Shown here one piece after another: positions 1 through 64,000 of a stretch of DNA of 64,000 bases. Numbering within the stretch: the first letter of the stretch is position 1; every line of letters begins with the position of its first letter. Source of the stretch: Desulfatiglans anilini DSM 4660 (lineage in GTDB: Bacteria; Desulfobacterota; DSM-4660; Desulfatiglandales; Desulfatiglandaceae); assembly GCF_000422285.1 (NCBI RefSeq), contig NZ_AULM01000002.1:62001-126000 (forward strand), read 5' to 3'. The position numbers and the translations under genes are program-made. Under the pieces are notes generated by a model that saw only the letters and a list, made by a program, of their open reading frames with translations, searched no databases and had not been told where the DNA came from.

Positions 1-103
1 AGAGGCGATCCCTCCGGAAGAGCATGGCCACATTCTGTTTGCCGAGGCTCGATCCGGTGGAAATTCGAGGCATCTTTTTTTGCTTTTGTAATTTATCTCG
101 TTT
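1..103. other. Window edge, no gene assigned
   Basis: All three forward frames stay open for most of this stretch, so it may hold the 3' end of an upstream gene, but it is too short to choose a frame. The last 40 bases are T-rich and lead into polA. Confidence 0.3.
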
Positions 104-121
104 TTGGAGTATGGTAAAGGC

Positions 122-2806
122 ATGCCCGATCGTCTTGTCACCGTCTATCTCGTTGATGGCAGTTCCTATCTGCACAGAGCGTACCATGCCATAAGGAATC
201 TGTCCAATTCGAAGGGATTTCCTACCAATGCCGTTTTCGGATTCACCAAGATGCTGCTCAAACTCTTGGCTGAAAGGAATCCAGAACGTCTGGCGGTTGT
301 GTTCGACGCCAAAGGCCGCAATTTCAGACATGCCATCTACGCTGCATACAAGGAAAACCGCCCGCCGATGGCTGAGGATCTTGTCGTTCAGGTGCCGGTG
401 CTGAAAGAGATCGTCAGTTTGCTGAGTGTGCAGATGGTTGAAAAGGAAGGATACGAGGCCGACGATCTGATCGGAACGTATGCCCGTCTTCTGGAGGAGA
501 AGGGTTGCAGTGTTGTCATCGTCAGTGGAGACAAGGATTTCAGGCAGCTGATTTCGCCGCGCATCAGCCTTTGGGATCCGTCCAAGGATGTGGTTACGGA
601 CTATGAAGGCCTCAAACGGACGTACGGGTTCGAACCGGTCCGTTTTGTCGATGTTATGGGGCTTTCCGGCGACAGCACCGACAATATCCCAGGCGTTCCC
701 GGCATCGGGGAGAAGACGGCCGTCGAATTGATCAGGGCCTTTGGTTCTTTCGATGGCGTGTTTAAAAATCTTGGCCAAATCAAGAAGAAGAAGCTGCGCG
801 AGAATCTCGAGAAATACCGGGAGCAGGCCTATTTGAGCAGGCGCCTGGTTGCCATCGAGCGGTTTGCGGATACAGGTGATGCCCCAATGGATTTGCGAAT
901 CGGGGAACCGGACCGCGAACGTCTGGCCCAGGTTTTCAGGGAATTGGAGTTCCATGCTTTATGGGAGCAATTCATGCCCCGTCTTGCGGAGAAAGATGTG
1001 CCTCTGCGCCTCTGTCTGACAAAGTCGGGTTGGCAAATGTTGAAGGACTCGGTCCGCGCGGCGGAGTCAATGGTGATGGTGGTCTTGACATCCGAGAGTG
1101 ATCCTCTTCAGTCGCCGATTGCAGGAATCGCGCTTTTCACGCCTGATGAGGGCTTTTCCTATGTGCCGTTGAACCGTAAGGACCGTGGGGACTCGCCCGG
1201 GCTCAGCTGGGAGGAGATCGAAAAGGATCTGGCCCAACTGCTTGAAGGCGAAAAACTCGGGGTGACCGGGCACGATTTGAAAGTGACCGCTGAGGTGTTC
1301 GCCTTAAAGGGCCTGAAGCTGCGGCGGTTGGAATTCGACACGATGCTTGCGGCCTACGTCGTCAATCCAGGGCTCAAGCGTTACGATCTGCGGGCCCTGG
1401 CTCAGTACTACTTGAATTTGCCGATGACCGCCGAGGAGGAGCTTCTGGGTAAAGGCCGGAACGCCCTGTCCTTTTCCGAAATCCCTTTGGAAAAAGCCTC
1501 CCGCTATTCCTGCGAGAGGCTCCAGGTCATCCTGTCGCTTAAAGAAGATTTGTCGAAGAGACTCGCGGAACATCGGAACGAAGATTTATTCCGCGAAATC
1601 GAAATGAGGTTGATCCCCGTTCTGGTCGACATGGAACTGCGCGGGGTCAAGTTGGATCAAGCGGTTTTCCGGAACCTATCCAAGGATTACGCCGGCAGGA
1701 TGGCGCAGATCGAAAAGGAGATCTTTACCGAAGCCGGGATGGAGTTCAATATTCAATCTTCTCAGCAGCTTGGATTCGTCCTTTTCGAGAAGATGCAGCT
1801 GCCGGTTCAGCGAAAGACCAACAAGACGAAGCATTATTCCACGGATGTCCATGTGTTGAGGAGACTGGCGAATGGTGCTTCCCGGATTCCTGAACTGGTG
1901 TTGGAATACCGAACCCTGTCCAAGTTGAAATCGACCTATCTGGATGCCCTTTTGAAGATGGTGAATCCATCCACCGGAAGGATTCACACATCGTTCAATC
2001 AGGCAGTGACGGCAACGGGGCGTCTGAGCAGCAGCAACCCGAATTTGCAGAATATCCCTGCCCGGGGCGATACCGGACGCGAAATCCGCAGAGGGTTTAT
2101 CGCTGAGGAAGGATTCCGGCTGGTCTCCGCGGACTACAGCCAGGTGGAGCTGCGTGTCTTTGCACACTATTCCGGCGACCAGGCCTTTCTGGACGCTTTT
2201 CGCAGCGGCGAAGACATCCATCGGCGTACGGCCTCCGAGCTGATGGGGGTGCAGCCCGATGCCGTCACTCCGGACATGAGGCGCATCGCCAAGACCATCA
2301 ATTTCGGGATTATTTACGGCATGGGGCCGAGAAAATTGAGTGAGCAGCTTGAAATTGATGTGACGACTGCCAAACATTACATCGAACGTTACTACTCCCG
2401 ATACAGCGGAGTTGTCCAGTACCGGGAGGCGATGATCTCGAAGGCCCGGCGGGATGGCTTCGTGACGACGCTTTTCAACCGCCGCCGGTATCTTCCGGAT
2501 ATCGATCATAAAAATCAGATGATCCGAGCGGAGGCCGAGCGGATGGCGGTGAACACGCCGATTCAGGGGACCGCCGCCGACCTCATCAAGATGGCGATGA
2601 TTCGCATCCATGAGCGCTTGGAGCCGGATCGACCCGTGTGCCGGATGCTGCTCCAGGTCCACGACGAATTGCTCTTCGAGGTGGCTGCGGAAGAGACGGA
2701 GCGGCTCATGCCGATGATCCGCCGGGAGATGGAGGATGTTTATCCGTTGAAGGTTCCGTTGCTTGTCGATATCCGGGAAGGCGCGAATTGGGACGAAGTC
2801 CATTGA
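122..2806 (+). CDS. polA: DNA polymerase I
   Basis: Repair and Okazaki-fragment polymerase of 894 residues, the usual family length. The N-terminal 5' nuclease domain (about 1-290) carries GDKDFRQL and the helix-hairpin-helix GVPGIGEKTA. The polymerase domain is intact: motif A DYSQVELR near residue 671, motif B RRIAKTINFGIIYG near 721, motif C VHDELLFE near 847. The middle 3'-5' exonuclease domain is present but degenerate: the Asp positions of E. coli D355, D424 and D501 read T323, T389 and Q468, although the motif I Glu (E325) remains. Proofreading is therefore probably lost (inference). The ATG at 122 was chosen because an in-frame TTG at 104 would add six residues of no family similarity. 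It is the first gene of a tightly spaced forward run. Confidence 0.97.
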   Translation: MPDRLVTVYLVDGSSYLHRAYHAIRNLSNSKGFPTNAVFGFTKMLLKLLAERNPERLAVVFDAKGRNFRHAIYAAYKENRPPMAEDLVVQVPVLKEIVSLLSVQMVEKEGYEADDLIGTYARLLEEKGCSVVIVSGDKDFRQLISPRISLWDPSKDVVTDYEGLKRTYGFEPVRFVDVMGLSGDSTDNIPGVPGIGEKTAVELIRAFGSFDGVFKNLGQIKKKKLRENLEKYREQAYLSRRLVAIERFADTGDAPMDLRIGEPDRERLAQVFRELEFHALWEQFMPRLAEKDVPLRLCLTKSGWQMLKDSVRAAESMVMVVLTSESDPLQSPIAGIALFTPDEGFSYVPLNRKDRGDSPGLSWEEIEKDLAQLLEGEKLGVTGHDLKVTAEVFALKGLKLRRLEFDTMLAAYVVNPGLKRYDLRALAQYYLNLPMTAEEELLGKGRNALSFSEIPLEKASRYSCERLQVILSLKEDLSKRLAEHRNEDLFREIEMRLIPVLVDMELRGVKLDQAVFRNLSKDYAGRMAQIEKEIFTEAGMEFNIQSSQQLGFVLFEKMQLPVQRKTNKTKHYSTDVHVLRRLANGASRIPELVLEYRTLSKLKSTYLDALLKMVNPSTGRIHTSFNQAVTATGRLSSSNPNLQNIPARGDTGREIRRGFIAEEGFRLVSADYSQVELRVFAHYSGDQAFLDAFRSGEDIHRRTASELMGVQPDAVTPDMRRIAKTINFGIIYGMGPRKLSEQLEIDVTTAKHYIERYYSRYSGVVQYREAMISKARRDGFVTTLFNRRRYLPDIDHKNQMIRAEAERMAVNTPIQGTAADLIKMAMIRIHERLEPDRPVCRMLLQVHDELLFEVAAEETERLMPMIRREMEDVYPLKVPLLVDIREGANWDEVH

Positions 2807-2821
2807 GGGGAGGGAGGATGT

Positions 2822-3757
2822 ATGCCTAGGTATGTTTTCGGGCCGGTGCCTTCGAGGCGGCTGGGTCTGTCCCTGGGCATCGATCTTCTGCCCCCGAAAA
2901 CCTGCTCATTCGACTGCCTGTACTGCGAGGTGGGCCGCACGACATTGAAACTGAGTGAGCCGCAGCCGCTGGTTCCTGTGGCGGAGGTCCTTGCCGAGGC
3001 CAGGTCCATCCTGGAGACAGCGACCACCGATGTCATTACACTGGCGGGCTCTGGTGAACCGACCTTGCACAGCGGCATCGGCGAGGTCATCGCTGGACTT
3101 CGGGATTTGAGTTTAAAACCCGTCGTGCTGCTGACGAACGGGTCCCTTTTTTGGCGGGAGGAGGTCGTCCACAGAGTTCTGGCGGCGGATGTGATCATGC
3201 CTACCTTGTGCAGCGCCTATCCCGAGACCTTCGCCCGGATCCATCGTCCGCACCCCGATATCACCCTCGATAAGGTGATTCGCGGGATCCGGTCTCTAAG
3301 GCACGCTTATGCGGGACGCCTGGCCGTGGAGGTCGTTCTGCTGGCCGGTATCAACGACACGCCCCAGGAGATCGAGGCATTGAAAGGCGTTTTGGACGAG
3401 CTTCGTGCTGATGCCGTGTACCTGAACACGGTTGCAAGGCCTCCATCCGATCCCACGGCCAGGGCGGTCGCTCGGGAGAAGCTGAAGGCCGTCAGGACGT
3501 TTCTAGGCGAGAGTGCTGAAATGGTTGTATCGAAGCCGCTGGCAGCCGGTTCGGGAAAAGGGCTTTCGGCTGTGGAGGTCCTGATCGAGATGATCAAAAG
3601 AAGGCCTCTCAGATTAATGGATGTCTGTTCATCCCTCGGGTTGACGAAGGATGCCGCTGAAGCCCTGATCAGGGGTTTCGAAGTAAAGGGGCTTATCCGA
3701 TCCCGGAAACAGAGTGGCGAAGTCTATTATACGAGTACAGAAGACGATGGAAGATGA
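2822..3757 (+). CDS. Radical SAM protein with winged-helix tail
   Basis: A 311-residue radical SAM enzyme of the COG0731 (TYW1-like) type. The [4Fe-4S]/SAM motif is CSFDCLYC near residue 28, followed by GSGEPTLH and a TIM-barrel core to about residue 235. The last 70 residues look like a winged helix (LSAVEVLIEMIKRRPLRLMD, then a basic wing). The family modifies nucleic acids or peptides; the substrate here is unknown. A clear GGAGG ribosome site sits just before the ATG. It starts 15 bases after polA and overlaps the start of the activase gene, so it is co-transcribed. The family call is strong; the function is open. Confidence 0.85.
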   Translation: MPRYVFGPVPSRRLGLSLGIDLLPPKTCSFDCLYCEVGRTTLKLSEPQPLVPVAEVLAEARSILETATTDVITLAGSGEPTLHSGIGEVIAGLRDLSLKPVVLLTNGSLFWREEVVHRVLAADVIMPTLCSAYPETFARIHRPHPDITLDKVIRGIRSLRHAYAGRLAVEVVLLAGINDTPQEIEALKGVLDELRADAVYLNTVARPPSDPTARAVAREKLKAVRTFLGESAEMVVSKPLAAGSGKGLSAVEVLIEMIKRRPLRLMDVCSSLGLTKDAAEALIRGFEVKGLIRSRKQSGEVYYTSTEDDGR

Positions 3758-6700
3758 GACGCGTGCCTCCGGATCCGGAAGGCAGGGGTTGTATGCCGGC
3801 ATCGACGCCGGCTCGGTGGCTGTCAAAGGCATCGTCATCGATCAGGCGGGGGAAATTGTCCACGCCTGCCCGTATGCCCGGCATTTTGGGAAGGTCGAGG
3901 AGAAGATCCAGGAGTTGATCGCGCAGCTTTACGCGGATATCGGCCCCGAAAGGTTCCGGTCCATATCTTTTACCGGGAACCATGCCCGCAAGCTTGCCGA
4001 GGATCTCGACGCTTTTTATGAGTTTGAAAACATCACCCAGGTCCTCGGCGCGCTGCATGTTGAGCCGAAGGCGCGTTCCATCATCAGCATGGGAGGACAG
4101 GATACCGCCCTTTTCGAGATCGGACACGAGGCCGGGGGGGCGTCCAAAGCGGGCGAAGGAGAGTGGGAGCTGGCCTATTTCAACTCGAACGGGCCGTGCG
4201 CATCCGGAACCGGATCGTTTATCGACCAGCAGGCCCAAAGACTGGCGACGGCCCTCTATGAGACCGAAAAGGTGGTTTCACAGGAGGCCATCGACCAGGT
4301 GCTCGCAGATTTTATCGAGCTCGGGTCGAAGAGCCAAAAACCCGCGCATGTTGCCTGCCGGTGTACGGTCTTCACCAAGTCGGACATGATCCACCTGCAG
4401 AACAAGGGTGAACGGCTGGAGGATATCATTTTCGGCCTCCATATCGGCAATGCCCGCAATTACATGAGCACGATCGTCTCGAATCGCCGGCTGCGCGCGC
4501 CGATCCTTTTCATCGGCGGACTTGCGATGAACCGGCTGCAGGTCCAGGCCTTCAAGGCGTATTTCCCGGATCTCGTCATCCCGCCTCATGCCACCGCGAC
4601 CGGGGCGCTGGGGGTTGCTTTGCAGGCTCTCAGGAGCGGACACAGAGGGGTTGTCGAGGAGAAAAGACTGGAGGAGATCCGCTCCTTACGGATGGTGAAT
4701 CTGCCCTCGGCCCAGAGGCTGATTCTGCGGAAAACGGTGTTCCCGGAAGGCAATCTCGTTGCTTCGAAGCCGCTGAAGAAGAAGACGCGCGTCTATCTTG
4801 GGCTCGATATCGGATCTACGACGACGAAGTATGTCCTGATGGATGAAAACAGGGTGATCATTCACAAGCGCTACGTGCCGACGCAGGGAAAACCCATCGA
4901 GGTGGTGAAAGAACTTTTGGGGGATTTGCAGTCCGAAAGGGGCGGCGATCTGGAAATCGCCGGCACGGCGACCACAGGGTCCGGTCGAAACGTTGTGGGG
5001 GATTTTCTCAATGTCGATCTCATGATCGATGAGATCACGGCGCATGCCCGCGGAGCTGTCGAGATGGACGCCGCGGTGGACACGATCTTCGAGATCGGTG
5101 GTCAGGATTCGAAATACATCTATATCGCGAATACGCACCCGCTCGATTTCGATATGAACAAGGTCTGCGCCGCCGGGACCGGCAGTTTCCTCCACGAGCT
5201 GTCAAACAAGTATGGGATCAACATCGTCGGGGAGTTCCAGGATATCGCTCTTTCATCGTCGGCTCCGGTTCCGTTGGCCGAGCGCTGTACGGTATTCATG
5301 GAATCGGACCTGGTTTCCTATCTTCAGCGGGGGGCGCCGGTCAGGGATTTGATGGCGGGGCTCTGCTATGCCATCGTGTCCAACTATCTCAACCGCGTCG
5401 TAGGCAAGCGCCGCATCGGAGAGCGGATCATGTTCCTGGGGGGCCCTTCCTTGAACAAGGCGGTTGTGGCTGCCTTTGAAAACGTTCTCGGCAGGGGCCT
5501 GCTGGTGCCTCGGCATCGTGAGGTCCTGGGGGCCTACGGTGCGGCTTTGAGTGTTCAGGAACTGATGGCCTACGAAGGAAAGGGCGAGAGTAGTTTCAGA
5601 GGTATAGCCAGTGCTGTTGCGGATAACATGGAGTACGAAGAAAAGATCTGCCATGCCGATCCCAATTGCCACAACCAGTGCAAGCTGAAGATTTATCATT
5701 TCGACGGGCGGCGGAGCGTGTGGGGCGGCGAATGCGGCCGCTACGATGTAACGCGGGGGCGCGGCGAGAAAAAACCCAATTATTTTGCGCTGAGACAGCG
5801 CGTTATGGATGAATTTCTCGACGGCGTGGCGCTGACCCTCAAAGAGGGGGAGACGCGGTTAGAGGCGGACGGGCGACCGACGGTCGGGCTTCAGAGGGCG
5901 CTGCACGTGCATCAGACGGCGGTGCTTTGGGCGCATTTTTTCGATCGGTTGGGGTTCAGGCTGGTGTTGACCCCTCCAACGACGCCTGCCATCTCCTCGA
6001 GCGGCATCGAATCCATGGCCGCAGAAACGTGCTATCCGGTCAAGGTTTCGCACGGACATGCCCGCATGCTGATCGGCAGGACGCGCCACCTCTTCATGCC
6101 CTTCATGATCACCATGGAGAAGCCTCAGGAGGTCGAAAGGGGCTTTTATTGTCCCATGGTGCAGGGCAACACCTATATGCTGCAGTCCGCTTTGGGAATT
6201 GATCTGAAGAAGGCGTTGACCCCGACAGTCTACCTCGATCGGGATCCTAAGACCATAGCCATGGCCTTGACCGAGGCCCTGGGCCCAAAGCTCGGCGTGC
6301 ACTTTGCTGAGACGCACCAGGCCCTGATCCATGCTTTGGGGAAGCAAGCGGCTTTCCGCCGCCGGCTGATAGAGGAAGGCGACCGGGTCAGGGCCGCTAT
6401 GGGTGAAAACGAGCCGCTCGTTGTGGTGACAGGCAGACCCTACAATCTATATGATGAAAGGCTCAATCTGCGTCTTGGGCAGAATTTGGGGAAGATTGGT
6501 TTGACAGCCCTGCCAATGGATTTCCTTGATGCGTCGGCAGTGGATCTTTCCGACTTTCCCAGCATGTATTGGGGCTTGGGCGCACAGATCCTCAGGACGG
6601 CGAAGATCATCAAGGAGCACGATCACCTCTTCGGTCTGCATCTGACCAACTTCGAGTGTGGGCCGGATTCCTTTCTGGAGCATTTTTACCGCTATATCAT

Positions 6701-6857
6701 GGGGGACAAGGCCTACCTCATTCTGGAACTGGATGAGCACAGCGCTGTAGCTGGTGTGATGACGCGTCTGGAGGCCTATCGAAACGTTATTGAAAACGTG
6801 CTGCGAAAGCAGCAGCAAGGGTTCAACGGTGCCCTGGACCACAGGGCAGCCAATTAA
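3747..6857 (+). CDS. BadF/BadG/HgdC-type acyl-CoA dehydratase activase, large N-terminal part
   Basis: This 1036-residue protein has two ASKHA-fold ATPase domains of the BadF/BcrA/HgdC family, one near residue 15 (GIDAGSVAVKGIVID) and one near 350 (LGLDIGSTTTKYVLMD), each with the GGQD and CAAGTGSF/CASGTGSF motifs used to hold a [4Fe-4S] cluster between subunits. After about residue 620 comes a DUF2229-like region with CHADPNCHNQC and ETCYPVK. Family members use ATP to energise an electron for 2-hydroxyacyl-CoA dehydratases or benzoyl-CoA reductases. No dehydratase gene is next to it, so the partner is unknown. The ATG at 3747 overlaps the upstream stop; a GTG at 3714 is the alternative. In relatives this protein often runs on into the region encoded by the next gene. 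Confidence 0.85.
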   Translation: MEDETRASGSGRQGLYAGIDAGSVAVKGIVIDQAGEIVHACPYARHFGKVEEKIQELIAQLYADIGPERFRSISFTGNHARKLAEDLDAFYEFENITQVLGALHVEPKARSIISMGGQDTALFEIGHEAGGASKAGEGEWELAYFNSNGPCASGTGSFIDQQAQRLATALYETEKVVSQEAIDQVLADFIELGSKSQKPAHVACRCTVFTKSDMIHLQNKGERLEDIIFGLHIGNARNYMSTIVSNRRLRAPILFIGGLAMNRLQVQAFKAYFPDLVIPPHATATGALGVALQALRSGHRGVVEEKRLEEIRSLRMVNLPSAQRLILRKTVFPEGNLVASKPLKKKTRVYLGLDIGSTTTKYVLMDENRVIIHKRYVPTQGKPIEVVKELLGDLQSERGGDLEIAGTATTGSGRNVVGDFLNVDLMIDEITAHARGAVEMDAAVDTIFEIGGQDSKYIYIANTHPLDFDMNKVCAAGTGSFLHELSNKYGINIVGEFQDIALSSSAPVPLAERCTVFMESDLVSYLQRGAPVRDLMAGLCYAIVSNYLNRVVGKRRIGERIMFLGGPSLNKAVVAAFENVLGRGLLVPRHREVLGAYGAALSVQELMAYEGKGESSFRGIASAVADNMEYEEKICHADPNCHNQCKLKIYHFDGRRSVWGGECGRYDVTRGRGEKKPNYFALRQRVMDEFLDGVALTLKEGETRLEADGRPTVGLQRALHVHQTAVLWAHFFDRLGFRLVLTPPTTPAISSSGIESMAAETCYPVKVSHGHARMLIGRTRHLFMPFMITMEKPQEVERGFYCPMVQGNTYMLQSALGIDLKKALTPTVYLDRDPKTIAMALTEALGPKLGVHFAETHQALIHALGKQAAFRRRLIEEGDRVRAAMGENEPLVVVTGRPYNLYDERLNLRLGQNLGKIGLTALPMDFLDASAVDLSDFPSMYWGLGAQILRTAKIIKEHDHLFGLHLTNFECGPDSFLEHFYRYIMGDKAYLILELDEHSAVAGVMTRLEAYRNVIENVLRKQQQGFNGALDHRAAN

Positions 6858-6909
6858 TTTCCGTCCGGAAGAGGAAAAACGCTCCATTGAGCGCCACAGA
6901 GTCGATCTC

Positions 6910-8289
6910 ATGAACGAAACAGCCGCCAATGTGATAAGGTTTCAGGCGCTTACCGAACGGGTAGGCCGGGTGAACCTTCGGAACAAGACCTTTCTGATCC
7001 CCCAGATGAACCGGATCGGCTCGCATCTCCTGGCGGCGACCTTTCGCGGTTTCGGCATCCGTGCCCAGGTGATGGAAACATTCAAGGGGCTCGACCTCGG
7101 GAAGGAGTATACCTCGGGGAAGGAATGTTTCCCCTGCCAGGTGACGACGGGAGACATCCTGTACCACATGAAAAAGGAAAAAGAGCGGCTTGGAGATGCC
7201 TTCAGGGCCGATGATTACGTCTATTTCATGCCGGAAGCGGATGGCCCCTGCCGTTTCGGCATGTACAACAAGTATCAGCGCATCGTATTGGATTCCTTTC
7301 CCGATCTGGAGAGTTTGAGGATCGGGTCGTTGACGACCAAGGACGGGTATGCGCTCGATGGGCTGATCGAGCGCCATCGGGTGCGGGACCTGCGCAAATC
7401 GGCCTACTTTTCGGTCATCGTCGGGGATATTCTCGACCGCCTTTTGTGGCGCGTTCGACCCTATGAACGCCGACCGGGTGTGACGGATGCCTTTATCGAG
7501 CAGGCCATGCAGCGGATGGAGCAGGCTTTCGAGCGGCATGCCGCGAAGAAGGATTTCGATGCGATCCTGGGGCGGCTCGGGGAGATCGTCGAGGAGGGAC
7601 GCGGCCTGGTCGATCCGGCCATCCCTCCGAAGCCTCTGATTGGCTTGGTGGGTGAGATCTATCTGCGCACCCACGTGGAAGCCAACCAGGATTTGATCCG
7701 GTTGCTCGAGAGGTACGGCGGAGAGGTGGTGAACGCATCGCTCGCCGAATGGATGAACTACACGAGTTACGACCGTTTGCGTGAAGCCCGGAAGGATTTC
7801 GTCACCGCTCTGCGCCAGCTCCGCATGGCCCCCCTGAAAGAGGCTCTCAACAGAATCATCAGCTACGGGGGGGATTTGTTCTATCAGGAGTATCGTCAAC
7901 GGCAGGTCTACCGTTTTGCAAAGAGCAGGATCGACTTGCTGGAAGACCATCGCATCGCGCATCTGGACAAGCTGCTGCGGCACACAAACCTGTTCAGCTT
8001 CGATGTAGGGACTGAAGCCTGTTTGAGCATACCCGGCATTGTCGAGTATGCGAAAAGCGGATTCAACGGCGTGGTGAATGTCTATCCTTTCACCTGCATG
8101 CCGAGCACGATCACGTCGGCTGTTATCAAACCCGTCATCAATCGCTACAAGATTCCATACCTGGACACGCCGTACGACTCCAGTTCCCAGCCCGGAAGAG
8201 AAGCGACCATCAGAACGTTTATGTATCAAGCCCATCAACACTTCCAACGAAATGGAAGGTTACGGAAGGAGAGTCATTTCGCCCCATGA
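6910..8289 (+). CDS. Activase-associated protein (DUF2229/HgdB-like C-terminal part)
   Basis: A 459-residue protein that resembles the C-terminal third of long (about 1400 residue) CoA-substrate enzyme activases. Visible features are KECFPCQVTTGDIL near residue 75, GPCRFGMYNKYQ near 112, and EACLSIPGIVEYAKSGFNGV near 365 followed by PFTCMPSTI; these cysteines are probable Fe-S ligands as in HgdB-like folds. It is in another reading frame from the upstream gene, and its open frame reaches back to 6790, overlapping that gene's end. The ATG at 6910 is the first Met with family-like sequence after it. It could be a genuinely separate subunit or the result of a frameshift in one long gene. It ends in an ATGA overlap with the RNase G gene. 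Confidence 0.75.
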   Translation: MNETAANVIRFQALTERVGRVNLRNKTFLIPQMNRIGSHLLAATFRGFGIRAQVMETFKGLDLGKEYTSGKECFPCQVTTGDILYHMKKEKERLGDAFRADDYVYFMPEADGPCRFGMYNKYQRIVLDSFPDLESLRIGSLTTKDGYALDGLIERHRVRDLRKSAYFSVIVGDILDRLLWRVRPYERRPGVTDAFIEQAMQRMEQAFERHAAKKDFDAILGRLGEIVEEGRGLVDPAIPPKPLIGLVGEIYLRTHVEANQDLIRLLERYGGEVVNASLAEWMNYTSYDRLREARKDFVTALRQLRMAPLKEALNRIISYGGDLFYQEYRQRQVYRFAKSRIDLLEDHRIAHLDKLLRHTNLFSFDVGTEACLSIPGIVEYAKSGFNGVVNVYPFTCMPSTITSAVIKPVINRYKIPYLDTPYDSSSQPGREATIRTFMYQAHQHFQRNGRLRKESHFAP

Positions 8290-9794
8290 AGACCAAAATG
8301 CTTATCAACGCGGTGGAATCGGAGGAGTACCGGGTAGCCATCGTCACCGACAATGTTTTGGACGGTTTTTACATCGAGAGCACCGCCTCCGAGCAGAAGA
8401 TCGGAAATATCTACAAGGCTACCATAGAACGAATAGAACCCAGTTTGCAGGCATGTTTCGTAAATTTCGGGGCTGACAAGAACGGGTTTCTGCCCTCTGC
8501 AGATATTCATCCAGAGTACTATCATACACCATACGATCCGTCTTCCGACGGACCGCCGCCGCCGCTCGAAAAAGTCCTCAAGAAAGGGCAGGAGCTGCTC
8601 GTGCAGGTGATCAAAGAGATGCCGGGCCGCAAAGGAGCTCATCTCACAACCTTTTTGTCGCTTGCGGGTCGTTATCTCGTTCTCACACCGGGCCGGGAGA
8701 TGGGTGGCGTTTCCAAGAAGATCGAAGACGAAAAAGAGAGGGTGCGGTTAAAAGCGGTCATGTCGGAGTTCACCCTCCCCGAAGGGGTGGGATTCATCGT
8801 GCGGACCGCCGCCCTCAAGCAGAACAAGCGGGAGCTGTCCAGAGATCTGAACCGGCTTCTGCGCATGTGGGAAAACATCCGGAAGGCGGCGAGAGAGGTG
8901 CTCCCTCTGACCTTGATTCACAAAGAGCAGGATGTCTGCCTCAGGACCCTTCGGGACTACTTCACTGGCGAGATCACGGAAGTGCTGGTGGATGACAAGG
9001 ACACCTACGCGAACGTCAAGTCCTACATGAAAATCATCTCGCCGGCTCATCAGAACCGGGTGAAGCTTTACAAGGACAAACGCCCCATTTTCGATCATTA
9101 CAAGATCGAAGAGCAGATCGAGGCGATTTACCGCAGCGAGGTGCCCCTCAAGTCGGGCGGATCTATCGTGATCGATCAGACCGAGGCGCTGATCTCCATC
9201 GATGTCAACTCGGGACGGGGCAAAAGCGGCAAGGATATAGAGACCACGGCTTTCAAGACCAATACGGAAGCGGCGGTGGAGGTGGCCCGGCAGCTGCGTC
9301 TGCGGGACATGGGCGGCCTCGTCGTGATCGATTTCATCGACATGCGGGACAAGAACCACAACCGGGATGTCGAAAAGATGTTGCGCGAGGAGATGAAGAA
9401 AGACCGCGCCAAGACGGACATGTCCCACATCTCCAAGTTCGGACTGCTCGAGTTGTCGCGCCAGCGACTGAGACCGTCGATCGAGTCGCGCAGTTATCAA
9501 ACCTGTCCCCATTGCCAGGGCCGCGGCATCGTCCCGTCCGTGGAATCCGCGGCCATCTCTTTCCTGCGCCAGATCTGGCTGGGTATTACGACCAAAGAAG
9601 TGAATCAGGTGCGGGGGATTTTGTCGCTGGATGTAGCCACCTATCTGCAGAACAAGAAGCGGCATGAGCTTGCCGAGCTCGAATCCCGCTATGGCGTCTG
9701 CATCAATCTCAAAGGGGATCCGCTCCTGCCGCCTGGCAAAGGCCAGATCGAATTCCTGCAGGAAACCCAGCCGAAAGAGAATGGATCGGCGTGA
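8286..9794 (+). CDS. rng: Ribonuclease G (RNase E/G family)
   Basis: A single-strand endoribonuclease of 502 residues, the length of RNase G and without the long C-terminal scaffold of RNase E. An S1-type RNA-binding region occupies about residues 30-125 (IGNIYKATIERIEPSLQACFVNFG). The DNase I-like catalytic core carries IDVNSGR near residue 303 and VIDFIDM near 347, and the Zn-link is CPHCQGRG near 408. In the cell it would trim 16S rRNA 5' ends and start mRNA decay. Its ATG overlaps the upstream stop (ATGA), so translation is probably coupled. Confidence 0.93.
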   Translation: MKTKMLINAVESEEYRVAIVTDNVLDGFYIESTASEQKIGNIYKATIERIEPSLQACFVNFGADKNGFLPSADIHPEYYHTPYDPSSDGPPPPLEKVLKKGQELLVQVIKEMPGRKGAHLTTFLSLAGRYLVLTPGREMGGVSKKIEDEKERVRLKAVMSEFTLPEGVGFIVRTAALKQNKRELSRDLNRLLRMWENIRKAAREVLPLTLIHKEQDVCLRTLRDYFTGEITEVLVDDKDTYANVKSYMKIISPAHQNRVKLYKDKRPIFDHYKIEEQIEAIYRSEVPLKSGGSIVIDQTEALISIDVNSGRGKSGKDIETTAFKTNTEAAVEVARQLRLRDMGGLVVIDFIDMRDKNHNRDVEKMLREEMKKDRAKTDMSHISKFGLLELSRQRLRPSIESRSYQTCPHCQGRGIVPSVESAAISFLRQIWLGITTKEVNQVRGILSLDVATYLQNKKRHELAELESRYGVCINLKGDPLLPPGKGQIEFLQETQPKENGSA

Positions 9795-9873
9795 TCTCAG
9801 GGTTCAAGCCGCAGGACGGGCCGGGGCCGGGCGCCCGGCCGAGAGATGCCTCAGGGCGGTGCGCTGAGATCTG

Positions 9874-11712
9874 ATGTTCAATAATATCTTCTATTTTATC
9901 GTGGTTCTTCTGGCCTACGGCGTCGGCGGCGCCGAACGGCCTCCGATCCATCTCCTGCCGCTGCACGCCGGCCTGATCGCTGGAAGCTGGCTGCTCTTCG
10001 CCGTGTTGTGCCGGACCGGTTTCAGGACGCTCCTCACGCGGTCCCTGGGCACGAATGAGGCGGTTCACCTCCCGGAACGATACCATGCGCTGCTGGCGAA
10101 ATTTTCCATCCTGGCGGTGGTCCTCTTTGCGGTGGCGGTCCACGGTTTCCACTTGAAGGGATGGCTGCATGCGCTTCCTTTCTCGGACCGTCTCGACGTC
10201 CTGGATCATTCCTTGGCGCTCGCCTTTTTCTTCTGTTGCCTGGCGACCATCTGGTATTGGGCCTATCCGGTTTCAGAGGCGTTCATGGAGACCGGCATCG
10301 GGCGCCGCCGGTTCATCGCCTCCCATCTGCGGCTCAATATCCCGATTCTCTTCCCGTGGTGGGTCCTCACGTTTATTGCCGATGTCACCGGGCTTCTAAC
10401 CGGGTCGCGGGAAGCCCTTTTCCTGGGGGGAATGCCGGGGCAGATGCTCTTTTATACGCTCTTCCTGCTTCTTCTCATGACCATCATGCCCGTTTTCATC
10501 CAGTTTTTCTGGGGCTGCCGGCCGCTGGAAGATTCTCCCCCGGTCCAGGAACTGAAGTCCTTCCTCTCGCAGCACGAGTTTCGCTACCGCGGACTTCTCA
10601 ATTGGCCGATCTTTGCCGGGCGCTTGATGACGGCCGGAGTGATGGGCATCGTTCCCCGCTTCCGATACATCCTGTTTACGGAGTCTTTGCTGAGGTCCCT
10701 CCCCGCAGAAGAACTGAAGGCAGTGGCGGCCCACGAGATGGGCCACGTCAAGTACAAGCATCTCCTGTTTTACCTCCTGCTGTTCCTGGGGTTTATCTTT
10801 CTCTTTTCGAGCGGTTTCGAGATTTTTGGCTATGTCCTGTTGGCGCATCCGTATTTTTCCCCCTTGCTTCATGCGGGAGAGGGAATCGATTCACCCCTCT
10901 TTTTCATCCTGGCAGCACTCCCCATGGTCGTGGTTCTGCTGCTTTATTTCCGCTTCGTCATGGGTTTTTTCATGCGCCATTTCGAACGGCAGGCGGATCT
11001 TTATTCGGCCCGCCTGATGGGATCCCCCTGGCCGGCCATCAATGCTCTGGAGCGGATCGCGTGGCTGAGCGGCCGTATCCGAGACCTGCCGAGCTGGCAT
11101 CATTTCAGCATCCGCGAGCGCGTGGAGACCCTGCAACGCAGCACATGGGACCGCGGCTTCGTGCGGCGCCACAACCGGCTGCTGCTGATCTCCGTTGTCC
11201 TATACGTCATGGGTGTGGGGGCCCTGGGCGCCTTCATGCATTTCTCCGGATGGCGGGACCGGGCCGCCCTGGATCTACTCGCGCGGATGATCCAGGAGGA
11301 GTTGGCTGAGCAGCCGGATCATATGGAATTGAGGCAGAACCTGGCGATGGTTTACCACCAGAAGGGGGAGGAGGCCGCCGCGATGCAGATATACCGGGAA
11401 ATCCTCGAGCGGGACCCCGGCAACGCAGTGGCCCTGAACAATCTTGCCTGGTTGCTGCTGACCGCACGGGACGAAGGGATGCGTGATCCCTCAGCGGCGT
11501 TGCGCCATGCGCAGGCCGCAGTCGCGCTTGAACCGTCGGCCGTTTTTCTGGATACCCTGGCCGAGGCCTACTTCGCCCATGCCCATGTCGACAAGGCGGT
11601 TGTAGCGGCTGAAAAGGCCCTCGCTGCCGCCGGTCCACACGATGACCGGCGTTACTTGCGGAAGCAGCTTGAACGGTTTCGGGCTCATTTGGAGAGGCCG
11701 GCGAAAAAGTAG
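9874..11712 (+). CDS. M48 family membrane zinc protease with TPR tail
   Basis: A 612-residue membrane peptidase. Several hydrophobic helices occupy the first 220 residues. The zinc site HEMGH is at about residues 287-291, with a further metal-ligand region near 370 (FERQADLYSARLMG). Another transmembrane segment lies near 430-450. The last 130 residues carry tetratricopeptide repeats (AMQIYREILERDPGNAVALN and ALRHAQAAVALEPS). HtpX/Ste24-like proteins act in membrane protein quality control; the TPR would face substrates or partners (inference). It begins 79 bases after the RNase G gene and is the last gene of the forward run; the next gene is convergent. Confidence 0.85.
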   Translation: MFNNIFYFIVVLLAYGVGGAERPPIHLLPLHAGLIAGSWLLFAVLCRTGFRTLLTRSLGTNEAVHLPERYHALLAKFSILAVVLFAVAVHGFHLKGWLHALPFSDRLDVLDHSLALAFFFCCLATIWYWAYPVSEAFMETGIGRRRFIASHLRLNIPILFPWWVLTFIADVTGLLTGSREALFLGGMPGQMLFYTLFLLLLMTIMPVFIQFFWGCRPLEDSPPVQELKSFLSQHEFRYRGLLNWPIFAGRLMTAGVMGIVPRFRYILFTESLLRSLPAEELKAVAAHEMGHVKYKHLLFYLLLFLGFIFLFSSGFEIFGYVLLAHPYFSPLLHAGEGIDSPLFFILAALPMVVVLLLYFRFVMGFFMRHFERQADLYSARLMGSPWPAINALERIAWLSGRIRDLPSWHHFSIRERVETLQRSTWDRGFVRRHNRLLLISVVLYVMGVGALGAFMHFSGWRDRAALDLLARMIQEELAEQPDHMELRQNLAMVYHQKGEEAAAMQIYREILERDPGNAVALNNLAWLLLTARDEGMRDPSAALRHAQAAVALEPSAVFLDTLAEAYFAHAHVDKAVVAAEKALAAAGPHDDRRYLRKQLERFRAHLERPAKK

Positions 11713-11731
11713 GCATTCAGCTCGGCGGTGC

Positions 11732-12292
11732 TCAGCGCTCCTCTTTTCTCATCCGCCCTTTTCCCCCTCCTTTTTCCCCGAAGTGGTTCTGCCGTAAGGA
11801 CCTCGAACGGCTCAAGAGAATCCTGGCGAGTATATACAGGACCATGTAAAGGAAAAGGGCGCTGATCTGATTGCCGAGCCAGGGAATGGAAACGGGCAAC
11901 TCCATGCGGAGACCCGCAAAGCGCAGTTGGAGCCAGGCGATTGCCAGCGGAACGGGCCAGAGGACGGCCGCGGCTACGGTGATTTGAAGGAAAAAGGCCT
12001 TCCCGTAGGCCTCGTTCGCCAGGCTGTTGATGTCTTTGTACAGATCGCGGTCACCATCCTGGAGTGCGGACAGGGATTGGTCATGGCGATCGGATGCCTC
12101 AGAAAAGGCGTCCCGGATGGTGCGTCGGTTGGCCCGCACCGCGATCATCCCGGTCACTTCACCGAGGACCGCAGACCAGAGGGCAAGCAGACCCGTTCCA
12201 AGCCACCAGCCGAGATAAGGATTGGCCGGCCACCGGTAGGGTGCGATGAGAAAGGCGTCGATAGCTGCAAGAAGGGCATTGGGAGATTCCAT
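11732..12292 (-). CDS. Small membrane protein of unknown function
   Basis: Not recognised at family level. The 186-residue product has hydrophobic segments near residues 28-50, 95-120 and 130-160 and ends in a basic tail (RSRSLRQNHFGEKGGGKGRM). Between the first two segments lies a charged stretch (RTIRDAFSEASDRHDQSLSA) that may be a helical cytoplasmic loop. The ATG at 12292 was chosen because the frame upstream is low-complexity and not hydrophobic. It lies about 210 bases downstream of the TSUP exporter on the same strand and probably follows it in the transcript, suggesting an accessory role (inference). A distant resemblance to DUF106/EMC3-type proteins was considered but cannot be shown. 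Confidence 0.6.
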   Translation of the reverse strand: MESPNALLAAIDAFLIAPYRWPANPYLGWWLGTGLLALWSAVLGEVTGMIAVRANRRTIRDAFSEASDRHDQSLSALQDGDRDLYKDINSLANEAYGKAFFLQITVAAAVLWPVPLAIAWLQLRFAGLRMELPVSIPWLGNQISALFLYMVLYILARILLSRSRSLRQNHFGEKGGGKGRMRKEER

Positions 12293-12505
12293 TTCACTGC
12301 TTGGGGCTGGCCGCCCCGTACCCGCCGGGGTGAAGGTTGCGTGCACGGGTGAACCGGTGCAGATGAGCGGGACAGGGCCCCCCTCTGTCAAAAGGGATGA
12401 TCCGCCTCCGGGGCGGCTGCGGATCATCCGGTTCATCTGCGGCCTTCTTGGCCATGGCCGCCCCTGCGTGAACACCGGGTCCGATTGCCGGCCGCGGGTC
12501 TTCGA

Positions 12506-13765
12506 TCAGAAGGGGGGCAGAATGCTGTAGCCGAGAAAACCCTGGGTGACGTAACGGATGCCGACATAAAAGGCCAGCACGACAAAGATCCGCTTCAGCC
12601 AGATGTCCGGGATGTACTTGGACGTGCGCGGACCGATCATCGAGCCGATGAAGATTCCGACCAGTTCCATCCCAATGAGTCCCCAGTCGGTCGGGACGCC
12701 CTGCCCGACCATGTAGCCGAAGATCGAACTGATCATGCCGACGAGGACCGCGAGGGCACTCGTGCCAGCGACCAGGAACATTGGCAGACCCGCGATGGAG
12801 GTCAGAAAGGGTACGAAGAGAAAACCGCCTCCCACGCCGATGAAGGAGGCCATGGCACCGATGATCAAGCCGCCCAGCATGGGGATCCAGGACTTGAACT
12901 CGAATTCGACACCGAAAAAGGTGAAGCGGATCGTACCGACAAAAAAGGTGATGATCAGAGATATCAAGGCCAGCAGGTAGGCAATCCATTTGGCTCCGCC
13001 GCCGAGGCTGAGCCAGAGGGCGCTGGCGATGACGAAGGCCAGGGCGAGAAACATGAGAGGCCAGCTGCCAGAAAGCACTTTTACTCCCTGGTCCGTGCGC
13101 TGTCCCTCGCGGGTCTGTTTTTCGAAAGCCGCTGCGGCTTCCTTGGCCTTCTTTTTCTTGGCCTGGCCGGAGGACGTCGTTTCGCGGAGCAGGATGATGC
13201 CGAGCAGGAGGACAACGAGCCCGAAATAACCCAGGTAGGCCTTGAGACTGATCTTGCCGGCAGTGATGTCCGGGATGACGGAGGATCCGAGCACCCCTCC
13301 GATCGCCAGGCACATGGCGAGCGGGGCTACCAGCCGTCCCATACGGTAGTAGTTCGTGCTCGAAATGAGCGCGCTCAGTCCGACGAGCCACTGATTGGAC
13401 ACCCGGATGGAATCGGTTACGAGGTTGTTCATCGGATGGCCTTTTCCGAAATCCTTGGCGTAGTCACCGAGTCCGAAGATCGTGATATGCCCGACGCCCG
13501 CCATGATGCCCCCGAAGGCGCCGACGGTGGAAAAGATCCACCCCACCCAGATCGCCCAGAGAAACCCCAACAGATAACTGACATCCGGCGCTCCGGGGAT
13601 TCCAAGGAAACCTTTCGGTGCATTCGCATCGATCTTGCCTTGACCGATAGTGGACTGGATGGCGTCGGCGAGTTGATCCGCATAGACGGGTCCGGCACCG
13701 GTGGCTGTCATGACGGCGCATCCCACAAGCAGCGTCAGGCAGATCATCCATCTCGTCCCTTTCAT
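12506..13765 (-). CDS. TSUP (TauE/SafE) family anion exporter
   Basis: A 419-residue permease with an N-terminal signal/anchor helix and two clusters of membrane helices. The TSUP-type glycine-rich repeats are visible (FSTVGAFGGIMAGVGHITIFG near residue 65; MASFIGVGGGFLFVPFLTS near 300). A lysine- and alanine-rich soluble loop separates the two halves near residues 195-230. Relatives export sulfite, sulfoacetate or other organosulfur anions; the substrate here is not evident. The start at 13765 is fixed by a GAGGAGGTGC ribosome site 5 bases upstream. An open frame reaching 13888 is not needed. The C-terminal half would form a pore with the first by two-fold repeat symmetry (family knowledge). 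Confidence 0.85.
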   Translation of the reverse strand: MKGTRWMICLTLLVGCAVMTATGAGPVYADQLADAIQSTIGQGKIDANAPKGFLGIPGAPDVSYLLGFLWAIWVGWIFSTVGAFGGIMAGVGHITIFGLGDYAKDFGKGHPMNNLVTDSIRVSNQWLVGLSALISSTNYYRMGRLVAPLAMCLAIGGVLGSSVIPDITAGKISLKAYLGYFGLVVLLLGIILLRETTSSGQAKKKKAKEAAAAFEKQTREGQRTDQGVKVLSGSWPLMFLALAFVIASALWLSLGGGAKWIAYLLALISLIITFFVGTIRFTFFGVEFEFKSWIPMLGGLIIGAMASFIGVGGGFLFVPFLTSIAGLPMFLVAGTSALAVLVGMISSIFGYMVGQGVPTDWGLIGMELVGIFIGSMIGPRTSKYIPDIWLKRIFVVLAFYVGIRYVTQGFLGYSILPPF

Positions 13766-14480
13766 GTGCAGCACCTCCTCGTGAGTCAGTTTTGGGTATT
13801 TATTCCAAACGGTCAGTGGATGCGCCCGAAGGGTTCCTCGGACGTCCTCCGTCTTTGGCGGGGCTGGAGCGATCCGGGCAATGCGCATGGGTGTATGTTC
13901 CGCTGCCGGCTGCAGCGAGGCTTCGCATCAGGTGGAGGTTGAACATAGCGATCATGCGCGCACCCCGAAAGATTCCACGCAACGGCACCACCGGAAAAAC
14001 GGCGTTTGCAGCGCTTCGTGCCGGGATCTCTGAGGGATACTCAGGGAAGAGCAGGAAGTCCAGGAAAATCCTGAAGCATCTCCATCCGAAAATGATTTTC
14101 CGGTACGACCCCGTCTCCAATTCGGAAAGGAGTATTTCTCTTTACACGCTGCGCGTGCTCAGTTCCACCGCTTCGCGGCGGGTCCCGGTTTGGCCAATAT
14201 CCGGAAAATCAAGCACTTGCTTGGAAGCGACCTGTGGGTCACCGCGCTAGCAAACGCGCAGATCGACGCCGAGATGGGCAAAAAAGACCATTTCCAGATG
14301 GAAACTAAGCCGATTGTGTAGCGCATTATGTCATTGACGGCAAGAAAAAATATGCGGGCTGCGGGATTGTGCCGCTAAACCCCCCGCTCTATGCGCTGTC
14401 CTGGTCAGGGCGTTTCGAACCTCCGGCCGCGGGATTGGCGCCGGGATGCACAGCGCAGCGCCGCCGCTGCAAGATAGCGC
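13766..14480. other. 715-bp intergenic region with repeat copy A
   Basis: Between the TSUP gene (start side) and the trkH 3' end. It must contain the TSUP promoter. No convincing gene is seen; a 152-codon forward frame here covers the repeat and has no protein-like features. The main content is the palindromic repeat at 14113-14304. Confidence 0.5.
14113..14304 (+). repeat. Palindromic intergenic repeat, copy A (with insert)
   Basis: A divergent copy of the family best seen at 61891-62032. It begins with GTCTCCAATTCGGAAAGGAG and ends with CCATTTCCAGATGGAAAC. The core TTTGGCCAATATC...GACGCCGAGATGGGCAAAAA is shared with the other copies. It is longer than the type copy because of a segment at about 14137-14190 containing the hairpin CACGC-TGC-GCGTG; that segment recurs, with a compensatory base change, near 41437-41495. 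Confidence 0.7.
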
Positions 14481-15929
14481 CTATTTTCGCCAATACTCGG
14501 GAACGAGCAGCACGATGACGGTATAGATCTCGAGCCTCCCGAGCAACATGCACGCGATCAGGACCCATTTGCCCGGCAGGGGGACGGCGGCGAAGTTCTG
14601 GACCGGACCCACCAGGGCCAGCCCCGGGCCTATGTTACCCAGGGTGGCGGCGACCGAGGAGAAAGCGGAAATCAGATCGAGGCCGAGGGATGCCATCAGG
14701 AGAGATCCGGCCAGGAATAGACCGATATACAGGGCGAAAAATCCCCAGATGCTCGTCAGGACTTCCTGCGGCACCGCCTTTCCTCCGAGTTTGACGGTGG
14801 TGACGGCATGCGGATGGATGATGCGGAAGATCTCCTGGTAGGAATGGCGCGCCAGCAGCATGATCCGCATGATCTTGATGCCGCCGCCGGTAGAGCCGGC
14901 CATGCCGCCCAAAAACATGCATGCGAGCAGGATGATCTGGGATAGGGGCGGCCACCGGTCATAGTCGGCGGTTGCAAACCCGGTGGTGGTGATGATCGAA
15001 CTGACCTGAAAGGCCGCATAGCGGAAGGCCGTATCGAGGCTGTCGTAGACGGCCCCGTGGACATCGATCGTAACGAGGAAGGTGAGGATCGCTACGATGC
15101 CCAGGAAGACACGGCATTCGGGATCACGTCCGAAGATGCGCCAATCCCCCTTGAGCAGCCTGTAGTGGAGCGAGAAGTTGATGCCCGCCAGGAGCATGAA
15201 AACGATGATCACCCCGTCGAAGTAGGCGCTGCTGTAAGCGGCGATGCTCGCGTTGCGGGTGGAAAAACCGCCGGTGGGCAAGGTGCAGAAGGCATGGCAG
15301 ACCGCGTCGAAGAGGGGCATGCCTCCGGCAGCGAGCAGGAAGATCTCGACCACCGTGATGAGGATGTAGACCTTCCAGAGGGTCTTGGCGGTCTCGCTGA
15401 TGCGGGGCTTCAGCTTGTCGATGACGGGGCTGGGAATCTCGGCCTTGTAAAGCTGCATCCCGCCGATTCCCAGGAAGGGCAGGATTGCAATGGACAGCAC
15501 GATGATGCCCATTCCGCCAAGCCACTGAGTTAAACTGCGCCAGAGGAGGATGCTTTCGGGAAGCCCTTCGATCTGTGTCAAAATAGAAGCACCGGTCGTG
15601 GTGAATCCCGAGAAGGATTCGAAACAGGCATCGGTGAAATCCGGGATGGCGCCTGAGAAAAGGTAAGGCAGGGTGCCGAAAAGGCCGGCCAGGACCCACC
15701 CGAAGCTTACGACGGCGACGCCGTCGCGGTGGCCGAGCTGCGGAGTCTCCGTTTTACGTGTGAGAAGGTAGCCGGCTAGTCCGCTTCCTAAGGTTGCCAG
15801 CATGGCGAAGAAAACGCCCGAGGAGACGCCGTCCTGGTAGTATAGGGAAGCAAGGAACGGCCCCAGCATGGATAAGCCAAGGAAAAATGCCAAGACAGCC
15901 GAAAGTTTGACAACGATGCGCCAGTGCAT
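14481..15929 (-). CDS. trkH: Potassium uptake channel subunit TrkH
   Basis: The pore-forming subunit of K+ uptake, 482 residues with many hydrophobic helices. Trk/Ktr pore-loop glycine signatures are visible: FTTTGASILTQIEGLP near residue 110, TLPTGGFSTRNAS near 220, ITTTGFATADYDRWP near 315, and TLGNIGPGL near 430. TrkH works with the peripheral NAD-binding TrkA, which is encoded immediately upstream and overlaps it by ATGA, so the two subunits are made together. No recognisable terminator follows; the 3' flank is repeat-containing spacer. Confidence 0.95.
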   Translation of the reverse strand: MHWRIVVKLSAVLAFFLGLSMLGPFLASLYYQDGVSSGVFFAMLATLGSGLAGYLLTRKTETPQLGHRDGVAVVSFGWVLAGLFGTLPYLFSGAIPDFTDACFESFSGFTTTGASILTQIEGLPESILLWRSLTQWLGGMGIIVLSIAILPFLGIGGMQLYKAEIPSPVIDKLKPRISETAKTLWKVYILITVVEIFLLAAGGMPLFDAVCHAFCTLPTGGFSTRNASIAAYSSAYFDGVIIVFMLLAGINFSLHYRLLKGDWRIFGRDPECRVFLGIVAILTFLVTIDVHGAVYDSLDTAFRYAAFQVSSIITTTGFATADYDRWPPLSQIILLACMFLGGMAGSTGGGIKIMRIMLLARHSYQEIFRIIHPHAVTTVKLGGKAVPQEVLTSIWGFFALYIGLFLAGSLLMASLGLDLISAFSSVAATLGNIGPGLALVGPVQNFAAVPLPGKWVLIACMLLGRLEIYTVIVLLVPEYWRK

Positions 15930-17287
15930 CAGAAGTATTCCAGCCTGACAGTGAGCAGTTTTTCCAGTTTAGGGACGACTTCTCTTTGAGCGAAGATGAT
16001 CAGGTGGTCTTTCGGCTGAATGACGGTGTCTCCACGGGGGATGATGATGTCCTCCCCGCGCACGACAGCCCCCACGATGGCTCCCTTGGGGAATTTGACG
16101 CGGGAGAGCGGTTGATTGACGACCTCGCTGGTATCCAGGGCCTCCGCTTCGATCGCTTCAGCATGTTCCCCCTTCAGGGGGGCGACGGAGATGATCTTGC
16201 CGCGGCGGATGAACTGGAGGATCGCCCGCACGGCGGACAGCCTGGGGCTGACGACGGTGTCCAGGCCGATGGCCGAGATGAGGGGAATATAGCTGAACTT
16301 GCTGATTCGCGTGATGGTTCTTCTCGCGCCGAGTCCCTTGGCGAGGAGCGAGATCAGGACGTTGTTTTCTTCGTCGCCGGTCAACGCGATCAGAAAATCC
16401 ACGTCCTGGACGTTTTCTTCGATCAGGAGGTTTTTGTCGGTTCCATCCCCTTTGATGACAAGGACCCGCTCCAGGTTCTCGGAGAGTCTGGCACAGATGG
16501 CTTCATCCTTTTCGATGATCGTGGCCTTGATCCGGGACTTGTCCAGGTGTGCAGCCAGCGAGGCGCCGGTCAGACCTCCTCCCACGATGATGACGCGTTT
16601 GAGCGGCCTGGGGTGGATGTCGAAGGCGGGCAAAAGACTCAAGGCCTGGTCGCCCTGCGTGACCACGTAAACCAGGTCGTTCGGCAGGACCTGATCCTTG
16701 CCGCGCGGGATGAGAACCTGGTCACCGCGGACGATGGCTCCGATCAGGAGTTTTTCCGCCTGTCCGGTAAGGGCCATCAGGGGCTTGCCGGTCAGCGGAG
16801 ACCCCTCTTTCACGGTCACCCCGATCAGCTTGACCCGCCCCGCCGCAAAATCTATGACTTCGGAGGCCCAGGGATATTCCATGAGGCTCAGGATCGACTC
16901 GACCATGACCGACTCCGGGTTGATGACGTGGTCGATTCCGAGGAATTCCTGCCCGATGAGATGCTCTTCGTCGATGTATTCCTGATTGCGGACCCGCGCG
17001 ATCTTGACCATGTAAGGGTTGATGTTGCGGCCCAGCAGGCAGGCGAAGAGATTGACCTCGTCGCTGTCCGTGGCGGCTACAAGCAGGTCGGTCTCTCCCG
17101 CTCCAGCCTCCTTGAGCACGCGGGGGCTGGTCCCTGATCCCAGGACGCTGCGGACATCGAGATTTTCATCGATGCGTTTGATCTGAGCCGGTGCCTTGTC
17201 GATGAGCGTGACGTCCTGTCCCTCTTCGGAGAGTTTGCGCGCGATGTGAAAACCCACCTCGCCGGCTCCGATGATGATGATCTTCAA
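15929..17287 (-). CDS. trkA: Trk potassium transport regulator TrkA
   Basis: The cytoplasmic gating subunit for TrkH, 452 residues built as a tandem repeat: RCK_N Rossmann domain (IIIIGAGEVGFHIARKLSEE), RCK_C domain, then a second pair starting near residue 225 (VIIVGGGLTGASLAAHLDKS). It binds NAD(H) and nucleotides to control K+ flux. The start was placed at a TTG (17287) because AAGGAGG lies 7 bases upstream and it gives the family N-terminus directly; an ATG at 17314 would add nine unrelated residues. Its stop overlaps the trkH start. Confidence 0.94.
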   Translation of the reverse strand: MKIIIIGAGEVGFHIARKLSEEGQDVTLIDKAPAQIKRIDENLDVRSVLGSGTSPRVLKEAGAGETDLLVAATDSDEVNLFACLLGRNINPYMVKIARVRNQEYIDEEHLIGQEFLGIDHVINPESVMVESILSLMEYPWASEVIDFAAGRVKLIGVTVKEGSPLTGKPLMALTGQAEKLLIGAIVRGDQVLIPRGKDQVLPNDLVYVVTQGDQALSLLPAFDIHPRPLKRVIIVGGGLTGASLAAHLDKSRIKATIIEKDEAICARLSENLERVLVIKGDGTDKNLLIEENVQDVDFLIALTGDEENNVLISLLAKGLGARRTITRISKFSYIPLISAIGLDTVVSPRLSAVRAILQFIRRGKIISVAPLKGEHAEAIEAEALDTSEVVNQPLSRVKFPKGAIVGAVVRGEDIIIPRGDTVIQPKDHLIIFAQREVVPKLEKLLTVRLEYF

Positions 17288-17731
17288 GACTGCGCCTCCT
17301 TGCGAGAAAAGCATTCGCCTGCAGGGTTCGTCATGGCTGTAGCGGATCGCTTATTCCTAAGAGAGCGCGGGCAGAAAGTCAACTTCCAACTCGCCATGGG
17401 TCCACGAAGTATTTTTCTGATCTCGCTTCGCCGCGGATGCACCCGTTTTCCGCCAGCCCTGCGCCCTGCCAGGTCCCGAAGTTTGAAAAGGCTGGACAAA
17501 AAGGGGAATTCGATGATATTTATAACAATTTTCGTATCCGCAAACATTTGGATCTTGTCCATTTGGAAATCATTTCCGGATGGGAAATACTTTGTTAAGG
17601 TAAAGAAAACCAATCGTTTGTACTGAAACAACCTGTCGGTCGCCGCGCAGGCAAAGGTCAAGATGGACGCCGAGATCGGCAAGAAAGCCCCTTTCCGGAT
17701 TGGAAACGAATAGATTCAGGAGCAGAAAGCC
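17288..17731. other. 444-bp divergent intergenic region with repeat copy B
   Basis: Lies between the divergent trkA and heptose kinase genes, so it should hold promoters for both. It contains a short AT-richer patch (about 17515-17600) and repeat copy B. No gene is supported. Confidence 0.5.
17571..17707 (+). repeat. Palindromic intergenic repeat, copy B
   Basis: A divergent copy. The right end CTTTCCGGATTGGAAAC and the core GTCGCCGCGCAGGCAAAGGT plus GATGGACGCCGAGATCGGCA match the copy at 61891-62032 closely; the left end (TTTCCGGATGGGAAATAC) is looser. It ends 24 bases before the GTG start of the heptose kinase and could therefore lie in that gene's 5' leader. Confidence 0.7.
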
Positions 17732-18781
17732 GTGTTGAAAAACATCCTCAAGACCCTGAGCGGGCGCCACTTCGAAAAGATGCTCCAGGATGCCGTGGAT
17801 CGGTTCAAAGATGCCAGGGTCCTCGTCGTGGGCGACATCATCATGGATCAATACATCTGGGGCCAGGTGACCCGGATATCTCCCGAAGCACCCGTGCCGG
17901 TTGTCGAGGTGCGGGAGGAGACGCGGATGTTGGGCGGCGCTGCCAATGTCGTGCACAATATGTCTACGCTGGGGGCCACGGCGGTCCTGTGCGGGGTGGT
18001 GGGCGAGGACCATGCCGGCCGGGAGGTTCTGGAGAAGCTCCGTGCCCTGGAGGTTCCAACCGATGGGGTGATCGTCGAGGCCGGACGCCCGACGAGTCTC
18101 AAGACGCGCATCGTTGCCCACAGCCAGCAGGTCGTCCGCTTCGATCGGGAGAGCAAGGGCGCCATCACCGATCAAAGCGCGAAGACTATCCTGGACTATA
18201 TCGAAACCTCCCTCGACTCGCTCGATGCGATTGTCGTTTCGGATTACGGGAAGGGGGTCGTATCGGCCGGACTGATGACAGGGCTGCGGGAACTGGTTGA
18301 TTCGGGCAGGACCAACGGCGTGAGGATCGCCGTCGACCCGAAGACCGGGAACTTCGAGTACTATCAGGGGGTGGACGTCATCACGCCCAACCACCACGAG
18401 GCCGGCGCCTACTGCGGTTTCGCCGTTACGGACGACGAGACGCTCCTTGCAGCCGGGCGGCGGATGCTGCAGGAGCTGCAGTGCCGTTCTGTTTTGATCA
18501 CCCAGGGTAAGGACGGCATGACCCTCTTTGAGCAGGAGGGCCGTGTCAGCCATATCGGAACCGTGGCGAAACAGGTCTTCGACGTCACGGGCGCCGGGGA
18601 TACGGTCATCAGCACGCTGGCCCTCGCTATGGCTGCCGGTCTGGATCTCCGCGAAGGGGCGATGCTTGCCAATTACGCCGCGGGGATCGTGGTCGGCGAA
18701 GTGGGGACTTCCACGGTGCGTGCGGAGGACCTGAAAAGGGCCGTCGCGGACATGAAATCCCTGCGCTCCGAGGCGGGATGA
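17732..18781 (+). CDS. rfaE1: D-glycero-beta-D-manno-heptose-7-phosphate kinase
   Basis: A PfkB-family sugar kinase of 349 residues matching the kinase half of HldE, here without the adenylyltransferase domain. Signature parts are VVGDIIMDQYIWGQVTRISP (residues 30-50), GGAANVVHN (72-80), and the catalytic DVTGAGDTVIS near 285-295 with the phosphotransfer Asp. It makes heptose-1,7-bisphosphate for the ADP-heptose of LPS inner core, supporting a Gram-negative envelope. The GTG at 17732 follows an AGGAG-like site. It opens the forward cluster that continues through RlmB; the adenylyltransferase must be elsewhere. Confidence 0.92.
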   Translation: MLKNILKTLSGRHFEKMLQDAVDRFKDARVLVVGDIIMDQYIWGQVTRISPEAPVPVVEVREETRMLGGAANVVHNMSTLGATAVLCGVVGEDHAGREVLEKLRALEVPTDGVIVEAGRPTSLKTRIVAHSQQVVRFDRESKGAITDQSAKTILDYIETSLDSLDAIVVSDYGKGVVSAGLMTGLRELVDSGRTNGVRIAVDPKTGNFEYYQGVDVITPNHHEAGAYCGFAVTDDETLLAAGRRMLQELQCRSVLITQGKDGMTLFEQEGRVSHIGTVAKQVFDVTGAGDTVISTLALAMAAGLDLREGAMLANYAAGIVVGEVGTSTVRAEDLKRAVADMKSLRSEAG

Positions 18782-18784
18782 TCT

Positions 18785-19327
18785 GTGAGCCGCCCCAGCC
18801 CCCCACCGCCTGTCAAACTGATCGTGAGCCTGTTTTCGGCCCGCGAGCCTTTCCTGGAAGAGGTGCTTGAGCGTCTGTCGCGGCTTTTCGGGCCGATCGA
18901 TGACCTAGGGCCCCGGGGATTCTTCGATCGTTCCACCTATTATTCGGCGGAGATGGGATGGCCGCTGCACCGCCGGTATGCCTCTTTCGAACGTCTGATC
19001 CAGACAACGGAGCTGGTGGCCGCCAAGATGGCGACCAATGCCCTGGAAGCGGAATCGGCTGGCGCTGATGGCCGCCGCCTGGTCAACATCGACCCCGGCA
19101 TCTTATCCGTGGAGCGGCTGGTCCTGGCCACCGGAAAAAATTTCACCCATCGTGTCTACCTTTCGCAAGGGATCTATGCCGACTTGACACTGATCTTCCA
19201 GAAAGGAAGCTTTCGTCCTTTGGAGTGGAGCTACCCGGATTACGCCGGCCCGGTGATGATTGAATGGTTGAATGCGCTGCGCTGCAAATACAGGGAGCAG
19301 CTGAGGGGGGAGAAAGACAGTGATTAG
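18785..19327 (+). CDS. DUF4416 family protein
   Basis: A 180-residue protein of the DUF4416 family, which is commonly placed before yicC in Desulfobacterota. Recognisable stretches are SLFSAREPFLEEVLERL, the acidic FGPIDDLGPRGFFD, YYSAEMGWPLHRRY, and RLVNIDPGILSVERLVLAT. The conserved Asp, Tyr and His suggest an enzyme, but no function is established. It starts with GTG 3 bases after the kinase stop and overlaps the yicC start, so it is translationally linked to both. Confidence 0.85.
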   Translation: MSRPSPPPPVKLIVSLFSAREPFLEEVLERLSRLFGPIDDLGPRGFFDRSTYYSAEMGWPLHRRYASFERLIQTTELVAAKMATNALEAESAGADGRRLVNIDPGILSVERLVLATGKNFTHRVYLSQGIYADLTLIFQKGSFRPLEWSYPDYAGPVMIEWLNALRCKYREQLRGEKDSD

Positions 19328-20201
19328 AAGCATGACGGCCTTCGGCCGCGGGGAATTCACCGGGGGTGATATGCAGCTCGTGGTGGAGATGCGGTCTGTG
19401 AACAACCGCTATCGCGATATTGTTGTAAAGTTACCGAAATCGCTTCAATTCCTTGAGGAGGGCGTCCGCAACAGGCTCGGCGGGTTTATCCAGCGCGGCC
19501 GGGTGGAAGTGGCGGTTCAGTCGATCGCCAACGGGGAGGAGCGGCCGGGCCGCCTGGAGCTGAACGAGCCCGTGGTCAAAGCTTATCTGGCCGTATTCGA
19601 CCGCCTCTCCGAAGAGTTCGGCATGCCGCGCGACATACGGATGGATCGGTTTTGTCTGTTGAGTGATGTGATCGTGCGCAAACCGGAAGAAATGGATGAA
19701 AAGGCAATTGAGGACTGCGCCGGCGAGGCCCTCGAGCAGGCGGTCGCCGCTTTCGAGACCATGCGCGTGCGGGAGGGGGCGGCCATGGAGGCGGATTTCA
19801 ACGCTCGCCTGGATCTGCTTTCAAAATACGCCGTGCAGGTAGCGGAGAGTGCACCGCAGGTGGCGGAATTTTACCGTCGGCGCCTGAAGGACCACATCGG
19901 CAAGGTCCTGGGTGAGATGGAACTCGACGAGGAGCGGCTGGCGCAGGAGGTGGCCCTTTTCGCCGAAAGAGCGGATATCACGGAAGAATTGGTGCGCCTG
20001 CGAAGCCACCTCGATCAGTTCAGGACGTATCTCGGGGCTGATGAGGCCGTTGGGCGGCGGCTGGATTTTCTGCTGCAGGAGATGCATCGGGAGGTCAACA
20101 CGCTGAGCGCGAAGGCCTCTGATTCCGGGATTTCCCGGATAGTGGTGGAGATGAAATCAGAGCTCGAAAAGATCCGGGAACAGGTTCAAAACGTGGAATG
20201 A
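19320..20201 (+). CDS. YicC family endoribonuclease
   Basis: A 293-residue YicC-family protein with the N-terminal signature [13 protein letters not shown] and the C-terminal DUF1732 region ending in [21 protein letters not shown]. coli YicC is an RNase acting on small RNA. The usual context of YicC next to guanylate kinase is kept here. Its start overlaps the DUF4416 stop by 8 bases; the next gene begins 16 bases downstream. Confidence 0.92.
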
Positions 20202-20217
20202 CAAGGAGCAGGCAAGG

Positions 20218-20490
20218 ATGAGCACAAAGCTGGTCAATATCGGTTTCGGGAATTCGGTGGTGTCGCGGCGCGTGATCGCGATCATCTCGCCGAATGCGGC
20301 TCCCATCAAGCGCCTGCGTGACGAGGCGCGCGAGGAAAAGCGCCTCATCGACGCCACGCAGGGGCGGCGCACCCGCTCTGTCATCATCACCGACAGCAAC
20401 CACGTGATCCTTTCGGCGATCCAGTCCGAGACGATCGCGCAGCGCTTCAACCCGAACGGCACCTTGGCGAAGGAAGATCTGGAAGAGTAA
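20218..20490 (+). CDS. remA: RemA-like regulator (DUF370)
   Basis: A 90-residue DUF370/RemA family protein: [34 protein letters not shown], and [20 protein letters not shown]. In Bacillus RemA is a ring-forming DNA-binding activator of matrix genes; in Gram-negative anaerobes the role is unknown, although the yicC-remA-gmk order is well conserved. AAGGAGCAGG lies just upstream of its ATG. The stop overlaps the gmk start by one base. Confidence 0.9.
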
Positions 20491-21149
20491 TGCCGCCGGG
20501 ACAGATTTTCATTTTCTCGGCTCCCTCGGGCGGGGGCAAGTCGACCATCATCGGAGAACTGCGCAAACGGGTCGCAGGCCTCGGGTACGCGGTTTCCCAC
20601 ACGAGCAGGCCGCCGCGAAAAGAGGAACGGGAGGGCGTCCACTATTATTTTGTAGATCGGGTGACCTTCGAGCGGATGATCGGGCAGGGGGCCTTCGTCG
20701 AGTGGGCCCCGGTCTATGATGCCTTGTACGGAACATCCTTCATGACCCTCGAGGAGCAGACCGCCAAGGGGCTCGATGTGGTCATGGATGTGGACGTCAA
20801 GGGCGCCCGCAGCATCCGCCGCCGCTTCCCGGAGAGCGTTTCGATCTACATCGTGCCGCCTTCCATCGCCACCCTGGCCGAGAGGCTTCGCAGCCGTGGC
20901 ACGGATAGCGAATCGGCCGTCGAGCGGCGTCTCCGGGCTGCAGCCGGGGAAATCCATCACAGCCTCGAGTACGATTACATCATCGTCAACCACCTTCTGG
21001 AGGATGCGGTCAAAGAGGCCGAGGCGATCATCCTCGCGGCGCGATGCCGGACTGCGCGCCGGGAGATGTCTGTGCGGCGTGCTTTTCCTGAGTCTTTCGC
21101 ACCCGTGTCCGAGTTGGTGAAGGATACGGGGCCTGGAACGGAGGGGTGA
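20490..21149 (+). CDS. gmk: Guanylate kinase
   Basis: GMP to GDP kinase, 219 residues. The P-loop is SAPSGGGKST near residue 11, followed by the GMP-binding region VSHTSRPPRKEEREGVHYYF, VEWAPVYDALYGTS, and the lid SRGTDSESAVERRL. The length and motif order are normal. The ATG overlaps the remA stop and the 3' end overlaps rlmB by 4 bases, giving a tight four-gene unit. Confidence 0.96.
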   Translation: MPPGQIFIFSAPSGGGKSTIIGELRKRVAGLGYAVSHTSRPPRKEEREGVHYYFVDRVTFERMIGQGAFVEWAPVYDALYGTSFMTLEEQTAKGLDVVMDVDVKGARSIRRRFPESVSIYIVPPSIATLAERLRSRGTDSESAVERRLRAAAGEIHHSLEYDYIIVNHLLEDAVKEAEAIILAARCRTARREMSVRRAFPESFAPVSELVKDTGPGTEG

Positions 21150-21967
21150 GGATGGGCTTGTCCGGAAGGCCTGAAAACGCCGGGGACGTGCTGATCCCGG
21201 GGTTCCATGCGGTCAGGGAGGCCCTGCTGCGCGGGAGCGCCGCGCTGAAGGAGGTCTGGGTGGCGGGAGGGAAGCTGTCCCCCCGTCTGCGTGAACTGGT
21301 AAAACTGGCTGCCGGGATGGGGGTTCCGGTCCTGGAAAAACCGCCGGCGGTCTTTGCCGGACGTTTCCCCGACGTGGCGCACCAGGGTGTGGCGGCGGTT
21401 GCAGCGGCCTTTGCCTACGCGGATTTGGAGGAAACGGCCCGCAGAGCCCTCGATCGGGCGGAGGAGGCCCTTTTCGTGGCGCTGGACCACGTCACCGATG
21501 AGGGGAACCTGGGGGCCTTAGTCCGCACCTCGGCCTTTTTCGGAGCCCAGGGGATGATCCTCCCGAGGGATCGCTCTGCCGGGATTTCACCGCGCGTGCT
21601 CAAACGGGCTTCGGGCGCCTGCGCGGTGCTTCCCGTCGTCCAGGTCGTCAACCTCGTCCGCAGCCTGCGGCAGTTGAAGGCGATGGGGTATTGGGCGGTG
21701 GGAACTGCAGGGGAGAGCAGCGTGTCCATTTATGACTTCGACTGGCGGCGGCCGACCGTGCTGATTCTGGGGAACGAAGAAAAAGGGCTCAGCCCGGGGA
21801 TCCGAAAATCCTGCGACCAGCTGGTTGCGATCCCAGGTTCGGGCCTGATGGAATCCTTGAACGTGTCCGTGGCCGGAGGGGTCATCCTGGCTGAGATCCG
21901 ACGCCGACACCGCACCGGCAAACCCTTCATTCCGGCAGAGGGAATGTCTCCAGCGCGCCGATCCTGA
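21146..21967 (+). CDS. rlmB: 23S rRNA 2'-O-ribose methyltransferase (RlmB/SpoU family)
   Basis: A SpoU-type trefoil-knot methyltransferase of 273 residues. An N-terminal substrate-binding domain (GFHAVREALLRGSAALKEVW) precedes the SPOUT motifs: motif 1 NLGALVRTSAFFGAQG near residue 120, motif 2 LILGNEEKGLS near 207, motif 3 ESLNVSVAGGVILAE near 237. RlmB methylates G2251 of 23S rRNA in E. coli; the exact target here is inferred. The final 41 bases overlap the 3' end of maf on the opposite strand. Confidence 0.88.
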   Translation: MRMGLSGRPENAGDVLIPGFHAVREALLRGSAALKEVWVAGGKLSPRLRELVKLAAGMGVPVLEKPPAVFAGRFPDVAHQGVAAVAAAFAYADLEETARRALDRAEEALFVALDHVTDEGNLGALVRTSAFFGAQGMILPRDRSAGISPRVLKRASGACAVLPVVQVVNLVRSLRQLKAMGYWAVGTAGESSVSIYDFDWRRPTVLILGNEEKGLSPGIRKSCDQLVAIPGSGLMESLNVSVAGGVILAEIRRRHRTGKPFIPAEGMSPARRS

Positions 21968-22541
21968 GCAAGGCGTTGACCAAGGCGCAGACCGGCAGCC
22001 CGACCACGTTGGTGTAGGAACCGGTGACCCCCATGACCAGAAATGCGCCCACCCCCTGGATGGCATAGGCCCCGGCCTTTCCCAGCGGCTCGCCGGTAGC
22101 CGTGTATCCTCTGATCTCATCCTCTGACAGGGCTTTGAAACGGACGAGCGTCGTCACCGCCTCGCTGTGGATCGCTTCGCCTTCAGGGCTCAGGACACAG
22201 AAGCCGGTGATGACACGGTGCTCCTTTCCGCTGAGCCGGCGGAGCATGTTCACGGCGTCATCGGCATCGGCCGGCTTCCCGAGTATCTCCCGGTCGATGA
22301 CGACGATGGTGTCGGCCCCGAGGGTCCAGCGGTTTGTCAGGCGGCTGAAGACCTCCCCGGCCTTTTCAGCGGCGAGCCGCTGGACCAACGATTCCGGGTC
22401 TGCGTGCAGACGGCTTTCTTCCGCAAGGCTGGGAACGACCTCGAAGGGCAGCTTGATCTGCTGAAGCAGCCGCCTACGGCGAGGTGAGGCGGAGGCAAGG
22501 GTCAGGGGGTTACGGATGCTGATCCGGCAGGCTCGGGTCAT
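21927..22541 (-). CDS. maf: Maf family nucleotide pyrophosphatase
   Basis: A 204-residue Maf protein, a nucleoside triphosphate pyrophosphatase acting on dTTP/UTP or modified nucleotides. It shows LTLASASPRRRRLLQQI near residue 13, LGADTIVVIDREILGKP near 75, SGKEHRVITGF, and GEPLGKAGAYAIQGVGAF near 150, which together form the active site. The start at 22541 overlaps the tatD stop (ATGA). A much longer open frame upstream is only a shadow of tatD. It overlaps rlmB convergently by 41 bases. Confidence 0.93.
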   Translation of the reverse strand: MTRACRISIRNPLTLASASPRRRRLLQQIKLPFEVVPSLAEESRLHADPESLVQRLAAEKAGEVFSRLTNRWTLGADTIVVIDREILGKPADADDAVNMLRRLSGKEHRVITGFCVLSPEGEAIHSEAVTTLVRFKALSEDEIRGYTATGEPLGKAGAYAIQGVGAFLVMGVTGSYTNVVGLPVCALVNALLRIGALETFPLPE

Positions 22542-23314
22542 GGCGTCTGATCGATCCCGAAAAGACGGCAGGCATTTTCCGTTGTCACCCTGGCGATTTC
22601 CTCTTCGCGGAGGCCCCGCAGGGAGGCGATTTCGCCGGCTGTGTAACGGACGAAGGCCGGTTCGTTGCGTTTGCCGCGTTTGGGCACGGGGGCGAGGTAC
22701 GGGGCGTCGGTTTCGATCAGCAGGGCTTCGAGCGGGATGCCTCGGGCCACTTCCCGGACTTGGGTCGCCTTTGGAAACGTCACGGTTCCGGGGATGGAGA
22801 TGTAAAAACCCAGATCGATGAAGGTGTGCGCCAGGTCGAGATCCCCCGAAAAACAGTGAATGACGCCGCGCCGCTTTCGAAGGCCCGTCCTTCGGACCGC
22901 TTCGAGGACGTCCATGTGGGCCTCCCGGTCGTGAATGATCACCGGGAGGGCGAGGTCGGCAGCCATCTCGATCTGACGTGTAAACAAGGGCTTTTGGGTC
23001 TCCGCCGGACAGTAACCGCGGTAGTAGTCGAGCCCGATTTCCCCCCAGGCGACGACTTCCGGCGCGGCGGAAAGGGCCGCCAGCCGCTCCAGGTCGTTCG
23101 GCGTGCACTCTGCAGCGTTGTGCGGGTGATAACCAACAGCCGCATAGGTCCGATCGTGTTCTTGGGCGATCGCGATCGCGCGGCTCGAACTCCCGAAGTC
23201 GATCCCCACCGTCAGAACGGACTCCACCTGCGCCTCGCGGGCGCGTTGCATGACCTCCTCGAGATCGTCCGCAAATGCCTCCATATCCAAATGTGCGTGG
23301 GTGTCGAACAGCAT
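22538..23314 (-). CDS. TatD family metal-dependent hydrolase
   Basis: A 258-residue TatD-type DNase/hydrolase. The metal ligands are visible: FDTHAHLD at the N-terminus, VAWGEIGLDYY near residue 92, PVIIHDREAH near 128, VIHCFSGD near 152, and the last Asp in LIETDAPYLAPVP near 204. Family members have 3'-5' exonuclease and AP endonuclease activity. It is the first gene of a two-gene minus-strand unit with maf. Confidence 0.93.
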   Translation of the reverse strand: MLFDTHAHLDMEAFADDLEEVMQRAREAQVESVLTVGIDFGSSSRAIAIAQEHDRTYAAVGYHPHNAAECTPNDLERLAALSAAPEVVAWGEIGLDYYRGYCPAETQKPLFTRQIEMAADLALPVIIHDREAHMDVLEAVRRTGLRKRRGVIHCFSGDLDLAHTFIDLGFYISIPGTVTFPKATQVREVARGIPLEALLIETDAPYLAPVPKRGKRNEPAFVRYTAGEIASLRGLREEEIARVTTENACRLFGIDQTP

Positions 23315-23668
23315 GATCCCTTCTTTCTAGGGGCGCATCACCGGATGGCCTCCGTCAGGCGATGTCGATTCACGAGCACGCGGGGATCTGGAATCCGGCC
23401 GCCCTTCCACCGATGGCGGGTTGCAGTTGCTTTGCCGCCGGCGGCTGCGCAGCCCCACGTCCCCAAGGCTGTTTTCGGATGAAGATGGTATAAAGGATTT
23501 GTCGCGCCGAGGCAAACAATTCCCTTGCCAGCGCCCATAAATTCCTTAAAATCATCCGCACAGACAGCTTTTGACCACCGTTCCCACGGACTCCCCCGTT
23601 GTGCTGCCATGAATCTTCCGCGGCGCCCCCCGCTGAGCAGAGCCTTCCGGAAGCAGCCGGAGACGAAA
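23315..23668. other. 354-bp divergent spacer, no gene
   Basis: Lies between divergent tatD and the GspE-like gene. It contains the 12-base palindrome GGCTGCGCAGCC near 23448 but no protein-like frame and no clear promoter by eye. Confidence 0.4.
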
Positions 23669-25474
23669 ATGGTGACATCTGAAGAGGAAAACCGCTTGCG
23701 AAGCGGCTCCGCGGAACGGGACGCCCGTTCTGATGATGGGTTCGATTCGCGATTTGCCGGACTGCTCGGGACAGGGCTCCTGAGCCTCCTGGATCTGAAG
23801 GATGCCGAAAGCCGTGCCAGATCGGCCGGCCGGTCCGTAGAGAGCATCCTGCTGGATGAATTTCACTTGTCGAAGCAGGATCTTGGCCTCGCCCTGGCGA
23901 GGTGTTACCGGATGCCTTATCTGGCCTTCAGCGAGGAGTTGCACTTTCCCGCCGGCCGGCTTTCCGGCGTGAAGACCGCTTTCCTGCGAAAGAACGGGAT
24001 GATCCCGGTTTGGAAAAACCCCGAAAAAAGCGCCGTTCTGGTCGCCATGCGCGATCCTGCCGATCTCCAGGCCAGGGATGCCGTCAGGCGAATCTTTCCG
24101 GGCGAACCTCTGTCCTTCGCCGTTGCGCTGGACGAGGATATCCAGCGTCTGATCGATCAACTGGAGCGCAGGCGGCGGGATGGAGCGGCCGTCGATGCCC
24201 CGGGGATCGAGGCGCTGCTCCAGGGCCTGGAGCCGGCGCCGGGGGAACCCGAGGAGGAAAGGGAGGAGCCGAGCGAGCAGGACAGCCTTATCGTTCAACT
24301 GGTCAACCGGATGATCCTGGACGCCTGCCGACAGCGCGCCTCCGACATCCACATCGAGCCGCGGTCGGGGAAGGCCGGCACCCTGGTCCGTTTCAGGGTG
24401 GACGGCGTTTGCCGGGTTTACCAGACCATTCCAGCCAGTTATCAGCGTGCGGTGGTTTCCAGGATCAAGATCATGGCCGATATGGACATCTCGGAGCGCC
24501 GGCTCCCCCAGGACGGCAAGATCTTGTTCAAGCGCTTCGGTTCGTTGGATATCGAGCTGCGCGTGGTCACGGTCCCACTCGGGGGGCTGATCGAAGACGT
24601 GGTGCTCAGAATCCTTCCGCGGCACGCGGTGCAAAGCATCCAAAAGATCGAGATGAGTGCGCGCGACGAGACACGCTTCAAAGAGCTGATCTCGAAGCCC
24701 TATGGCCTGGTCCTCGTCGTCGGCCCGACGGGCAGCGGAAAAACGACCACGCTCCATGCGGCGCTCGCTGAGATCAACCGGACGGAGCGAAAGATCTGGA
24801 CGGCGGAGGATCCGGTCGAGATCACCCAGGATGGGCTGCGCCAGGTCCAGATCAACCGCAGGATCGGGTATGATTTCGCCGCCGCCCTCCGGTCATTCCT
24901 GAGAGCGGATCCGGATGTGATCATGGTGGGTGAGATGCGGGACCGGGAAACGGCCGCCATCGCCATCGAGGCGTCTCTGACGGGCCATCTCGTTCTGAGC
25001 ACGCTGCATACCAACAGCGCCGCCGAGACCGTCGTCCGGCTGCTCGAAATGGGCCTCGATCCCTGTAATTTCGCCGATGCGCTTCTCGGCGTTCTGGCGC
25101 AGCGCCTCGTCAGGAGCCTCTGCCGGCGATGCAGAAGACCGTGCGGGCCGGACCCCGGCTACCACGACGCCCTCGAGGCGTCCTACGGCGATGGCTGGTC
25201 CGGTCTGGGGGAGTCCTCGCAGAGCATGGACCTCTTTACCCGTGGAGGATGCCCCCACTGCAATCAGAGCGGGTACAGCGGGAGGACAGCGATCTGCGAA
25301 CTGCTTCTTTGCACGGATCCGATCAAGGAGCTCATCCGGCGGGGTGCACCGGTCGATGCGCTGAATGCCCAGGCCGCCCGCGAAGGCATGACGACCCTGA
25401 TGCAGAATGGCGTCCGCAAGGTCGTCAAGGGCATCACGGACCTCCAGGAGGTCCGGCGGGTGTGCCTGCGTTAG
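23669..25474 (+). CDS. GspE/PilB-type secretion or pilus ATPase
   Basis: A 601-residue type II secretion/type IV pilus traffic ATPase. The N-terminal MshEN-type domain spans about residues 1-165; the ATPase core has the DIHIEP motif near 228, Walker A GPTGSGKTTT near 352, Asp box TAEDPVE near 378, Walker B RADPDVIMVGEMRD near 412, and the His box LVLSTLHTNSA. The tetracysteine zinc element is CRRCRRPC followed by CPHC near 484-534. The ATG at 23669 has GGAG 8 bases upstream; earlier Mets at 23525 and 23609 lack a site. No other secretion or pilin genes are near, so which system it powers is unknown. Confidence 0.9.
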   Translation: MVTSEEENRLRSGSAERDARSDDGFDSRFAGLLGTGLLSLLDLKDAESRARSAGRSVESILLDEFHLSKQDLGLALARCYRMPYLAFSEELHFPAGRLSGVKTAFLRKNGMIPVWKNPEKSAVLVAMRDPADLQARDAVRRIFPGEPLSFAVALDEDIQRLIDQLERRRRDGAAVDAPGIEALLQGLEPAPGEPEEEREEPSEQDSLIVQLVNRMILDACRQRASDIHIEPRSGKAGTLVRFRVDGVCRVYQTIPASYQRAVVSRIKIMADMDISERRLPQDGKILFKRFGSLDIELRVVTVPLGGLIEDVVLRILPRHAVQSIQKIEMSARDETRFKELISKPYGLVLVVGPTGSGKTTTLHAALAEINRTERKIWTAEDPVEITQDGLRQVQINRRIGYDFAAALRSFLRADPDVIMVGEMRDRETAAIAIEASLTGHLVLSTLHTNSAAETVVRLLEMGLDPCNFADALLGVLAQRLVRSLCRRCRRPCGPDPGYHDALEASYGDGWSGLGESSQSMDLFTRGGCPHCNQSGYSGRTAICELLLCTDPIKELIRRGAPVDALNAQAAREGMTTLMQNGVRKVVKGITDLQEVRRVCLR

Positions 25475-25882
25475 GAAAGGGAATCGTAAGGCGCACAAGA
25501 CCGCCGTCTGAAAAACAGCCGGCGGAAGGGTATCCCATGATCGGGGGAGAAGATTTTTCTGCGAGGTCGGATTCCCACGACCGGCGGTCGAGCATCTGGA
25601 CGTGCCGGCCCGTTTGAGCGGGTCGCCGGCGAGGAAAAACCTTGTTTTTGGCCGGGGTTCTTGGCATGTTAAACCATTTGCGTCCGCAAAGAGGTTTTTG
25701 CGCCCATCCCGGTGTCCGTTTGCATTTCTAATGGAGCGGTAGTCTGCGGACCGCCCTCCGGAAATGTTTCATTTTTCCTGTGTGGGCCCTTTTTGCCGGA
25801 TGCGAAATCTGGCCGGTGGGAGAGTCTTTCCCCCCGGCTGTCTGACACCCGATATCGGAGAAACAGGACAGAGAAGGTCCCC
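25475..25882. other. 408-bp intergenic region with a decayed repeat
   Basis: Separates the ATPase gene from the HTH-EIIA gene and should hold the latter's promoter. At about 25690-25730 the string TTTTTGCGCCCATCCCGGTG followed by TCCGTTTGCAT resembles the left half of the 61891-62032 repeat. No gene is supported. Confidence 0.4.
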
Positions 25883-26554
25883 ATGAAGCTTGACTTGAAG
25901 GAGGCGGAGTCGCTTCTCGGCATTTCCGCCATGACGATTCAGCGCTGGGCACGCCAAGGGCGGATACCCGCTAGAGAGGCTGACGGCGCCCTCGTTTTCA
26001 GACAGAAGGAACTCGAACGGTGGGCCTGGAACCGGCAGTGGCCGCTGCGCCGGGATCCGGGCATGCCCTGCTTGGAGGGCAGCCTGGAGACGGAATGTCT
26101 TTCGGACGCCCTGCGGCGGGGAGGCGTCTTTTTCAACGTCCGAGGGAATACGGTCAAGGAAGTCCTGAACGAGATGTCCGGGCTGGTTCCGCTCTCAGCC
26201 GATGTGGATCGCGAAGGGCTGGTCGGGCTGTTGGAGGAGAGAGAGCGGTTGGCGAGCACGGGCATCGGGCGAGGGGTCGCCGTTCCGCACCCGCGTGAAC
26301 CTCTGACCTCGATCGGTGACCGTGCCATTGTGACGGCGGCGTTTTTGGAGCGGCCGGTGGATTTCGGGGCGATGGACCATGTCCCGGTCTTTCTGGTGTT
26401 GCTCATGTTGAGCCCCGCAACGCGTACCCACCTCCGTCTGCTGTCCCGCTTGAGCTTCTGCCTTCGAGACGCATCGTTGACGGAGGGGCTGCCGAACTAC
26501 CGAGAAGAAGAGGCCTTTTTGAAGGATATCGCCCGGGCCGAGCAGGGATTGTGA
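25883..26554 (+). CDS. HTH domain fused to PTS EIIA (Ntr/fructose-type) domain
   Basis: A 223-residue two-domain protein. Residues 1-55 form an excisionase/MerR-like helix-turn-helix (LDLKEAESLLGISAMTIQRW, then ARQGRIPA). Residues 75-220 are a PTS EIIA type 2 domain with the phosphorylatable histidine in GIGRGVAVPHPREP (His136), the same site as PtsN. No sugar-specific EIIB/EIIC is nearby, so a regulatory role is likely. Its stop is 4 bases before the ClC start, so the pair is an operon and the channel is the obvious candidate target (inference). The ATG at 25883 follows an AGAAGG site. Confidence 0.85.
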   Translation: MKLDLKEAESLLGISAMTIQRWARQGRIPAREADGALVFRQKELERWAWNRQWPLRRDPGMPCLEGSLETECLSDALRRGGVFFNVRGNTVKEVLNEMSGLVPLSADVDREGLVGLLEERERLASTGIGRGVAVPHPREPLTSIGDRAIVTAAFLERPVDFGAMDHVPVFLVLLMLSPATRTHLRLLSRLSFCLRDASLTEGLPNYREEEAFLKDIARAEQGL

Positions 26555-26558
26555 GGTC

Positions 26559-28256
26559 ATGCACCGCCTTTTACTGCGATTGGATGAACGTCTGCAACTC
26601 GTTCTGATCTCCTGCGTGGTGGGGGTCTGCGGCGGTCTTTTGTCGGTCCTGCTGAACCGTTCCCTCCATGCATTTGCTGGGTGGGTCAAGCCCTTGAGCG
26701 GAGAGATCTATGCGGTGCTCTTCCCGGCCGCCGGGGCGATGCTTTCATGGATCTTTCTGAACTATGTGATGCGGGAAAAAGGCGGGCACGGGGTCCCCGA
26801 TGTCATCCAGAGCGTGTCCCGGAGGGGCGGGTTGCTGCCTTTCAGAACCAGCTTCTCGCGCCTGGTTTCCGCTCTTCTGACGATCGGCAGCGGGGGTTCG
26901 GCCGGTCCGGAGGGGCCGGTGGTGATCAGCGGCGGCAGCATCGGCTCCAACATCGCGACCTTTTTCGGACTCAAGGACCGGCAGCGGGTGGTCATTGTGG
27001 GCTGCGGGGCCTCGGCTGCGATCGGCGCCATCTTCAATGCCCCTGTCGCGGGCATCGCCTTCACGCTGGAGGTGATCCTGGGGGAGTGGGCTCCGGTGAA
27101 TCTCATCCCGATCGCCATGGCATCGGTGGTCGGCACCTCCGTGAGCCGGCTGCTCCAGGGCAATCAGATCCCCTTCGAGCACCAGGCCTTTCCGGTGGCG
27201 GGTTTGGATCTGGTGGCCTGCATCGGCCTGGCCTTGTTCACGACCGGAAGCTCGGTCGGCCTTATGCGGATGGTCTCGACGGTGCACACCTGGTCCACGA
27301 AGTGGGTTTCCGCCGGGTGGATGCGCGCCGGCCTTGGCGGCCTCATGGTGGGGGGCATCGGCATGTTCCTTCCGGCCGTCCTTGGCGAGGGCTATGAGGT
27401 GATCCGGGAGATTCTCAGGCAGCAGATCTCAGCCGGCGTAGGCATGGTCGCACTTCTGGTCGCCGCCAAGATCCTGGTAACGGGCCTGACCCTCGGAAGC
27501 GGCGGTTCCGGGGGGCTCTTCGCGCCGTGCCTGGTCGTCGGCTGCTTCACCGGCCTGTTTTACCAGCGTGCATTGGTATGGCTGATGCCTTCGGTCGAGT
27601 GGGCCGGTGAGAGCTACTTCGCCCTGCTCGGCATGGCCGGCGTGATCAGCAGCGTCATGCAGGCGCCGATGACCGGCATCTTTTTGATCAGCGAGATCAC
27701 GGGGGGCTACGAAGTTCTGCTTTCCGTCGTGCTGGTCTCCGTCCTGAGTGTATCTGTCAGCAGCTATATCGAACCTGTCTCCGTCTATCACCGGGACCTG
27801 GTGGCGACGGGCGAATTTATCCGGCCGGGGTCGGATCGGAAGATCCTTTCGGACCTGAATGTCGCCGAACTCCTTGAGACCGATTGCGTCCCTCTGCACC
27901 CGGAGATGCTTCTGAAGGACCTGGTGGCGCGGGTGGAACAGGGGCGCCGGAACTACTTTCCTGTAGAGGATCCAGAGAACGGGCGTTTCCTCGGAATGGT
28001 CCACCTGGACGATGTCCGAGAGTTCCTTTTCCATCCGGATCTTTACCACTCCGTGCTGGTGGAAGAGGTCATGCAGCGGGATGTTCCCACCGTGAGCCTG
28101 GACGATGACCTCGGCCATGTATTCCAGCTCTTCGATGAGGAAAGGGTCTGGAGCCTGCCGGTCGTCCACGGCGATGGGCGGTTTGCCGGGCTGATCTCCA
28201 AGGCCACTATCCTGGACCATTACCGCAGGGAACTGATGGCCCAGCAGAATGTATAA
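26559..28256 (+). CDS. ClC family chloride channel/antiporter with CBS pair
   Basis: A 565-residue ClC protein: a membrane domain to about residue 420, then two CBS domains (about 435-560) that usually bind adenine nucleotides. Selectivity motifs are recognisable: GHGVPDV near residue 77, GSGGSAGPEGP near 110-120 with the external gating glutamate (E118), and GSGGSGGLFAPCLVVG near 310. Retained E118 suggests an anion/proton exchanger or gated channel of the ordinary type. It is translationally close to the HTH-EIIA gene and convergent with a fluoride-riboswitch antiporter. Confidence 0.92.
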   Translation: MHRLLLRLDERLQLVLISCVVGVCGGLLSVLLNRSLHAFAGWVKPLSGEIYAVLFPAAGAMLSWIFLNYVMREKGGHGVPDVIQSVSRRGGLLPFRTSFSRLVSALLTIGSGGSAGPEGPVVISGGSIGSNIATFFGLKDRQRVVIVGCGASAAIGAIFNAPVAGIAFTLEVILGEWAPVNLIPIAMASVVGTSVSRLLQGNQIPFEHQAFPVAGLDLVACIGLALFTTGSSVGLMRMVSTVHTWSTKWVSAGWMRAGLGGLMVGGIGMFLPAVLGEGYEVIREILRQQISAGVGMVALLVAAKILVTGLTLGSGGSGGLFAPCLVVGCFTGLFYQRALVWLMPSVEWAGESYFALLGMAGVISSVMQAPMTGIFLISEITGGYEVLLSVVLVSVLSVSVSSYIEPVSVYHRDLVATGEFIRPGSDRKILSDLNVAELLETDCVPLHPEMLLKDLVARVEQGRRNYFPVEDPENGRFLGMVHLDDVREFLFHPDLYHSVLVEEVMQRDVPTVSLDDDLGHVFQLFDEERVWSLPVVHGDGRFAGLISKATILDHYRRELMAQQNV

Positions 28257-28264
28257 AACAGACC

Positions 28265-28281
28265 GTTTCCAGTCCGGATGG
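28265..28281. repeat. Solo repeat terminus after the ClC gene
   Basis: GTTTCCAGTCCGGATGG, 9 bases after the ClC stop, resembles the terminal inverted repeat of the dispersed palindromic family. No partner end is obvious nearby. The remaining spacer to 28451 has no recognised feature. Confidence 0.35.
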
Positions 28282-28451
28282 ACATCCGTTGAAAAATGTT
28301 CCCCCCATCAATCCCCGGCCAACGACTGTCGCGGGCCGCTGCGGCTGAATCACCTGTAAAAGGCATTCTTCATCCGGTACGCCGCTTTATTCCCTATCCA
28401 GGCTTCTGCCTCCGCACATGGCAGGGGAACGATCCGTCGCCGGCGCTTCGA

Positions 28452-29939
28452 TCACCAGTCGTAGAGGATCTCCCACTCGTCTCCGAATGCCGGGCCCTGG
28501 GCGGTGTAGGTTTTCGTCAGGGTCTTGCCGGTCCCGGGTTTCCCGCCCGACTGCTCCTGCCAGAAACGCAGCACGATGGCCGGCAGGTCGCCGGCATTCC
28601 CTGGTCCGCCTGGCTCTTCATAGGCCGGTTCCCAGATCTCTCTTTCTTCGATAACCTTCCACACGGCGCTGGAGCCCTTGTCCCTGACCCGCTCTCCGAC
28701 CCGGGCCAATCCCTGCTTCTCCCGCAGGTCTTTGAAACGGTAACTCGACCGCGCGCCGTGGTCTAAGACACGTTCGCCCATGACCATGATCCCTATAGCC
28801 CCCAATGGGGCGGTCAGGATGATAGACAGGACCGCCACGGCAAGGATGACCTCGCCTCCCGCCACGCCGGCTGCCAGGGGAATCGCGCCGATGGCCGCCT
28901 GGACCGTGGCCTTCGGCAGATAAGCGACGACGCAGAAAGCCCGCTCTTTCCAGTTCAGGGGTGTGCCGCAAAGGGAGACATAGGTGCCGATGCTTCGAAA
29001 GAACAGGCCCGCCAGGATCACCGCCATGCCGGCCAGGCCTGCCTTCCATGCCACCTGGATGTTGACCTGGGCGCCGACGAGCACGAAGAGCAGCAGTTCG
29101 GCGAAGACCCAGAGCTTTTTGAGTTTCTGAGAGATGATGTGCGCGATCGACTCCGATTTCTCGAGGATGATGAATCCGATCGCCATGACCCCAAGAAGGC
29201 TCGCTGCAGGGACCCATCGTTCGACGGCTCCTTCGATCCAGGTCAGCAGGATGGCTGTGCCCATGACCACGAGGGTGCGCTTGGGCGGACGCCAGTCGTA
29301 GCGGCGGAAGAGCCACAGCAGAAAAAACCCCGGGATGACCCCCAGTAGGATCCCGAGGCCGATGGAAAGCGGGATCTTGGCCAGTTGGGTCCAAACGTGG
29401 ACTTCCCCTCCGCCGGCCATGCCAAGGGCGATCGTAAAGAGCACGATCACGAAGACATCGTCGATGGCGGAGGCCCCGAGGAGGAGCGTCGGAATGCCCT
29501 TACCGGTTCCGCGGCCGCGGTCCATGAAATCGATCATGAGCGGGACTACGACGGCGGGCGAGACGGCCGCCAGGATGGTTCCCAGGATGGCCGCTTCGAT
29601 GCGGGCGATGGGCAGGAGCATGGGGCCGACCCACGTGACGGCGGCGATCTCGAAAAGGGCCGGGACCATGCTCATGGTGACGGCCGCTTTGCCGACACGG
29701 TGCATGGTGTCCCGCCGCAGTTCGAAACCGGCCCGGAGCAAAATGACGATCAGGGCGATTTTGCGGAAATCCCCGGATACGTTCATCATCTCCGGGTTGA
29801 TGAGGTCGAGGACATAAGGCCCGGCGAGGACCCCCACCAGGAGCATTCCCACGAGCCCGGGGAGTTTCACTCGACGCAGGAGGTAATCCGCGCCGAGGCC
29901 GAGAAGGATGATCAGGGCGATGCTGACAGCCATTGTCAT
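28452..29939 (-). CDS. CPA-type cation/proton antiporter under fluoride riboswitch control
   Basis: A 495-residue Na+/H+ exchanger-like protein with about 12 hydrophobic segments. The ion-site region is GASAIDDVFVIVLFTIALGM near residue 175 (adjacent Asp pair), with SPAVVVPLMIDFMDRG near 145 and a PKATVQAAIG loop near 355. The last 90 residues are soluble and not recognised (WEPAYEEP, WEILYDW at the end). Two ATGs 6 bases apart (29939 and 29933) are possible; AAAGGA is best spaced for 29933. A fluoride riboswitch and terminator lie in its leader, so it is probably made when fluoride rises. Na+/H+ antiporters are known members of the fluoride riboswitch regulon. Confidence 0.9.
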   Translation of the reverse strand: MTMAVSIALIILLGLGADYLLRRVKLPGLVGMLLVGVLAGPYVLDLINPEMMNVSGDFRKIALIVILLRAGFELRRDTMHRVGKAAVTMSMVPALFEIAAVTWVGPMLLPIARIEAAILGTILAAVSPAVVVPLMIDFMDRGRGTGKGIPTLLLGASAIDDVFVIVLFTIALGMAGGGEVHVWTQLAKIPLSIGLGILLGVIPGFFLLWLFRRYDWRPPKRTLVVMGTAILLTWIEGAVERWVPAASLLGVMAIGFIILEKSESIAHIISQKLKKLWVFAELLLFVLVGAQVNIQVAWKAGLAGMAVILAGLFFRSIGTYVSLCGTPLNWKERAFCVVAYLPKATVQAAIGAIPLAAGVAGGEVILAVAVLSIILTAPLGAIGIMVMGERVLDHGARSSYRFKDLREKQGLARVGERVRDKGSSAVWKVIEEREIWEPAYEEPGGPGNAGDLPAIVLRFWQEQSGGKPGTGKTLTKTYTAQGPAFGDEWEILYDW

Positions 29940-29993
29940 TTCCTTTCCAAGGCGTTGTAGAAGCCCTTTGCCCTTTTGGAGGCAAAGGACCGA

Positions 29994-30031
29994 AAAAAGC
30001 CCCATCGGTCATGGACGCGATGGGGCTTTTT
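29994..30031 (-). terminator. Riboswitch-controlled intrinsic terminator
   Basis: On the minus strand a 14-bp perfect stem (AAAAAGCCCCATCG paired to CGATGGGGCTTTTT) with a 10-base loop is followed by a T run. It sits between the fluoride aptamer and the antiporter start, the normal place for an expression platform. Its 5' arm GCCCCATC can also pair with GATGGGGC just 3' of the aptamer (+ strand 30055-30062), giving an anti-terminator. Confidence 0.85.
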
Positions 30032-30065
30032 CAGGGTGTGATATAGATATTCCTGCCCCATCCGG

Positions 30066-30120
30066 AGCAGGAGTCATCATCCCTCGGTTCAGGGCGGTTC
30101 AGGCAGACTCCATTGCCTGT
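30066..30120 (-). promoter_or_regulatory. Fluoride riboswitch (crcB motif) aptamer
   Basis: Read on the minus strand, the segment has every part of the crcB/fluoride aptamer: P1 AGGC/GCCU (30115-30118 with 30101-30104), loop strand GGAGUC (30106-30111), joining GAACC, P2 CCCU/AGGG (30091-30094 with 30081-30084), then AUGAUG and GACUCC (30070-30075), which pairs with GGAGUC as the pseudoknot. An alternative hairpin CCUGC/GCAGG (30052-30071) overlaps the pseudoknot strand and provides the switching element. Fluoride binding should favour read-through into the antiporter gene. Confidence 0.9.
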
Positions 30121-30136
30121 CTCTGATTTCCTTGAG

Positions 30137-30166
30137 ATCGTATTTCAAGACCACCCTAGGTGTCAA
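30137..30166 (-). promoter_or_regulatory. Sigma-70-type promoter for the antiporter leader
   Basis: On the minus strand a perfect -35 TTGACA (30161-30166) is followed after 18 bases by TACGAT (30137-30142). Transcription would begin about 10 bases upstream of the fluoride aptamer, exactly as needed for the riboswitch to be in the leader RNA. Confidence 0.65.
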
Positions 30167-30307
30167 CATCTTGGGTGCGCCTTGCACCACATTTTCTGTT
30201 GAAAAGGCTTTTCCTGCCCGCGCTATGGAGTTGGAGAGTCTGTCCGAATCAAACAAATATTCCTTTTTCAAAAAAAATACAAAAAAGTATCATTTATATG
30301 CTATTAG

Positions 30308-30319
30308 TACAAATTTGTA
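30308..30319. promoter_or_regulatory. Palindrome in AT-rich upstream region
   Basis: TACAAATTTGTA is a perfect 12-base palindrome in the AT-rich stretch (about 30234-30380) upstream of the outer-membrane protein gene. It could be an operator or merely part of an AT-rich promoter. A TATCCTT-CCCG-AAGGATA hairpin follows directly at 30320-30337. Confidence 0.3.
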
Positions 30320-30508
30320 TATCCTTCCCGAAGGATAAAATGATTTCAACGATTGATAAATAATGGAAATTTAATGAGTTGAGAAAAATGCCCGCTTCTC
30401 CCCGCAATCGGCACAGATCTGGCAAACCTAGGTTTCCAGAAAATTCCCGGGATGATTTCGCAGCGGCTGAGCGCCGCTGCAACATGGAAGATAAAAGGAG
30501 GAAATTGC

Positions 30509-31291
30509 ATGAAGATGTTTAGCTGTTTTGGGAAAAGAATGTTCATTCTCGCCGTCCTGCTGTCTGCGGCGGCCGTTCCAACCTGGGCTGAAGAGGAACC
30601 GGCCCCAACCGCTTCGGCGGACGTGGCGTTCATGAGTCAATACATCTGGCGGGGGTACGAACTCAGCAAGGACAGCCTGGTGATTCAACCGTCGGTGACG
30701 GTGGGGTACATGGGGTTCAGCCTCAACCTCTGGGGCAATATCGATACGGACGTTTATGGGGATGATCGCAACGAGGCCCAATGGAACGAAACCGATCTGA
30801 CATTCGGCTACGAGCGGACGGTCGGCCCGGTCAACCTGGGGGCGGGGTATATCTACTATGCCCTCGACGGTTTGGACGACTCTCAGGAGCTTTATGCCAG
30901 TGCCGGCCTGGATGTCTTTCTCTCTCCAACCCTGACGATCTATCGGGAGATCGCGCACGTTCCGGCCTGGTATTTGAAGCTCGGGATATCCCATTCGTTC
31001 GAACTCCCGCGGGACATCAGCCTCGATCTCGGGGCCTCGGCCGGGTACTATTTTTCGGATGATGACGATTTCTCCGAAGCGGGGAATCCGAACGAGAAAT
31101 ACCGCAGCCTTCATGACGGGCTGGTTTCCGTGGGCTTGACCATCCCGCTCGGCGACTATTTCAGCTGCGCGCCCATGATCGCCTACTCCTTCCCGCTCTC
31201 GAGCGAGGCGGATGACCTGATTACGGATGCAAGTTACAGCCAGGATTCGGACTTTTTCTTCGGAGGGGTGACTTTTTCCCTAGCCTTCTAA
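30509..31291 (+). CDS. Outer-membrane beta-barrel protein (TIGR02001-like)
   Basis: A 260-residue exported protein. A signal peptide is clear (basic MKMFSCFGKR, hydrophobic FILAVLLSAAAV, cleavage near WAEEE). The mature part begins SADVAFMSQYIWRGYELSKD, the hallmark of the TIGR02001/Gcw_chp group, continues with alternating beta-strands and ends in aromatic Phe (VTFSLAF), the usual barrel C-terminal signature. The function of the group is not established. The ATG at 30509 follows AAAGGAGGAA. An AT-rich upstream region and a strong terminator downstream indicate a single-gene unit. Confidence 0.8.
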   Translation: MKMFSCFGKRMFILAVLLSAAAVPTWAEEEPAPTASADVAFMSQYIWRGYELSKDSLVIQPSVTVGYMGFSLNLWGNIDTDVYGDDRNEAQWNETDLTFGYERTVGPVNLGAGYIYYALDGLDDSQELYASAGLDVFLSPTLTIYREIAHVPAWYLKLGISHSFELPRDISLDLGASAGYYFSDDDDFSEAGNPNEKYRSLHDGLVSVGLTIPLGDYFSCAPMIAYSFPLSSEADDLITDASYSQDSDFFFGGVTFSLAF

Positions 31292-31619
31292 ATTCCTTTG
31301 CTGCCGAAACTGATAAAACCGGCCCCTGGCTTACCACAGAAGGACCAGGGGCAGGTTTTACCGTGCGTTTTCAGTTTGTCCGCAAATGGCTTCGTCTTCT
31401 CTCAGCCTGAAAGGCGTATGCCGGGATCAGAGGCTTTCTATTTTTCCGGATGGAGACTATTGGGGTAATGCCTTTAGATCGCGTCCCGACTGTTCACCAT
31501 TTCTCCATTTGTGAGGCATCGTAGAAGAGAGCTCGAGATACTGTCACATACTACAGTTGAATGCTTTTTCGTACATTTCTGCACATGTTATTGAGGGACA
31601 TCGCAATTTTGTAAAACCA
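31292..31619. other. 328-bp convergent spacer
   Basis: Contains the terminator of the outer-membrane protein gene (31315-31359) and a possible decayed repeat: GTTTGTCCGCAAATGG (31373-31388) and TTTTTCCGGATGGAGAC (31441-31457) resemble the left and right repeat termini 85 bases apart. No gene is seen. Confidence 0.4.
31315..31359 (+). terminator. Intrinsic terminator after the outer-membrane protein gene
   Basis: A long stem with arms AAAACC-GGCCCCTGG and CCAGGGGC-AGGTTTT with a 15-base loop. A-rich and T-rich outer arms make it work in both directions; the gene's stop lies about 24 bases upstream. Confidence 0.75.
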
Positions 31620-32672
31620 CTATATCAAGTAGTCAGGCACCTTTTCGAGATCGAAGCGTCCGCAGTCGAGCACGTTGAGCCCGAAGGTGATGAGCTTTCG
31701 TTTGACGTCGGGGGTGTCGTCAGGATAGAAGCGCGGGTTGGCGATGACCAGGATGCGAAAGGCGAAGAAAGGCTGGACCATGCCGAGCAGATCGTGGTCT
31801 CCGGTCCGTTCGAGGTAGTTTTCTACGAACACTCGGCAAAGCTCGGCGAAAGGCCCCTCGAAGCATCCGCGGTCCTTCAGGGCATAGTAGATGTAATTGG
31901 ATGCCAGGCAGCTGACGTCATCGGCGGCCTCGCCCCACCTCCCGCGCGAGCGGTCCAGCAGGGTGAAGCCCTCTCCGTGGAAGCGGATGTTTCCGGGGTG
32001 GTAGTCTCCGTGGACATTGCAAAGCCTTTCGACCCTGTCCCGCAGCTTTCCCCACCAGGAGACGCCTTTTCGGGCAAAGGCGGAAAGCTCTTGGAAGCCG
32101 GCGAACGGGACCGTGTCGTAGGTGTCGATGATGCCCATGATGCACTCGCCATGGCCGACCAGTTCGCGGATCCTGCGGCGGTAAAGGGATCGCGCGTTCG
32201 GGCCCTGGTAGCGACGTCGATGCAGCCTGGCCAGAAACCGCGCCAATGCCCGGGTCCTTTCCCTGTCCTGTTCGGTCAGGGCACGGCGCTGGAGGATGGC
32301 ATCGAGATCCTCCACATACGATGTGCCGGGGGCTGTTTTCATGAAGATGAAGAACTCTTGCGCATCCTTGAGGGAGATCAACCGGTCCGGAGTGTCGCCC
32401 ACGACGTCGATCGCCTCGACATGCTGCGGCATGTCGTTGTAGTCCGCGTAGGCGAGGAGCAGAACCCGCGCCCGGTCCGAAAAATGATCATGACCGAATT
32501 CAGCCGGGAACAGGGTCTTGAGGATCAGATTCCGCTGCTTTCCGTCCGTTTCAAAGGCGAGTTTGAATGCGGTGCCGTGCACCCCTTTACCGAGGCGCTT
32601 CATCGTTAGATTCGACACGCAGGTGCCGTAAACGGTTTCGAGGTGTTGTCGGACTTTGGTCTCGAGGTCCAT
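31620..32672 (-). CDS. APH-like phosphotransferase family protein
   Basis: A 350-residue protein with the aminoglycoside/choline kinase fold. An N-terminal nucleotide-binding lobe (KRLGKGVHGTAFKLAFE, ILKTLFP with the Lys) is followed by the catalytic loop NVHGDYHPGNIRFHGEGF near residue 220. The metal-binding motif, usually IDFE/IDWE, reads LLDRSRGRWGEAADDV. It could phosphorylate a small molecule or cell-envelope component; an antibiotic-resistance role cannot be assumed. It stands alone between two non-coding spacers. Confidence 0.8.
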   Translation of the reverse strand: MDLETKVRQHLETVYGTCVSNLTMKRLGKGVHGTAFKLAFETDGKQRNLILKTLFPAEFGHDHFSDRARVLLLAYADYNDMPQHVEAIDVVGDTPDRLISLKDAQEFFIFMKTAPGTSYVEDLDAILQRRALTEQDRERTRALARFLARLHRRRYQGPNARSLYRRRIRELVGHGECIMGIIDTYDTVPFAGFQELSAFARKGVSWWGKLRDRVERLCNVHGDYHPGNIRFHGEGFTLLDRSRGRWGEAADDVSCLASNYIYYALKDRGCFEGPFAELCRVFVENYLERTGDHDLLGMVQPFFAFRILVIANPRFYPDDTPDVKRKLITFGLNVLDCGRFDLEKVPDYLI

Positions 32673-33411
32673 GAGGTTCCCCCTTTCCAGCGACGAAAAC
32701 GGGCTTCGCCTTCAGGCAGGCGAAGAGGCGTTTCCTGTTGTGCGCGGTGCAAGCGGCCGGATCGCGCGGCTCAGCGGCGGATTTGAGATTGAAAAGCAGG
32801 CCCGCGTTGGGTATAAATATCAGTCATATCAAAAAGGCTTTTTCGGATGATCGAGGCGCTGGTCTGCAGGTTCGTCCGCGGAAAGACCCGCAGAGCGCGT
32901 GGTTCCCGAGGTTCGATTCTCTTTGACCGGGGCTTTTCCCGAGGTCGCACGGCGGAGCGGCCGAGGTCTGTCGAGAAAAACCGCCGCTCTCGAATGGAAA
33001 GTTGCCGCTCTTCAGCGGCTACCGGCTTTCCCTAGTACGGCCTGGCTTTGTGAGCGCGGGGCCTCAGCTCCGAACTCGAGACCGGCGCGCTCGGTAAATG
33101 CCGAACAGGATAGCCGAAATCGTTTCTGACGGAGAAAGAGAAGCGTCTTCAGCCGTTTGCACCCGCCCAGCGCCATTCCGCCCGGGCGGGTTCTGCGTCC
33201 TGATGGAAGAACCTGTGGTCCAGGCGGATGCCGTCGAGAGGCTCCGCCCGTGCATTGCCCCGCGCGCCGCAGATCGAGGGCAGGGATGCCCGGAAACCCG
33301 ACCGCCTGCGGCGGCTGTGTGCGCCTGTCTGTATCAGACGGGAGGCATGGCTTGACAAGATGCAGTATAGCATCCGTCCGCAGCGAAGTCATCTATACCC
33401 GATGGGAACCT
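32673..33411. other. 739-bp intergenic region, no gene recognised
   Basis: Divergent spacer between the APH-like gene and the histidine kinase. All frames in it are short and lack family features. TTGACA at 33353-33358 lies 53 bases before the kinase start, but no matching -10 at the right spacing is seen. A tRNA T-arm-like GGTTCGATTC near 32914 was checked and not supported. Confidence 0.4.
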
Positions 33412-35349
33412 ATGCCGATCATGGAGCAGCCGACCTATCAAGAATTGACCGAGCGTGTCCGGGAGCTCGAGAAGGAGCTGGCGGACCTGCGCCACACGCA
33501 GGAGGAACTGCGCCGCACGGAAAAGCGGTACAGGACCTTTCTGGAGTTTGTTCCTTATGCGGTGGCGCTGCTCACACTGGATGGCCGCGTGACCTTTGTC
33601 AATTCGGCTTTCACCGAGATCTTCGGCTGGACGCCGGATGAGTTGATCGGGCAAAGGATTCCCTACATCCCGCAGGGCCTGGTGGGCGAGACGCAGGAAT
33701 ATCTCGGGCGGCTCATAGAAAACCGGGTAGTGATGCGGCATGAGACGAAGCGGCTGACAAAGGGCGGGCGTGTGCTCGATGTTGTCATCCGCGCGGCTGT
33801 TTACGATGCCTTTGCCAGCACTCCGGCAGGCGAGCTGATCATCATCCGGGATGTGACCCGTGAGAAGCGCATCGCACAGCACAACGCCGCCATGCTGCGC
33901 ATCAGCACGGGCCTCCATGCCCACCCGGACCTAGAAGGGCTTCTGGACTACATCAGCAGCGAGGTTCGGGTCCTGGTCAATGCCCAGGGGGCCATCGTCG
34001 TCCTCAGGGATGAAGAGAAGAACGAACTTTTCTTTCTGGGGGTGGCATACGATGACAGCGATCTCCAGCGGAAGGCGAAAGAGATCCGGTATCCTGCGGA
34101 CAACCCTGGTGTAGCGGCGCAGGTCATCCGGACCGGTGAGCCGCTCCTCATCCCCGACACGTCCCGGTTCGAAAATTACTCCTCCTTCGTCGATCAACAA
34201 CTCGGCTATACGACCCGCGATATCCTGGCGGTGCCCTTGCGGAGCGGGGATCACATCATCGGCGTCCTCCTGGCGCTCAACAAGCAGGAAGGCATATTCG
34301 ATCAGACGGACGTGGAATTGCTGATGACCGTGGCGGGCACCTTGGGCCTTTCGATCGAAAACGCGCGTTTTGCCGATCAGATCCGCCGGGCCTACATGGA
34401 AGTGAGCAGCATGAACCGGGCGAAGGACAAGGTGATCAACCACTTGTCCCATGAGCTGAAGACGCCGATTTCCGTCCTGCTCCTTTCTCTCACGATCCTT
34501 TCCCGTAAACTGGCCGAGTTGTCAGACCGCTCCTGGCAGAACACCATCGAGCGCGCCCGCCGTAATTTGGATCGCTTGATGGAGATCCAGTATCAGGTGG
34601 AGGACATCATGCGGGAGAGGCCCTATCCCCACTATGGCATCCTTGTGTCGCTTCTCGATGCCTGCGCCGACGAACTCGAGGTGCTGATCGCCGAAGAGGT
34701 TGGAGAAGGCCCTGCTGTGGTCCGTATCCGGCGGCGTATCGACGCATTGTTCGCACCGCGTGAGAGCGTCCCGGAGGAGATTCGGCTGGATGCCTTCGTT
34801 CCGGACGTTTTGGAAAAGATCGAAGGGCTTTTCCCTCATCGCGAGATCCATGTGGTCACCGATATCGCGACGGTTTCGCCGGTCTGGCTCCCGCCTGATG
34901 TGGCGGAGAAGGTCGTCGAAGGGCTGGTCAAGAACGCGATCGAAAACACCCCGGATGAAGGGTATGTTCACGTCAGGGTGAGGGGCAAAGAAGGCCGTGT
35001 CATCCTGGAGGTCCAGGATGAAGGGGTCGGGATCACGGCCGAGAATCAGAGGCGGATCTTCGAGGGGTTTTTCACCACGCGGGATACGATGGCCTATTCG
35101 TCCAAAAGGCCTTACGATTTCAATGCCGGGGGAAAGGGCGTCGACCTCCTGCGCATGAAGGTGTTCGGCGAGCGTTATGGCTTCGAGATCGACATGGCGT
35201 CTATACGCTGCCGCTTCATTCCGAAAGAGGCGGATGAATGTCCCGGGCGGATCAGCGCCTGCCGATTCGTCCGGAACGGAGCCGGGTGCCGTGAGTCGGG
35301 CGGGACGACCTTTCGCGTCGAATTCCCGACCGCTGATCGACGAAAATGA
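33412..35349 (+). CDS. PAS-GAF sensor histidine kinase with Cys-rich insert
   Basis: A 645-residue soluble sensor kinase: N-terminal coiled coil (ELTERVRELEKELADLRHTQ), PAS (about 40-160), GAF (about 165-320), HisKA with H-box NHLSHELKTPIS (His347), and HATPase_c with N-box EGLVKNAIENTPDEG, G1 DEGVGI, F-box FEGFFTT and G2 GGKGVDL. Near the C-terminus, between the G2 region and the last strand, is an unusual four-Cys segment with spacing C-x9-C-x6-C-x8-C (CRFIPKEADECPG...). No membrane helices are visible, so it senses a cytoplasmic signal. No response regulator gene adjoins. The ATG at 33412 was chosen as the first Met with family sequence; longer frames upstream are not protein-like. Confidence 0.9.
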   Translation: MPIMEQPTYQELTERVRELEKELADLRHTQEELRRTEKRYRTFLEFVPYAVALLTLDGRVTFVNSAFTEIFGWTPDELIGQRIPYIPQGLVGETQEYLGRLIENRVVMRHETKRLTKGGRVLDVVIRAAVYDAFASTPAGELIIIRDVTREKRIAQHNAAMLRISTGLHAHPDLEGLLDYISSEVRVLVNAQGAIVVLRDEEKNELFFLGVAYDDSDLQRKAKEIRYPADNPGVAAQVIRTGEPLLIPDTSRFENYSSFVDQQLGYTTRDILAVPLRSGDHIIGVLLALNKQEGIFDQTDVELLMTVAGTLGLSIENARFADQIRRAYMEVSSMNRAKDKVINHLSHELKTPISVLLLSLTILSRKLAELSDRSWQNTIERARRNLDRLMEIQYQVEDIMRERPYPHYGILVSLLDACADELEVLIAEEVGEGPAVVRIRRRIDALFAPRESVPEEIRLDAFVPDVLEKIEGLFPHREIHVVTDIATVSPVWLPPDVAEKVVEGLVKNAIENTPDEGYVHVRVRGKEGRVILEVQDEGVGITAENQRRIFEGFFTTRDTMAYSSKRPYDFNAGGKGVDLLRMKVFGERYGFEIDMASIRCRFIPKEADECPGRISACRFVRNGAGCRESGGTTFRVEFPTADRRK

Positions 35350-35409
35350 TATTCCGGGGTCCGCCGCGGTCCCAGTGCGGCAGATAATGGACCTCTTTTT
35401 GGGGGCGGG

Positions 35410-35985
35410 TTGATCGAGACAGGCGTCATCCATGGGCGGTTCCAGGTTCTGCACCGGGACCACATGCGGTATCTGATGGCGGGTAAGGCCCTGACACGTC
35501 ATCTGGTGGTTGGCATCACGAACCCGGATCCACAGCAGACCGGCTTCGATGCCGCAGACCCCGAACGAAGCGTGCCTTCGGCCAATCCGCTCACCTATTT
35601 CGAGCGCTATATCCTGCTGAAACATGCCCTTGTGGAGGAAGGACTGGGCCCGAAGGAATTCTCGATCGTCCCCTTTCCGATCAACCTGCCCGAACTCTAT
35701 CGCTACTACGTACCCCTCTCCGCGACCTTTTTCCTGACGATTTACGATGCCTGGGGAAGACGGAAAAAGGAACGCTTCGAGGCGCTCGGACTCAAGATCC
35801 ATGTCCTGTGGGAGAAACCGCCCGCGGAGAAAGGCTTGAGCGGCAAGGCGGTCCGCGCCCGAATGGCCGCAGGCGAAACATGGGAAGCCCTTGTTCCGCC
35901 GGCGACCATTCCATTGCTGAAAGACTGGGCGGTTCCCGAACGGCTTCGCCTTGCAGCGATGCGGGCCGGTGGGCGCGAAGGATGA
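35410..35985 (+). CDS. NadM-like nucleotidyltransferase
   Basis: A 191-residue adenylyltransferase-superfamily protein resembling archaeal-type NMN adenylyltransferase. The first motif reads GRFQVLHRDHMRYL, with HRDH in place of the usual HxGH, and the second SGKAVRARMAAGETWEALVP matches the ISGTxxR...G..W..LVP motif. Between them is a 100-residue Rossmann core. It may make NAD from NMN or charge a related substrate. The only start in frame is TTG at 35410 after a G-rich stretch. It follows the kinase gene by 60 bases and may be co-transcribed. Confidence 0.78.
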   Translation: MIETGVIHGRFQVLHRDHMRYLMAGKALTRHLVVGITNPDPQQTGFDAADPERSVPSANPLTYFERYILLKHALVEEGLGPKEFSIVPFPINLPELYRYYVPLSATFFLTIYDAWGRRKKERFEALGLKIHVLWEKPPAEKGLSGKAVRARMAAGETWEALVPPATIPLLKDWAVPERLRLAAMRAGGREG

Positions 35986-36077
35986 TGCCTCAGCCCGCCC
36001 TGCTGGCTGATCGCTTGGCTCCGAGAAGTAGAAGTCTTACCTTTGGCGAAGGAAAGTGACCTGCCGGCGGAGACGGG

Positions 36078-36467
36078 TCAAGCCTTTTCCCCGGATCCGA
36101 TGAGCGGGAGGATCTTTTCGACCTCGAAGAAGACCAGGAACCGGGAAGCCTCTTCGTGCTCCTCTTCGGCGGCGTATTTTCTTCTTCGCAGGCTGTAGAG
36201 CAACTCCGTGTCCTGCTCCTCCCGGAGTTTTTTCAGGAACAGCCGCTTGCCTCTGTACCCCGGGCCTTCTTCCATGAACAGGTAAGCGGCGTAGGGGTTG
36301 GAAAGAAGGTTGTGGTGCGTCAGACGGTCGGCCATGATGAAGGCCACGGATCCGTCATCCATGAAGTGGGGTTTTGCGTAGACAGCGAGATCGACTCGCC
36401 CATCCGAGTCAACGGTGGCAAGAATGCCCCGCCCCTTGGTGTCTTCGAAATAGCCTTTCAGGTCCAT
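36078..36467 (-). CDS. Pyridoxamine 5'-phosphate oxidase-like flavin protein
   Basis: A 129-residue split-barrel protein of the PNPOx-like group: GRGILATVDSDGRVDLAVYAKPHF near the N-terminus and HHNLLSNPYAAYLFMEEGPGYRGKRL in the middle. Such small members bind FMN, F420 or heme and are often reductases. The ATG at 36467 has GGAGG 6 bases upstream; a GTG 12 bases earlier is less likely. A second, unrelated-in-detail PNPOx-like protein lies at 40964. Confidence 0.8.
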   Translation of the reverse strand: MDLKGYFEDTKGRGILATVDSDGRVDLAVYAKPHFMDDGSVAFIMADRLTHHNLLSNPYAAYLFMEEGPGYRGKRLFLKKLREEQDTELLYSLRRRKYAAEEEHEEASRFLVFFEVEKILPLIGSGEKA

Positions 36468-36560
36468 GGGTGCCTCCACGTCTTAGGGGTCTTGCAGTTG
36501 CGCGGCCGCCTGCGCTGTCGATAGGTCGAGCGGTGGCCGGTCTCCATGCTTCACAGAGGG

Positions 36561-36614
36561 GATGTCCATCCGGAAATGAGAATTTCTCTTCAAAGACCAT
36601 TTCGGGATGGAAAC
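36561..36614 (+). repeat. Palindromic intergenic repeat, short copy D
   Basis: A deletion form of the dispersed repeat. Left end GTCCATCCGGAAATGAG and right end AAAGACCATTTCGGGATGG followed by AAAC are kept, but the roughly 90-bp interior is missing, leaving a 54-bp hairpin. It lies 3 bases beyond the stop codon of the SDR-DUF2867 gene, so it may serve as that gene's 3' hairpin. Confidence 0.65.
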
Positions 36615-36617
36615 AAA

Positions 36618-38156
36618 CTAAGGTTTCGACTGCAAAGCGCAAGCGTTTTTCGCAGGGCGGGGCGCAAACTGCTGCGGATTCTGGGCGATCGGGCGGCGCG
36701 TCGCCTTGGCGATCCCTTTGAGCATCCCCGTGTAGAGCCACTGGTGGGCCGGGTAGAAGGCGTACCAGTAAAGGATGCCGAAAAGGCCCTTGGGTCGGAA
36801 CCGTGAATACTGTTCGAGGAGGGTCCGGTCTTCCCCGATCGGCTGCAGCCTGAACTCGAGGGTCGCTTCACCGGGAAGCTTCATCTCGGCCAGCAGGAGC
36901 AGACGGCGGCCTTCATCGAGGCCGATCACCCGCCAAAAATCGAGGGCGTCTCCGTATCGGATCTCTTGCGGGTCACGGCGTCCACGCCGCAGTCCGACCC
37001 CGCCGATCATCCGGTCCATGGCGCCGCGCAGGGCCCAGAGGGTGTTGGCGAAATACCAGCCTGTTCCTCCTCCAATCCGGGTGATCGGCTCCCAGACCTC
37101 CTCGGCCCGCCCTTCGATGACAACCCGGTATCCGCATTCGAAGAGGGTCCCCCCGGCATAGGGGGCATCCCCGCAGTCCAGCCACTCGGGGATGCGAATC
37201 GGACCGGCATCGCTCCAGCAGGTCTGGATCCCTCTGCCGCTCCGTGTCTGTTCCAGGGCGTGCCGGATGGCCTCCCGGCAGGAGAGCAGACGCTGGGGGA
37301 TGATCTCCCGGATCCGATTTTCTTCGCAGACCACCGGGATGGACAGCCCCTCGACCAGTGGTTTGGCTAGCGAGATGGGAACCGGAGTCACCAGGTGGAG
37401 CCAGTGCGAACTCAGCCTGGGGCTCAGCACCGGAACGGGGATGATCACGCGCCTCGGCAGGCCGGCCTCTTCGGCGTATGTCTCGAGCAGCCGCTGATAG
37501 GTGAGCACATCCGGTCCACCGATGTCATAGGTGTTCGCGCGGGTTTCCTCGTGCTCCAGACAGCCTTTCAGGTACTGGAGAACATTGCTGATGGCGATCG
37601 GCTGAATGGGGTTCCGGACCCAGCGCGGGGTGGTCATCACGGGCAGTCGCTCGACGAGATAGCGGATCAGTTCGAAAGAGGCGCTCCCGGCCCCCAGGAT
37701 GACCGCGGCCCGCAGAAAGGTGGCGGGGACCTTGCCGGACTGGAGGATGCGGGCCACTTCACCACGGGAGCGCAGATGTTTGCTTGCCCTGGGGTGGTTC
37801 GAGCCGAGCCCTCCGAGATAGATGATCCGCTCCACCCCTCCAGCAGCGGCCGCGCGGGCCATGTGCTCCGCGGCCTCCCGGTCGGTTCTGTCGAAGTCCT
37901 TGCTGCGCGGATTCATGGAGTGGACGAGGTAGAAGGCCGCGCGGCAGCCTTTGCAGGCAGTTGTGAGCGCAGCCTCGTCCAGCATGTCGGCCTCGGCGAT
38001 TTCGAGCAGCGGGTGGGCCGCCCAGGGGCGGCAGCGAAGTTTGGCGGCTGACCGGCCTACCACCCGGACGCGATGGCCCGCTTCGAGGAGCAGCGGGACC
38101 AGCCTCCCGCCGACGTAGCCTGTGGCGCCGGTTACCAGTACAGGTCGATCGTCCAT
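36618..38156 (-). CDS. SDR NAD(P)-binding protein with DUF2867 domain
   Basis: A 512-residue two-domain protein. The N-terminal extended/atypical SDR domain has VTGATGYVGGRLVPLLLEAG (residues 7-26) and continues through YLVHSMN and YLGGLGSN to about residue 320. The C-terminal DUF2867 domain (about 340-490) resembles SRPBCC-type lipid-binding folds (CGYRVVIEGRAEEVWEPI; RVIGLDEGRRLLLLAEMKLPG). The function is not established. AAGGAGG four bases upstream fixes the ATG at 38156. Related genes cluster with photolyase and DUF1722 genes in other bacteria, as here within 6 kb. Confidence 0.87.
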   Translation of the reverse strand: MDDRPVLVTGATGYVGGRLVPLLLEAGHRVRVVGRSAAKLRCRPWAAHPLLEIAEADMLDEAALTTACKGCRAAFYLVHSMNPRSKDFDRTDREAAEHMARAAAAGGVERIIYLGGLGSNHPRASKHLRSRGEVARILQSGKVPATFLRAAVILGAGSASFELIRYLVERLPVMTTPRWVRNPIQPIAISNVLQYLKGCLEHEETRANTYDIGGPDVLTYQRLLETYAEEAGLPRRVIIPVPVLSPRLSSHWLHLVTPVPISLAKPLVEGLSIPVVCEENRIREIIPQRLLSCREAIRHALEQTRSGRGIQTCWSDAGPIRIPEWLDCGDAPYAGGTLFECGYRVVIEGRAEEVWEPITRIGGGTGWYFANTLWALRGAMDRMIGGVGLRRGRRDPQEIRYGDALDFWRVIGLDEGRRLLLLAEMKLPGEATLEFRLQPIGEDRTLLEQYSRFRPKGLFGILYWYAFYPAHQWLYTGMLKGIAKATRRPIAQNPQQFAPRPAKNACALQSKP

Positions 38157-38512
38157 GATGCCTCCTTCAGGAAAAGGTTGCCGGAAGGCGGGTTCAAAAA
38201 AAACGCCGATGGGCACCGGTTGTCGCCGAAGAGCAGCCGGTGGGAGACCCTTGCGGCGAATGCCTTGGAAGACCCGCGAGATGCAGACCGATGAAGGCGG
38301 CCGCCGCCGCTGTGTGGGTTTCGTTCGGCCGGTCCTGCGGTGAAACGGCCAGATGGACCGTGCAGGAATGGCGCACAACCGGATTGACAATCCGTTAAGC
38401 TGCTTTATCATAGAATCAAACAGCGAATGAAGTAAATACTAACCCGCCCAGAGATGGGGCTACGAGCCGGGTCCAAGTGATGGATGCCGGCTTTTTCTAT
38501 GGAGGTGAAGCA
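38157..38512. other. 356-bp divergent promoter region
   Basis: Lies between the divergent SDR-DUF2867 and methyltransferase genes. Apart from the candidate promoter at 38384-38411 nothing is recognised. Confidence 0.4.
38384..38411 (+). promoter_or_regulatory. Sigma-70-type promoter for the methyltransferase
   Basis: TTGACA (38384-38389), a 16-base spacer and TATCAT (38406-38411). The methyltransferase ATG is about 100 bases downstream. Confidence 0.5.
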
Positions 38513-39580
38513 ATGAACGAGGTGCAGAGCGTTTTGCAGGAAAAGGGTTTCGAGTGGAGTCCCGTGAATCTTGCGGGGGCCTTTTCGCGTCTGGATGATT
38601 CGAATGACGAGGTATTCTACGGCACGGACCGATTTGTCAGCCATCTGGATCGGACGGCTCTCGATAGCGTCGAGAAGGTGATCGGTGATCTGGTGGTGGA
38701 GGAGGCGCCGGTCATCCTGGATCTCATGGCGGGCTGGGATTCGCATCTGCCGGCGTCCCTCCGTCCCGCGCGCGTCGTGGGGCTGGGGCTGAACAGAAAT
38801 GAACTGGACCGCAATCCCGCGTTGACCGAAAGGATTCTTCACGACCTGAATGCGGACCCGTACCTTCCGTTTGCGGACGAAACCTTCGATGTCGTCCTGA
38901 ACACGGTTTCCGTAGACTATATGACCAACCCTTTCGAGGTCTTCAAGGAAGTGGGACGTGTCCTCAAGCCGGGCGGCCTCTTCTTGGTGATCTTTTCCAA
39001 CCGGATGTTTCCCCGGAAGGCGGTCAAGATCTGGCGCGAATCCGGGGAGGAGGAGCGGGTGATCCTCGTGCAGGAGTTCTTCGAGCGGAGCGGAGTGTTC
39101 GACGAGCCGAAGGAGTTTCTTTCAAAAGGCCGGCCGCGTCCCTCGGATGACAAGTATGCGGACATGGGGATTCCGAGCGATCCGGTATACGCCGTCTACG
39201 CCGAGCGGAAGGGCGGTGCAGATCGGGCAAAGCGCCCTGAACCGGTCGTGCCCTATCACGGGAGATTGGGTGAGGAAGGGCTCGAGGAGCGCAAAAAGGC
39301 GGTCAAAGAGACCCTCTGCTGCCCTCACTGCGGGGAGCGTCTGAAGAAGTGGCTCGTTCCCGACAACCCGTTTGCCCAGACCTGGGACAACGACTACATG
39401 TACATCTGCTTCAACGATGCCTGCCCCTATTATGTCCGGGGCTGGGACCACATGCACCGGGACGGGAACCGTGGGATCTCCTATCGTCTGATGTATCATC
39501 CTGAGAAGGACCGCTGTTTCCCGATCCCGGTCCCCACGCCGAAGGCGCTTCGCGACGGGATCGTCGGAGAGGACGAGTAG
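38513..39580 (+). CDS. SAM-dependent methyltransferase with C-terminal zinc ribbon
   Basis: A 355-residue protein. The class I methyltransferase core shows motif I as VILDLMAGWDSHLPASL near residue 63, post-I VVGLGLNRNEL, and motif IV FDVVLNTVSVDYMTNP followed by VGRVLKPGGLFLVIFSN. The last 90 residues carry a probable zinc ribbon: CCPHCGERL and, about 30 residues on, CFNDACPYYVRGWDHM. The combination suggests the substrate is bound through the ribbon (inference). GGAGGTGA precedes the ATG at 38513; an earlier Met at 38477 has no site. It has its own promoter and a convergent neighbour. Confidence 0.82.
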   Translation: MNEVQSVLQEKGFEWSPVNLAGAFSRLDDSNDEVFYGTDRFVSHLDRTALDSVEKVIGDLVVEEAPVILDLMAGWDSHLPASLRPARVVGLGLNRNELDRNPALTERILHDLNADPYLPFADETFDVVLNTVSVDYMTNPFEVFKEVGRVLKPGGLFLVIFSNRMFPRKAVKIWRESGEEERVILVQEFFERSGVFDEPKEFLSKGRPRPSDDKYADMGIPSDPVYAVYAERKGGADRAKRPEPVVPYHGRLGEEGLEERKKAVKETLCCPHCGERLKKWLVPDNPFAQTWDNDYMYICFNDACPYYVRGWDHMHRDGNRGISYRLMYHPEKDRCFPIPVPTPKALRDGIVGEDE

Positions 39581-39609
39581 AGCCGGAATCCGTCCCCGCG
39601 GGGCCGGGC

Positions 39610-40563
39610 TCAGACATGCGTCCGCAGCTTCAGCTCCGTGGGGTGGGGGTTGAGATAGACCTGCTCGGCGAGATACCCCTGTCGATATTTCCGAACGTAA
39701 TGGTTCAGCAGGGTGATCGGGACGATCAGGGGAACCAGCCCCTGGGCGTATTGATCGATCAGGATCAGCATTTCCTGCTTCTCGTCGGCGGAAAGGTCCC
39801 GTTTGAAGTAGCCGAGCATGTGCTGCAGGACGTTCGTGTTCTTCCGGTTCGTCGTCTTGAGGGCAAGGGCGGTCATGAGAAGGGTCTCATAGGAGGCGTA
39901 AAGTTCTTCGACCGGCCGGGTCTTGCCCTCGGCGACGAGCTTTCCCATCTCCCGGTAGTGCTTTTCGCTGTGGGAGAGGATCAGCAGTTTGTGCCGGGTA
40001 TGGAACTGGACCAGTTGCCCGAGGTCTTTTTTCCCGGCAAGCGTCTCGCGCCAGCGCCTGAGGGTGAAGATCCTCTCGATGAAATTCTCCCTCAAGCGCG
40101 GGTCGTGCAGGCGCCCCTCGTCCTCCACGGGAATCAGCGGGAAGCGATCCATGAAGAGCCCGGCGAAGATCCCCCGCCCGGCCTTGTTCGGCATGCCTTT
40201 GTCCGTGTATACTTTCACCCGCTCCATGCCGGAGCTGGGCGAATTGCTTTTGAAGATGAAGCCGCAAAGCCCCTCGCCGGCCAGTTCGGCCAGGCGCTTT
40301 TCAGCCCATTGGAGCATCTGATCCGTCAGGTCCCGTCCGCTTCGGATCGTGACCAGTCGCGGCGCCGAAGGTTCGCCTACCAGCCGCATGGCTTCCCGCG
40401 GCACCCCCAGGCCGCATTCCACTTCCGGGCAGACAGGGACGTAGTCCACGTACTGACCGAGGGTGTCCCGGATGAAACGGTCGAGTTTGTGCCCGCCGTC
40501 GTACCGGACGTCCTGGCCGAGAAGGCAGGTGCTTACGCCGAGCTTGATCCGCGCGTTGTCCAT
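39610..40563 (-). CDS. DUF523-DUF1722 (YbgA-like) protein
   Basis: A 317-residue fusion. Residues 1-150 are DUF523 (GVSTCLLGQDVRYDGGHK; YVPVCPEVECGLGVPREAMRL), the domain of the Fe-S thiouracil desulfurase TudS. Residues 180-310 are DUF1722 (HTRHKLLILSHSEKHYREMG; NVLQHMLGYFKRDLSADEK). The usual SPSCG cysteine of DUF523 is changed to Ser (FKSNSPSSGMERV near residue 108), so one presumed cluster ligand is missing. E. coli ybgA, which carries DUF1722, lies next to photolyase; here photolyase is 1.1 kb away. Confidence 0.87.
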   Translation of the reverse strand: MDNARIKLGVSTCLLGQDVRYDGGHKLDRFIRDTLGQYVDYVPVCPEVECGLGVPREAMRLVGEPSAPRLVTIRSGRDLTDQMLQWAEKRLAELAGEGLCGFIFKSNSPSSGMERVKVYTDKGMPNKAGRGIFAGLFMDRFPLIPVEDEGRLHDPRLRENFIERIFTLRRWRETLAGKKDLGQLVQFHTRHKLLILSHSEKHYREMGKLVAEGKTRPVEELYASYETLLMTALALKTTNRKNTNVLQHMLGYFKRDLSADEKQEMLILIDQYAQGLVPLIVPITLLNHYVRKYRQGYLAEQVYLNPHPTELKLRTHV

Positions 40564-40963
40564 GAATCCCTTCCTCCGTCTGAAATCGTTTCGGTGCGCT
40601 CGATGCTTCTGCGGGTGAACGCGGGTTTCCAGTGGTTCATCCTTTCAGGATCAACGTCTCGCATCGAAAATGCCTTCGAGATGAATCGGATGGCGGACGA
40701 GCCGGATTGGGCCCTTGACGTGAAAAGGAGCAGTGAGCCCGGTCGAGCCCCGGCTCTCGATGGGGGATTTATCCTCGCCGGCTGCGCAGCCGTTGACCCG
40801 CAAGTCCATTTGATAGCAGGAAGCGCCCGTATAGGGAAGCAAAAACCGAGGGCCTTGCACCCGGCTGGCCCTCGGGTGCCTGCGATTTCGGTTTTGCACA
40901 AAGGCCCCGATTTGGCATAGGATGGAAGGGATGAAGAGGACACAGCGCATACAGGAGGGATCG
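40564..40963. other. 400-bp divergent spacer with nested hairpins
   Basis: Contains the hairpin group at 40841-40895 and the palindrome GGCTGCGCAGCC near 40781, which also occurs near 23448. No gene is supported. Confidence 0.4.
40841..40895 (+). promoter_or_regulatory. Nested, mutually exclusive hairpins in a gene leader
   Basis: Outer arms AAAACCGA and TCGGTTTT enclose two 7-bp stems that cannot form together: GAGGGCC/GGCCCTC (40848-40854 with 40867-40873) and GCACCCG/CGGGTGC (40857-40863 with 40873-40879). It lies 69 bases upstream of the PNPOx-like start. It may be a terminator/attenuator or a relic; no known riboswitch class is recognised. Confidence 0.4.
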
Positions 40964-41401
40964 ATGACGCTCGAGAACATGAAGAAGATGCTGCAGGACC
41001 ACGACCTTTGCGTCCTGGCGACAGAGTCCGGCGGCAAGCCGCTCTGCTCCCTGATGGGGTATGTCTGCGATGAAGACTGCCGCCACATGTACATGACGAC
41101 GGCCAAAAACTCGACCAAGTGGCGGAATCTGATGGAAAACCCATCGGTGAGCTGCCTGGTGGACACCCGGGAACGGCATGGCCGTAACCGGCGCAATGAG
41201 GTGCAGGCGCTGACCGTGGCGGGCGTTTGCGAGCCCCCCGAAAGCGAGGCGGAAGAGGCGCACATCCGCAGCCGCCTGCTCGAGGCCCATCCACAGCTGA
41301 AGGTCTTTCTGGAGGATTCGGATTGCGGCATCATTGCCGTGCGGATCCTTTCGTTCCTTCTGCTCGACGGGTTGACGGACGCCCGCTACGTCAGGGTCTG
41401 A
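40964..41401 (+). CDS. Pyridoxamine 5'-phosphate oxidase family protein
   Basis: A 145-residue split-barrel flavin-binding protein: LENMKKMLQDHDLCVLATES, KPLCSLMGYVCDEDCRHMYM, TKWRNLMENPSVSCLVDTRE, and VRILSFLLLDGLTDARYVRV at the end. Four cysteines in the first half are notable. The role is unknown; relatives act as FMN reductases or heme-binding proteins. ACAGGAGGGATCG directly before the ATG at 40964 fixes the start over an earlier ATG at 40922. Confidence 0.82.
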   Translation: MTLENMKKMLQDHDLCVLATESGGKPLCSLMGYVCDEDCRHMYMTTAKNSTKWRNLMENPSVSCLVDTRERHGRNRRNEVQALTVAGVCEPPESEAEEAHIRSRLLEAHPQLKVFLEDSDCGIIAVRILSFLLLDGLTDARYVRV

Positions 41402-41710
41402 AAGGATGCGGCGAGGTCATCGGAAAAAATGCCGCGGTGGGACTGAGCACCCGGAGGGTGTGAAGAAATATCTTTATTTCGGGGTTGGAAATGGTGATGC
41501 GCCGGATGCTCTTTCCCGAATGGATGCGACGCAAGCCTTGACTGCAGGTTGAAAAGACCGTTCTGAGCAGGCTGTTGAGAGACGGCCGGATGCAAGACTT
41601 GCGAAATCCCATGGGATGGAGTGCACGTAGAGATGCCCCGCCGTTGCGCGGGATGAGTTTAACGCAGCAGACAGGCGTTTTCCGCCGCCTGTTGAGGAGC
41701 GATAAATAGG
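41402..41710. other. 309-bp spacer with partial repeat E
   Basis: Between the PNPOx-like gene and photolyase. Holds the partial repeat at 41437-41495; the rest shows no gene, and no promoter is obvious. Confidence 0.4.
41437..41495 (-). repeat. Partial repeat E (shares the insert of copy A)
   Basis: On the minus strand it reads CCATTTCCAACCCCGAAATA, then TTTCTTCACACCCTCCGGG, then TGCTCAGTCCCACCGC, matching 14113-14175 of copy A. The small hairpin in A (CACGC/GCGTG) is here CACCC/GGGTG, a compensatory change that keeps the pairing. Confidence 0.5.
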
Positions 41711-43213
41711 ATGCCTCAGGACCAGGATCAGGACAGGGAGGGGCGGCTGCAGCATTGCAACGTACCCCGGCTGCGCATCAGGGCGGTCAATGCGGCCCCG
41801 GTTCGGCGGGAGCGGCGCTACGTCCTCTACTGGATGACGGCCTTTAGGCGCCCCGTCTGGAATTTCAGTCTGGATCGAGCCAGGGCCTGGGCCGATGAGC
41901 TTCAAAAGCCGCTCTTGATTCTGGAGGCGCTTCGGGTGGGGTATCCATGGGCCGCCGACCGCCTGCACCGGTTCGTCCTCGACGGGATGGCTGCAAACGC
42001 CGCGTATTTCAATAGGACCGGCGCGCTCTACTACCCTTATGTCGAACCGGCCGAGGGTGCGGGCAAAGGTCTTCTCGCCGCGTTGGCCGCCGAGGCCGCG
42101 GTGGTTGTGACGGACGAGTTTCCCGCCTTTTTCATCCCCCGCATGACGGCGGCCGCCGGCCGGCAGTTGGATGTCCGGCTGGAAAAGGTCGATGCGAACG
42201 GCCTTCTCCCTGTAAGGGCGGCGGATCGGGCATTCCCGACGGCCTATGCCTTCAGGCGCTTCCTCCAGAAGACGCTCTCGGTCCATCTGGTCGAGCGGCC
42301 GTCAGCCGATCCGTTGGGCGGCCTGCCCGCCCGCAGACTTGCCCTGCCCCGAACCACGACGGGGCGCTGGTCTCCGAGGACCCTCGAGTCTTTGAAGAAC
42401 GACCGTGTGCTCGAAGCACTCCCGATCGACCACGGCGTCCGCCCGGTCGACACGCGCGGGGGCGTTGAGGCCGCCCGGAGTTCGCTCGACCGGTTCCTTC
42501 TGGAGAGGCTTCAGCGGTATGCCTCGGAGCGGAACGAACCCGAGATCGAAGCCACGAGCGGCCTATCGCCCTATCTCCACTTCGGCCACCTGTCGGTCCA
42601 CGAGGTTTTCCATACCCTTGCGGAAAAGGAGGGGTGGTTTTTCGACCGGCTGGGTTTGACCGCGAAAGGCAGCCGCCAAGGCTGGTGGGGGATGAGCGAG
42701 TCGGCCGAGGCCTTCCTCGACCAGCTTGTCACCTGGCGTGAACTCGGGTTCAACGGCTGCCTGTTCATGGAGGATTACGATGCGTACGCCTCTCTCCCCG
42801 ATTGGGCCCGGACGACCCTGGAGAGGCACCGGCAGGATCCGCGCGAGTACGTCTACGACCTGGCGGCGTTCGAAGGCGCCGCGACCCACGACCCCCTGTG
42901 GAACGCCGCCCAGCGCCAGCTCCTCCGCGAGGGCACGATCCACAACTACCTGCGGATGCTCTGGGGGAAGAAGATCCTCGAATGGAGTTCCTCCCCCGAA
43001 GAAGCGCTGCGGATCATGATCGAGCTCAACAACCGCTATGCCCTGGATGGCCGGGATCCCAATTCCTACAGCGGCATCTTCTGGACCCTGGGGCGCTATG
43101 ACCATGCCTGGGGCCCGGAGAGGCCGGTATTCGGAACGGTCCGCTACATGAGCTCCGCGAACACGGCCCGCAAGGTGCGGGTGAAGGACTACCTCCTGCG
43201 CTATGCTCCGTGA
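41711..43213 (+). CDS. phrB: Class II CPD deoxyribodipyrimidine photolyase
   Basis: A light-dependent repair enzyme for cyclobutane pyrimidine dimers, 500 residues. The N-terminal alpha/beta domain begins RRYVLYWMTAFRRPVWNFSL. The C-terminal FAD-binding domain has the class II signatures YLHFGHLS, LVTWRELGFN, IHNYLRMLWGKKILEW and GRDPNSYSGIFWTLGRYD, ending with FGTVRYMSSANTARK. FAD-site Trp and Asn residues are present. GAGGAGC is upstream of the ATG. Its presence suggests that the organism or its ancestors meet light. Confidence 0.93.
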   Translation: MPQDQDQDREGRLQHCNVPRLRIRAVNAAPVRRERRYVLYWMTAFRRPVWNFSLDRARAWADELQKPLLILEALRVGYPWAADRLHRFVLDGMAANAAYFNRTGALYYPYVEPAEGAGKGLLAALAAEAAVVVTDEFPAFFIPRMTAAAGRQLDVRLEKVDANGLLPVRAADRAFPTAYAFRRFLQKTLSVHLVERPSADPLGGLPARRLALPRTTTGRWSPRTLESLKNDRVLEALPIDHGVRPVDTRGGVEAARSSLDRFLLERLQRYASERNEPEIEATSGLSPYLHFGHLSVHEVFHTLAEKEGWFFDRLGLTAKGSRQGWWGMSESAEAFLDQLVTWRELGFNGCLFMEDYDAYASLPDWARTTLERHRQDPREYVYDLAAFEGAATHDPLWNAAQRQLLREGTIHNYLRMLWGKKILEWSSSPEEALRIMIELNNRYALDGRDPNSYSGIFWTLGRYDHAWGPERPVFGTVRYMSSANTARKVRVKDYLLRYAP

Positions 43214-43246
43214 ATCCGGGTGACCCGCCGGGATGGAATCCGGAGC

Positions 43247-43269
43247 CGGGCTTCCGCCCGTCTGCTTTT
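43247..43269 (+). terminator. Weak intrinsic terminator after photolyase
   Basis: CGGGC-TTCC-GCCCG stem followed by TCTGCTTTT, 34 bases after the photolyase stop and touching the ilvD stop codon on the other strand. The short stem makes this a moderate call. Confidence 0.4.
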
Positions 43270-44944
43270 AGCGCTCGAAGACGGCGCCTTTGTCCGCGCT
43301 GGAGACCATTCGGGCGTAGCGACCGAGGTAGCCATGCCGCACCTTGGGTTCGAACGCCGGCAGCCGGCTCAGCCTTTCGGCGATCGCTTCATCGGAAAGA
43401 TTGAGACGCAGGCTCTTGCCCGGGATGTCGATTTCGATCGTATCGCCCTCCTCGACGGCGGCGATAGGGCCGCCGGCCGCGGCTTCGGGCGAGACGTGCC
43501 CGATGGAGGACCCGCGGGTGGCCCCCGAGAAGCGACCGTCCGTGATGAGCGCCACGTCCTTGTCCATCCCCATCCCGGCCAGCACCGATGTCGGGCTGAG
43601 CATCTCCCGCATCCCTGGACCTCCCCGGGGGCCCTCGTAACGGATAACCAGCACATCCCCCTTTTGGATCCGGCCGCCCGTGATGGCTGCCACGGCATCT
43701 TCCTCGCTGCTGAATATCCGGGCCGGCCCCCTATGCTGGAGCATCTCCGGCGCGACGGCGGCCTGTTTGACGATGGCGCCTTCCGGGGCCAGATTGCCCG
43801 TCAGGACAGCCAGCCCCCCCGTGGAGTGGACGGGGTCCTTTACCGGCCGGATCACCTTCGTGTCCCGGATGCCGGCCCCGATCCGCTCGAGCATTTCCCC
43901 CAGTCGGGTCCCGTAGACGGTCCGGGTTTCGAGGTCGATCAATCCGGCCTGGCCGAGCTCCGCCAGGATCGCGGGCACGCCGCCGGCATGGTAGAGGTCG
44001 ATGATGTGGTGCGGTCCGGCGGGCGCCATGGAGGTCAGATGGGGGATCCTGGCGGTGTAGGGGTCGAAATCCTTGAGGGTAAGGTCCACATCCGCGTAGT
44101 AGGCAATGGCCGGCAGGTGGAGGGCGGTGTTCGTCGATCCGCCAAGGGCCATGTCCGCGGCGATGGCATTCCCGAAGGCCTCCCGCGTCATGATATCACG
44201 CGGCCGCAGGTTGCTGCGGACGAGCTCGACCGCCTTCATGCCGGTTTCCTTCGCCAGATGGACCCGGTCGGAGTAGACTGCCGGTGCGCTGCCGTTATAC
44301 GGGAGCGACATCCCGAGGGCCTCCGACAGGTTGCTCATAGTGTTGGCGGTGAACATTCCGGAGCAGGAGCCGGCCCCCGGGCATGCTCCGCACTCGTAGC
44401 TGTGCAGGTCTTCAGAAGTGATCCGGCCGCTCTTGAGGGCGCCGACCGCCTCAAAGACCTTGTCGAGTCCCATCTCGCGTCCGGCCACCCTGCCCGGCAG
44501 CATGGGGCCACCGGAGAGGAAGATCGCCGGTATGTTCAAGCGGGCGGCGGCGATCAGCATCCCGGGGATGATCTTGTCGCATGAGGCGAGGAGGACGAGC
44601 CCGTCGAAGGGGTGGGCCATCGCCATGATTTCAACCGAGTCTGCGATGAGTTCGCGGCTCGGGAGGGAGTACTTCATCCCTTCGTGGTTCATGGCGATTC
44701 CGTCGCACACCCCGATGGTGTTGAAGACCATCGGCGTGCCCCCTGCCGCGTAGATGCCGGCCTTGACGGCGTCCACCAGACGGTCGAGATGGATGTGTCC
44801 AGGGATGATTTCGTTGAAGGAATTGGCGATCCCGATGATCGGCCTTTCCATTTCCCAGTCGCAAAAGCCGTCGGCCCGCAAGAGTGAGCGGTGCGGGGCC
44901 CTTTCGGCGCCTTGCAGCATCAGGTCGCTTCGTTTACTCATCAT
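43268..44944 (-). CDS. ilvD: Dihydroxy-acid dehydratase
   Basis: The 558-residue Fe-S dehydratase of branched-chain amino acid synthesis, converting 2,3-dihydroxy-acids to 2-oxoacids. It shows [17 protein letters not shown] near residue 37, [13 protein letters not shown] near 117, and [19 protein letters not shown] near 190, which provides cluster cysteines, plus [20 protein letters not shown] near 470 with the catalytic Ser. TAAGGAGGAAG precedes the start; two ATGs in tandem (44944, 44941) are possible. No other ilv or leu gene is adjacent. Confidence 0.96.
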
Positions 44945-45572
44945 TCTTCCTCCTTAGGTCGTTTCATCCGGAGGGGGGCGATTCGCTTCCTGCGAGGTGC
45001 CGCCCCGTCCGGGTCGGAAATCCTTTTTCGCGGCCGGCTGCGCGCTTGGCCTTCACGTGCCGCCGATACATGCCGGCAGCGTTGGGTAAAAACCGCTTTT
45101 TCGAAACATCCGCCGTCGGCCCGCAGGCCGTCGCGGTTCAGCGGTGGCTATGCATGCGGCAGACAGCTGGAAAGATGCAATTTGGCCGTGTGCTTCAGCA
45201 GGTGGTGGCTCCGCATGGGGGCAGACGGCTGCCTTGCCGTCTGCACATCTCCTTTTGCCTGAAGGTTCAATCCGTTCGTCCAGGCCTCACGGTTTCGAAA
45301 GCGTTGGCGGCCCTAGGTCAGCGTGCCAGTCCGCGCAGAGCCGGCTTCGATGGTTACTCTATAGCACCGGCGGTTCCCGCGATCAAGTCATCATCTCCTG
45401 ATAGGGGTTAGAGGATGCCGTCTGCAAATCGAATCGAACCGGATACGCATCACACGGTCTACATCTCGGGTACTCCGCTTGCCATGACGTCGGAGAATCC
45501 CTACAATGCAGATGCCGGGACCCAGGCGCCTGTCTGCCGGTTCCGCAATGAGTCCGGTTGAGGCTGCACCCG
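44945..45572. other. 628-bp divergent intergenic region
   Basis: Separates ilvD from the acyltransferase gene. No gene is recognised. A perfect 9-bp hairpin GCAGACGGC/GCCGTCTGC lies at 45221-45244 and is followed by ACATCTCCTTTT, so it could be a weak forward terminator of an unseen transcript. Confidence 0.4.
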
Positions 45573-46301
45573 ATGAACGAGCATTTGGGACAGAAAATGG
45601 AAAAGGGAGCTTTCCGCCCGCACGAGCGTCTATGGCTGACCGCAGGTTCCTCCGTCTTGGCGGTCTTGATCCGGATTTATCTGGGGAGTTGCCGTCTGGT
45701 GCGGGTCGAAGGCGGTGATCTGCAGCGCGAGGCGCTCGGCCGTTCAAGGGGGAGGGCGGTCTTCGTCACGTGGCACCAGCGGATGCTGATGTTGGCGCGC
45801 TATTTCGGGCCGCGCCGTTTGACCGTCATGATCAGTCAGAGCCGCGACGGGGAGTACGGTGCCCGCGTTGCGGCGAAGCTCGGGTTCGCCAACGTGCGGG
45901 GCTCCTCGACACGCGGCGGCATGCGCGCCCTGCGTGCGCTTTCGAAGGCCATCCGGGAAGGCGGCCGCGGCGGGATGTTGGCGGACGGCCCCCAGGGACC
46001 TCCGCGGGTGGCGAAAGTGGGGACGGTGCTCTCGGCACGCGATGCGGGTGTCCCGATCATCCCGGTGGTGTGGGCTGCAGATCGATGCTGGGTCCTGAAC
46101 TCCTGGGACCGTTATATGATCCCGAAACCCTTCGCCCGCGTGGCCGTCTTCTATGGAGCCCCCATCTGGGTGCCGCCGAAGGTCCGCGGGGAGGCATTGG
46201 AAAGCTGTAGGAGGGGGCTGGAGGACCGGTTGAACGACCTTACGCGGAGCGCCGATGCCTATTTCGGAGCGGAAAGACCCTGGAGGAGGCCGAAAGACTG
46301 A
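45573..46301 (+). CDS. DUF374 lysophospholipid acyltransferase family protein
   Basis: A 242-residue membrane-associated acyltransferase of the DUF374 type. Motifs: AVFVTWHQRMLMLARYF near residue 66 (catalytic His in place of the HxxxxD context), MISQSRDGEYGARVAAKLGF, RGSSTRGGMRALRALSKAI near 107, and MLADGPQGPPRVAKVGTVLSA near 130. These proteins act near lipid A or phospholipid synthesis. GAGG lies about 10 bases before the ATG at 45573; a TTG at 45558 is the alternative. It is convergent with the M23 peptidase gene. Confidence 0.87.
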   Translation: MNEHLGQKMEKGAFRPHERLWLTAGSSVLAVLIRIYLGSCRLVRVEGGDLQREALGRSRGRAVFVTWHQRMLMLARYFGPRRLTVMISQSRDGEYGARVAAKLGFANVRGSSTRGGMRALRALSKAIREGGRGGMLADGPQGPPRVAKVGTVLSARDAGVPIIPVVWAADRCWVLNSWDRYMIPKPFARVAVFYGAPIWVPPKVRGEALESCRRGLEDRLNDLTRSADAYFGAERPWRRPKD

Positions 46302-46304
46302 TTC

Positions 46305-46324
46305 GTTTCCACCCGGAAATGGCC
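46305..46324. repeat. Solo repeat terminus between convergent genes
   Basis: GTTTCCACCCGGAAATGGCC fills the 22-base gap between the acyltransferase and M23 stops and matches the terminus of the dispersed palindromic repeat. No second end is present, so it is a remnant or chance match. Confidence 0.35.
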
Positions 46325-47688
46325 TAGTTCAGCAGCGCGAGTTTGCGCGTTACATTGTCCTGGATCCAGTGGCTGTCCCACCATTCGATCGGATTGACAG
46401 GGATTCCGTTGACCATGACCCCGAAGTGCAGATGGTCGCCTCCGGCGAGGCCCGTCTGCCCGGTCAGCCCCAGGATTGCTCCCTTTGCGATTTCCTGGCC
46501 CTTCTGCACGTGGCTGACGCTCAGGTGCGAATAGATGGAGGCGAGCCCCTGGCCATGGTCCAAGACGACTGTGGTCCCATAGATCCCAAGGGGGCCGGAG
46601 AAAATCACCCTGCCGTTGTTGGCGGCCTCCACGGGTGAATTGGCGAGCGAAGCCAGGTCGATCCCCATATGCGTCTGCTCATCGATCTTCTGCCCGTTGT
46701 AGAAATAGCTGCGGCGGTCGCCGAAGCGGGCCATGTTGGCTGCGTTTTTGAGCCGGAGCCAGGTCCCTTCCCACAGCTGCCGGGGGGCGGTTTCGGTGCG
46801 CATCGCGTAAAACGTGTCGGCGTTTTCGCGGCGAAGGTCTCGGTTGATCTTCAAAAAACGCTCCAGCAAGGTGGCCTGGGGCTCGAACTTCACGGAGGTG
46901 AAGTAGGGCAGGATCTTGTTCAGAAAGCCGTCGCTGACATTGATCGAGTCGGAGCGGAAGCGCTTGTTCCGAACCTGATAGTAGAAGCCGGCCCTGGCGG
47001 AGTTCCCCGCCTGATCGCGTGCCCACAGATGGATGGCAGGCTTTCCCTGGGTGTCCAGGGGCAGAGCGAAATAACAGGCATGAGCCCCGCTTCCTTTGGC
47101 ATCGTTCGCGGGGTAGCCGGGGAAAAAGAGGTCATCGACGTATACGCCGGTCTCTACAGCATCGGATGAAGTTTCATAAACCACCATGCCGGTGCCCCCC
47201 ACGTTGATGTAATGGGAGGCGCTGATCGCCCTGAGGGCCGGCGGGATGGTATCGACCACCATCTTGTGCTGCACGATCGACCGGTTGCCGTCCCCCCCGT
47301 TTCGTCGTGAGTAGTCCCAGACCGATACTTGGAGTTCCACGAGGCCCTGGGCCAGCGAAAGCGCTTCCGGATCGACGGTGTATTCCATCTCGAAACGATG
47401 CTGCCCCTCTTTGTTGGAAAATCCTATGAACGGAAAGGTCTCCTCCGCCACCGTGACCTCACGTCCCTCCTGCGTCACAATGGCCTGGATCCGCCGCAGT
47501 CCCCGGTTGGCGTCCGATGTCGTGATCGTGAATTTCTGGTTGGCCGAAAGGAACTCCGGCAGCGGTTTGAGATCGAGGGTGGGTTTGACCCCTTCGAAGA
47601 TGCCCCAAAGGAACCAGCCTAAACCCGCCACGACCAGGACCAGCACGGAAAATGCCAGCATAAACCCAATCTTTTTGCCTTTACCCAT
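46324..47688 (-). CDS. M23 family (LytM-type) metallopeptidase
   Basis: A 454-residue envelope protein with one N-terminal transmembrane anchor (IGFMLAFSVLVLVVAGLGWF), an extended Ig-like periplasmic region, and a C-terminal M23 domain. Zinc and catalytic residues are visible in THMGIDLAS near residue 342, SIYSHLSVSHVQKG near 389 and GGDHLHFGVMVNG near 418. All four usual ligands are present, so it is probably an active peptidoglycan endopeptidase or a precursor of one. Related proteins in Desulfobacterota are annotated as peptidoglycan DD-metallopeptidases. Confidence 0.9.
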   Translation of the reverse strand: MGKGKKIGFMLAFSVLVLVVAGLGWFLWGIFEGVKPTLDLKPLPEFLSANQKFTITTSDANRGLRRIQAIVTQEGREVTVAEETFPFIGFSNKEGQHRFEMEYTVDPEALSLAQGLVELQVSVWDYSRRNGGDGNRSIVQHKMVVDTIPPALRAISASHYINVGGTGMVVYETSSDAVETGVYVDDLFFPGYPANDAKGSGAHACYFALPLDTQGKPAIHLWARDQAGNSARAGFYYQVRNKRFRSDSINVSDGFLNKILPYFTSVKFEPQATLLERFLKINRDLRRENADTFYAMRTETAPRQLWEGTWLRLKNAANMARFGDRRSYFYNGQKIDEQTHMGIDLASLANSPVEAANNGRVIFSGPLGIYGTTVVLDHGQGLASIYSHLSVSHVQKGQEIAKGAILGLTGQTGLAGGDHLHFGVMVNGIPVNPIEWWDSHWIQDNVTRKLALLN

Positions 47689-47831
47689 GGTTCGACCTGA
47701 ATTGTCCTCTCATCCCTGCGAAGGGATACTGGTTAGGGGGGACCTGAAGCGATCCCCACCCGCGGTTTGCATGGTGTATATCAACGGACGTCCGATCCGG
47801 GCGGAGCCTTCAGGATGCCTGACACGGTCGG

Positions 47832-49217
47832 TCATGTCTCCTGGGTCGCTGCCGGCGGGGCGCTCGTCTGGTTCGGTCCGGCTGCTGCGGCCGTTATCCT
47901 CTGTGCGACGGCCGAGACCTTGCGCATGATTTCATTCGCGTCCAGCGTCAGGAAGGAACGGTTGCGCATCAAGATGCGTCCCTCGACGATGGTGTCCCGC
48001 ACATCTCCGCCGGAGGCGGCGTAGACCAGTGCGGAATAAGGGTTGTAAACGGGTCGGAGGTGCGGTTTTTGGAGATCGACAACAATCAGATCGGCCGCTT
48101 TACCGGCTTCGATGGTGCCGATCCGACCCTCCAGTCCGAGCACGGCAGCCCCCAGCGAGGTGGCCATCCGGAGTGCATCCCGGGCCGTCAGGGCGACGGG
48201 ATCCGCGCTGAAAACCTTGCTCACCTTGGCGGCGGTGTCCATCTCCTGGAACATGTCGAGGTTGTTGTTCGAACAGCAGCCGTCGGTTCCGAGGCCCATG
48301 GGTATGCCCAGCCGTAACAGGCCGGTGACCGGGGCGACACCGGAAGCGAGTTTCATGTTGCTTTCGGGCACGTTGACCAGCCTGACACCGCGCTCTTTGA
48401 TCAGGCCCATTTCGTCCCTGTCGAGGTGGACGGCGTGGGCGGCCGTCATGCGGTCGTTGAGGACACCGAGATCATCGAGGTAGAAGACGGGCCTTTTGGC
48501 AGTCTGCTGCAGGATTTGGTCTACTTCGCTGCGGGTCTCGGACAGGTGAATCTGGAAAGGGGTTCCGTAGCGCTCGGCCGCCTCTGCGCCGGCTTTCAGG
48601 GTGGCGGCCGAACACGTCAGGGGGCTGTGGCAGAAGAGCCCCGGGGTGATCCGGTCCGATGCCCCTTGCCAACGCTTCATGAAGGCGCAGGCCTCGCGGA
48701 TATTGTCTGCCGGGTCGGGCACCCCCGGCGCTGGAAAGTCGATGACGCCCTGGGCGATGACAGCGCGGAGCCCGGCCTTGCGGACCGCTCGCGCCGTCGC
48801 GTCCTGGAAAAAGTAGCCATCGGCAAAACAGGTCGTCCCCGAAGCGATCATCTCCAGACACCCGAGAAGGGCTCCCCAGTAAACCGTGTCGTCGGAGAGG
48901 AAGGCTGCTTCGGCGGGGAAGATCCGTTCAAAGAGCCATTGTTGGAGGGGAAGGTCGTCGGCATATCCCCGGAACAGGGTCATGGCGGCGTGGGTGTGGG
49001 CATTGACGAGCCCGGGCATGACGATGCACCCTGTGGCATCGATGTGGTCGAGGGCGTCCGCGTCAGCGGTTTGCCCCTCCGGTGTGGTGTCGATCCCGAT
49101 GATGAGGCCTGAACGAATGCGGATCGTTGCCTTCTCGAGAGGCGCTGCCCCATCGACCATCGTCAACAGGGTACCGCCGGAGACGACCAGATCCGGCCTA
49201 TGGGCAAGAGTTTCCAA
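47832..49217 (-). CDS. mtaD: 5-methylthioadenosine/S-adenosylhomocysteine deaminase
   Basis: A 461-residue amidohydrolase. It shows PGLVNAHTHAAMTLFRGYAD near residue 70 (zinc HxH), GLFCHSPLTCS, the HLSETRSEVDQI zinc His near 225, and LGTDGCCSNNNLDMFQEMD near 305 with the zinc Asp. The W/L-rich substrate loop LPLQQWLFERIFPAE is typical of MtaD. It deaminates SAH or MTA, clearing methyltransferase by-products; this window has several SAM enzymes. The start is TTG at 49217 with no strong ribosome site, so the N-terminus is uncertain. Confidence 0.87.
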   Translation of the reverse strand: METLAHRPDLVVSGGTLLTMVDGAAPLEKATIRIRSGLIIGIDTTPEGQTADADALDHIDATGCIVMPGLVNAHTHAAMTLFRGYADDLPLQQWLFERIFPAEAAFLSDDTVYWGALLGCLEMIASGTTCFADGYFFQDATARAVRKAGLRAVIAQGVIDFPAPGVPDPADNIREACAFMKRWQGASDRITPGLFCHSPLTCSAATLKAGAEAAERYGTPFQIHLSETRSEVDQILQQTAKRPVFYLDDLGVLNDRMTAAHAVHLDRDEMGLIKERGVRLVNVPESNMKLASGVAPVTGLLRLGIPMGLGTDGCCSNNNLDMFQEMDTAAKVSKVFSADPVALTARDALRMATSLGAAVLGLEGRIGTIEAGKAADLIVVDLQKPHLRPVYNPYSALVYAASGGDVRDTIVEGRILMRNRSFLTLDANEIMRKVSAVAQRITAAAAGPNQTSAPPAATQET

Positions 49218-49406
49218 TATCGCGAATCGCTGTGATTTTCCGAAGGTTCATCCCCGCCCAGGCTGTTTCGGCTCCGGCGGCAACGTTCCCAACAGGGTAG
49301 CGGCTTCGGCGGCAGCGGTCAAGTCTTAAATCCAGTTGACAAAAATCACCGAAATGAGCGAAACTAAAAATTTATGATTTTTACCGCCACCTTGAAGGAG
49401 CCCAAT

Positions 49407-50762
49407 ATGACCATCATTGCCCCCTTCCGGGGGTTAACTTACAGCCCGGACCTTTTCGACCAGCTGCCGAACCTCACGGCCCCGCCCTATGACGTCATTT
49501 CACCGGAGGAGCAGGAAGGTTACTATCAGAAAAACCCCTTCAACGTGATCCGGTTGATCCTGGGCAAAAAAAAGACGGGGGACTCCGACTGGGACAATCC
49601 TTACACGCGCGCCGCAGACCTGTTCAGGCGATGGCAGTCCCAGGGGATTCTCCGGCAGGCGGATCAACCCTGCATGTACGTCACTGCGCTCGATTATGAT
49701 CCAGGCAACGGGGAGCCCCGGCGGACCCGCTGGGGCGTCATCGCGGCCGTGAAGATCGAAGAGCCGGATTCCGGGGTGATCCTGCCCCACGAAAAGACCT
49801 TTTCGGCCCACAAAGACGACCGGCTGCGGCTCATGCGCGCCTGCGGCGCCCAGTTCAGCCAGATCTTCGGCCTTTACGAGGACGCTGAAAACCGGGTCAA
49901 GGGCGCCTTGAACCGTGTTGTCGAACGTGCCCCCGTGTTGGATTTTCCGTTTCATGACGGGACAAACCACCGCATGTGGGAGGTCGATGATCCGGCCGTC
50001 TTCAGGTCCATTTCGGACACGCTTGCGGACAAGCGCATTTTCATTGCCGACGGACATCATCGCTACGAGACCGCCCGGAATTACCGCAACCTGATGCGGA
50101 CGAGATACGGGCAGCAGAGCCCCGGGCGATCGTATGAGTACGTCATGATGTATCTGTCCAACATGAGCGACGAGGGCCTGACCATCCTGCCCTCACACCG
50201 CTTGATCAAGCGGGTGCCGGGATTCGACCTCGACCGGTTCCTGGAGCGGTCAAGCGCCTGGTTCGAGATCGAACCGGTGTCTTTGCCCAAAACGCCTTCC
50301 GATGCGGAGTACATGGAGCTGAGGGACTCGCTGGCCGAGGCCGGCCGGGTGACGAGCGCCTTCGCCCTCGTGCTGCACGGTGATGAACGGGTGTTTCTGT
50401 TCACCCTCAAACCGGGCGCGCGGAAGGAGATGGGGGACGACTTGCATGACTCTCTGAAGAAGCTCGATGTCCTCGTCCTGTCACGGCTCGCCTTCCAGAA
50501 GGGTATGGGTTTCAGCCGCGAAGACCTGGACAACCCGGAACTGTTTTTTTATCAGAGCGGTTTTCGCAAGGCGGCGAACGATGTCCGGCAGGGGCGCTAC
50601 CAGCTGGGATTCCTTCTCAACCCGACGCGTATGGAGCACGTGAAGGAGGTGGCAGGCAACGCCCTCGTCATGCCGCGCAAGTCGACCTTCTTCTTTCCCA
50701 AGGTCCTGACCGGCCTGGTCTTCAATAAACTCGATCCCGACGATGTCATCACCGTTCCCTGA
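49407..50762 (+). CDS. DUF1015 family protein
   Basis: A 451-residue member of DUF1015, a widespread anaerobe/thermophile family annotated in places as SerK-like or HPr-like but without firm function in this context. Visible stretches: TIIAPFRGLTYSPDLF and LTAPPYDVISPEEQEGYY at the N-terminus, DSGVILPHEKTFSAHKDDRL near 135, IFIADGHHRYETARNY near 212, and KSTFFFPKVLTGLVFNKLD at the end. AAGGAG is 6 bases upstream of the ATG at 49407; a TTGACA at 49336-49341 may be its -35 but no fitting -10 is seen. Its end overlaps the next gene by 20 bases. Confidence 0.85.
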   Translation: MTIIAPFRGLTYSPDLFDQLPNLTAPPYDVISPEEQEGYYQKNPFNVIRLILGKKKTGDSDWDNPYTRAADLFRRWQSQGILRQADQPCMYVTALDYDPGNGEPRRTRWGVIAAVKIEEPDSGVILPHEKTFSAHKDDRLRLMRACGAQFSQIFGLYEDAENRVKGALNRVVERAPVLDFPFHDGTNHRMWEVDDPAVFRSISDTLADKRIFIADGHHRYETARNYRNLMRTRYGQQSPGRSYEYVMMYLSNMSDEGLTILPSHRLIKRVPGFDLDRFLERSSAWFEIEPVSLPKTPSDAEYMELRDSLAEAGRVTSAFALVLHGDERVFLFTLKPGARKEMGDDLHDSLKKLDVLVLSRLAFQKGMGFSREDLDNPELFFYQSGFRKAANDVRQGRYQLGFLLNPTRMEHVKEVAGNALVMPRKSTFFFPKVLTGLVFNKLDPDDVITVP

Positions 50763-51468
50763 GGTCGCGATCGGACCCGACGAATCCTTGGACGCCATTT
50801 TGGGCGGGCGGCTGCAATTCATCCAGTCGAGGGACGGGTATCGTTTTTCTGTGGATGCCTTGCTGCTCGCCGACTTCGCCACGATCAGGGACCACGACGT
50901 ACTGGTGGACCTGGGGACGGGATGCGGCGTCATCCCGATCCTGCTGCTGCACACCCGGCCGATCGCTTATGCAGTGGGGTTGGAGATTCAGTCCGAACTG
51001 GCCTCTCAGGCGATCAGGAACGTCCGACTGAACGGCTTCGACCGCCGGATGTCCGTAGTGAGAGGCGACTTGCGTGCCTTGCCCCTGAAGGGCGGGTCAG
51101 CGGATGTGGTCGTCTGCAACCCGCCTTACCGGAAGCTCGACAGCGGGCGCATCAATCCTGATGCGCGAAGGGCCATCGCCCGGCACGAGATCATGGCCTC
51201 CCTGGATGACATCCTGGCGGCGGCCCGTCACCTGCTCCGGAAGCGCGGCCGGATCGCGTTCGTCTACCCCTCGGTGCGTCTGGTCGATGCCTTCGCGCGT
51301 ATGCGCCGCTTCGGTTTCGAGCCGAAACAGGTCCAGTTCCACTATCCCAATCTGAAATCCGGTGCAAAGATGGCCTTCATCGAAGGAAGCCCGGGCGGCC
51401 GCGCAGAGGTACGGGTGCTGCCGCCGATCCTGGACCAGGGGGCCTTTTCGATCAATGTCCCATCCTGA
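50743..51468 (+). CDS. TrmN6-like methyltransferase (N6-adenine/glutamine family)
   Basis: A 241-residue class I methyltransferase. Motif I is VDLGTGCGVIPILLL near residue 55, acidic VVGLE-like loop AVGLEIQSELASQAIRNV follows, and the catalytic NPPY lies in VVCNPPYRKLDSGR near 124. This set matches tRNA1(Val) A37 N6-methyltransferases and related enzymes; the substrate is inferred. Overlap with DUF1015 indicates co-translation. The last 17 bases overlap the DUF721 gene on the other strand. Confidence 0.87.
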   Translation: MSSPFPEVAIGPDESLDAILGGRLQFIQSRDGYRFSVDALLLADFATIRDHDVLVDLGTGCGVIPILLLHTRPIAYAVGLEIQSELASQAIRNVRLNGFDRRMSVVRGDLRALPLKGGSADVVVCNPPYRKLDSGRINPDARRAIARHEIMASLDDILAAARHLLRKRGRIAFVYPSVRLVDAFARMRRFGFEPKQVQFHYPNLKSGAKMAFIEGSPGGRAEVRVLPPILDQGAFSINVPS

Positions 51469-51757
51469 AAACGACCTTCCGCACGACATTCCGGCCGAGG
51501 GCGAGATCGAGCTTTTCCTTGATCTCGGGCTCCCGGTAGGTCAGTTCCTGCATCCAGACCGGATCGGTCACGCTCACCTTCAACACGGCGTCTTTGAAAT
51601 ATACCGGCCGCGCGTGTTCGGCGATGGCCTTTCCCATGACCTGTTCCCAGATCCGCAGGATGGGGTAGAGACCCTGCCCCAGCGGGGAGCTTCGGCTTTC
51701 CAGGATCTCCGCCAGAATATCTTTGATGGGCATCAGTGTTTTTTTCGTATATTCCAT
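51452..51757 (-). CDS. DUF721 (DciA-like) protein
   Basis: A 101-residue DUF721 protein: IKDILAEILESRSSPLGQGL, then IWEQVMGKAIAEHARPVYFKD and VWMQELTYREPEIKEKL. DUF721/DciA proteins load replicative helicase in bacteria that lack DnaC/DnaI; this short form is a DciA-type candidate by family only. It lies 33 bases downstream of transketolase on the same strand and probably shares its transcript. Confidence 0.85.
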   Translation of the reverse strand: MEYTKKTLMPIKDILAEILESRSSPLGQGLYPILRIWEQVMGKAIAEHARPVYFKDAVLKVSVTDPVWMQELTYREPEIKEKLDLALGRNVVRKVVFRMGH

Positions 51758-51790
51758 GCGGGATATTCCCTCTGACCTCAGCCGGCCCGT

Positions 51791-53797
51791 TCATTTCGAG
51801 AGAAGTTCACGCGCCTTTTCGAGGACGGCGGCCACGGTCAGTCCGAATTGCTCATACAGGATCTGATAGGGCGCCGATGCACCGAAGCGCTCGATTCCGA
51901 CCACGACGCCGTCTGCGCCCACGTATCGGTGCCAGCCCATCGGGCTGCCGGCCTCGACGGCGATCCGGCGGGTCACATCTTCGGGGAGGACCTCTTTCCG
52001 GTAGGCAGCCGGCTGCCGTTCGAAGAGTTCCCAGGAGGGCATGGATACGACCCGGACACGGTGTCCTTCATCCGAGAGCTTCGCTGCGGCATCGATTACG
52101 ATGTGAAGCTCCGAACCCGTTCCGATCAGGATGATTTCGGGTTTGCCCTCTGGGCTCTGCCACAGGGTGTAGGCGCCGCGGGACAGCATTTCGGCCGGGC
52201 CCAGTGCCGCGCGATCGAGCGTCGGCAGGCCTTGACGCGTGAGGGCCAGGGCGACCGGTCCTTCGGTCATGCGGACGGCCGCCCGCCATGCCTCTCGCGT
52301 TTCGTTGGCATCCGCCGGGCGGATGACCGTCAGGCCGGGAATGGCTCGCAGGGCGGCCAGTTGTTCGATCGGCTGGTGGGTCGGACCGTCTTCGCCTAGG
52401 CCGATGCTGTCATGGGTGAAAACGTAGATGACCCGAAGCCGCATCAACGAAGCCAGGCGGATGGATGGCCGCATATAGTCCGAGAAGATCAGGAATGTAC
52501 CGCCATAGGGCCGGATCCCGCCGTGAAGCGCCATGCCGTTCAGGATGCCGCCCATGCCGTGTTCCCTGACGCCGAAACGGATATTGCGGCCTGTAAAGGC
52601 CGGCCCCTTGAAATCTTCTTCCCCTTTGATCAGCGTTTTGTTCGAGGGGGCCAGGTCGGCCGAACCACCGAAAAGGTTTTTGAGCTTGCCCGCGAGGGCA
52701 TTCAGAACCGTTCCGGAGGCCGCCCGGCTGGCGGGTCCCTTCTTGTCCGCTTCGAAGACCGGCAGGGCTTCGTCCCATCCCCCCGGCAGGCCGGCGCTCA
52801 TCCATAGGCGCCATTCGTCCGCCAGGCCAGGGTGGGCTGAGCTGTATTCCGCGAAAAGGGATTCCCAGGCCTCCTGCGCGGAGGCTGCCTGACGGCCTGC
52901 CTCACGAAAACGTTGCAGGGCTTCTTCGGGGACATGGAAGGCGGGCCCCGCCGGCCAGCCCAGGTGGGCCTTGGTTCTGGCAAGCTCTTCGGCCCCCAGC
53001 GGTTCTCCGTGCGCACCCGGCGTGTCCTGTTTCCCCGGGCTGCCGAATCCGATGTGGGTGCGGACCGCGATCAGGGAGGGGCGTGCCGTCTCGGATCGTG
53101 CCGCACGGAGGGCTTCTTCGAGGGCATCGAGATCGTTTCCATCGGAGACCTCCTGGACGTGCCAGCCGTAGGCCCTGAACCGTGCCGCCCGGTCTTCCGT
53201 GAAAGTGATGTCCGTGCTGCCTTCGATGGAGATATGATTGTCGTCGTATAGAAAAACGAGTTTTCCGAGGCCGAGGTGCCCTGCGAGGGATGCCGCTTCG
53301 TGCGAAACCCCTTCCATCAGATCTCCGTCGCTGACGATCGCGTACGTGTAGTGGTCGACGATGTCGAAGCCCGGGCGGTTGAAGTGCGCGGCGAGGTACC
53401 GCTCTGCCATGGCCATGCCGACGGCGTTGGCGAATCCCTGTCCGAGCGGGCCGGTGGTGGTCTCGACCCCAGGAGTCTGCCCGTATTCGGGGTGGCCGGG
53501 TGTCCTGCTTTCCCATTGCCGGAACTGCTTCAGGTCGTCGAGGGTGAGATCGTATCCGGTCAGGTGAAGCAGGCTGTAGAGCAGCATGGAGCCGTGTCCG
53601 GCCGAGAGGACGAAACGGTCCCGGTCGGCCCAGGCGGGGTCTTCCGGGTTGTAGCGCATGAAACGGGTCCACAGCAGGTAAGCCATCGTGGCGGCGCCCA
53701 TGGGCATTCCAGGGTGCCCTGAGCGCGCTTCTTCGACGCCGTCGGCCGACAGCATCCGGATGGTATTGATGCACAGGGTATCCAATTCCAGAGACAT
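51791..53797 (-). CDS. tkt: Transketolase
   Basis: A 668-residue full-length transketolase for the non-oxidative pentose phosphate pathway. TPP- and Mg-binding [20 protein letters not shown] near residue 155 with [10 protein letters not shown]-terminal [12 protein letters not shown]; pyrimidine domain [21 protein letters not shown] near 460; C-terminal [17 protein letters not shown] near 585. All normal features are in place. The DUF721 gene follows in the same direction and a VTT membrane protein gene precedes it. Confidence 0.96.
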
Positions 53798-53826
53798 GAT
53801 TTTTCAAATTCTCCTTTTGAGATGGG

Positions 53827-54522
53827 TTAGATGAGGTGGAGCTTCTTCAGCAGCTTCGGGATGAAGAAGGAGAAGGCATAAAGCCCCGCCACTGCAAAGG
53901 ACTCGACGGAAAAAAGAGCGTGCCAGTTGCCGGTGACCCAGGCGTCCTTCAGGACCCCTCCAAGGAAAACGAACGTAAAGAGGCTGATGATCATGCCGAG
54001 GGCCGTGGCGATGACATAAGGGCCGAAGCGGACCCCGGTCAGGCCGATGCCGAAATTGACATACGTAAAAGGCATATTCAGCAATCGAATGTAGAGGACG
54101 GTCACGAACCCGTTGGTTTTGAAGGCGTGGTCGAAACGTTTGAGCCGGTTGCCGATCATGGCCGCGGCGAAGTCGCGCCCAAGGGTACGGGCGATCAGAA
54201 AAGCGGCGCTGGCCCCCAGAATGGCCCCGATCCAGACGCAGAAAAACCCCAGATTGATCCCGAAGAGGGCGGCACCGAGCATGCTGAGAATGCTCGATGG
54301 AACCAGCAGGCAGAGTGCGGTGGCGTAAAACAGGACGAAGATCGCCGGGCCCCAGAGGCCGAAACTCTTGACGACCGGCTCGATGACGCCCGGGTCGAGC
54401 CACTGCCTGAATTCCGGCGAGCGGATAAGCAGCAGCGCCGTCAGGAAAAACAGCAGCAGACCCGCCGCCTTGATCCACGTATGCTTCGAGATGGGTTTTA
54501 GAGGGCTTGCTTCTGTTGGCAT
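53827..54522 (-). CDS. TVP38/TMEM64 (VTT/DedA-like) membrane protein
   Basis: A 231-residue integral membrane protein of the VTT (SNARE-associated) family. Hydrophobic helix WIKAAGLLLFFLTALLLI is followed by the re-entrant loop region PSSILSMLGAALFGINLGFF near residue 77 and the signature LYIRLLNMPFTYVNFGIGLTGV near 140. Relatives take part in lipid scrambling or ion homeostasis; the exact role is unknown. The ATG at 54522 was preferred over the open frame to 54621 because the added residues are not family-like, but no good ribosome site is seen, so the start is uncertain. Confidence 0.82.
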   Translation of the reverse strand: MPTEASPLKPISKHTWIKAAGLLLFFLTALLLIRSPEFRQWLDPGVIEPVVKSFGLWGPAIFVLFYATALCLLVPSSILSMLGAALFGINLGFFCVWIGAILGASAAFLIARTLGRDFAAAMIGNRLKRFDHAFKTNGFVTVLYIRLLNMPFTYVNFGIGLTGVRFGPYVIATALGMIISLFTFVFLGGVLKDAWVTGNWHALFSVESFAVAGLYAFSFFIPKLLKKLHLI

Positions 54523-54642
54523 GCCGGGCAAAGATGTCTCGGAAAAATTAGGCAATGTCAGATAGCTATCCACGTCGGCGCGGTTGGATAACGTTCCCCT
54601 TGATTCGACTTGTAGCAGCATTCTCCTGAGGAATCAATCCTC

Positions 54643-54675
54643 AAAGCAAAAGGCCGCCGCCACCTGTGGCGGCGG
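54643..54675 (-). terminator. Intrinsic terminator of the kor/vor operon
   Basis: On the minus strand a perfect 10-bp GC stem CCGCCGCCAC-AG-GTGGCGGCGG is followed by CCTTTTGCTTTG. It lies about 130 bases after the ACT gene stop and before the VTT gene, closing the oxidoreductase operon. Confidence 0.7.
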
Positions 54676-54803
54676 GCGGCCCCAACCTTACGGAGTGAAT
54701 CTTCCGGACTTTTCCAAAGGAAAAAGAGGGCGATCCGGCTTGCTGCCGGGGGTGGCCTGGTGGACCGGCCGCCCCGGCATGCCAGGATCAAGAATAGGGA
54801 TGA

Positions 54804-55232
54804 TCAGGTGTGATAGAGCTCTTGGCCGATGACCCTGATCCAGCTGTCTTCAAGACGCTTGACAGCCTCCTCCAATGGTTCGAGCCCAAGGATCAGCACC
54901 GTGGCTTCCCCGGTGCCGATGCAGGGGTAGATGTAATCGACATTGATGCCGGCGGCCTTCAACGGCTTCAGGACGGCGTTGAGCCCCCCGGGATGGTGCG
55001 GGGTTTCGCAGGCGATGACGTCGGTTGTCTCCAACTCGTAACCGGCGGTCTTGAGAATGTTGACCGCTTTGTCCGGGTCGTCCGCCACGAAACGCAGTCT
55101 GCCTTCGTGCGGTTCGGTTGCGACGTAGAACGCGATGATATTGATTCCTCCCGCGCCCAGGGTCTCGCTTACAGCGGACAGGGCTCCGGGTTCGTTCTTC
55201 AACGCGAGGTCGATCTGCTTGACGGTTTTCAT
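54804..55232 (-). CDS. Tandem ACT-domain protein
   Basis: A 142-residue protein made of two ACT domains: QIDLALKNEPGALSAVSETLGAGGINIIAF (first, shown in two parts) and the second with HHPGGLNAVLKPLKAAGINV near residue 78. ACT pairs bind amino acids and act as allosteric sensors. It is the last gene of the 2-oxoacid oxidoreductase operon, overlapping the gamma subunit stop by 4 bases, so it may sense branched-chain or other amino acids linked to that pathway (inference). Confidence 0.85.
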   Translation of the reverse strand: MKTVKQIDLALKNEPGALSAVSETLGAGGINIIAFYVATEPHEGRLRFVADDPDKAVNILKTAGYELETTDVIACETPHHPGGLNAVLKPLKAAGINVDYIYPCIGTGEATVLILGLEPLEEAVKRLEDSWIRVIGQELYHT

Positions 55233-55780
55233 TGTGAGGCTCCTCTCAGGACGAATTCGGCGCCTTTATCCAGACCTTTCCGGTTTAATTCCATGACGGC
55301 CGGTTTCTTCCCTTTGACGATTTCACCGAGGCCGTTCATGATGGAATCCAGGGTCGTGATGCCGGTCTGCTGCACAAAGGCACCCAGCATGATCATGTTG
55401 ATGGTACGGTCGCTGCCCAGTTCCTTCGCCATGTCGTTGGCGGGTACGCGCAGAACGGTCAGGTCCGTCCTGGAGGGGTTGGTTTCGATCAGACTGGAGT
55501 TGAGGACGATCACCCCCCCCTCTTTTATCATGCTCTCGTAGCGCGCCAGCGAGGGTTTGTTCATGATGACCGCATACTCGGGCGAAGAGGCGACCGGAGA
55601 AAAGATCTCTTCATCGGATACCACGACCGTGCAGTTCGCTGTGCCGCCGCGGACCTCGGCGCCGTAAGAGGGCAGATAGGTCACATTCTTACCGTCCCGC
55701 ATGGCGGACACGGCCAGCACGTATCCCATCATCAGAACGCCCTGTCCACCGAAACCCGCAAAAATTGTCTTCTTGGTCAT
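55229..55780 (-). CDS. korC: 2-oxoacid:ferredoxin oxidoreductase, gamma subunit
   Basis: A 183-residue POR/KOR gamma-type subunit: FAGFGGQGVLMMGYVLAVSA at the N-terminus, YLPSYGAEVRGGTANCTVV near residue 38, and NMIMLGAFVQQTGIT near 127. It binds at the CoA or partner interface of the complex. It follows the beta subunit by 62 bases. Whether the enzyme prefers 2-oxoglutarate (Kor) or branched 2-oxoacids (Vor) cannot be told from this subunit. Confidence 0.9.
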   Translation of the reverse strand: MTKKTIFAGFGGQGVLMMGYVLAVSAMRDGKNVTYLPSYGAEVRGGTANCTVVVSDEEIFSPVASSPEYAVIMNKPSLARYESMIKEGGVIVLNSSLIETNPSRTDLTVLRVPANDMAKELGSDRTINMIMLGAFVQQTGITTLDSIMNGLGEIVKGKKPAVMELNRKGLDKGAEFVLRGASQ

Positions 55781-55842
55781 AACCCACCGATCCTTTTTTT
55801 AACTTGGCCGATACGGTACTCCGCCGGCCCGGACTGGGAATC

Positions 55843-56595
55843 TCATTTCAGGTCCGGAGCGAGGTCTTTGATGACTTTCAGCGGAAAATACCGGGTCATG
55901 CTTTCATCAACCCACTTGACTGCATCCACTGGACTGAGCTTCCAATTGGTCGGACAGGGGGAGAGGATCTCCACCAGCGAGAACCCCAGGCCGGCCATCT
56001 GGACCTTGAAGGCCTTGGTGAGGGCCTTTTTGGTGTGCCGTATCGTTTTCGGGCTGCTGACGGCGGTTCTCTCGATATAGGCGCTGCCGTTGGCGATGCC
56101 GAGCATCTCGCTCAGATTCAAGGGGGCTCCGTCACGACGGATATCACGGCCTCCCGGCGTTGTTGTCGAGTTTTGGCCGATGAGGGTCGTAGGAGCCATC
56201 TGCCCCCCGGTCATGCCATAGACACCGTTGTTGACGAAGATCACCGTAACGTTCTCTCCGCGGTTGGCGGCGTGAATGGTTTCGGCTGTTCCGATGGCGG
56301 CGATGTCCCCGTCGCCCTGATAGGTAAAGACGATGCGGTCCGGAAGGACCCGCTTGATGCCTGTGGCGACGGCGGCGCCACGCCCGTGCGGCGCCTCGCC
56401 CATGTCCACGTCGAAGTAATTGTAGGCCAGAACGGCGCAACCGGCGGGAGGAACCCCAATGCAACGTTCGCCGATGCCGAGTTCATCGATCACCTCGGCG
56501 ACCAGCCGATGGATGATGCTGTGGCCGCAGCCCGGGCAATAGTGGAAGACCGCCTTTTTCAAGTATCGCGGCCATTCGAAAACCTTGGTTGCCAT
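55843..56595 (-). CDS. korB: 2-oxoacid:ferredoxin oxidoreductase, beta (TPP) subunit
   Basis: The 250-residue TPP-binding catalytic subunit. FHYCPGCGHSIIHRLVAEV near residue 17 supplies Fe-S/TPP cysteines, TYQGDGDIAAIGTAETIHAA near 92 is the TPP motif (GDGD), and VNNGVYGMTGGQMAPTT near 125 completes the site. It oxidatively decarboxylates a 2-oxoacid and passes electrons to ferredoxin. It lies 3 bases after the alpha subunit. Size and motifs fit KorB/VorA-like proteins. Confidence 0.93.
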   Translation of the reverse strand: MATKVFEWPRYLKKAVFHYCPGCGHSIIHRLVAEVIDELGIGERCIGVPPAGCAVLAYNYFDVDMGEAPHGRGAAVATGIKRVLPDRIVFTYQGDGDIAAIGTAETIHAANRGENVTVIFVNNGVYGMTGGQMAPTTLIGQNSTTTPGGRDIRRDGAPLNLSEMLGIANGSAYIERTAVSSPKTIRHTKKALTKAFKVQMAGLGFSLVEILSPCPTNWKLSPVDAVKWVDESMTRYFPLKVIKDLAPDLK

Positions 56596-56598
56596 AAC

Positions 56599-57678
56599 TT
56601 ATTCCTCTTGCAGGTTCTGCCGATGATAGAGGGTGTTGATCACCTTGGACAGTTCCTCGGGGGTCGATACGACACCCCCCGGGCGGCCGTAGAAATGCAC
56701 CTGGCTGCGCCCTTCGAGCCCGAGCCGGACATCTTCCACCATCTGGCCGGTGCTCATTTCGTAGACCAGGAAGTGCCGGACCCAGCGGCTCATCTCGACC
56801 AGGATGCGGTTTGGGAACGGCCACAGGGTGATCGGTCTAAGAAGACCCACCTTGAGGCCGATATCGCGCATCCGCTTGATCGCCCCCTTGGCGATCCGGG
56901 CGGCGGTGCCGTAGGCGACCACGACCAGCCGGGCGTCGTCCGTGAGGTATTTTTCGGCTGCCGGGATCTCACGCGTAATCTGTTCGTATTTGCGCACCAG
57001 CTTCCAGTTCTGATCCTCCTCGACGGACACGTCGAGCAGAAGGGAGCGGATGATGCGGCTCGGGCGGCCTTTGGCCCCGTCCAGGATCCAGGGCTTGGGC
57101 GGGAGCTTCTTGAGATCCAGGGGCTCCGGGAAGACGACGGGCTCCATCATCTGGCCGATCATGCCGTCGCCGAGGATCATGACCGGGGTGCGGTAGGTGT
57201 CGGCGTAATCGAACGCCTTGCGTGTGATGTCGGCCAGCTCTTGGCCGCTTGCCGGGGCGAGAACGATGGTCCGGTAGTCGCCGTGGCCGCCGCCGCGGGT
57301 CGCCTGAAAGTAGTCGCCCTGGCTCGGTGCGATGTTTCCGAGGCCCGGTCCGCCGCGCATGGTGTTGACGATGACCGCAGGCAGTTCCTGCGCGGCCAGA
57401 TAGGAAATCCCCTCCTGCTTCAAGCTCACGCCGGGGCTGGAGGAACTCGTCATGGCGCGGGCGCCGGCCATGGCCGCCCCGATGACCATATTGACGGCGG
57501 CCAGCTCGCTTTCGGCCTGAATGAAGGTGCCGTCTTCCAGCCTGGCCATGGCCCCTGCCATGTACTCGGTCAACTCGTTCTGGGGGGTGATGGGATATCC
57601 TGCGTAAAAGCGGCAGCCGGCGCGGACGGCCGCTTCGCCGATGACATGGCTTCCCCTCATCAACATTTTATCATTCAC
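56599..57678 (-). CDS. korA: 2-oxoacid:ferredoxin oxidoreductase, alpha subunit
   Basis: A 359-residue pyrimidine-domain subunit: GSHVIGEAAVRAGCRFYAGYPITPQNELTE in the first 40 residues (given in part), ESELAAVNMVIGAAMAGARA near 55, TSSSSPGVSLKQEGISYLA near 77, and NTMRGGPGLGNIAPSQGDY near 104. It matches proteins annotated KorA or VorB (3-methyl-2-oxobutanoate dehydrogenase). Its start overlaps the ferredoxin gene by 8 bases. Confidence 0.93.
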   Translation of the reverse strand: MNDKMLMRGSHVIGEAAVRAGCRFYAGYPITPQNELTEYMAGAMARLEDGTFIQAESELAAVNMVIGAAMAGARAMTSSSSPGVSLKQEGISYLAAQELPAVIVNTMRGGPGLGNIAPSQGDYFQATRGGGHGDYRTIVLAPASGQELADITRKAFDYADTYRTPVMILGDGMIGQMMEPVVFPEPLDLKKLPPKPWILDGAKGRPSRIIRSLLLDVSVEEDQNWKLVRKYEQITREIPAAEKYLTDDARLVVVAYGTAARIAKGAIKRMRDIGLKVGLLRPITLWPFPNRILVEMSRWVRHFLVYEMSTGQMVEDVRLGLEGRSQVHFYGRPGGVVSTPEELSKVINTLYHRQNLQEE

Positions 57679-57910
57679 GGTAAACCTCGATAGCCAAATC
57701 GGGACAGATGGTGGCGCACATGGCGCACGCGGTGCATTGCCGATCCTCGGTTGTCTCGTTTTCGGTGAACTCGGCCGGATAGTAGCCTTTCTGGTTCAGC
57801 CTGTCCGAGACGACGATCAGATGCTTCGGGCAGACGGAAATACAGAGCTGGCACCCCTTGCACAACTCCCGATCGATGGTGATCCTGCCTGTCTTTTCTT
57901 TCTTTGCCAT
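57671..57910 (-). CDS. korD: 2-oxoacid oxidoreductase ferredoxin-like delta subunit
   Basis: A 79-residue two-[4Fe-4S] ferredoxin: CKGCQLCISVCPKHLI and CTACAMCATICPDLAI. It is the electron exit of the complex and the first gene of the korDABC-type operon. A promoter with TTGACA lies about 80 bases upstream of its start region. Confidence 0.92.
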   Translation of the reverse strand: MAKKEKTGRITIDRELCKGCQLCISVCPKHLIVVSDRLNQKGYYPAEFTENETTEDRQCTACAMCATICPDLAIEVYRE

Positions 57911-57992
57911 GGCTTCATACGCGTTCGCTTGGGTTCACGGGCTCCGGGGCCCTGGGGCCCTGGAGAGGGTCATATTTTTGAATAAACAAATT

Positions 57993-58021
57993 TAACTAGG
58001 CGGAACCGGCAAGTTTGTCAA
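57993..58021 (-). promoter_or_regulatory. Promoter for the kor/vor operon
   Basis: On the minus strand TTGACA (58016-58021), a 17-base spacer and TAGTTA (57993-57998) or, overlapping, TTAAAT. The -35 is perfect; the -10 is weak, so activator help is possible. Confidence 0.45.
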
Positions 58022-58166
58022 GCCTTTTTGTGAGAAACATCCATCCGGCTTCTCGAAAGCCGGACAAGCGGGTGCGCCGGGAAAAAGCCTGCGTTTCCAT
58101 CGGACCAGGGGACTGTCGGGGTGTGCCGCGGTTTAGAACGGCTGGGGAACATACCCTAAAAATCAT

Positions 58167-58194
58167 TTGGAAAGTCATTCTGTTTTCTGATAAA
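58167..58194 (+). promoter_or_regulatory. Possible promoter for fdhA
   Basis: TTGGAA (58167-58172), 16 bases, GATAAA (58189-58194), about 95 bases before the fdhA ATG. Weak match; no sigma-54 GG/GC element was seen. Confidence 0.3.
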
Positions 58195-58287
58195 CTCCCG
58201 GCGGGTTGCAAAAAGTCCACACTCAACGCAATCTTCGGATTGTAACCGCTATTTTTTCTTTTTTCTTCAGGATGACTGGGAGTCGAA

Positions 58288-61059
58288 ATGGGATCCAAGA
58301 ACATGATTGTCATCGATGGCCGGGAATGCACCTTCAGCGAGGGAGAGACCATCCTGCAGGTCGCTCAGCGCAACGGGTTCGACATCCCCACGCTTTGTTA
58401 TCTCAAAGGGGCAAGCCCCACCGGCGCCTGCAGGGTCTGTGTGGTCGAGGTAGAGGGCATCAAGAACCTCGTGACGTCTTGCTCCACGCCGGCCGCAGCG
58501 AACATGGTGATACGGACCGAGAGCCGCCGGGTTGTCGAGGCACGGAGACTGAATCTGGAACTCCTGTTGGCCTCCGGCCAGCACAACTGCCTTGCGCAGG
58601 ACATGGAGCTGGATTCGTGGACCGACTTCCAGCTGGAGGCCATGGGGACGGCCGACGAGCACAAGGACATTTGTCCGGCCTATGGGACCTGCCGCCTGCA
58701 GGACTTGGCGATCCGCTACCGTGTGAAGGGAAACCGGTTCTCTCCGGCGCCGCTCCTTTATCCGATCGAAAACGTCAATCCCTTCATCGTGAGAGACCAC
58801 TCTCGGTGCATCCTGTGCGGCCGCTGTGTACAGGCCTGCAACGAGGTTCAGGTGAACAACGCCATCAGCTTCGGCTACAGGGGCAGCGATGCCAAGGTGG
58901 TTACGAAGGGCGACCGCGCTTTGAAAGACTCGGACTGCGTTTTCTGCGGGGAATGCGTCCAGGCCTGCCCCGTGGGGGCGTTGATTCCGAAACGGGATTT
59001 CGAGCAGCGCTGTTTTCAGCTCGAGAGCCGGAAGGTGCATACCACCTGCTCTTACTGCGGTGTCGGCTGCCAACTCTATCTGCACGTCAAGGACAACCGC
59101 ATCGTGAAGGTGACCGGTGTGGAGGACGTCGGCCCCAACTATGGAAGCCTCTGCGTCAAAGGGCGCTTCGGCTATGATTTCGTCGGGCATCCGGAGCGCC
59201 TGAAAAAGCCGCTCATCCGTGACAACGGGGTGCTGCGCGAGGCGGAATGGGACGAGGCCCTGGATCTGGTCAAAAGCCGCCTCGAGACGATCCGGGATAC
59301 GTCCGGGCCGGACAGCATCGCGCTCTTGACCAGCGCGCGGGTCACGAACGAGGAGAATTACCTGGCCCAGAAGTTCGCCCGCGCCGTGCTCAAGACCAAC
59401 AACGTAGACCACTGCGCGCGCCTCTGACACTCCTCCACTGTGGCCGGTCTGGCCGCAGCGTTTGGCAGTGGCGCGATGACGAACCCCATCGAAGACATCG
59501 AGCGGGCCGACGTGATCCTGGTCACCGGCTCCAACACCACTGAAAACCACCCGGTGCTGTCGAGTTATGTCAAGCGTGCCGTTACCTTCAAAGGCGCCAA
59601 ACTGATCGTCGTAGACCCGCGGCGGGTTCAGATCGCGCGCTTCGCCCAGCAATGGCTCCGGCCGAAACCCGGGACCGACGTGGCCTGGATCAACGGGTTC
59701 ATGCACGTCATCCTGTCGGAAAAGCTCTATGCCGAAAAATATGTCACTTCTCGGACCGTTGGCCTCGAGGAACTCAAGAAAACCGTGGAGAAATACACGC
59801 CAGCCTACGTTTCTGAACTGACGGGGATCCCGGCGGAGCAGATCGTCGACGCGGCGAGGCTCTTCGCCTCCGCGCCCGCGGCCTCCATCCTTTACACGAT
59901 GGGGATCACCCAGCACACCTGCGGGACCGACAACGTCAAATCCCTTGCCAATCTGTCGATGCTCTGCGGCAATGTGGGTATACGCGGCGGCGGCGTGAAT
60001 CCTCTTCGCGGACAGAACAACGTCCAGGGGGCCTGCGACATGGGCGGGCTTCCCAACGTTTTCACCGGCTATCAGCAGGTGGGGAACATCGAGGTCCGGG
60101 AGCGCATGGAGAAGGCCTGGGGTGTCAAAGGGCTTCCCGAAAAGCCGGGCCTGACGGCGACCGACATGATGAACAAGGCCCATCACGGGGAACTGAAGGC
60201 CCTGTATATCATCGGTGAAAACCCGATGGTTTCGGACCCGGATCTGTCGCACGTGGAGGCCGGTCTCGGGCGGCTCGATTTTCTCGTTGTCCAGGACATC
60301 TTCCTGACCGAGACCGCTGCGAAGGCGGATGTGGTCCTGCCCGCCGCTTGCTTCGCTGAAAAGGACGGGACCTTTTCGAACACCGAGCGAAAGGTCCAGC
60401 GCGTCCGCAAGGCCGTCGACCCGCCAGGCGAGGCCCGGCAGGACTGGGAGATCATCTCGAATCTCTCGACGCGGATGGGGTATCCGATGAAATACGAAAA
60501 CCCCAGGGCCATCATGGAAGAGATCGCCAGTGCAACGCCCTCCTACTGCGGTATCAACTACGCGCGCCTCGAACAGGGGGGGATCCACTGGCCCTGCACG
60601 GGGACGGACCATCCCGGGACGCCCTGCCTGCACATGGATCAGTTTACCTGCGGCCTGGGGGTGTTCCACGCCATCGATTACATTCCTCCGGCCGAGGTGC
60701 CCGATGACGAGTACCCGCTTTTCCTCACGACCGGGCGCGTTCTTTACCAGTACCACACCGGGACGATGACCAGGAAGTCGGAGGGGTTGAATGATCGTGC
60801 CCCGGAGTGCTTTGTGGAACTGTCGGCGGAAGACGCCGAGCAGTGGGAAGTCAAGACCGGAGACCGGCTCAAGGTCACCTCGCGCCGGGGGGAGATCGAG
60901 GCCAAGGCGCTGATCTCCGATAAGGCGGTCAAGGGCACCATTTTCCTTCCTTTTCATTATGCCGAGGCGGCGGCCAACCGGCTGACCAATGCAGCCCTGG
61001 ACCCGGTATGCAAGATTCCGGAGTTCAAGGTTTGCGCAGTCAAAATCGCAAAGGCCTAA
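58288..61059 (+). CDS. fdhA: Selenocysteine formate dehydrogenase alpha subunit with NuoG-like N-terminus
   Basis: A 923-residue molybdenum/tungsten formate dehydrogenase read through an in-frame TGA at 59425-59427 (Sec380) within DHCARL-U-HSSTVAG, the standard active-site context. Order of domains: [2Fe-2S] ferredoxin (CYLKGASPTGACRVC), His-Cys cluster (QHNC...CPAYGTC), two [4Fe-4S] motifs (CILCGRCVQAC, CVFCGECVQAC), the proximal cluster CSYCGVGC near 252, then bis-MGD binding to the end. It oxidises formate or reduces CO2. GGGAG precedes the ATG. NuoE- and NuoF-like genes follow, so electrons go to or from NAD(H), perhaps with ferredoxin. Treating the TGA as a stop would split it wrongly in two. 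Confidence 0.95.
59425..59458 (+). promoter_or_regulatory. Selenocysteine UGA and bacterial SECIS hairpin
   Basis: Ten bases after the TGA the coding RNA can fold CTG-T-GGCC / GGCC-G-CAG around the loop GGTCT (59438-59458). The apical GGUCU loop matches the SelB-binding loop of E. coli fdhF. Distance and loop are typical of bacterial SECIS elements. Confidence 0.85.
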
Positions 61060-61386
61060 GCGGCCGGGCCTGGCGCCGATCGTCGCCGGGCCCGGCTGTA
61101 TCCCTTGTCGAACCGGATTGGTTTCCATCTGGAAGACACTTTCCCGCCGATCGCGGTGTCCATCGGCCCCTTTGCCGACGGGGCGATCCCCAGCTCGCCT
61201 CTGTGCCAAGGGTCGGTGTGCGTGATCTTTTCAAGACCGGCATCCGTCGGGAAACCGTGCTGCTGAGCGGCTTGGCCGGCAGTCAAGTTCGATCATCCCT
61301 TCCGGAGGCGAATCCTTTTCGCGATGGATCATTGCTTCTGCGGGGAAACGGCTTGTTTCGCCGGAAGGTTGCCGAGGAGTCCGATC
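61060..61386. other. 327-bp intra-cluster spacer with decayed repeat F
   Basis: Unusually long gap for functionally linked genes. It holds a degenerate copy of the palindromic repeat (61121-61255). No gene is supported; forward frames here simply run into nuoE. Confidence 0.5.
61121..61255 (-). repeat. Palindromic intergenic repeat, decayed copy F
   Basis: Starts GTTTCCATCTGGAAGACACT and ends CATCCGTCGGGAAAC. Internal landmarks GCGGTGTCCATCGG and GGGCGATCCCCAGCTCGCC follow the order of the type copy at 61891-62032 (same orientation). Divergence is high. Confidence 0.5.
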
Positions 61387-61887
61387 ATGTTGAACCGGAA
61401 ACACCTTTCAGCCTTGAATCCGGACCTGACCGAAGATGTCCTGGCGGATGTCGATGAGGTGCTCGGCGGCTTGAAGGACAAACCGGGATGCCTCATCCCG
61501 GCCCTGGAGGCCTGTCAGCGCATCGTTGGCTACCTTCCGCTGGAGCTTCAAGACTATATCGCCGAGCGTTTAAATATCCCCGGCAGCACTGTGTACGGGG
61601 TGGTCACGTTCTATTCCTTCTTTTCGATGGCGCCGAAGGGGCGGCATCCGATCAAGGTGTGCATGGGGACGGCGTGTTATGTCCGCGGCATCGCGGAGGT
61701 CGCACGTCGTATTTCCGCTGAGTACCATCTGGACATCGGGCAGACGACGGAGGATCGCCGGTTTTCCCTGGAGGCGGTCAGGTGCCTCGGTGCCTGCGGG
61801 CTTGCGCCTGTGGTCGTCGTCGGGGACGATACCCACGGCGGGGTGACGCCGGATCAGGTGTTGAAGATCCTGGAAAGTTACCCATAG
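61387..61887 (+). CDS. nuoE: NuoE-like [2Fe-2S] subunit
   Basis: A 166-residue 24-kDa-type subunit of NADH dehydrogenases, formate dehydrogenases and hydrogenases. The helical N-terminus (PGCLIPALEACQRIVGYLP) is followed by YGVVTFYSFFSMAPKG and the thioredoxin-like [2Fe-2S] domain with ligands in CMGTACYVRG near residue 96 and CLGACGLAP near 137. It carries electrons between NuoF and FdhA. GAGGAG is upstream of the ATG at 61387; an earlier ATG at 61324 has no family sequence after it. Confidence 0.92.
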   Translation: MLNRKHLSALNPDLTEDVLADVDEVLGGLKDKPGCLIPALEACQRIVGYLPLELQDYIAERLNIPGSTVYGVVTFYSFFSMAPKGRHPIKVCMGTACYVRGIAEVARRISAEYHLDIGQTTEDRRFSLEAVRCLGACGLAPVVVVGDDTHGGVTPDQVLKILESYP

Positions 61888-61890
61888 CTT

Positions 61891-62032
61891 GTTTCCAATC
61901 CGGAAATGGTCTTTTTGGCCAATCTCGGCGTCCATCTGCACGTTTGCTTGTGCGGCGACCTGCAGGTCGCCTGCGCGCAAACGCTTGATTTCCTTGATAT
62001 TGGCCAAAAATACTCATTTCCGGATTGGAAAC
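61891..62032 (-). repeat. Palindromic intergenic repeat, type copy C
   Basis: The best-preserved copy, 142 bp. Perfect 18-bp terminal inverted repeats GTTTCCAATCCGGAAATG / CATTTCCGGATTGGAAAC enclose a second pair (TTTTTGGCCAAT / ATTGGCCAAAAA), a third (CGTTTGC / GCAAACG), and a central palindrome GCGACCTGCAGGTCGC, so almost the whole element can fold into one long hairpin. It starts 4 bases after the nuoE stop. Minus-strand translation gives a peptide containing NIKEIKRLRAGDLQVAAQA, recognisable in other copies; coding is doubtful. Confidence 0.85.
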
Positions 62033-62039
62033 TGAGGCC

Positions 62040-62101
62040 TAACGCGGCATCACTTCCGGATGGATACAAGTTAGTATCCATCCGGAAGTGATGCCGCGTT
62101 A
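62040..62101. repeat. Perfect 28-bp inverted repeat
   Basis: Left arm 62040-62067 and right arm 62074-62101 are exact reverse complements, separated by six bases (AAGTTA). The arms begin TAACGCGGCATCACTTCCGG. It contains TTCCGGATGG, like the termini of the neighbouring repeat family, but is otherwise distinct. Confidence 0.9.
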
Positions 62102-62255
62102 CAAACAGGTTTCCAATCACCGGCAACCTGTCTCGATCCGCTGGATTGATCTCCGTTCCCGATCCTTCGATTTTTTTCAACGCTCCCGACGGATGCATCT
62201 ACAGCGGGCAGACCGTCGAACGGCGTTTTTCTCCTAAACATGAGGAGGTTCGAGG

Positions 62256-64000
62256 ATGCAGCCATTTCGAAACGAAGTGTATCTCTGCGGGGGCACGGGG
62301 TGTCACGCGTCGGGCAGCCGGGAAGTCAAGAAGATTTTGCTGCAGGAAATCGCCCGGCACGGGCTCGAAAAAGAGGTCCGCGTCATCGAAACAGGGTGCA
62401 ACGGCTTTTGCGCCCAAGGTCCGGTCATGGTTGTTCAGCCAGAAGGAATTTTTTACCAGAAACTGAAGGTGGATGACATCCCCAACCTTGTCGAAGAGCA
62501 CTTCCTGCATGGGCGCCCGTTCGAGAAGCTGTTCTACGAGGAGCCGACCTCCCGCGAGCGTATCCCGAGGATGAACGATATTCCGTTCTATGCCCGGCAG
62601 AAGCTCATCGTTCTGCGCAACCGCGGGGCTCTCGATCCGGAGAATATCGAGGACTACATTGCCCACGGGGGGTACACGGCGCTCAGGAAGGCGCTTTTCG
62701 AGATGTCGTCTGAGGACATCATCTCCGAGGTGAAGCAATCCGGGCTCAGGGGCCGCGGCGGCGCGGGTTTCCCGACCGGACTCAAGTGGGAGTTCGCTTG
62801 GAAGGCCCCGGGTGAGACCAAATATGTCCTTTGCAACGCCGATGAGGGGGACCCCGGGGCGTTCATGGACCGGAGCGTCCTCGAGGCCGATCCCCACGCG
62901 GTGCTGGAGGGGATGATCATCGCCGCAAAGGCCGTCGGGGCCGGGAGCGGGTACATATACTGCCGTGCCGAGTACCCGCTGGCGCTGCACAGGCTGGGCG
63001 TGGCGATCGCGCAGGCGCGGGAGCACGGTTTCCTCGGCGAGAATATCCTGGACAGCGGCTTCGGATTCGATCTCGAGATCTATCAGGGCGCGGGGGCCTT
63101 CGTCTGCGGAGAGGAAACCGCCTTGATGAGTTCCATCGAAGGGCGCCGCGGCATGCCGCGGCCCAGGCCGCCCTTTCCGGCCCAGGAGGGCCTGTGGAAG
63201 AAGCCCACGGTGCTCAACAACGTCGAGACCTATGCGAACATTCCCCAGATCATCACCAACGGGGGGGGCTGGTATGCCGGCATCGGCACCGAAGCGAGCA
63301 AAGGCACCAAGGTCTTCGCCCTGACCGGCGACGTCAACAATATCGGACTGGTGGAGGTCCCGATGGGCACGACCCTTAGGACCATCATATTCGATATCGG
63401 CGGCGGGATCCCCCGAAAGCGGAAATTCAAGGCGGTCCAATTGGGCGGTCCTTCAGGCGGCTGTGTCCCGGAGGAGTTCCTCGATGTGCCGGTGGATTTC
63501 GAATCGATTGCCAAGGTCGGGGCCATCATGGGGTCCGGCGGGATGATCGTGATGGACGATCAGACCTGTATGGTGGATATGGCCCGGTTCTTCATGGATT
63601 TCATTCAGGATGAGTCCTGTGGGAAGTGTACGCCCTGCCGCGAAGGAACCAGACGCATGCTCGAGATCCTGGAAAGGATCACCCAGGGCGAAGGGGTGCC
63701 GGAGGACATCGAGAGCCTCGAGGATTTGAGCCGGACCATTAAGGATTCCGCCCTTTGCGGCCTCGGCCAGACCGGGCCGAACCCGGTGCTTTCAACCCTG
63801 CGGTATTTCCGGGACGAGTACGAGGCGCATATCTACGAAAAGCGATGCCCGGCAAAGCGCTGTCCGGCCCTCATGAAGTTCGAGGTCAACCCGGATGCCT
63901 GCATCAAATGCGGCATCTGTTTCCGGGACTGTCCGGTGCAGGCGATCACCTGGAAAAAGAAGGAGACAGCCTTCATCCACAAAGACAAGTGCATCAAGTG
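62256..64000 (+). CDS. nuoF: NuoF-like NADH-binding subunit (3' end beyond window)
   Basis: Partial; at least 581 residues before the window ends. Order: N-terminal thioredoxin-like [2Fe-2S] domain (YLCGGTGCHASGS; ETGCNGFCAQGP), then the NuoF core with NADH/FMN-binding GLRGRGGAGFPTGLKWEF near residue 160 and CNADEGDPGAFMDR near 193, SCGKCTPCREGTRRMLEIL near 455 for the N3-type [4Fe-4S] cluster, and a C-terminal ferredoxin domain that has begun (CIKCGICFRDCP). The fusion is the form found in NAD-linked, often electron-bifurcating, hydrogenases and formate dehydrogenases. GAGGAGG precedes the ATG. A further 4Fe-4S motif is expected just past 64000. Confidence 0.93.
   Translation, partial: MQPFRNEVYLCGGTGCHASGSREVKKILLQEIARHGLEKEVRVIETGCNGFCAQGPVMVVQPEGIFYQKLKVDDIPNLVEEHFLHGRPFEKLFYEEPTSRERIPRMNDIPFYARQKLIVLRNRGALDPENIEDYIAHGGYTALRKALFEMSSEDIISEVKQSGLRGRGGAGFPTGLKWEFAWKAPGETKYVLCNADEGDPGAFMDRSVLEADPHAVLEGMIIAAKAVGAGSGYIYCRAEYPLALHRLGVAIAQAREHGFLGENILDSGFGFDLEIYQGAGAFVCGEETALMSSIEGRRGMPRPRPPFPAQEGLWKKPTVLNNVETYANIPQIITNGGGWYAGIGTEASKGTKVFALTGDVNNIGLVEVPMGTTLRTIIFDIGGGIPRKRKFKAVQLGGPSGGCVPEEFLDVPVDFESIAKVGAIMGSGGMIVMDDQTCMVDMARFFMDFIQDESCGKCTPCREGTRRMLEILERITQGEGVPEDIESLEDLSRTIKDSALCGLGQTGPNPVLSTLRYFRDEYEAHIYEKRCPAKRCPALMKFEVNPDACIKCGICFRDCPVQAITWKKKETAFIHKDKCIK

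Follow-up and report, generated by a model that had tools for sequence, protein, structure and literature searches.

The leader of a putative Na+/H+ antiporter gene in Desulfatiglans anilini DSM 4660 is very probably a transcriptional fluoride ON riboswitch built as a four-segment attenuator, a reading that draws on sequence comparison and folding models and takes its ON direction by analogy from the class as a whole. The leader lies on the minus strand of the 64,000-nucleotide stretch of DNA analysed here (the window), and its features are collected in Table 1. In the proposed scheme, pairing of segments 1:2 and 3:4 would lead to termination and pairing of 2:3 to antitermination, with fluoride acting by sequestering segment 1. 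Without fluoride, the pseudoknot would be unstable, and segment 1 (its 3' strand together with the linchpin U) would be captured by segment 2 (GGGGCAGGA) as a hairpin; segment 3 (GCCCCAUC) would be left for segment 4, and RNA polymerase would terminate upstream of the antiporter gene. With fluoride, segment 1 would stay in the locked pseudoknot, segment 2 (GAUGGGGC) would pair with segment 3 as it emerges, and the terminator would be delayed past its U-tract, leading to expression of the antiporter.

Table 1. Features of the antiporter leader and its gene (window coordinates)
Feature	Position	Strand	Evidence
Sigma-70-type promoter TTGACA-18-TACGAT	30137..30166	-	promoter scan, 10/12 matches
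Fluoride riboswitch aptamer RF01734	30061..30126	-	Rfam covariance match, 51 bits, E 3.4e-11
Pseudoknot 5' strand GGAGUC	30106..30111	-	sequence and Rfam alignment
Segment 1: pseudoknot 3' strand GACUCC (30075-30070) and next U (30069)	30069..30075	-	sequence and Rfam alignment
Anti-antiterminator hairpin (segments 1:2) UCCUGCUCC-GGAU-GGGGCAGGA, -15.6 kcal/mol, without U-tract	30051..30072	-	folding, covariation
Segment 2: antiterminator 5' arm GAUGGGGC, first repeat copy	30055..30062	-	folding, covariation, shuffles
Segment 3: antiterminator 3' arm GCCCCAUC, core of terminator 5' arm	30019..30026	-	folding, covariation
Intrinsic terminator (segments 3:4) with U6	29993..30030	-	fold -24.3 kcal/mol
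Hairpin CCUUUGCC/GGCAAAGG past terminator, without U-tract, same-genus copy identical	29965..29988	-	sequence, relatives
Controlled gene, CPA-type Na+/H+ antiporter (PF00999), putative transport	28452..29939	-	PF00999 E 2.7e-44

The promoter described in an earlier note on this DNA was recovered by the promoter scan, with both hexamers in place (30166-30161 and 30142-30137 on the minus strand, separated by an 18-nt spacer). A complete crcB-type aptamer had also been claimed, and the Rfam covariance search, specified beforehand, found it at 51 bits against a gathering cut-off of 34 bits, with the match spanning model positions 1-64 of 64. RF01734 was the sole Rfam family matched in the 64-kb window, and a genome scan found one such aptamer in the whole 4.67-Mb genome. 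The pseudoknot strands are likewise present as described, six bases at 30111-30106 facing 30075-30070 and joining the P1 loop to the 3' strand. The next base, U30069, corresponds by position to U48 of the Bacillus cereus switch, whose A40-U48 'linchpin' pair is the one locked by fluoride (PMC8752731). Promoter, aptamer and antiporter gene together are, judged from the sequence, a genuine fluoride riboswitch leader that would be expected to bind fluoride.

Downstream of the aptamer, three helices compete. The hairpin that the earlier note had placed on the pseudoknot strand exists and does use that strand, but its stem is 9 bp long (30072-30064 paired with 30059-30051) and takes three pseudoknot bases and U30069 rather than two bases. 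Its 3' arm overlaps GAUGGGGC (30062-30055), which can also pair with the terminator 5' arm at 30026-30019. This repeat occurs twice, as had been noticed, once 3' of the aptamer and once in the terminator 3' arm. The terminator is present too, although it folds as 13 + 3 bp from 30030 and not as 14 bp. Helices 1:2, 2:3 and 3:4 form a mutually exclusive and conserved set. An ordinary switch in which aptamer and terminator compete directly, the additional helices being incidental, is the established mechanism in B. cereus and Thermotoga petrophila (PMC11077080, PMC13273304) and is also found in Desulfacinum orthologues of this leader, yet it is disfavoured by the anatomy of the window. Here the pseudoknot 3' strand is not the base of the terminator, whose 5' arm begins at 30030, 39 nt beyond that strand, with no base in common; the hairpin on the pseudoknot strand is followed by AUAUCUAU instead of a U-tract; and direct competition would leave the conservation of helix 2:3 unexplained. 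We regard direct overlap as very unlikely in this leader.

Control of translation, by hiding of the ribosome-binding site, can be considered for leaders of this phylum, because those without a recognisable terminator (15 + 11 of 70) indicate that other output modes exist. In the window, however, the antiporter gene is preceded by a strong terminator, and about 48 nt separate the U-tract from the AAGGAA site (29945-29940), which is outside every competing helix, so that a translational switch is extremely improbable. A longer open reading frame beginning at 30005 was rejected as the start of the gene: it would begin inside the terminator stem, and the ATG at 29939, following AAGGAA, is therefore preferred.

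The helices of the window are, by the statistics of its sequence, more than chance. When the spacer was shuffled 20,000 times with its dinucleotides preserved, helix 1:2 was matched in 0.17% of cases, helix 2:3 in 2.3% and both in 0.01%, and folding of the whole leader gives z = -5.2. In a same-genus relative, a single site differs in the 181 nt preceding the start codon, and it falls in a linker, whereas the coding sequence differs by 4.4%; the promoter hexamers are identical, with three differing sites in the spacer between them. Covariation was assessed in an alignment of 25 leaders with 500 shuffles. Helix 1:2 was paired in 94.9% of cells, with a covariation score exceeding all shuffles (0/500), and helix 2:3 in 92.0%, with 8 double-change cells against 2.3 in shuffles (again 0/500); the leaders are related and the paired columns were picked from the proposed structure, so these counts overstate independence and are not to be read as probabilities. 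The terminator helix 3:4 was paired in 93.3% of cells and showed weak covariation. When partners were shifted by 1-3 columns, pairing fell to 35-61%. In one antiterminator column pair, a segment-2 A faces a segment-3 U in 5/5 leaders, while a segment-2 G faces U in 0/20; in the window, one triple has changed in all three letters together, from A-U-A to G-C-G.

Growing transcripts were also folded, either free or with the pseudoknot strands blocked, using nearest-neighbour energies that ignore tertiary contacts and RNA polymerase. In the free transcript, hairpin 1:2 appears at 30051 and persists, and the terminator 5' arm remains free; with the pseudoknot strands blocked, the pairing of GAUGGGGC with GCCCCAUC becomes the best structure once 30021-30018 is out. 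The three-state switch put forward in the earlier note is therefore supported by the conservation of 1:2, 2:3 and 3:4 across diverged leaders and by a constrained fold path that gives the predicted order. Equilibrium folding alone did not reproduce the switch in the window leader: at full length, with the pseudoknot blocked, the terminator is still preferred over the antiterminator. Since the terminator wins at equilibrium even with the pseudoknot locked, control of the modelled switch must be kinetic. Refolding of the antiterminator into the terminator has a computed barrier of about 18 kcal/mol before the terminator 3' arm starts emerging, 14 kcal/mol with 30004 exposed, and 4.5 kcal/mol only with 30000 exposed. 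In qualitative terms, given that several bases lie inside the polymerase, the drop to 4.5 kcal/mol would come with most of the U-tract already transcribed. The terminator minus antiterminator energy in the window (-4.4 kcal/mol) lies inside the range covered by the other leaders of three-state type, whose median is -1.75.

Antiporter orthologues were found across Desulfobacterota, and among the 76 antiporter loci whose upstream sequence exceeds 200 nt, 26 have an RF01734 aptamer immediately before the gene; further leaders were taken from family-, order- and phylum-level aptamer scans. The three-state relay was present in 33 of the 47 related leaders having a downstream terminator, against 2.5 expected from shuffled spacers under fixed rules, and in 13/23 leaders of a phylum-wide sample against 2.0 expected. 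Most leaders use the same relay with different letters; in leader L018, for example, ACUUCUACC pairs with GGGGUAGAAGU, then GGGGUAGAAGU with UCUACCCC, and then CCCACC with GGGUGGG-U6. Helix 1:2 extends into the pseudoknot and occupies the linchpin position in all 36 of 36 leaders. Cross-swap tests were significant and modest in effect, each segment's own partner beating about two thirds of foreign partners, because much sequence is common to the leaders.

These counts bear on the reading that takes the hairpin for a decayed direct terminator, the downstream terminator for a constitutive attenuator and the GATGGGGC repeat for fortuitous, with fluoride control weak or lost. Such decay would fit the geometry of the hairpin, which is that of the Desulfacinum terminator minus its U-tract, and a terminator whose advantage over the antiterminator on the shared segment is about 4 kcal/mol or more. 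It is nonetheless very unlikely, given that repeat and complement have been kept across diverged leaders far more often than shuffling predicts and that conservation is higher in the leader than in the coding sequence. In the antiporter tree, leaders of the direct form fall in one clade and those of the three-state form are scattered, implying about 9-10 changes; the placement of the window's own leader is not firm, and the label L069 reads 'hairpin + terminator' under the strict rule. Two leaders (L049 and L078) are intermediate between the direct and three-state designs, and in L049 the hairpin on the pseudoknot strand has a short run of U, with an antiterminator and another terminator after it.

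Many three-state leaders have a second, strongly conserved terminator (approximately GCCCTGCgAGG...CCTgGCAGGGC-U6) before the gene, downstream of the first (L002, L003, L004, L007, L018, L050, L089, L109 and L110). It would not be opened by the proposed antiterminator, and at this site the window has only the hairpin without a U-tract listed last among the RNA elements in Table 1. Other arrangements were also observed in the phylum. Dynamin-family GTPases (Dynamin_N) are recurrent fluoride riboswitch targets, as the first gene after the aptamer in L016, where the domain was tested, and in L036, L089 and L110, which are similar by eye. Two fluoride aptamers lie back to back on opposite strands at L109/L115 (G076:C178:5447-5732), one upstream of enolase and its partner upstream of a divergent gene; at L034, three occur within 5.3 kb; and one genome (G342) holds 11.

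The nearest solved structure to the antiporter protein is the NHA2/SLC9B2 Na+/H+ exchanger (PDB 7b4l; E 1.6e-41), from which the window protein differs in being bacterial and in having an ion and a direction of transport that are putative. The motif AIDDVF, read from the sequence, contains a DD pair that is a candidate for the ion-binding DD motif of CPA2. The earlier note was correct that antiporters are known members of the regulon: Na+/H+ antiporters are the next commonest class after exporters, and their control by fluoride riboswitches has been explained by the acidification caused by entering HF (PMC11139923). Neither this genome nor the same-genus one yielded Fluc (PF02537), and there was no fluoride-type CLC here, all three CLC proteins being nearer to chloride than to fluoride CLCs; as the genome is 98.7% complete, these absences are not certain. 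By this evidence, the genome has no riboswitch-controlled fluoride gene besides that of the antiporter. Convergent with the antiporter gene, at 25877-28256 on the plus strand, lie adjacent genes for an HTH_17 and PTS EIIA protein and for a chloride-type CLC channel with CBS domains, which have no fluoride riboswitch of their own.

We lean, by a little, towards a broader proposal, namely that Desulfobacterota have, among their fluoride riboswitches, a distinct platform class whose aptamer controls an intermediate hairpin, which for its part controls an antiterminator; that orthologous leaders have repeatedly gained or lost this class, beside the direct design; and that, in a host without Fluc or a fluoride-type CLC, the NHA2-like antiporter would be the principal fluoride-stress gene under riboswitch control. 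Studies of co-transcriptional RNA folding have in the fluoride riboswitch a leading model, and the mechanism published for it is direct competition between pseudoknot and terminator. Orthologous leaders offer matched pairs, direct in Desulfacinum and three-state in its relatives, from which one could ask what the intermediate hairpin contributes, be it sensitivity, dynamic range or more time for the decision. A covariation model that seeks only an overlap of aptamer and terminator would miss the relay design.

Aptamer and antiporter target are both known, and the relay platform, which departs from the published direct-overlap mechanism, appears to be new. Terminators overlapping the motif were already noted in the 2010 discovery paper (PMC2864571), and PMC13273304 recovers the direct mechanism as a covariation model among 1,901 sequences; the literature searched, whose coverage was incomplete, yielded no description of an antiterminator relay in fluoride riboswitches. 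The B. cereus and T. petrophila type shares with the window the aptamer, the pseudoknot, the linchpin position and the expected ON logic, as well as a downstream hairpin that can capture the pseudoknot 3' strand. The difference is that the captured strand is there the base of the terminator (PMC11077080; PMC13273304), whereas in the window it would enter a separate hairpin without a U-tract that gates an antiterminator. A further comparison is with the orthologous Desulfacinum leader L025, which is probably the Desulfacinum hydrothermale riboswitch D. hy1 (FWXF01000014.1) listed in PMC13273304 among those assayed by in vitro transcription. Like the window, it combines an antiporter orthologue (73% identity) with a hairpin on the pseudoknot strand (ACUUCUACCCC/GGGGUAGAAGU); unlike the window, the Desulfacinum orthologues have a U-tract directly after this same hairpin, which makes it the terminator, and no second platform. 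In trp-type attenuators, 1:2 and 3:4 pairing terminates, 2:3 pairing antiterminates, and a stalled ribosome withholds segment 1. The window leader would follow the same logic, with the difference that its segment 1 would be withheld by a ligand-locked pseudoknot and no leader peptide would be needed.
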